From positions 1-23,077 of the IMG/VR virus record IMGVR_UViG_3300027971_000232: a stretch of 23,077 nt of DNA; one strand, 5' to 3'. Source of the stretch: a virus. The position numbers and the translations under genes are program-made. Shown here piece after piece: positions 1 to 23,077 of this stretch; position 1 is the first letter of the stretch; every line of letters starts with the position of its first letter. The notes beneath the pieces were generated by a model. The model worked only from the letters and a program-made list of their open reading frames with translations, made no database searches and was not told the origin of the DNA.

Positions 1-14
1 ATGTCGTTGTTCAT
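1..14 (-). CDS. Start of a leftward gene cut by the window edge
   Basis: An ATG on the minus strand (positions 14-12) is preceded by an AAGGA Shine-Dalgarno motif with about 9 nt of spacing. The first codons read Met-Asn-Asn-Asp before the sequence ends. It would follow the Ref-type nuclease gene after a gap of about 100 nt, the largest gap in this otherwise gapless leftward operon. Product unknown; only the start is visible. Confidence 0.45.
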
Positions 15-32
15 GATTCGCTTTCCTTCTCT

Positions 33-77
33 GTTGTGCCCCGCGAACTGCAGTGCATGAACGAATATTGGCACAAC
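33..77. promoter_or_regulatory. 8-bp inverted repeat in the largest early intergenic gap
   Basis: GTTGTGCC at 33-40 and GGCACAAC at 70-77 are exact reverse complements separated by 29 nt. They lie in the gap (15-113) between the Ref-type nuclease stop and the next leftward start, just upstream of that gene's Shine-Dalgarno. The repeat could be an operator or a leader-RNA stem. There is no T-tract after either arm on the minus strand, so it is not a standard intrinsic terminator. A TTGCCA -35-like box exists upstream on the minus strand, but without a convincing -10. Confidence 0.3.
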
Positions 78-113
78 TAAAATCGTTTGTGTGGGGTTTT
101 GGCAAAAATATTA

Positions 114-410
114 CTAACCTAGGGTTTCCCCTAGTAGATCGCGCACGTCCTGCAGCAGATCGGCCTCGTCGAACCCGTAGTGCTTAACGAAACCCTTCGT
201 TCCTAGCCCGTGTACGCCGCTATTTCCGCGGTGGTGCTCTACGCACAGACCGAAGGCGTCGAAGTGACTGGAACGCCTGCCAGCCCCGGTGCCGGCCCTC
301 TTATGATGGATCTCCACAGGCCCCGGATCGTGGGGACCGTGGAGCCTCCTGCAAACCATACAACCGAGTGCTGCCACCCGGCTGAGGTGCTCACGCTCCG
401 ACGCTTTCAA
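114..410 (-). CDS. Ref-family (RecA-dependent) HNH-type nuclease
   Basis: This 98-residue protein resembles the nuclease domain of phage P1 Ref (recombination enhancement function), which cuts DNA at RecA-coated displacement loops. Visible residues: Cys17-x2-Cys20, His35-His36 in the EIHHKR motif, Cys56, His59-His60, and a glycine-rich GVHGLG segment with His67, matching the zinc-binding HNH layout of the family. The start is TTG at 410-408, chosen because AGGAAAG sits a few bases upstream and because the N-terminus (EREHLSRVAALGC) is typical of the family; GTG (residue 12) and ATG (residue 18) are later in-frame alternatives. It overlaps the upstream gene by 20 nt and is the last complete gene of the leftward operon. 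A role in phage recombination alongside RusA is inferred. Confidence 0.8.
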   Translation of the reverse strand: MKASEREHLSRVAALGCMVCRRLHGPHDPGPVEIHHKRAGTGAGRRSSHFDAFGLCVEHHRGNSGVHGLGTKGFVKHYGFDEADLLQDVRDLLGETLG

Positions 411-660
411 TCGGCTTTCCTAGTGTCCGCAGGTGATAGCAGTAGTCAGGCTCCCCCCGAAGGTACGGGCCTGATGTATCTACCGCGATGTATGCCCAGA
501 GGTCTCCCTTGGGCCCCGACACCATCCGCCGGTGCATGACCCCTTCCTCGCACATCTTCGTCATCAAGTTCACCAAGGCTCGTCGGTTACCCGTCACTTT
601 GATCTGCGGCAGGGTTAGCTCGCCTGCGTTGCGCAAAGCCGCCATCACCTCGTCTCTCAT
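391..660 (-). CDS. Small protein with winged-helix-like N-terminus
   Basis: 89 residues. I do not recognise the family with certainty. The first 55 residues (MRDEVMAALRNAGELTLPQI, then a basic second helix and a KGDLWAYIA strand) look like a small winged helix-turn-helix: three helices followed by a beta wing. The C-terminal 30 residues are polar and unstructured-looking. The ATG overlaps the stop of the 37-residue gene upstream (ATGA), and the end overlaps the Ref-like gene by 20 nt, so the three are probably translationally coupled. DNA binding is an inference from fold-like pattern only. Confidence 0.6.
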   Translation of the reverse strand: MRDEVMAALRNAGELTLPQIKVTGNRRALVNLMTKMCEEGVMHRRMVSGPKGDLWAYIAVDTSGPYLRGEPDYCYHLRTLGKPIESVGA

Positions 661-770
661 TGCCCGTCCCCTAGTAAAAATGCGAGTAGGTCATAGCCGT
701 ACTCTTTGACTTGATCTAGCAATGAGTTGAAGAACTCTCCGCTGTAAACGTCGTCGTATCGATTAAACAT
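657..770 (-). CDS. 37-residue micro-protein, unknown function
   Basis: A short open frame fills the only gap between two recognised leftward genes. Its ATG (770-768) lies inside the last codons of the upstream gene (8-nt overlap) and follows an AAGGA Shine-Dalgarno with 5-6 nt spacing. Its stop overlaps the next gene's ATG as ATGA. The product is acidic and aromatic-rich (FNRYDDVYSGEFF), followed by an amphipathic segment (VKEYGYDLLAFLLG). The exact head-to-tail fit and the good ribosome site make it likely to be translated. No family recognised. Confidence 0.6.
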   Translation of the reverse strand: MFNRYDDVYSGEFFNSLLDQVKEYGYDLLAFLLGDGQ

Positions 771-1026
771 CTTGATCCTTCAGTTGTGCGTGCAGGCGCT
801 TGTTAAACGTGGCCTCGTTGTCGTCACAGGAAACCAACCAGTCAATCCGTTGAACATAGATGTACGCCCGTCGCAAGAGCCTCACCGCCTCATTGAACTC
901 GGCGATCGTCTCCGGGCTGTAAGGCTCGTCCCAGTCCTGAGTTGCGTTTTCTAACGCCAACTGCTCAATCTCATCCGCAAGTTTCTGCAATTCAAACTGC
1001 TTGTAGTCAAAATGTCCGCCGCTCAT
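763..1026 (-). CDS. Conserved phage protein of the MSGGHFDY type
   Basis: 87 residues. The N-terminus MSGGHFDYKQFELQKLADEI is a signature I recognise from small hypothetical proteins in many phages and some bacteria; their function is unknown to me. The remainder is predicted helical and acidic, with a central helix (SPETIAEFNEAVRLLRRAYIYVQRIDWL) in which hydrophobic residues recur with a 3-4 residue period. Its ATG overlaps the stop of the DUF1660-like gene upstream (ATGA), and its end overlaps the 37-residue gene by 8 nt. It is probably a soluble early protein. Confidence 0.75.
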   Translation of the reverse strand: MSGGHFDYKQFELQKLADEIEQLALENATQDWDEPYSPETIAEFNEAVRLLRRAYIYVQRIDWLVSCDDNEATFNKRLHAQLKDQDV

Positions 1027-1169
1027 GACCAGTCCTCATAGAATTTGTGTTGTCCAACCGGCAAATTAACGCCGCACCGTTGGCACCTGTCATGCGTGTA
1101 TCGGTAGTGGGCATCAATGCAACTAATGACGTTTTTGTGGCCGAACAGCCAGCACAGAATCTTAGCCAC
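1023..1169 (-). CDS. DUF1660-like small prophage protein
   Basis: 48 residues from a GTG start (1169-1167) that overlaps the upstream stop and has AAGGAG about 8 nt before it; a longer frame upstream starts inside the neighbour and is less likely. The pattern AKILCWLFGHK near the N-terminus followed by CQRCGVNLP matches the DUF1660 prophage family, which has a conserved Cys...GHK...CxxCG arrangement suggestive of a single metal site (Cys5, His11, Cys32, Cys35 approximately). The function of this family is not known. It is one of a string of coupled small accessory genes. Confidence 0.6.
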   Translation of the reverse strand: MAKILCWLFGHKNVISCIDAHYRYTHDRCQRCGVNLPVGQHKFYEDWS

Positions 1170-1464
1170 CGTTCTTCTCCTTGAGTTTGGCTTCAATCTG
1201 GTCAAACAGTTTGCGGGTGTAGCCTTTGATTGGCGTATCCCCCCACGGCCCTATAATTTCTTTGATTTCCTCATCCGTCAGCCCGACCCACGGGCGCTGT
1301 TGTGAAGCGGTATCGGTGTTGTAGTCATGCGTCCATTGCGGATTTTCTTTTAACTTCTTTTCGGCCCAAGCATTAATTTCATCTATAGTAAACCAAGCAC
1401 GTGTCTCTTTAGTTTGTGCCATTTTTGCTCTTGCCGCATCATGTAGTTTCAGGTTTCTGGTCAT
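1162..1464 (-). CDS. Small protein with a WVGLTDEE motif
   Basis: 100 residues, no known function. The middle carries RPWVGLTDEEIKEI, a tryptophan-Gly-Leu-Thr-Asp motif that recurs at the end of many phage and metagenomic hypothetical proteins, and it ends in IEAKLKEKNGG. Both segments are nearly identical, in DNA as well as protein, to parts of the next upstream gene (1461-1883), which indicates partial gene duplication. The chosen ATG overlaps the upstream stop as ATGA and follows AAGGAG with about 8 nt spacing; an internal Met (MAQTKE) has a weaker ribosome site. The N-terminal 50 residues are highly charged. Confidence 0.7.
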   Translation of the reverse strand: MTRNLKLHDAARAKMAQTKETRAWFTIDEINAWAEKKLKENPQWTHDYNTDTASQQRPWVGLTDEEIKEIIGPWGDTPIKGYTRKLFDQIEAKLKEKNGG

Positions 1465-1883
1465 TTGTTCTTCTCCTTGAGTTTGGCTTCGATGGCTTTA
1501 TAAAGCATAGTCGGGAACATAATTGTTGTACCACCACTCTCCCAATGCTCATTAATCTGCTTCTGTGCCGCCATATAAACCTCATCGGCTTCATTATCGG
1601 TCAGCCCAACCCACGGGCGCGGGGCTGGATACAACGCAGTCCAACGCTCCGGGTGCTTCTTTAGATCGGCTGGTTTGTGAGAAATGATGTTGTCTTCGAT
1701 GCTCGTATGCATCCAAGCCACCGGTTTTTGTAGCGACTGCTCGCGTTGTTCAATGTATTGGCGCAACTCTTCGATCTCTTCTTGCAGTCTCCGCTCAATC
1801 ATCCTGTACGAAATCATTCCGTTCTGATGGTCAGGGTGTTTGTTGCACCGCTCATAAAAGTCTTTGATGTCTTTGTATTTCAT
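1461..1883 (-). CDS. Phage protein with PVAWMH and WVGLTD motifs
   Basis: 140 residues. Residues about 26-52 form a short coiled coil (MIERRLQEEIEELRQYIEQR). This is followed by KPVAWMHTSIED, then ERWTALYPAP and RPWVGLTDNEADEVY, a linear motif order (PVAWM ... LYxAP ... WxGLTD) that I recognise from many phage-encoded hypothetical proteins of unknown function. The C-terminus IEAKLKEKNK is shared with the downstream neighbour. The start and stop overlap both neighbours by 4 nt. The role is unknown; the charged helical make-up suggests a soluble early protein, perhaps an oligomer through the coiled coil. Confidence 0.75.
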   Translation of the reverse strand: MKYKDIKDFYERCNKHPDHQNGMISYRMIERRLQEEIEELRQYIEQREQSLQKPVAWMHTSIEDNIISHKPADLKKHPERWTALYPAPRPWVGLTDNEADEVYMAAQKQINEHWESGGTTIMFPTMLYKAIEAKLKEKNK

Positions 1884-2152
1884 TTCTCTCCCCTTGCGCG
1901 GATAATGGCTGCAAGGCGATGCGCGTCGGTTGCAACAACGGTACTATCCTCCAGTGCCTTAATGTATTCGTTGACCTTCTCAATCTCTGGGGCGTTAGCT
2001 GCGATAATGCGTTCCCGCTCATGCGCGGCCACAAGGGCGGCAAAGCGTTCAAGGTCGGTATCTCGAATTTCTAAAATGTCCCATTTGTCTGGGTTATATG
2101 AACGATTGGCTCCAGCCTCCAGCGCCATGCGGATGATGTCTTCTCTCTTCAT
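1880..2152 (-). CDS. Small conserved phage protein, MKREDIIRMA type
   Basis: 90 residues. The opening MKREDIIRMALEAG and the segment LERFAALVAAHERERI are recurrent in small hypothetical phage proteins that often sit in early accessory clusters; their function is unknown. The predicted structure is mostly helical, with an acidic second half (APEIEKVNEYIKALEDS). ATGA overlaps at both ends place it firmly in the coupled operon. No enzymatic motif is seen. Confidence 0.75.
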   Translation of the reverse strand: MKREDIIRMALEAGANRSYNPDKWDILEIRDTDLERFAALVAAHERERIIAANAPEIEKVNEYIKALEDSTVVATDAHRLAAIIRARGEK

Positions 2153-2313
2153 GCTATTTTGTCCTTGAACCCACTTGGGGCTAGTCGCTTAAAGCAAGCC
2201 TCGCACTTCCAACGGAACCCCTTCCCGGTTGACGTTGGAACCTTGTGGCTTGCCGGGTTGACCCTGCACTGTTGGCAGTTATGTGATGTTTCAGAAAAAT
2301 TTTTTTCAATCAT
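2149..2313 (-). CDS. Small four-cysteine zinc-ribbon-like protein
   Basis: 54 residues from the ATG at 2313, chosen because it overlaps the upstream stop (ATGA) and follows GGAGG by 4 nt; a 79-residue extension would lie wholly inside the upstream gene. Two knuckles are visible, CQQC near residue 13-16 and CEAC near residue 37-40, separated by a basic loop (KVPTSTGKGFRWK). Such a C-x2-C...C-x2-C layout is expected to bind one zinc ion. A seven-A run at codons 3-5 is present but close to the start. No family name can be given. Confidence 0.65.
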   Translation of the reverse strand: MIEKNFSETSHNCQQCRVNPASHKVPTSTGKGFRWKCEACFKRLAPSGFKDKIA

Positions 2314-3023
2314 GCCGCCTCCGCAATTTTGTAATCGTGAAACACAATCCCGTTGGCAGAGTTGCCAACTTTGCAGTTCTTGACCCAAACCGTTTTGCCT
2401 GATGCCAGCCTTCGCATATGACCCCGGCGATCGTGCAAGCGCGGTGATGCGTGAGTACCACCTTTAGACTCTTTCCGGGGCTTCACGGCCTCAATGGTTA
2501 CCGTCCGCCACTCGTAGGTTGGTACTTTGCCTTGGGCGATCTTGCGTTTGTTGGTGAAGGTCTGCTGAACATTCGGAACGTATGCTTCGTTTCTTTTAGA
2601 TAACGATTCGTACCACGCACCAACAAAACCCAAAGTCATTTCGGCATCTTCTTTCGTCAATGTTTGAAGTTCGTCTAATGCGCGGTAATGAACCAAACCG
2701 TCTTTGACAAAATACCAAAGCGTTGGCGCCACAATTGCGCTACCTAAATTAGGTGGTTTGCGCCACACCTGTATTGCAATTCCTTCTTCTGGATCATTGC
2801 CACAGACCCAAAGCCAAGCCAATATGTTTTTGTTTTTATCTGAACTTCCTTGCCAGCAAACCATGCAAATAGGAAATGGCGGCCGGTTTAAATGCAAACA
2901 GTCTTGTGAAAATTTTTTATCTGTATTCAAACAACCCGTTGCATCAAACCAGTGCATCACCGTTGGGTCCTGCCCACTTTCTGCGCAATGTTTCATAACA
3001 TCACGAACCAACTGTGTAGTCAT
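2310..3023 (-). CDS. Conserved phage protein with a HRRGHxRRL C-terminal motif
   Basis: 237 residues from the ATG at 3023, which overlaps the previous stop (ATGA) and has AAGGAG about 8 nt upstream; an upstream in-frame Met would overlap the neighbour more deeply with no ribosome site. The N-terminal half is rich in Trp and Cys (residues about 40-100), without a clear catalytic motif. The C-terminal segment THASPRLHDRRGHMRRL followed by GKTVWVKNCKVG is a motif I recognise from many phage and prophage hypothetical proteins; its function is unknown. The basic, His-rich motif could bind nucleic acid, but that is inference. Confidence 0.7.
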   Translation of the reverse strand: MTTQLVRDVMKHCAESGQDPTVMHWFDATGCLNTDKKFSQDCLHLNRPPFPICMVCWQGSSDKNKNILAWLWVCGNDPEEGIAIQVWRKPPNLGSAIVAPTLWYFVKDGLVHYRALDELQTLTKEDAEMTLGFVGAWYESLSKRNEAYVPNVQQTFTNKRKIAQGKVPTYEWRTVTIEAVKPRKESKGGTHASPRLHDRRGHMRRLASGKTVWVKNCKVGNSANGIVFHDYKIAEAA

Positions 3024-3418
3024 GCGCTTCTCTCCTTGTTTGGCCATTGCGCCCAGATGATCGGGTTACCAGTTAAGTCCTCTTTTTCGGTGACAATATG
3101 AATGAACTCCGCCGGGCTCACTTGTGTCAAGCCCTGTGTTTCCGGCGGAATCACATAATTTGGCTTACCGCCGGAAAAAGTCTTGACCGGTCTAGACATT
3201 TGGCCAGCCAAAAAGGCTGCCTTGTAGGCTCCTTCATGGTTCCCGACCCTCAACAACTGAGCCTTTAAGTGCATAATCTCAAGTTGAGATTGAGCCTCCG
3301 CGGCCTCCCAACCAGCGGACCATCCCTCAAAGACGTGAGCCTCTCGCGTGTCGTAAGTCCCAACCGATGCGCTCCCGCGAGCCTTCAACCACCATTCTCT
3401 CCATTGCTGAATCTTCAT
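3020..3418 (-). CDS. Hypothetical phage protein
   Basis: 132 residues, not recognised. The N-terminus is tryptophan-rich (MKIQQWREWWLKARG), followed by an amphipathic helix (FEGWSAGWEAAEAQSQLEIMHLKAQLL, residues about 31-57). The second half is proline-rich and ends in IIWAQWPNKERSA. ATGA overlaps at both ends tie it to the coupled operon between the THASPR protein and the coiled-coil gene. No cysteine clusters or catalytic motifs are seen. Confidence 0.65.
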   Translation of the reverse strand: MKIQQWREWWLKARGSASVGTYDTREAHVFEGWSAGWEAAEAQSQLEIMHLKAQLLRVGNHEGAYKAAFLAGQMSRPVKTFSGGKPNYVIPPETQGLTQVSPAEFIHIVTEKEDLTGNPIIWAQWPNKERSA

Positions 3419-3738
3419 AACGTAGCCCTCATTTCATGGCGTGATGACGCCTCTTGCGATCGCCAAACCTCTACACGCGCTTGGGCGGCGACCAATGCCC
3501 AGCGCACTTCCTCTTCTGTCTCCACCGCCGCCTTCAGACCCTCTAGCAGCGTGATGTACTGGGGATGGCTGTACGCATCCCTCTCCTGCGCGTTAACCGC
3601 GCTCTCAAGGCTCCCCTTCATCAGGATTGCCTTCAAGCTCTTGCGGTACTCCTCAAGGTAGATCCGCTCTGCCTTCGCCTTCGCGTAGACCTTCCCCTGC
3701 TTGAAAATAAACTCGACAGCGTCGTTGGGATCAATCAC
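3415..3738 (-). CDS. Helical protein adjacent to RusA
   Basis: 107 residues, almost entirely predicted helix: AERIYLEEYRKSLKAILM, then YITLLEGLKAAVETEEEVRWALVAAQARVEVWRSQEASSR. I recognise this pattern (RIYLEE..., HP-Y-LLEGL, VRW-LVAAQA-xEVWRSQEA) from small conserved proteins in proteobacterial phages, commonly near replication or recombination genes; the function is unknown. The start is GTG (3738-3736), overlapping the RusA stop as GTGA with GAGGAG upstream. A coiled-coil accessory to DNA metabolism is plausible but unproven. Confidence 0.75.
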   Translation of the reverse strand: MIDPNDAVEFIFKQGKVYAKAKAERIYLEEYRKSLKAILMKGSLESAVNAQERDAYSHPQYITLLEGLKAAVETEEEVRWALVAAQARVEVWRSQEASSRHEMRATL

Positions 3739-4076
3739 GTCATCTCCTCAATCTTGACCTTCAACATCCCGCCGATCGTGTCGCCCCAACGGATTCTTAA
3801 GTCCCGGATCTGCGAGTCGTCCTCATAAATTAAAGCCTTCGCCATTCCATCGAGCACGGCCTTGAGAAGGTTATCTAGATCTCTCTTGCGGTTATCTGGA
3901 CGGAAGGCCACGATCTCCATCCTGATCGGACCGGTGAACGTATCTACCCGCTGTAGCAGGCACTGCTCCATAACGGATTGTCGGTAGATCCTGCCCTTCT
4001 CCGACAAAATCATCCGTCCTTGAAAGGTCCGCCAGTAAGTGTTTAGGCTCGGCGGCCAAGGTAATGTTAGTTCCAC
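3735..4076 (-). CDS. rusA: RusA-family Holliday junction resolvase
   Basis: 113 residues, the usual length for RusA. RusA homodimers cut four-way DNA junctions with metal-dependent acidic residues. The signature is clear: N-terminal LPWPPSLNTYWR, then KRDLDNLLKAVLDGM with Asp66, Asp68 and Lys72, Asp76, and YEDDSQI with Asp86/Asp87. The start is GTG at 4076, preceded by AGGAG with 7 nt spacing; it overlaps the helicase gene end by 10 nt. In the phage it probably resolves recombination or replication intermediates before packaging, together with the exonuclease and SSB-like protein encoded on the opposite strand. Confidence 0.93.
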   Translation of the reverse strand: MELTLPWPPSLNTYWRTFQGRMILSEKGRIYRQSVMEQCLLQRVDTFTGPIRMEIVAFRPDNRKRDLDNLLKAVLDGMAKALIYEDDSQIRDLRIRWGDTIGGMLKVKIEEMT

Positions 4077-5047
4077 GTCATCGCTCCTGCATTTATGACT
4101 TCAACGTACTGCTGACTCTCTCGCTCGTAAAAGAGCGTGTACCACTCCTCGCCCTCTCCGTTCCTCTGCTTCTCACACATCAGAATTGCATCCGGTGCGA
4201 GAACCTCGGCGTTGTCTCCCGCCTGAATCATTCGCTCCTTCTTCTTGTTTCTCCACCAGATGAAGACGTTATCCACCTGATCTGTGATTGATCCGGATCC
4301 TTTGATATCCATCTTGTTCGGCATCACCTCCTCACTCGAAGCCTTGCGGATGTGATGGATGAGATGGATGTGGATGTTGTGGTCTCTGGCCACCGCGCAC
4401 AACTCGTCAACGAAACCTTTCTGCTCGTTGTAGGCGTCCTCGGCACTTACGCACTTCATGAGGCTGTCAATGACGACGTGCTGTATCCCAAGCTCTACAG
4501 CGCAGTACCGGGCCATCGCCACAACCTGACGGGCATTCACCGAACCTTGTTGGTCGTACAGCCACAGACAACCCTCTGACCAGACCGAGAAGTCCACGCA
4601 AGCCTTGGCAACCTTGTCCACGAGACCGAACCCCGGCACCTCAAAGTTCAACCCGGCAAATTGCCGGAGCATCCTCGTCAGGGTGCGCTTAGGCTTCATC
4701 TCAAAGCTGGCAATGCAGACCTTCTGGCGCTGCTTGATCAGACCTAGCGCGATCTGTCCAGTGGCCAGAGACTTACCGCCACCGTTAGAACCAGCGTAAA
4801 TGGTTACCTCGCCGGGTCGATAATCAAACGAACCGTGAGTCTTTAACCACGGCATCGTGATTTTTACGCTGCGCTCCGGGCGCTCGTAATCCTCAGCGAT
4901 CTCTAGCAACCAGCCAACCGGATCCTTGACGTGCTGGCCGATGTCCTGAGCCTTAGCCCACTTCTCAATATCAACGTCTCCAGACTTTACGATCCGCACC
5001 TTCCGGGCCGCGTCCAGATCCCTAGCTTTCTGTTCAATATCATGCAT
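4067..5047 (-). CDS. DnaB-like replicative DNA helicase (RecA fold)
   Basis: 326 residues: a short N-terminal region (1-60) without the full DnaB N-domain, then a RecA-type motor. Walker A is GSNGGGKS (86-93), the catalytic Glu follows in SFEM (Glu116), Walker B is HVVIDS (Asp194), the H3 region is HIHLIHHIRK (226-235), the H4 region is DIKGSGSITDQVDN (247-260), and an arginine-finger-like KQRNG lies at 293-297. It should form a hexamer that unwinds the fork 5' to 3'. It sits directly after the primase zinc-finger gene (8-nt overlap), so the two look like a split version of a T7 gp4-type primase-helicase. The start ATG has only a weak ribosome site, consistent with coupling. Confidence 0.92.
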   Translation of the reverse strand: MHDIEQKARDLDAARKVRIVKSGDVDIEKWAKAQDIGQHVKDPVGWLLEIAEDYERPERSVKITMPWLKTHGSFDYRPGEVTIYAGSNGGGKSLATGQIALGLIKQRQKVCIASFEMKPKRTLTRMLRQFAGLNFEVPGFGLVDKVAKACVDFSVWSEGCLWLYDQQGSVNARQVVAMARYCAVELGIQHVVIDSLMKCVSAEDAYNEQKGFVDELCAVARDHNIHIHLIHHIRKASSEEVMPNKMDIKGSGSITDQVDNVFIWWRNKKKERMIQAGDNAEVLAPDAILMCEKQRNGEGEEWYTLFYERESQQYVEVINAGAMTWN

Positions 5048-5447
5048 AACGTGTTGCTTCTAAAATTCGCTCTGCCGCTAGTTTAAGTCTTTCTAGATCG
5101 TCTGGGCTTAGGGGTTTTCCATTAGATATGTCGATCGCCGACAGGGCCACAATCAGGCTTTCTACAGAAATAATTCTAAGTAAATCAGTCGCATAGAACG
5201 CTGGTTTGATCTGCTCCCCCCGCTGGACCGGGCCGTCGTCGAACAGGTCGTTCATGTCCAACCCGATCGCGCCAAGCACTTCGTCCACCGCGCAACCTCC
5301 GAAGCAGTGCATCAGCACCCTGCCGTCAGGCTTGAAACGGATCGCCAGCGAGGGTGACTTGTCGTCATGAGCCGGGCACCTCGCCGTCCACGATTCCCCC
5401 CGTCCCCGCACTTGAGAAAGCCTGCTCAGGATGTCCTTGGGGTTCAT
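5040..5447 (-). CDS. CHC2-type primase zinc-binding protein without TOPRIM domain
   Basis: 135 residues. The N-terminal half is a DnaG/T7-gp4-like zinc-binding module: CPAH (Cys24, His27), DDKSPSLAI, then HCFGGC (Cys48, Cys52) and the helix VDEVLGAIGLDMNDLF. The rest (80-135) is helical and shows no TOPRIM acidic motifs, so the catalytic primase core is absent from this protein and is not seen elsewhere in the window. It may recognise the template for a host or separately encoded primase, or recruit the helicase encoded next. GGAGG precedes the ATG by 4 nt and the ATG overlaps the 34-residue gene stop. Confidence 0.88.
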   Translation of the reverse strand: MNPKDILSRLSQVRGRGESWTARCPAHDDKSPSLAIRFKPDGRVLMHCFGGCAVDEVLGAIGLDMNDLFDDGPVQRGEQIKPAFYATDLLRIISVESLIVALSAIDISNGKPLSPDDLERLKLAAERILEATRYA

Positions 5448-5548
5448 AGGCCCTCCACGGGGTCTAGATCAACGCAGGAGACGCGATCGGGCGTGGGTGA
5501 ATACCTGAGTAGCCCCCCGTTAAGAAAACGCGCTGTAGAGCCTCTCAT
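5444..5548 (-). CDS. 34-residue micro-protein between replication genes
   Basis: This short frame exactly bridges the DUF1376 gene and the primase zinc-finger gene: its ATG overlaps the DUF1376 stop and its stop overlaps the primase ATG, both as ATGA. AAGGA lies 7 nt before the ATG. The product begins MRGSTARFLNGGLLRYSPTP and ends in an acidic stretch. No family is recognised. It may be a real small protein or serve mainly to couple translation across the gap. Confidence 0.5.
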   Translation of the reverse strand: MRGSTARFLNGGLLRYSPTPDRVSCVDLDPVEGL

Positions 5549-6273
5549 AGGACTTTCCTTCCGAAGGGTAGAGCGGTGCTTGCGACGTCGTCGTCTAGCC
5601 AGCGCCGTTGGTTGAGATACGTCATGGGTGCGGGTTCAAACCCGGAGAGCCACTGCGTGGTCCCCTTGAGCCGTGAGACGTGAGACACGATCCGCTCAAC
5701 GTGCTCGTCCATGCCGTTGGTGATCCACGTCCGGATGCAGGCTCCCTTGCCAACCTTGCGGGGTGACTTTGGCCAGACCTCCCAGAAGCGGTCGAAACCC
5801 CCGGAAGGGGGTAAGGGGGATATATTCTTATTCTTATTCTGGTTGCCTTGAAGGTTCGCGGTAGTGTTTTCTGACGAACCTTCAAGGTTACCTTGATGGT
5901 CGCTTGTTGGTTCCGTTAAGGTTCGCGGTGATCTCCTTTTGACGCCTTGTGCGGCACGTTCTGCCGCTTTCTGCGCAGCAGCCTTCGCGCCCTTCAAGTT
6001 GCGTTCAATGATGGTTTGGTATGCCTGAACCTCCTCTTCGACCCTACGGTTACGGTAACCAGATTCCGTTTTCTCAAAGAACTCGCTGAGAACCTGCTCA
6101 ACGATATCCTGATCAAGTCGTATCCTGCGGGATACAAGATTGGTATCTAACGGGATAGGCTTCTCGCTGAGATACGCCATATCGAGTAAACGCCGGTACG
6201 CGAGATCTTCGGCATCCGATAGGTGGATGGTCTTGATCTGGTACTCGGCCGCGGCAAATTTGTACCACTTCAC
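5545..6273 (-). CDS. DUF1376/YdaU-like phage replication protein
   Basis: 242 residues. Residues 1-95 match the DUF1376 (YdaU) domain: WYKFAAAEYQIKTIHLSDAEDLAYRRLLDMAY, a winged-helix-like fold found in phage replication initiators. Residues about 100-155 are an Ala/Lys/Arg-rich then Asn/Gln/Gly-rich linker (NLEG, NLQGN, NKNKN). Residues 160-225 (FDRFWEVWPKSPRKVGKGAC ... PMTYLNQRRW) form the C-terminal domain common in phage replication or helicase-loading proteins. The start is GTG (6273), overlapping the regulator's stop as GTGA. The order YdaS-like then YdaU-like matches the Rac prophage layout. It probably initiates replication and recruits the helicase encoded two genes later; the DNA of its linker carries repeats suggestive of an origin. 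Confidence 0.85.
   Translation of the reverse strand: MKWYKFAAAEYQIKTIHLSDAEDLAYRRLLDMAYLSEKPIPLDTNLVSRRIRLDQDIVEQVLSEFFEKTESGYRNRRVEEEVQAYQTIIERNLKGAKAAAQKAAERAAQGVKRRSPRTLTEPTSDHQGNLEGSSENTTANLQGNQNKNKNISPLPPSGGFDRFWEVWPKSPRKVGKGACIRTWITNGMDEHVERIVSHVSRLKGTTQWLSGFEPAPMTYLNQRRWLDDDVASTALPFGRKVL
5798..5929. other. Candidate replication origin inside the DUF1376 gene
   Basis: In the part of the gene that encodes the linker, AAGGTT occurs as direct repeats at 5851, 5884 and 5918 (33 and 34 nt apart), two of them within an exact 12-bp repeat AAGGTTCGCGGT (5851-5862, 5918-5929). CCTTGAAGGTTCG at 5846-5858 is a perfect inverted repeat of CGAACCTTCAAGG at 5875-5887. Directly beside these lies an AT-rich tract with tandem TTCTTA units (5821-5840) and then a small C5/G5 hairpin (5798-5811). 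Iterons inside the initiator gene next to an AT-rich stretch is the lambda ori/O-gene arrangement. The coding of repeated Asn-Leu-Gln-Gly units is an alternative explanation. Confidence 0.4.
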
Positions 6274-6473
6274 AGCGCCTCCCCGAACAGATCGGGCCGC
6301 AGATACTTGCGGTGAATTCCTGTGCGTCTCTCTATGTCAATCGCTAACGTAGCCGACGGAACCTCGCGGCCGCTAACGAGCAGGCTCATCCACGTCTTCG
6401 TGATCCCAAGCTCACGCGCCAAGTCGGTCTTCGCCCCGCGGTGCTTGTCTGAAAAATACTGTTCGAGTGTCAT
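6270..6473 (-). CDS. YdaS/Cro-like helix-turn-helix regulator
   Basis: 67 residues from the ATG at 6473 (MTLEQYFSDK), chosen because it follows a strong purine tract (AAGGGGGAG) and because a longer start (MKFHKQ, 6500) would overlap the likely -10 box. Residues 16-37 (DLARELGITKTWMSLLVSGRE) form a helix-turn-helix, and SATLAIDIERRTGIHRKYLRPDLFG is the C-terminal signature of the YdaS/Cro-like family. It is the first gene of the leftward replication operon, as Cro is in lambdoid phages, and it faces a divergent gene across an inverted repeat, so autoregulation and control of both promoters are likely. In the Rac prophage YdaS is toxic when derepressed. Confidence 0.85.
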   Translation of the reverse strand: MTLEQYFSDKHRGAKTDLARELGITKTWMSLLVSGREVPSATLAIDIERRTGIHRKYLRPDLFGEAL

Positions 6474-6498
6474 CACTCCCCCTTGCTTGTGAAACTTC

Positions 6499-6525
6499 AT
6501 CTTACACGAGATTTTCTTCTGTGAA
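6499..6525 (-). promoter_or_regulatory. Putative leftward early promoter
   Basis: On the minus strand TTCACA (6525-6520, one mismatch to TTGACA) and TAAGAT (6504-6499, four of six matches to TATAAT, preceded by TG) are separated by 15 nt, shorter than the ideal 17. A start point a few bases downstream would give a short leader before the AAGGGGGAG ribosome site of the YdaS-like gene. It is the only intergenic stretch ahead of the leftward operon, so a promoter is expected here even if these exact boxes are uncertain. Confidence 0.4.
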
Positions 6526-6532
6526 GTAGTTC

Positions 6533-6561
6533 TTGTAACTTTTTCTTGATGGTGCTAGAGT
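6533..6561 (+). promoter_or_regulatory. Putative rightward promoter
   Basis: TTGTAA (6533-6538) and TAGAGT (6556-6561) are separated by exactly 17 nt, each matching sigma-70 consensus at four of six positions. They lie 24 nt ahead of the rightward ATG at 6585, which has an AGGAGG ribosome site (6574-6579). The -35 box is inside a small inverted repeat (AGTT-CTTGT-AACT, 6528-6540) and the -10 box overlaps the 6-bp inverted repeat at 6557-6572. Confidence 0.5.
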
Positions 6562-6572
6562 GCGATCACTCT
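6557..6572. promoter_or_regulatory. Perfect inverted repeat, candidate operator
   Basis: AGAGTG-CGAT-CACTCT: two perfect 6-bp arms around a 4-nt centre, a size typical of operators for small Cro-like dimers. It overlaps the predicted rightward -10 box and transcription start, so binding would repress the rightward block. The obvious candidate ligand is the YdaS/Cro-like protein encoded divergently. There is no T-tract, so it is not a terminator. Confidence 0.5.
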
Positions 6573-6584
6573 TAGGAGGTTCAC

Positions 6585-6806
6585 ATGATTGATCCGTTTG
6601 AAGCCTTGATGGCCTATCACCGGGCCGAGAATGACCGAGCCTCCGTGGAGGATTGGAGCCTGCTCGCCAAATCCGGCGTCAGGAGAACAGTGATCTTAGA
6701 AACCGTTGGAGTTACATATGAGTTTAATTGCGACAGCAGGAAGCGAATCGACCTTCAAGCCAGTGCCCGAAGGAACCCATCTCGCACGTTGCTACCGGAT
6801 CGTTGA
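6585..6806 (+). CDS. Small leader gene of the rightward block, unknown function
   Basis: 73 residues starting at an ATG with a near-perfect AGGAGG ribosome site, the first start after the rightward promoter. The N-terminal 45 residues (MIDPFEALMAYHRAENDRAS ... VTYEF) look like an ordinary acidic helical protein; the last 30 are basic and overlap the SSB-like gene by 89 nt in another frame, far more than elsewhere in this genome. The start is well supported, but the C-terminal part may be passive. It could act as a translational leader for the SSB-like gene, whose GGAG site lies within it. Confidence 0.55.
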   Translation: MIDPFEALMAYHRAENDRASVEDWSLLAKSGVRRTVILETVGVTYEFNCDSRKRIDLQASARRNPSRTLLPDR

Positions 6807-7356
6807 TCTCGGCACACAAGAGTCCACCTACCTCGGGCAGGTTAAAACCCAGCGCAAGGTGATGATTCAGTTTGAAGTTCACGGCGATGATGAGAACGGG
6901 TTTGCGCTCATCACTCGTGCCGGCGAGCCGATGAGCATCAGCAAGAACTACACCCTATCTATCGGTGAGAAGTCTCGCCTGCGGCAGGACCTAGCGTCGT
7001 GGCGTGGCAAAGCATTCACGCCAGAGGAACTCAAGGGTTTTGAACTCAAGAATCTCTTAGGAGTTTGGGGAATGATCAGTGTGATCAAGACGCCCGGAAC
7101 GGACGGCAAAGAGTATTCAAACATCAATGCCATCACCCCGGTGCCTGCGGTAGTCAAGAAGAACGGACTCCCCTCTTACTTCAACGAGGCAAAGATATTC
7201 TCAATTGACAACCCAGATATGGAGTTGTTTGCGACGTTCTCCGACTACTTACGGGCAAAGATCGAAGGGTCACCGGAGTGGCGCGGCCGTAACAAGTCTG
7301 TTGCTTACACCGGCGGTGGTGTGGACATTGAGGACGATGACATCCCTTTTAATTAG
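6718..7356 (+). CDS. Phage single-stranded DNA-binding-like protein
   Basis: 212 residues from the ATG at 6718 (MSLIATAGSESTFKPVPEGT), preceded by GGAG; a TTG four codons earlier is less likely. The sequence fits a phage family with N-terminal ...PxGTHLARCYRIVDLGTQ and central MSISKNYTLSIGEKSRLRQDL, GKAFTPEEL, NLLGVWGMISV and YSNINAITPVP segments, consistent with a beta-barrel OB fold. The tail is acidic and ends in EDDDIPFN, close to the DDDIPF C-terminus by which SSB proteins recruit partners. It sits with an exonuclease and nuclease-like genes, so a role in coating single-stranded DNA during replication and recombination is likely. The family name is from memory; the function rests mainly on the tail and context. 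Confidence 0.7.
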   Translation: MSLIATAGSESTFKPVPEGTHLARCYRIVDLGTQESTYLGQVKTQRKVMIQFEVHGDDENGFALITRAGEPMSISKNYTLSIGEKSRLRQDLASWRGKAFTPEELKGFELKNLLGVWGMISVIKTPGTDGKEYSNINAITPVPAVVKKNGLPSYFNEAKIFSIDNPDMELFATFSDYLRAKIEGSPEWRGRNKSVAYTGGGVDIEDDDIPFN

Positions 7357-7398
7357 AACTGGTCTATAATGGTCGCTCATCCAGCACAGGAGAGCGGC

Positions 7399-7833
7399 AT
7401 GATCAGTTCCAAAGAGTGTTTCAAGTGCAAGACCGTCAAGCCATTAGAAGAGTTTTACAAACACAAGATGATGGCCGACGGTCACCTCAACAAATGCAAG
7501 TCGTGTGCAAAATCTGATGTCAACAAAAATCGCCAAGACAACTTGGAAGCCAAGAGAGAGTACGACAGGAAAAGGTCACGTCTTGCCCATCGTATGGAAC
7601 TTAAGTCCAGAGTTACCAAAGCGTGGAGGGCAGAAGATCTGCGTAGACAGCAATGCCATAACGCAGTTAGGAAAGCAATCCTTGACGGAAGGCTCGTTAA
7701 GTCTCCTTGTACAAGATGTGGCGAAGTCAAAAGCCTCGCCCATCACGAAGACTATGACAAGCCTCTGGATGTCATGTGGCTTTGCCAGCCCTGTCACAAG
7801 CAGCGGCACAAAGAATTGAAAGAAGAGTTCTGA
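7399..7833 (+). CDS. Double zinc-knuckle protein with HNH-like C-terminus
   Basis: 144 residues from the ATG at 7399, with AGGAG 6 nt upstream; ten extra upstream codons lack a ribosome site. The N-terminal module has C7-x2-C10 and C33-x2-C36 (ECFKCKTVKPLEEFY ... CKSCAKSD), a recycled zinc-ribbon found in phage HNH-type proteins. A basic helix (residues 45-100) follows. The C-terminal module has C104-x2-C107, HHEDYDKPLDVMWLC with His115-His116, and C129-x2-C132 followed by His133 and His137, resembling an HNH (beta-beta-alpha metal) nuclease core. Homing or recombination-related cleavage is possible; catalytic competence cannot be judged from sequence alone. Confidence 0.75.
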   Translation: MISSKECFKCKTVKPLEEFYKHKMMADGHLNKCKSCAKSDVNKNRQDNLEAKREYDRKRSRLAHRMELKSRVTKAWRAEDLRRQQCHNAVRKAILDGRLVKSPCTRCGEVKSLAHHEDYDKPLDVMWLCQPCHKQRHKELKEEF

Positions 7834-8270
7834 TGAGACCGCTCTACGAAAGCTCGAAGGATCTTTCTAACGAACTCCGCGTCTCTAAAATCCTCAAGGA
7901 TTGCTGGGAAGCGGATTTTGTGAAACTCACAATGGCCTATCACGTTGACTGGGCTGTTGTGAGGGGACCAGAGATCAAAGCCTTCGCAGAGTTCAAGCGC
8001 CGTCACAACCTTAAGGATCAATACCCTTCGTTCATGATTTCATTGAACAAATGGATGAACGGAAAGAACATGGGTAAAGAAGTCGGGGTTCCATTCCTGA
8101 TCATAGTGGAGTGGGATGACGGCCTCTATTACTGCGACACGGAAGCAGTCAAACCAAAATACGGGTTAGGAGGAAGATGGGACCGGGGAGACTCGCAAGA
8201 TCAGGAGCTATGTGTTTTTATCGAAACAAAAGCGTTCTATAAAGTGAGAAAAAATGCCAGAGAATCTTAG
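7833..8270 (+). CDS. Possible PD-(D/E)XK nuclease-like protein
   Basis: 145 residues from the ATG overlapping the previous stop (TGATG, 1 nt). Residues 11-30 form a helix with an acidic residue (Glu14). DWAVVRGPEIKAFAEFKRRHN carries Asp39 and the Glu53-x-Lys55 pair, as in strands beta2-beta3 of PD-(D/E)XK nucleases, followed by a helix (YPSFMISLNKWMNG) and a hydrophobic strand VPFLIIVEW. The layout (helix, D, ExK, helix, strand) fits small VRR/Holliday-type nucleases. The family assignment is inferred; the gene sits between an HNH-like and a RecB-like gene, which supports a DNA-processing role. Confidence 0.6.
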   Translation: MRPLYESSKDLSNELRVSKILKDCWEADFVKLTMAYHVDWAVVRGPEIKAFAEFKRRHNLKDQYPSFMISLNKWMNGKNMGKEVGVPFLIIVEWDDGLYYCDTEAVKPKYGLGGRWDRGDSQDQELCVFIETKAFYKVRKNARES

Positions 8271-8394
8271 AGATTGGGCCGTACTATCGGCATTCGTTAT
8301 TACTGTCGCCGCAGCTTTAGCTGGTGAGCGAGAGATCATGGCGGTCAGTTGCGTTGCAACAATAATCTTAGTCATCACAGGGAAAGGAAAATGA
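8254..8394 (+). CDS. 46-residue two-helix membrane protein
   Basis: The ATG at 8254 lies in the last codons of the previous gene (17-nt overlap) after a GTGAGAAAAA leader, and the stop overlaps the exonuclease ATG as ATGA. The product starts PENLRDW and contains two hydrophobic stretches, AVLSAFVITVAAALAG (about residues 9-24) and IMAVSCVATIILVITG (about 28-43), joined by a short charged turn (ERE) and followed by a lysine-rich end. It is probably a hairpin in the inner membrane. A small holin-like role is possible, but its place among recombination genes is unusual for lysis proteins. Confidence 0.65.
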   Translation: MPENLRDWAVLSAFVITVAAALAGEREIMAVSCVATIILVITGKGK

Positions 8395-9137
8395 TCGTCT
8401 CCCAGAAGAAAACAAGTGAGCACTGGTACACCAGAGACGGTGAGCCGATGTACACCGTTGTAGGAAAGACCGGGGTCCGACCTACAACGCTGCGTGACGC
8501 TCGCACAAAGGACTTAGTGCCATCGGTCACTACGATCCTCAACGTGGCCGCTAAACCCGCTCTAATCGCTTGGATGCAGAAGCAGGTACTCATGAGTGCC
8601 CTGACCATGCAGCGGATCGGTGACGAGCCTGACGCGGCCTACATGGACCGTATCCTCGTTGACTCGCGGGAATTGGCTAAGGCCGCCGCGGACGCAGGCA
8701 CTGACATCCACAACTCAATCGAGGCGTTCTACTCCGGCAACAAGCCATCCCGCCACTTCGAGCACGTCAAGGCGGTCTCTGACGCTTTGCAGGAGGAGTT
8801 CGGCGATCAGGATTGGGTAGCGGAAAAGTCCTTTGGCCACGAGCTTGGCTTTGGCGGCAAGTGTGATCTCCATTCTTTGGAGGTCGTCGTTGACGTTAAG
8901 ACAAAGGAGTTCGGTCCCGGTGATGACGTTGACGGGTATGACGAGCACCTGATGCAACTCGCGGCTTACCGGGTTGGTTTGGGCGTACCAGAAGCCAAGT
9001 GCGCGAACATCTTTGTATCTCGCACACACCCCGGCTTAGTGGTCATCAAGAACTGGACTGAGGACGAGCTAGTCCGCGGCTGGGGACAGTTCCAGTGTCT
9101 TCTTCGTTTCTGGCAACTCAAGCACAACTACCGATGA
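8391..9137 (+). CDS. RecB/Cas4-like PD-(D/E)XK exonuclease
   Basis: 248 residues from the ATG at 8391 (ATGA overlap, AAAGGAAA upstream). The nuclease core is clear: a GTDIH motif (103-107), GFGGKCD with Asp159, VVDVKTK with Asp168 and Lys170, and the QLAAY (Gln189, Tyr193) motif of the RecB/Cas4 subgroup. These residues bind the metal and position the DNA. Phages use such enzymes as exonucleases in recombination with an annealing or SSB-type partner; the SSB-like gene upstream fits this. The N-terminal 90 residues (PSVTTILNVAAKPALIAWM) match the typical helical region before the core. Confidence 0.88.
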   Translation: MIVSQKKTSEHWYTRDGEPMYTVVGKTGVRPTTLRDARTKDLVPSVTTILNVAAKPALIAWMQKQVLMSALTMQRIGDEPDAAYMDRILVDSRELAKAAADAGTDIHNSIEAFYSGNKPSRHFEHVKAVSDALQEEFGDQDWVAEKSFGHELGFGGKCDLHSLEVVVDVKTKEFGPGDDVDGYDEHLMQLAAYRVGLGVPEAKCANIFVSRTHPGLVVIKNWTEDELVRGWGQFQCLLRFWQLKHNYR

Positions 9138-9190
9138 AACCATTCCAGACCGTTGACGGTGAGATCTTTACCGATCGGGAAAACAAATGA
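9134..9190 (+). pseudogene. Duplicated gene start, 18 codons then stop
   Basis: An ATG overlapping the exonuclease stop opens an 18-codon frame whose sequence (MKPFQTVDGEIFTDRE) closely mirrors the start of the next gene (MKPISAFQTSDGNIFPDQE). It ends in a TGA overlapping that gene's ATG. The simplest reading is a remnant of a tandem duplication of the following gene, kept because it maintains translational coupling. It may be translated as a tiny peptide. Confidence 0.55.
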
Positions 9191-9399
9191 AACCAATCTC
9201 CGCATTTCAAACCTCTGACGGCAACATATTTCCCGATCAGGAAAGCGCTAGTCGTCATGAGTTCTTCCTTGAAAACAAGGATCTAGTCGAAGACTTCTTG
9301 TCGTCAGAAGAAAACCCCTACAAGGGATCAGCCCACCGCAGCATCGTGCAGGGAAGCATCCTGCGCTGGGAACTATGGAGAGCAAAGAATGTTAAGTAA
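9187..9399 (+). CDS. Small conserved phage protein, MKPISAFQTSDG type
   Basis: 70 residues. The N-terminus pairs a short FQTSDGNIFPDQESASRHE hairpin-plus-helix with the helix VEDFLSSEENPY and an ending RSIVQGSILRWELWRAK. I recognise this arrangement (DG-x-IF-x-D...A-x-RHE...NPY...R-x-S-I...W) from small proteins of several tailed phages; the function is unknown. ATGA overlap at its start and an 11-nt overlap with the following gene show coupling. The short frame just upstream duplicates its first 19 residues. Confidence 0.75.
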   Translation: MKPISAFQTSDGNIFPDQESASRHEFFLENKDLVEDFLSSEENPYKGSAHRSIVQGSILRWELWRAKNVK

Positions 9400-9616
9400 A
9401 TCCTATTTGACCGACGCCACGATCAAGCAGTTGTACTTCTATACGGACAAGTCTCGTAACCCTAACGGGGTGTATGGGTACGTTGACGTGTTGGAATTCG
9501 CTCGGATTGTTGAGCAGTACGTCATTGCTCAGAGCGAAAAAAAGCCGGTAATTGTACCGGCTAAACCCGCTCCTGCGGGGTCCGGGGGAGGAGAGATCCC
9601 CAAACTCGTTACATAG
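9389..9616 (+). CDS. Last gene of the rightward block, unknown function
   Basis: 75 residues from an ATG with GGAGAG 6 nt upstream, overlapping the previous gene by 11 nt. The N-terminal 50 residues (DATIKQLYFYTDKSRNPNGV, FARIVEQYVI) look folded; the C-terminal 25 are Lys/Pro/Gly-rich (KKPVIVPAKPAPAGSGGG) and are encoded across the hairpin of the leftward terminator, which dictates their composition. Its stop codon region overlaps the end of the opposing late operon by 8 nt. No rightward terminator is visible after it. Confidence 0.7.
   Translation: MLSKSYLTDATIKQLYFYTDKSRNPNGVYGYVDVLEFARIVEQYVIAQSEKKPVIVPAKPAPAGSGGGEIPKLVT
9537..9562 (-). terminator. Intrinsic terminator of the leftward late operon
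   Basis: AGCCGGTA (9543-9550) and TACCGGCT (9555-9562) form a perfect 8-bp stem with a 4-nt loop. On the minus strand it is followed by a run of seven T (9543-9537), the standard Rho-independent layout for leftward transcription. It lies about 50 nt beyond the stop of the last late gene and inside the coding part of the opposing rightward gene. A second small hairpin, CCCGC/GCGGG (9566-9579), lies just before it. Confidence 0.85.
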
Positions 9617-11126
9617 TCTGCTGCTGACCAAACATCATTTTGTTCAGCGTATCCATGATCTTCTGACGATCTTCCGGGGTTCTCGCGTTGCGATACAACT
9701 CCGTCAAAATAGAGATAGTCATTCCAGCCGGGGCGGTTCCTCTAAACATAGACAGGCCGCCTCCCAACACCTCGGCCGCACCCGTACCAACTTTACCGGC
9801 ATCGCCCTGTTTAATCCCGGTGGCCATCTCTGCACCGCCACCACCGATCTGCATACCGCCAAGGGTCTTAGGAATGATCGGGAGCGCACTTAGAACGCGC
9901 TGGGCAGGTTCAGTTACGTTACGGGCAAACATCCCCGTCACCGCATCTAATCCGGACCGTACAGGGCCACGCGCAGCCGATGTTGGCCGCGGCGATTCAC
10001 CAAGCAATGCAGGTCCTAATATTGGCTCCGTCCTGACTCCCATTCCGGGAGGAGGAGTTCCGGCCGTCATCGGAGGCATGGCAGCCTCTACCGGAGGCGC
10101 TTGCAACAGAGCAGGCCGTCCGGGTTGGAATGGATTTGTTCCTGCCGTCAGACGGGGCTTCGGAGCACCCGTAAGCGGAGCAGCAGGAGGGAGCCCCGAC
10201 CGAGGTTGCTGAGGAGGAGGAGGAGGGGGAGGAGGAGGCCCTTGCTCTCCGCCGATGATAAGTCTTGCCCGTGGCTCTCGCCGTTCCCCAAGCGTAAGCA
10301 CGCCAGAGGTAGGCCTCTCCACAAGAGTTTCACTAGGGAACGCAGCTTGCGCTGCTAAGGTTCCCGCTCGGCGCTCTTGAACTAACCGCTGCGCATCCTT
10401 CAGATCAACTGCCTGCATTGCAAGCTCAATCGGCAACTGAAAACTGCGAGCGTAAGCGTAAGTACCGCGTCCACCGGCGGCCATGTTCCCGTTCTGAAGT
10501 TCATTTGGGAACTGCTGATAGAACCTCGTTGCAGTCTGATTGATGTTCGCAGGCGTTACACCTTGCGGCAGATCACCGCCAATTACGTCATTCGCAATAT
10601 CGGCAACAGTCTGTGGCGTCTGAACCCTTGCTGCGATTGCGTCCATTGCCGCATTCAATCCGCGCCCACCGGCCTGTTTTAAGACTGAAGCCTGCTGAAC
10701 TGCGCCGGGAACTGCGCCAGCAATCGCGCCGGCAACCTGAGCATTCAAGCGCTGATCCGAAGGCTGCTGCTCCTTTTGCTTTTGCTCAATCGTACCGATG
10801 TCCTGTTGCAGACCGGAAAGAACCGCATCTTCTTCTTTAGGCGCAATTTCCGGAGGCTGCGCCTTCAGGGTCGCCAATTCCCGAGTAAGCGCACTGAGGT
10901 TAGCTTCCTTGCGGCTCTGCTCTTCTGGCGTTGCTGCTGAACGCTCATACTCTTTGATGAACTCGTTCTGAAGAATCTTGACTGCCGTCTCGCCGCGAGG
11001 AGGAACCTTAGTTGTCTGCGGAGCAGAATCCAACGCAAAAAACTGAGATTTCTTTTCGTTGAACTCAGGAGTGTCCTGCTTGTCCCTGTTGGCGTACAGC
11101 CAATTAGCGAGTTCTTGCTTGTTCAT
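9609..11126 (-). CDS. Putative internal virion protein, Ala/Pro/Gln-rich
   Basis: 505 residues. The first 130 residues are charged and helical with coiled-coil potential (EEQSRKEANLSALTRELATL; QQDIGTIEQKQKEQQ). The middle is alanine-rich with amphipathic helices (VAGAIAGAVPGAVQQ). A nine-proline run occurs near residue 300, followed by a Pro/Gly-rich linker, and then a hydrophobic Gly/Ala C-terminal region (KTLGGMQIGGGGAEMATGIK; EVLGGGLSMF). No enzymatic motif is seen. Position at the end of the late operon, size and amphipathic make-up resemble podovirus ejection proteins (P22 gp7/16/20, T7 gp14-16), but no direct family match is recognised. It overlaps the upstream gene by 4 nt. Confidence 0.7.
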   Translation of the reverse strand: MNKQELANWLYANRDKQDTPEFNEKKSQFFALDSAPQTTKVPPRGETAVKILQNEFIKEYERSAATPEEQSRKEANLSALTRELATLKAQPPEIAPKEEDAVLSGLQQDIGTIEQKQKEQQPSDQRLNAQVAGAIAGAVPGAVQQASVLKQAGGRGLNAAMDAIAARVQTPQTVADIANDVIGGDLPQGVTPANINQTATRFYQQFPNELQNGNMAAGGRGTYAYARSFQLPIELAMQAVDLKDAQRLVQERRAGTLAAQAAFPSETLVERPTSGVLTLGERREPRARLIIGGEQGPPPPPPPPPQQPRSGLPPAAPLTGAPKPRLTAGTNPFQPGRPALLQAPPVEAAMPPMTAGTPPPGMGVRTEPILGPALLGESPRPTSAARGPVRSGLDAVTGMFARNVTEPAQRVLSALPIIPKTLGGMQIGGGGAEMATGIKQGDAGKVGTGAAEVLGGGLSMFRGTAPAGMTISILTELYRNARTPEDRQKIMDTLNKMMFGQQQTM

Positions 11127-13030
11127 GGTCTGAGACTCCTCGCAAAGTCCAAAGCAGGGTTTGATGTCTGGCGTGGCTGTGCCGAAGGTTGCTGAGGTTT
11201 ACGGCCAAGGTAGATGTCGTAAGCACGAGCTAGATCTTGGTCATACTTGGCTGCAAATTTATCGTGGTCTTTGCTGCCAAGGTAGTCGCGCCACCCTTGA
11301 CCTTGATTTTGCTTCTTCCATTCGTTGTACTCATTGGCCCGAGCAATCTCAGCCTCACCATGCATCTTCATGATGGCGGCTTTGAACCTAGCGGTCTTAG
11401 GATCGTCCTCAATACTGGGTCCAATACTAGACAAAACACGAGTTTCGTAATCGGTGATCGCGCCCTGACCCTTAGCCAATGAACGCAAGTTGAATAGATA
11501 CTCTGCCGCTAGACCCATCATTACCCTGCGAGCAGATAACTCTTCTGGATTTCCGGTAAGCGTTGCCACCGCCTCTTGCAACGCAGATGCCTTTGCGCTC
11601 TCTCCGCCAATGCTTGCGCCGCTTTCTAACAATTTGATACCAGCAGACAAGAAACCCGGCTTCGCCGCAGTACCAATCGCGTTAGGGTACTGAGTGATAA
11701 GTTTCGCGTACTGGTCAGCAATGTTGACCTGATTCCTTCCTGCCTTCTTGATCTCAACAATGGTCTCGCGCTCGTCCTTAAGATTTTGTTTTTTAGCCTC
11801 TTCTGCCGCAGCAATGTCAGCCTTGGCTTGCTCAATTTTTTTGGTGGTCGCCACACCCGTGGTTGCCGCAATTTGCGCCTTGTCTTCTTCCTGTCGGCGA
11901 GCCTGCTGTATGGCCCTTTCTGATTCTTCTCGTGCTTTCCTTTCCGCCAACTGAGCAGGTGACAACATACCTCCGCCAGTTGGCGCTAATGGCGCAACAG
12001 AAGGTGATGGGGCAACTTCCGGAGCAACTGAAGGGCGAGCAACTGCAGGTGCAGCAGGAGATGCAGCAGGAGGTACAGTAGGAGGCGCAGTAACAACTCT
12101 AGGAGGGGCCACCGGAGCGGTTGTTACGCCCTCAGCAAGGGGAGCAGGGGGGCGAGCAGGCTGCTGAACAGGCGGTTGAGCAGGAGGTTGGGCCGGCGGC
12201 TGAACAGGTGCAGGAGCGGCAACAGAAGTCGGCTTGGCGGTTGGAATTCCTCTGAGCTTGTTCTCATACGCAATCCGGGCATTGTTGTCACCGGAGGCAA
12301 TAATTTTATCAAGTATTTTTGCTTGAGTCTTGGTTATCTGGAATTCTTCTCCACCCAACGTCAAGAACGGAACTTTGACTGGCGTAGGATCTGGCATATC
12401 AAAGCCTCTGCCAGTTGAAATCTGAACAACCATCCCGTTCTGCGAAAGTTTAATGTCATCTCGCAAATACTTGTCGTATGCTATTTCGGCGTCAGGGATG
12501 CTGCCTCCCTTGAGCAACTGACTTGCAATGAATTGTTTCTTCGGAATCAATGGCTGAGGAGGGAATAGCTGCACGCCCTGATCCTCAATGCCCATTGATT
12601 GCAAAGCAAGATCTGACGGAGATTGCGGGGCTGCTTGTGAGGGAGGTGTTGCAGCAGGGGCAGCGGGAGTGGCACCCTCACGATACATCTGCATAGCAGC
12701 GCGTTGGTTGGCTTGGCCAACACCCATCCCCGCAAGCTCAAGCCTCATTCTGGCTAAATCTTCTTCCCGCGTCTGCTGTGTCTCTTGAGCCTTGGCTACG
12801 TTACCTGCAGCAATCCCCGCGGCCTCACCGAAACTTCCAGTTTTTGTTGGCCCGAGAAAAGCCTGCGAGATCGCTAGAAGCGTCGGATCAAAGAACTGGG
12901 GACGGCTGCGCTTCTCAACCGCAGCGATAAGTTGATTGTAGGCGTCCTGATAGCGCTGGTTTGCTTGTGTGCTCTCCTCGCCCTCACCGAAGGCGTACAG
13001 AGATTGCGGGAGAGCGGTCTTGTCAGCCAT
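11123..13030 (-). CDS. Putative large internal virion/ejection protein
   Basis: 635 residues in three parts. Residues 1-130 are helical (SRPQFFDPTLLAISQAFLGP, FGEAAGIAAGNVAKAQETQQ), a pattern I associate with the N-terminus of internal phage structural proteins. Residues about 250-350 are a Pro/Ala/Val low-complexity linker (repeats of PAQPP). Residues 350-560 form a long, highly charged coiled coil (EESERAIQQARRQEEDKAQI, EAKKQNLKDERETIVEIKKA) followed by a helical domain with ITQYPNAIG, TLTGNPEELSARR and LRSLAKGQGAITDYE. The C-terminal part with WRDYLGSKDHDKFAAKYD may contact other virion parts. AGGGA precedes the ATG; the gap from the upstream gene is 14 nt. Confidence 0.7.
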   Translation of the reverse strand: MADKTALPQSLYAFGEGEESTQANQRYQDAYNQLIAAVEKRSRPQFFDPTLLAISQAFLGPTKTGSFGEAAGIAAGNVAKAQETQQTREEDLARMRLELAGMGVGQANQRAAMQMYREGATPAAPAATPPSQAAPQSPSDLALQSMGIEDQGVQLFPPQPLIPKKQFIASQLLKGGSIPDAEIAYDKYLRDDIKLSQNGMVVQISTGRGFDMPDPTPVKVPFLTLGGEEFQITKTQAKILDKIIASGDNNARIAYENKLRGIPTAKPTSVAAPAPVQPPAQPPAQPPVQQPARPPAPLAEGVTTAPVAPPRVVTAPPTVPPAASPAAPAVARPSVAPEVAPSPSVAPLAPTGGGMLSPAQLAERKAREESERAIQQARRQEEDKAQIAATTGVATTKKIEQAKADIAAAEEAKKQNLKDERETIVEIKKAGRNQVNIADQYAKLITQYPNAIGTAAKPGFLSAGIKLLESGASIGGESAKASALQEAVATLTGNPEELSARRVMMGLAAEYLFNLRSLAKGQGAITDYETRVLSSIGPSIEDDPKTARFKAAIMKMHGEAEIARANEYNEWKKQNQGQGWRDYLGSKDHDKFAAKYDQDLARAYDIYLGRKPQQPSAQPRQTSNPALDFARSLRP

Positions 13031-13044
13031 TGTTCAATCCCTGC

Positions 13045-14034
13045 TTATGGGGTGTAGCCTTCTGGATAACCCATCAAAGCATTGTATTGCGCTGGGGTTA
13101 AGGCTCCAGAAGTCAATGAATTCAAAATACTGTTTGCAGAGGTGGTTGGTCCCAACAGATTTTTAACGTAACCAGCTAAAGCATTAAGATTCCCAGCTTG
13201 ACCAGCGTCTTTGCCAGCAATTGTTGATCCTAATAAACTGGAAAGTCCAACGACTTGATTGAACGGTGCTTGACTATATTGACCCGTAGTCCCCGGACCG
13301 ACCACCGTCTTTGTTGTCGGAACCGGCAATCCAGTCAAGAACTTCAACGAGTTAATCGCGTTAGTCATCGGGTAATCAAGTTTGGCCTGCTCGTACTGCT
13401 GCTGCGCAGCGCCTGCAGCAGTCAGTGCGCTCGCACCCTTTAATCCAAGTTCCTGCTCCTTCCCGGCCAACGTACCCTGCGTCTGAGCCACTGCGTTCTG
13501 CAACTGACCTTGATTGGTGGCCGCATCAAGAGCGCTCTTGTAAGCGTCTGCAAGCGATTTATTTTGCTGGCCAGAGAGGTTGGCTTGGAAGTCCGCCCCG
13601 GTCTGTCCTAGGGCGCTCGCATAGCGCTGGCTACCCAACCCGCCGGTGCCAGCAAACGACCCGCTAAGTCCCGGAAGAACATTGCGCTGGAAGTTCTGGT
13701 TGGCTAACCGCGCCTGCTCATTCACTACGTTCTGAATGTACGGGTTCATGAACTGCTGGATGCCAGCAGGGTTCATTGCCGTTGCTGCGCTACTTGCCGT
13801 TGATGTCGCGTTCGATAGCCCAGTTTTATACGCATCCGCCGCTGATGACGTGTCTTTGTATCCTTGTGTTTGATAAGGATCTTGAGCCGCTAGACCTGTT
13901 GCGGCTGTTTTTGCCATCTGCGTTACTGCTGCGCTTGACGCAGGAGTCACCGCATTAGTAAACCATGACGGCGCAGCGTCTGTCGTTGTCGTCGTTACGT
14001 TAGGGAGCGGTTGCCCCTCGAATATCGTGCTCAT
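13045..14034 (-). CDS. Conserved podovirus-type internal structural protein
   Basis: 329 residues, rich in Ala, Gln, Thr and Gly. The run FMNPYIQNVVNEQARLANQN, RNVLPGLSGSFAGTGGLGS and QRYASALGQTGADFQANLSG, followed by a Gln-rich stretch and DYPMTNAINSLKFLTGLPVP, is a pattern I recognise from structural proteins of many uncultured podovirus-like phages (MNPY-xx-NVV ... LP ... G-x-FG-S-R). Those proteins are usually annotated only as virion or internal proteins. Repeated amphipathic helices suggest packing inside the capsid or in the tail channel. Its ATG overlaps the giant gene's stop (ATGA). Confidence 0.7.
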   Translation of the reverse strand: MSTIFEGQPLPNVTTTTTDAAPSWFTNAVTPASSAAVTQMAKTAATGLAAQDPYQTQGYKDTSSAADAYKTGLSNATSTASSAATAMNPAGIQQFMNPYIQNVVNEQARLANQNFQRNVLPGLSGSFAGTGGLGSQRYASALGQTGADFQANLSGQQNKSLADAYKSALDAATNQGQLQNAVAQTQGTLAGKEQELGLKGASALTAAGAAQQQYEQAKLDYPMTNAINSLKFLTGLPVPTTKTVVGPGTTGQYSQAPFNQVVGLSSLLGSTIAGKDAGQAGNLNALAGYVKNLLGPTTSANSILNSLTSGALTPAQYNALMGYPEGYTP

Positions 14035-17000
14035 TTCTTACCCCGCAGGTATTCAAGAGGTGACTTAGCCGGCGGAGGCAGCGACTTCGGGTGCGCCTTC
14101 CTTGCTCGTGCTCGAATTGAGTGCATCATTTCGTACAACTTATCCGATCCGGCCTTCGTTGATCCATTACCTAACGCCGAGACTACATCCGCCGGGAATA
14201 CAAACTCGCCATCCGCAAGCATGGCAGGAATATCGTCCGACTGCCCATCCCCCGGACCCGTTACCGCATCTCCGCGGCGGAAGTCAACCCTCATTTTACC
14301 CGAATGAGGAACCAAAGCGGTACTGCCAATTCCAGATCTTTGAGCACCGCCTGCAGCCATCAGTGCCGCAATCGAACCACCAGTAGCGGCCTTGATCTCA
14401 GGGGGATTCAAAAAGTCTGTGTCAAAAATTGACTCAATTGGCTTTTCTTGACCGTAACCCCAGAAGGATGTGTCGTTTTCCAAGTCCTTTTCCTTTTTAG
14501 GCTTTTCCTGACGAGCCTTCTCATCCATCGCGGTGTTGTACATCTGCTGGACCATTGCTTGATAAGCAGCCAATGGACTGACGTATTTTCCCAGATCTCC
14601 AACCTTAAAGGTAGGACTCTTTTCTCCTGCGGCTGCAGGCGTAGACGAGTCTGCTGTCGGGATAGCTGCGGGGCCACTTGGCGTCGTAGGTTTGGTTGGA
14701 GTGGTTGGCGATCCCGGCCCGGTGATAGTTCCCGCGCCGGATCCTGTACCCGAACCACTTCCAGACCCAGAACCGCTACCTGAACCACTTCCTGAGCCGC
14801 TTCCCGAACCACTTCCAGAACCACTCCCGCTCCCCGACCCACTACCACTTCCGCTCCCAGATCCAGATCCGCTACCGGATCCTGATCCAGATCCGCTTCC
14901 AGAACCGCTTCCAGAACCACTTCCGCTCCCAGATCCACTACCTGATCCACTTCCACTTCCGGAGCCACTGCCTGATCCTGAGCCGGACCCGTTTCCTGAG
15001 CCTGAACCACTACCTGAACCACTACCAGATCCGCTGCCAGAACCGCTCCCCGAGCCAGATTCACTACCAGTGCCAGAACCCGCCGTACTGCCTTCGGCTG
15101 AACCCGTCGTTGATCCAGTAGTAGATCCGGTCGTGCTGCCTTGTGTAGATCCTACGGTGCTACCCTGCGTAGAACCGGTTTCGCTTCCCGCCGTAGATCC
15201 AGTTGTACTGCCGACTGTTGATCCAACTGTGCTGCCTTGAGCACTTCCCTGTGTAGACCCCGTAACGCTGCCTTGTGTTGATCCGACCGTGCTCCCTTCC
15301 GTTGAGCCAGAAGTGCTTCCCTGAGTTGAGCCAGTGGTGCTACCCACGGTAGATCCAACGGCGCTCCCTTGTGTTGAGCCCGTTACACTTCCTGTGGCTA
15401 CTCCTCCTCCGGGGCCTGATGTTTTGCCATCACCTTGAAGGCCACCACCCGGAACCGCCCAAGTAGGTCTAACCAAGTCGCTGTCTTTGAGACCGTTTTT
15501 TGATAAGGCTTTTGACCAAGCGTCCGAGGGAGAGTCACCCTGCGCGATGAGCACGCCAGCATCATCGGTTACTTTCTTTGACTGAGAGTCAGATCCACCG
15601 CCAGCTTCAGAACCACCTCCTCCGCCATCACCAGCCTCAGAACCACCACCTCCTCCGCCTCCGCCGCCTCCACCGCCTCCAGCGGCAGTGTCAGATCCAC
15701 CTCCGCCAACGACAGAATCAGAACTACTTCCAGCAGATGAATCAGATCCGCTACTAGAAGATGAGGCCCAAGAAGGAAGATCGTAGTCAGCAGCAGTTAA
15801 GCCATTTTCAGACGCAGCCTGCGACAAAGCCGAACTAACACTTGCTCCGCCGTCGATCAACTCACTAGCACGGGTTGCAACCTTGCTGCTGTTGTTGTCT
15901 CTTGTTTCTTTTGCAATCTGCTCTGCAGTTTTTGTTGGCTTGAAAACTGTTGTTGTAACTGTTGTGTCGTCTTCTTCTGGTTTTGTGGTTGTGGCGAAAT
16001 TGGTAGTGTCAACAGTAGTTGGGTCAAAAACACTTGAGTCTCTGATGTTATCTAATTTTTGCTGAATCTCTGCTTTTTTGTCAGGAGCGGCTTTGTCAAG
16101 TTCGTTTTGAAAAAAGATTTCAAATTGTTCTTTTTGTTGAGGCGTATCAAAAACAAGTCCAAAAAAAGCCTCTGGAGCAAGGTTTTCAAATGAATTTGGA
16201 CCCTGAGAAGAGCCTACCTGAGAACTAAATCTTGCGCTCGGAGACCCGGTGTTTGCTATTTGTTTGCCGTCAGGAGTAACAGCGGCTACTGCAATTAACC
16301 GCCTGAATACGTCATCACTAGATTCAGTTCCTTGGCCTCCGGTTTCAGTTCCGGAGCCTGACCCCGATCCTGCGGCGGCTCCAGATCCAAACCCTGTTCC
16401 AGAACCGTTTCCTTCAGTGCCTAACTGAACATTGGTATTTGTATAGAGTAAACCTCTGCTACGGGCTTCCGCGACCAACTCTGCTTCGTCTTCTGATGAA
16501 ATATCATCATATTCATTCATTAACTCAATTTGGCGACGAATCTCCTCATTTGTCATTGAATACGGTGATTTCGGCAAAGACCTGTAATCAATTACCGATG
16601 CATCTGATTGGTTACCAGTTCCTGCTGCAGTTTGAGTGCCGATTCCAAGTCCTTGGCCAACACCTTGGGAAGCCGCTAGAATTGCGTCTGCACCGGCGTC
16701 ACCCGTTCCAGAATCTGTTTGGATAATCGTGTCATTGCCCGACCCGCCTCTGACAGTATTCGCTCCGCCGCCGCCGGAAGTTGTATCGGTTCCAGTTACT
16801 GAAGCGCCACCACGAGAGGCGTTTGAGTTGACAATATTGGTTGAGGTTTTGGCAAAGTCGCTGCCAGCCTGCAAAAGATTTCCAATCTGTCCGGATCTTT
16901 CATAGTTCTCAATTGCAGTTTTGAGATTCAAAGCCCGACCAGCAAGCTCTGTATTCGGGCTATTGAGGTACGGCGCTAAAGTAACAAGTGCGGGGCCGAA

Positions 17001-18299
17001 TTGATTGTTAGCTAAATTAACGCCAATTGAAGCAAATCTACCGGCGTCGCCTAACGTAAACCCGGTGTTGCCGATTGGGGTGCTTCCTGCCCCAACGGCG
17101 TTTCCTGCTGCAGTGGCTAGACCTGCCCAGTCTTCATTTTTTATCGCTTGGCCAACTTGAAGAACGGGCCTGACAGCGGCTACACCTGATGTTACTTGAC
17201 CTCCAAGAACGTCCAGTGGCGTAGTGGCAAGATTTGTACCTGCACCAGAAGTTGCCCAGTCAGATCCAACTTTATCTGGCGTAAGAGGAGATCCAGCAAG
17301 TGATCCAGCGCCCCCTGCTACAGCAAGAGCAAATCCTAATGGGTCTCCGCGATTTGCCGCTGTATAAGCATCATAAGCGTAAGACAGCGGTGCCGCTGGG
17401 GTAAACTTTGCGCCAAAGTTAATTAACTGGCCAATAGGAGTGGCCATGAATCCACGAGAGCGCTCGCTGAACTGTTCTTGGAAGGTTGGATTTCCGTTTA
17501 CATCAGTTGTTAAATTATAAAAAACGTCTCCGCCTTCAACCCCGTAAGTGCCGTTTTGAATAATGCCAACCCGGTTAGGGTCAATTATTTGATTGGTTTT
17601 TTTATTATAAAACTGAGTGACCGGAACCTCTTCAGACCGTTCAGCAGAAACATCGTCAATGGCAGGGTAGAACCTCGTCTCATTGACAGTGCGAACCCCA
17701 ATGTCGTTTATATCAGCAACACCTTGGCTTAAAAGTCCTTGAGCAACCGAACTACTTGCTGGATTCGGTCCGCCTAATTGGTCTACTAACGCGCCAGCAA
17801 GCGGGTTGTAACCGGGAGAGGGGTTTTCAACTGCGTTGTTAGCCGCAGCAGGCGGTACACCGGTGTAGCTCTCCGACCCGATCGGGCTGTAATCCACAGC
17901 GCTCATCACATTTGATGAGGTATCAGGTGTTGTGTTTTGCGCTGTAGTGGTAAGAGCCGGCAGAGCGCTTACTACTTGATTTTGTGCTGCTGGCTGCGCC
18001 GCAGGCAAGGCACCCGCGGTGTTTGCCCCAGATAACGTGTTGTTGATCTGGTTTTGAATGTTCTGAGCCTGCTCGGTTGCGATGGCAGCCTTCTGCTCCG
18101 GACTCATATATGCAGTAGCCTGAGCTATTGCCGAAGAGTTAGGCGCAACATACCCAGAAATCTTAAATTGCTCGTTCGGAAAGATCTGCTGCAGGCCAGA
18201 GATTAGACCGGCTTCATCTAATCCAGACGGATCAATCCCCTGACCCCGCAGAGCGTTCTGAGCTATCTGATAACCAACGGTGTTGTAGTAATTAGCCAT
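14031..18299 (-). CDS. 1422-residue modular repeat protein, likely virion-associated
   Basis: Four parts are visible. (1) Residues 1-600: an N-terminal helical unit ([20 protein letters not shown]), Ala/Asn/Gln-rich sequence, and amphipathic Gly/Ala helices ([26 protein letters not shown]) as in ejection proteins. (2) Two copies of a roughly 40-residue helical module at about 806-846 and 910-946, each ending NGL-x3-D-x3-P-x-WA, joined by poly-Gly/Ser. (3) A repeat region, about 968-1078 of four-residue GSTx units and 1079-1183 of SG dipeptides. (4) A conserved C-terminal module from about 1335 ([58 protein letters not shown]), known from the ends of many large phage structural proteins. It is the largest gene in the window and begins 1 nt after the preceding gene. 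Confidence 0.8.
14742..15398 (-). repeat. Gly-Ser-coding tandem repeat array
   Basis: About 650 nt coding for GSTx four-residue units (roughly 15065-15398) running into an SG dipeptide tract of about 100 residues (roughly 14745-15064). The basic DNA period is 12 nt. Serine codons switch between the AGY and TCN classes, often alternately, and glycine codons also vary, so identical DNA units are rare even though the protein is monotonous. This is an internal coding repeat, not an intergenic or CRISPR array: there are no unique spacers. Confidence 0.9.
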
Positions 18300-18300
18300 G

Positions 18301-18549
18301 TCAACCTGCCGCCGGGTTTACTGTTCCGAGTAAGGCCGCAGCCCAGTCGTACCAGTTGTCGTAGTTGTCTGTGTGAGGAATGGCCTCGTTGGAGAACACG
18401 TCAATCGCATTGATGCCATTACCCCACGTCTTCCAGTCCGTGAACTGAGTCGGAATTTCTAACTGCTGTGCGGCGTATTGCTCACACATCAAGGCAGCCC
18501 AAGACTCAAAGGTATGGTACCTCGGGTCGTAGACAAGGGCCTGAGCCAT
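18301..18549 (-). CDS. Small conserved virion-operon protein
   Basis: 82 residues, Trp/Tyr-rich: VYDPRYHTFESWAALMCEQY, TDWKTWGNGINAIDVFSNEA and DNWYDWAAALLG. I recognise the pattern (YDPR-x-HTF-x-SWA-x-LMCE...DWKTWG...AIDVF-x-NEA) from small proteins encoded between nozzle-like and large internal proteins in uncultured phages; the function is not known. It is acidic and without transmembrane segments. Its ATG overlaps the nozzle-like gene stop by 1 nt, and its stop is 1 nt from the giant gene. A chaperone or minor structural role is a guess. Confidence 0.75.
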   Translation of the reverse strand: MAQALVYDPRYHTFESWAALMCEQYAAQQLEIPTQFTDWKTWGNGINAIDVFSNEAIPHTDNYDNWYDWAAALLGTVNPAAG

Positions 18550-21023
18550 TAGTAAGGCCTCACATCACCGATTGCAGCACTCAGAAGAAGTTTACCAAGT
18601 TGGTAGTCGCCACCGGCCACGTTAGATCTAAATATCAAACGAAGTTCTCGGCGCTGCTCCCTCATGTCTACCTTTCCGGTGCTTGGCCCGAACACATACT
18701 CAGCAGACTCTACGTCACCACCCTGAGCAAACGGCCTGCCAGTAACTACCACCGTCATTTCCCCATCCTGAATAAAATCAGGTTCGATCCTTTCCAACCT
18801 CAACCAACGGTTTTCCCCAACCATCGTTGTTTCAGGAGGGCCGCCAGCAACCCATCCGAGGTCGTTGGTCTCAAAGTAAGAGTCAATTGCAAAGACGTTC
18901 TGGCCAACAATCGCATCAGTCCCAACCTCGTGCTGGTACATCGCAATCAAGTCGGGCGGAGTGCTGAATGTCAAGTTTTGCGTGCCGCTCCCAGAGGCGG
19001 CCGTTGAAAGTCTAATGGTCTGGGCATAGATTGCCGTAACCGGGATAGAAAACCCTGCACCGGTCCCACCAAGGTTGGTATTGGACGCGCTTAGAGTGTT
19101 GCCAATCACATAGCCTGCGCCGCGCAAAGTAATCGTCACCGACGTTACCGCCCCGCCAGAAACAACCACCGTAGCCGTCGCGTTAGCCCCGCTCCCACCG
19201 GTTAACGGAACATTGTTGTATGTCCCATTGGTGTAGCCAGAACCGCCGGTTACAGATCCAAGGGTTTCAATAGCGCTTGACGTTACGGCACTGACCGTTG
19301 ATCCCGTGACAATGTTGGTCCCGGACACAACCTGATTAACCTCAACTTGAACATTGAACGATGCTAAGTTGATAAACACACTTCCATTCACCGTCGTCAT
19401 AGACTGCGTGAATACGGCTGTTGAGTCCGTCGTTTCCCACCCAGCCATTACCGGGTGCGCTAGAACTTGAGAAAAGTATCCAGCGGACCTACGCGCACCT
19501 AAAGCCTCGCCAGCGTCATACCAAACATTCTCCCTCACGTTGTAGATAATGGCGTCAGTGCATTCAGTCGCATTGCCGCGGGGGTAGAACCACCAGATCT
19601 CGCCGTAGCGCGGAATCTTTGTTACCCACACCTTCTGACGCTGGTTGTAATTCAGGTTGTCGAAGAAGTAGTTTTGATTGAACGAATTTGGAATCTCTTT
19701 GACCACACCGTTGTACAACAAGAATCGGTCAACGCCGCACCAGTAGTAGACTCCGTCGTACTCAATTGCGGACTGGCTCGACAAGATCGACGATTGACTT
19801 GAAATGATGTCATACCGCCAGAATTGAGGTGGAGTTCCAGTGCCTCCAATGTACGAGACGCGAATCAAACTATCAAGACTCCAAAACAATCCAGAAGGAG
19901 CATTTGAGCCGCCCCGGACCGGTAACCCTTGGATAATCTTGCCCGTGGCCACGTTGACCTCGTTGGCATCCGTTGATACCCAATCTTGAGCATTCCCTGC
20001 GGCGCAGTTCCTAATCAGTCCATTGTTTCCGTAAACAAAGACGTAAGGGTGCAGAGTAACTACACCCCCAGATACCGAGACGTTGTTGTTGAACGTCAGC
20101 GTTGAATTCCCGCTTGTTGTTGCCGCAGCCGACAACATCACTTTCTGGTAGTTGCCGATCGTAAAAACCAACCCAGTTGTTGTTCCCGCCGTGGTCACAA
20201 TTGCGCCACCGCCGGACGTAGCCGACAGAGTGAACGTGGTTGCATAGTTCGTGGCAATAATGTAGTACGTCACCCCTGACGTAATACCCGTAGCCGACCC
20301 GGTGTTAGTTCCACTAACGGTCACGCTTTGACCAATAAACAAACCGGACGTGCTTGTGCAAGAACATTGCCCTGCAGTTCCAGTCACCGCAACCGCAGCC
20401 AATGCGCCGTTGGCAAGAACAGACGCTGATACCGTCGTGCTGGCGGGGATGCCCGTCCCGGTAACAGCTTGCCCTGCACCAATCAGCGTATTGGTTGTCG
20501 GAATGGTGACCGAGGTTGTGCTATTAAGATAGGCATTGGCATCTGTAAATGTCCCAATTTGGGAGAGCGTCGTGCCGTTAATGTTACCAATCAGCACCGG
20601 CGTGTTGGTGATCGCATCAGTCTGATCAATATTCTGACCGGGGTGCGCAAGAATAGATGCAACCCCAGATCCACCTACGTCATAGAAACCGTCAAACTGC
20701 CACAGATTAAGATCACTGGCAGTAAAGTTGCTCAGGGTATAATTCGTAATCCCCGCGCCGACCCCGTTGTTGTCAACCGAAAGCGACTGAAGGCCGTTGT
20801 TGTATCCACTAAAGATCTGGTTGAAACCGTTGTTCGGATTTGCCCAGACCCCGCGAGATGGCCCGGTCAGTTGATCAGAGATGGCCGCATATCCACCAAT
20901 CTTTCTCGGCCGACCGCGCTGAAACCGAACCCACCGGCCATCATTGTAGGAAATGCGGTCAAAAACCGTCCCATCTCTCTGGATACCGGGCTTGGTGTCT
21001 AATTGAAAAACCTTGGCGGTCAT
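18549..21023 (-). CDS. Nozzle-like tail protein with inserted beta modules
   Basis: 824 residues. The N-terminus (FDRISYNDGRWVRFQRGRPR followed by KIGGY) and later blade-like segments (IEYDGVYYWCGVDRFLLYNG; YNVRENVWYDAGEALGARRS) fit the propeller-like nozzle proteins of short-tailed phages (P22 gp10/T7 gp12 role), which seal DNA after packaging. Two Gly/Ser/Thr-rich insertions interrupt it: about residues 160-310 (with GQSVTVSGTNTG ... YYIIATNYATTFTLSATSGG) and about 548-680 (GSGYTNGTYNNVPLTGGSGA). The C-terminal part ends with VDMREQRRELRLIFRSNVAG. These inserts resemble exchangeable surface modules seen in other phage structural proteins. The assignment to nozzle is inferred from pattern and gene order. 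Confidence 0.65.
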   Translation of the reverse strand: MTAKVFQLDTKPGIQRDGTVFDRISYNDGRWVRFQRGRPRKIGGYAAISDQLTGPSRGVWANPNNGFNQIFSGYNNGLQSLSVDNNGVGAGITNYTLSNFTASDLNLWQFDGFYDVGGSGVASILAHPGQNIDQTDAITNTPVLIGNINGTTLSQIGTFTDANAYLNSTTSVTIPTTNTLIGAGQAVTGTGIPASTTVSASVLANGALAAVAVTGTAGQCSCTSTSGLFIGQSVTVSGTNTGSATGITSGVTYYIIATNYATTFTLSATSGGGAIVTTAGTTTGLVFTIGNYQKVMLSAAATTSGNSTLTFNNNVSVSGGVVTLHPYVFVYGNNGLIRNCAAGNAQDWVSTDANEVNVATGKIIQGLPVRGGSNAPSGLFWSLDSLIRVSYIGGTGTPPQFWRYDIISSQSSILSSQSAIEYDGVYYWCGVDRFLLYNGVVKEIPNSFNQNYFFDNLNYNQRQKVWVTKIPRYGEIWWFYPRGNATECTDAIIYNVRENVWYDAGEALGARRSAGYFSQVLAHPVMAGWETTDSTAVFTQSMTTVNGSVFINLASFNVQVEVNQVVSGTNIVTGSTVSAVTSSAIETLGSVTGGSGYTNGTYNNVPLTGGSGANATATVVVSGGAVTSVTITLRGAGYVIGNTLSASNTNLGGTGAGFSIPVTAIYAQTIRLSTAASGSGTQNLTFSTPPDLIAMYQHEVGTDAIVGQNVFAIDSYFETNDLGWVAGGPPETTMVGENRWLRLERIEPDFIQDGEMTVVVTGRPFAQGGDVESAEYVFGPSTGKVDMREQRRELRLIFRSNVAGGDYQLGKLLLSAAIGDVRPY

Positions 21024-22243
21024 TAAAAAGTACCGCTTTGTATACCATTAACGTCAAGCCAGAACTTTTGTGTTCCAAGGACTGATATTCCAAACACCCC
21101 AGATGTCGGCCTGAAGATTCCAGTTGTGCCTTCAGAAGAAAAGCTCAACGATGGCGCTCCAGCAGATCCGTTGGCCAGAGCAAGAGTAACTGCACCAGCG
21201 GCAATCGTTGATGCGTTGTAGAGGTTTACAGAGTCGCACAGAAGGATTACCTGCTGGCCTGCAGGAACTACCGCCGTGTACCCCCCCGACACTCCAGTCT
21301 GGAAAGTAATCGTGTACGCCCCAGTCGTCTGATTAGTGATGTAATAAACCTGAATAGTCTGAGGCAAGTTCACCACTACGTTGCCGGTTAGCGTCCCCGT
21401 GTACTTCTGAACAACATTGGCCGCCTCCGAGGAAGTGAGCGTGTACGGAGACCCGGCAAAGGTCACCGCCTTTGTCAACTGCGTGAAGTTGAACTCTGTG
21501 CTCTTGCCTAAACCAACCGAGAAGAACGCCGTTCCTGAACTTGAGATCAAGCACGAGTCAGCCGGCTGAAGGTCAAGCGAAGCGGCGCCGTTGATCAAAT
21601 TGCCGCCGCTTGGGGTTACCGCCAAGGTCCCGGTTCCGCCGTTACGAACTAAGAAGAACCAATCATTACCGAGAGTGGTGGCTGATGTCAGCGTCAGAGT
21701 TCCAGACCCGCCCGTCCAAACATAAGTGTTGGCACGATCGGCCGCCACCGCTATGTAATTTGACGAGAACGTCGTCACCGGTTGCGATTGGTTCAGCGTG
21801 TTGCCAATGGCCTTCAGGCCGTATCCGGCAAGTGTCGCAGCATTGGAGTTGGTCGTTGTCGCACCGAACGCTATGACACCCCACGTCCCCGTCGTATTCG
21901 CGTTTGCCGTGATAAATATGTACTGAGCGCTGCCACCAGACGAAGGGATCGAGACGATCGTGCTGGCCCCGCCAAAGGACTTGACCGTCAGCGTCACCCC
22001 ACCGGTGTTGTAGATCAGCGCATCCTGACCTACAGACACCTGATTTGCCGGTGGCATCCACAACTCATAAGCCGTGCTAGTCGTGCTGACCTGCATCACC
22101 CTCGCAGCAACAAAATCCGTGTCGTTGCCGTTCAGGGGCCACTCAAGTTGAATGGTTCCCGTGGTAGACGTTAAAGCGTAAGACGCATAGGAAACGTCAG
22201 TCGGCTGGATCACGTTTCCCGTGAAGGGACTGTTATAACTCAT
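21023..22243 (-). CDS. Putative tail fibre or spike protein
   Basis: 406 residues of beta-rich, Thr/Ser/Gly/Asn-dominated sequence with no cysteine-rich or catalytic motif. Recognisable tail-fibre units: GGVTLTVKSFGG, ANTTGTWGVIAFG, LAGYGLKAIGNTLNQSQPV, TGAYTITFQTGVSGG, VPAGQQVILLCDSVNLYNAS, and the C-terminal SAGAPSLSFSSEGTTGIFRP, which is common in phage fibres. It begins with an ATGA overlap to the adaptor gene and ends overlapping the nozzle-like gene by 1 nt. A host-recognition role is likely; the position between adaptor and nozzle genes is unusual. No intramolecular chaperone domain is seen. Confidence 0.72.
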   Translation of the reverse strand: MSYNSPFTGNVIQPTDVSYASYALTSTTGTIQLEWPLNGNDTDFVAARVMQVSTTSTAYELWMPPANQVSVGQDALIYNTGGVTLTVKSFGGASTIVSIPSSGGSAQYIFITANANTTGTWGVIAFGATTTNSNAATLAGYGLKAIGNTLNQSQPVTTFSSNYIAVAADRANTYVWTGGSGTLTLTSATTLGNDWFFLVRNGGTGTLAVTPSGGNLINGAASLDLQPADSCLISSSGTAFFSVGLGKSTEFNFTQLTKAVTFAGSPYTLTSSEAANVVQKYTGTLTGNVVVNLPQTIQVYYITNQTTGAYTITFQTGVSGGYTAVVPAGQQVILLCDSVNLYNASTIAAGAVTLALANGSAGAPSLSFSSEGTTGIFRPTSGVFGISVLGTQKFWLDVNGIQSGTF

Positions 22244-22875
22244 GAGTCATTTACCACGGTTTGACGGTCACCGACCCGCGTCAGATCTTCCTGCTTGAGT
22301 AATGCAATCGACTTGTCGTACATTGACTGCCATACCGGAATTCTTTCATCATTCTTCAAGAACGGCATAGCCTGCAGCAAAGACCCATAAAGCAGTGCCT
22401 GCGGAGCGTACTGCGTGAACCAGTTAGATTGATTCGCCGAATCCAGCGGCTGGTTGCGCTCATAGTACAGCACCTGAAACGAGTACGCTGCCGCTGGGGT
22501 AGGGGCCACGAGCCAATGAGTGTAGTCGTAGTCACAATAGAACGCAGGCAGTCCGGTCTGAGTGTCGTCTGGCCAATACTCACGCAAGTACTCATACTTG
22601 CGAAGAAACACCGGGTAGCGCTCGCCAGCCAGAGTGACGTTGAACGACACCGTCTTGCGCCACCGTGCAGGCTTGTCCAGCACAGGATTGTTTGCGGTCA
22701 TCGTCCCATCGGCCACCGTTAGGTTTCCGAGGAACTTGATCTCCGACGCAATGACCTGCTCCGCGAACATGATGAACTGCGGGATCTTGTCTAGCGTGGC
22801 CTGATCATTGCGCTCAAGGTAAGTGGCAATGTCATCGACCAAACTATCGTAGGTCATTACGCTTGCAACGGTCAT
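22240..22875 (-). CDS. Head-tail adaptor protein
   Basis: 211 residues. The opening TYDSLVDDIATYLERNDQATLDKIPQFIMFAEQVIASEIK is the helical N-terminus of phage adaptor proteins (the family including phage SU10 adaptor and T7 gp11-like tail tubular A proteins), which form a ring beneath the portal. The middle beta region carries RWRKTVSFNV and PAFYCDYDYTHWLVAPTPAAAYSFQVLYYER, also family-typical, and the helical end includes APQALLYGSLLQAMPFL. It overlaps the holin-like gene upstream and the fibre gene downstream by 4 nt each. Portal and capsid genes are expected beyond the right edge. Confidence 0.8.
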   Translation of the reverse strand: MTVASVMTYDSLVDDIATYLERNDQATLDKIPQFIMFAEQVIASEIKFLGNLTVADGTMTANNPVLDKPARWRKTVSFNVTLAGERYPVFLRKYEYLREYWPDDTQTGLPAFYCDYDYTHWLVAPTPAAAYSFQVLYYERNQPLDSANQSNWFTQYAPQALLYGSLLQAMPFLKNDERIPVWQSMYDKSIALLKQEDLTRVGDRQTVVNDS

Positions 22876-23077
22876 TTCGATGCTACCCCTTTGGATTTCT
22901 CAAAAGACCTCATGCCGCCAAACCCAAGCAAACCAGCAAGGAGCGTCATCAACTGCTCAACCTGCAAGTCAGGTGGAGGATTCAATCCCTTTGGAATTAT
23001 ATCGACTCCCTGCCCAAAAGCCCAGAGCCACTGCATTAAGGGGTAGCCAAGGAACTGGTAAGCCAGACCCAGAACCC
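22872..23077 (-). CDS. 3-TM holin-like protein, C-terminal part
   Basis: The window edge cuts this leftward gene; 67 codons before the TGA remain. Two hydrophobic stretches are visible, LGLAYQFLGYPLMQWLWAFG and EQLMTLLAGLLGFGGM, followed by RSFEKSKGVASK. The final helix plus FEK-x-KGV tail resembles the three-transmembrane holins of the gene-transfer-agent type (GTA_holin_3TM), which permeabilise the inner membrane for lysis. The assignment is moderate because the N-terminus is missing. Its stop overlaps the adaptor ATG (ATGA). Confidence 0.6.
   Translation of the reverse strand, partial: VLGLAYQFLGYPLMQWLWAFGQGVDIIPKGLNPPPDLQVEQLMTLLAGLLGFGGMRSFEKSKGVASK

Follow-up and report, generated by a model that had tools for sequence, protein, structure and literature searches.

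Phased DNA repeats in the linker-coding part of phage DUF1376 genes as a probable replication origin

Why should the part of a phage gene that encodes a disordered protein linker be crowded with DNA repeats? The question is raised by the window, that is, the whole 23-kb virus record IMGVR_UViG_3300027971_000232, which carries a gene for a protein of the DUF1376 (YdaU) family. The family assignment follows from an N-terminal match to PF07120 (residues 3–82, E 9e-19), and the PHROG annotation is primosomal/replication initiation protein. In the AlphaFold2 model, two folded domains flank the disordered linker. A Foldseek search with this model placed mainly winged-helix regulators at the top of the list, all with E>1, and neither Foldseek nor a sequence search of the PDB gave a significant match to the protein. 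A search of genome contigs for the host of the virus gave no match.

The genes around it follow one another in one direction, namely, HTH, DUF1376, DnaG-type zinc ribbon, DnaB-like helicase and RusA; a primase zinc ribbon and a helicase thus lie directly downstream of the DUF1376 gene, as a lambda-type intragenic origin would have it. Helicase, primase or helicase-loader genes are found directly downstream of DUF1376 in relatives too. The features of the window to which we refer are as follows:

4067–5047, minus strand: DnaB-like helicase gene of the replication module (Pfam DnaB_C, 2e-16)
5040–5447, minus strand: DnaG-type zinc-ribbon primase gene of the replication module (Pfam Zn_ribbon_DnaG, 3e-6)
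5545–6273, minus strand: gene of DUF1376 (YdaU) type, coding for a proposed replication initiator of 242 aa
5797–5819, minus strand: C-run/G-run inverted repeat (ACCCCCTTCCGGGGGT, 5797–5812, with CCCCCTT before it on the minus strand) adjoining the A-rich array; a similar block is in the same place in ydaU, L122 and L130
5806–5940, minus strand: segment coding for the disordered linker (residues 112–156, AlphaFold2 pLDDT ~30), with the proposed origin
5821–5840, minus strand: A-rich 6-bp tandem array (AATAAG repeats), proposed unwinding element; codons invariant in close relatives
5846–5854, no strand assigned: iteron dyad CCTTGAAGG (dyad-pattern match)
5879–5887, no strand assigned: iteron dyad CCTTCAAGG (dyad-pattern match), core of the palindrome AACCTTCAAGGTT (5877–5889)
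5891–5899, no strand assigned: iteron dyad CCTTGATGG (dyad-pattern match)
5913–5921, no strand assigned: a degenerate iteron, CCGTTAAGG, which the strict dyad pattern does not match; its neighbour is 22 bp away
6270–6500, minus strand: YdaS-like HTH gene directly upstream of the DUF1376 gene (Pfam YdaS_toxin, 2e-7)

Within the linker-coding segment, AAGGTT occurs at 5851, 5884 and 5918 (spacings 33 and 34), an exact 12-bp repeat, AAGGTTCGCGGT, at 5851–5862 and 5918–5929, a perfect 13-bp inverted repeat at 5846–5858 (CCTTGAAGGTTCG) and 5875–5887 (CGAACCTTCAAGG), and an AT-rich TATATTCTTATTCTTATTCT tract at 5821–5840. A sequence-only reading had reported all of these, had placed them in the linker part of the gene and had proposed a lambda-like origin; the repeats are indeed present where it put them, in the part coding for residues ~112–156, disordered in the AlphaFold2 model. 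They exceed what the encoded peptide demands: the linker holds 17 pairs of exact 8-mer repeats against 2.1 expected (p=2e-4, 5,000 synonymous recodings of the gene), and the iteron part alone 12 against 0.73 (p=2e-4, 5,000 synonymous recodings). The copies of AAGGTT are real, but the iteron unit is captured better by a 9-bp dyad, CCWTSAWGG, spaced by roughly multiples of 11 bp rather than by 33–34, with copies at 5846, 5879 and 5891 and a degenerate one at 5913. The proposed initiator gene thus contains several dyad-like iterons, its linker holding three where 0.17 would be expected (p=6e-4), and in random first-order sequences of the window's composition even two dyads within 80 bp were seen in 0 of 200. 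The spacings in the window (33, 12 and 22) do not make a clean 11-bp array, and the AT content of the tract is unexceptional for the window.

The closest relatives, L001–L005, have DUF1376 proteins 75–88% identical to that of the window. Three or four dyads are present in all six sequences of this clade (the window and L001–L005), and the AAGGTT copy of 5918 is missing in two of the five relatives. Dyad spacings of 12 and 33 recur in the window and three relatives, with 12, 12 and 30 in L004 and 11, 12 and 33 in L005, in which the extra dyad falls in another reading frame. The expectation that iterons would be conserved while the protein diverges is therefore borne out: the dyads and their spacing persist, and the peptide encoded at them varies (NLQG, NLEG, NHEG, HDG and VLEG). 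The last dyad lies 7 bp from the AATAAG array in six of six members, so that an AT-rich tract, judged by its presence only, adjoins the iterons throughout. Moreover, there is constraint beyond the protein, synonymous codons being frozen at residues 139–163 (14/18 conserved-residue columns versus 33/134 elsewhere; permutation p=0.001 for a best-window scan over the gene). When 2.9 million viral contigs were scanned with the dyad pattern of the window, three matched, all from its own clade.

For the wider family, we assembled 179 DUF1376 genes from protein-similarity searches, 15 sequenced phages, Escherichia coli ydaU and one DNA-pattern scan; these fall into 77 clusters less than 60% identical, 23 of which were found through protein, no DNA pattern having been used in choosing them. 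In 17 of these 23, linker repeat pairs lie above the synonymous null (total over the 23, 381 versus 66.6), the excess of exact repeats being not significant in the other six; off-frame linker repeats number 198 against 15.4 under synonymous recoding, with the remainder of the gene close to the null (48 versus 33.7). Direct repeats are spaced by 11, 22, 33 and 44 bp in 46, 26, 21 and 13 of the 77 clusters, against 5.8, 3.8, 7.9 and 2.8 expected, respectively, and the 11-bp spacing family is evident in the protein-found clusters alone (16/23 versus 6.7, p=1e-5); separate peaks are seen among the 77 at 7, 14, 21, 28 and 35 bp. Copies at spacings that are not multiples of 3 encode different peptides. 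The iteron sequence is specific to lineage (ACCGAATCG, GCGAACGCA, ATACGAA, TTCAACGnnCG, AATGCGAACGC or TGTTCAAACA), and downstream of the iterons there is an A-rich 6–7-bp tandem array of AATAAG, ATACAG or AACCANN, the iterons being 5' of it in 43 of the 43 clusters in which both were detected. Across the family, then, iteron sequence varies, whereas helical phasing, order and position are constant. Of three complete DUF1376 phages, one has its GC-skew minimum at the site, and skew was dropped as evidence.

A third element, a hairpin or a C/G-run beside the AT tract, has to be added to the earlier list of iterons and AT tract. A sister clade (~45% identical) has GTCGnn-NNN-nnCGAC after the A-rich array; members with a shorter linker have a TCGTCG...CGACGA palindrome instead, and a few have neither. 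Among 13 distinct sister-clade sequences, chosen by their outer arms only, 23 of 26 inner pairs are Watson–Crick, against 11.7 when permuted (p=1e-4), and the covariation score is 0.274 versus 0.095, with none of 500 shuffles as high and all slid controls lower. The signal is weaker across clusters (17/77 at p<0.05 by score; 2/77 for a control window, by stem length), and with so few clusters significant we claim the hairpin firmly for the sister clade only. In the window a C-run/G-run takes the place of the sister-clade hairpin; taken alone, it is not significant (p~0.12). Blocks of this kind (CCCCCTnACCCCC..GGGGG type) follow or adjoin the A-rich array in the window, ydaU (511–538, gene positions), L122, L130, L145, L159 and L199, and encode peptides like PPLPPSGG and PPLNPPRG; they may form a hairpin or a G-rich structure.

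The 2.9 million viral contigs were also scanned by DNA pattern alone, without protein information. Four successive AACCANN units retrieved at least 79 ORFs; among the matches listed, 71 of 79 are DUF1376 by Pfam, and the array is on the coding strand in 74 of the 79 ORFs listed and mid-gene in nearly all. The iteron TTCAACGnnCG gave 79 ORFs, on the coding strand in every case, of which 74 are of initiator type (48 DUF1376, 22 Lin1244_N, 2 DnaT and 2 HTH_36); it is seen mid-gene in proteins of all four kinds (L141, L156, L194, L202 and L382–L455). An AACCA control with an 8-bp period was less specific (23/69 DUF1376 versus 71/79 for the 7-bp period, among the matches listed; the two scans are comparable by the make-up of those matches, not by rate), and because this control was not empty the 7-bp period is a tendency and no rule. 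Arrays of 8-bp period also occur in ORFs of replication-initiation O-like and DnaD-like PHROGs (L259–L338), which suggests that the AACCA array extends beyond DUF1376. The reading frame of the array was considered as evidence and set aside as uninformative, a 7-bp period passing through all frames.

The explanation that we consider best, and highly probable, is that the linker part of the DUF1376 gene contains the phage's own replication origin. The DUF1376 protein would bind the dyad-symmetric iterons on one face of the helix as a dimer, probably via its N-terminal DUF1376 domain; the adjoining A-rich tandem array would then melt and give entry to the helicase, whose gene lies two genes downstream (in relatives, to the helicase or a loader). 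The hairpin or C/G element would act on the strand so opened, and the linker of the protein would be a by-product, kept open-reading and disordered. We infer protein binding, melting, helicase loading and origin activity from sequence, and the earlier proposal of a lambda-like origin gains strong support from the comparison across the family: those of its predictions that sequence can address came out, the origin itself standing as a prediction. As to which part of the protein would read the iterons, across 70 clusters iteron similarity, controlled for the C-terminal domain, tracks that of the DUF1376 domain (partial r 0.13, p=5e-4), whereas no such relation to the C-terminal domain is seen when the DUF1376 domain is controlled for (p=0.94). 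The correlation is small, and physical linkage could be an alternative cause; moreover, the TTCAACG iteron accompanies both DUF1376 and Lin1244_N, and the recogniser could therefore differ from the DUF1376 domain.

Dyads within a gene could instead be operators, bound by some regulator of the phage or by the DUF1376 protein itself to control transcription rather than replication. The iterons are operator-like, a YdaS/Cro-like HTH gene adjoins the DUF1376 gene, and a further exact CCTTGATGG dyad is found at 6604, ~20 nt inside the divergently transcribed gene at 6585. The element, however, keeps to the linker part of the proposed initiator gene in all lineages, irrespective of the neighbouring regulator, and wherever iterons and an A-rich array were both detected the array lies downstream; the dyad set of the window occurs once per contig carrying it, and the combination of an 11-bp phased array, an A-rich array and a hairpin is the anatomy of an origin rather than of an operator. 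We therefore think this explanation unlikely. The possibility that a weakly selected linker has gathered tandem repeats by neutral slippage, with no function in the DNA, draws on the disorder and variable length of the linker, and on L126, where an exact 38-bp repeat, its copies 54 bp apart, resembles a recent duplication. Slippage in coding DNA should give mainly spacings divisible by 3, whereas the peaks are at 11, 22, 7, 14 and 28 bp; nor would it be expected to give inverted copies, frozen synonymous codons or compensatory changes in a hairpin, and we regard it as very unlikely.

The remaining two explanations turn on the gene products. Selection on repeated peptides (NLQG, TES, NQEP and KNKN), with the DNA repeats merely following, fits the visible recurrence of such peptides in many linkers, but copies in different frames encode different peptides (L024, L005 and clade B), and the DNA repeats are far above those in synonymous recodings of identical peptides, making this explanation scarcely credible. 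An mRNA hairpin controlling translation or stability would suit the hairpin covariation, by itself, as well as single-stranded DNA does; iterons in helical phase, some of them inverted, are, however, a feature of double-stranded DNA, and the hairpin is clear in part of the family only, so that we hold an RNA element to be extremely improbable.

The origin reading has a precedent in the lambda and Stx phages, whose initiator gene O carries iterons and an AT-rich tract about midway along it; additional iterons there make the linker of the protein longer (PMC7466680). The DUF1376 genes share with lambda ori the intragenic iterons and AT tract, the imperfect dyad symmetry of the iterons and a helicase-loading gene downstream. 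The proteins differ: lambda O belongs to Pfam Phage_rep_O, whereas the window protein is a DUF1376 protein outside that family, without sequence similarity to O (BLASTP E 3.1 over 14 residues). The iterons of lambda are, moreover, annotated at 20–24 bp spacing and have a different sequence, whereas DUF1376 genes use multiples of 11 bp, and no AACCANN array was found in the lambda O gene. By analogy, the DUF1376 element would work like lambda ori, with no membership of the lambda O family implied. A closer parallel is ydaU of the E. coli Rac prophage, itself a DUF1376 gene, in which TGTTCAAACA/TGTTTGAACA dyads are present as two direct copies 33 bp apart and an inverted copy, followed, as in the window, by an A-rich 6-bp array and then a C-run/G-run. 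Downstream of it is ydaV, encoding a helicase-loader-like ATPase; ydaS is two genes upstream, and the window, too, has a YdaS-like gene upstream, directly next to the DUF1376 gene. What sets ydaU apart is its iteron sequence and its C-terminal domain. An active origin, oriJ, is present in Rac (PMC3945230), which, at the level of the whole prophage, fits the origin reading.

Plasmid iteron origins, such as those of F and RA3, likewise have initiator-bound direct repeats beside an AT-rich region, as proposed here, but, unlike the DUF1376 linker, they are usually located beyond the coding sequence of rep or at the end of it, and we know of no compensatory hairpin described in them. Intragenic iteron origins are thus already known from lambda O; what is new, within the parts of the databases and literature covered, is the unrelated family of 'unknown function', the phasing by one helical turn, the array of 7-bp period and the hairpin with its covariation. 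One of the papers that mention DUF1376 gives it as a domain annotation only.

Tentatively, and at somewhat less than even odds, we extend the scheme to a modular linker cassette shared by unrelated initiator families (DUF1376, Lin1244_N, DnaT and HTH_36), comprising iterons in 11-bp phase that the initiator reads, a generic 6–8-bp A-rich tandem array that the helicase-loading machinery reads, and a hairpin; the well-known phage peptides NQEPITNN and NHKPLTIN would then be a 7-bp DNA repeat translated through three frames. If the origin reading is true, it would give a function to a Pfam domain of 'unknown function' that hundreds of phage contigs share with E. coli Rac, place the origin of each such phage within ~150 bp from its sequence alone, explain a common low-complexity phage peptide as a DNA signal and provide a large natural series for the coevolution of initiator domain and iteron.

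Two further observations may be recorded. Beside the virion genes of the window, a 1422-aa ORF (14031–18299) without a PHROG match contains a long Gly-Ser repeat region. Additionally, a palindromic form of the iteron proper to the lineage (TGCGAACGCA type) also lies within the segment coding for the DUF1376 domain itself in L125 (154–170) and in L127 and L131 (155–169; gene positions), where it is possibly an autoregulatory or second site.
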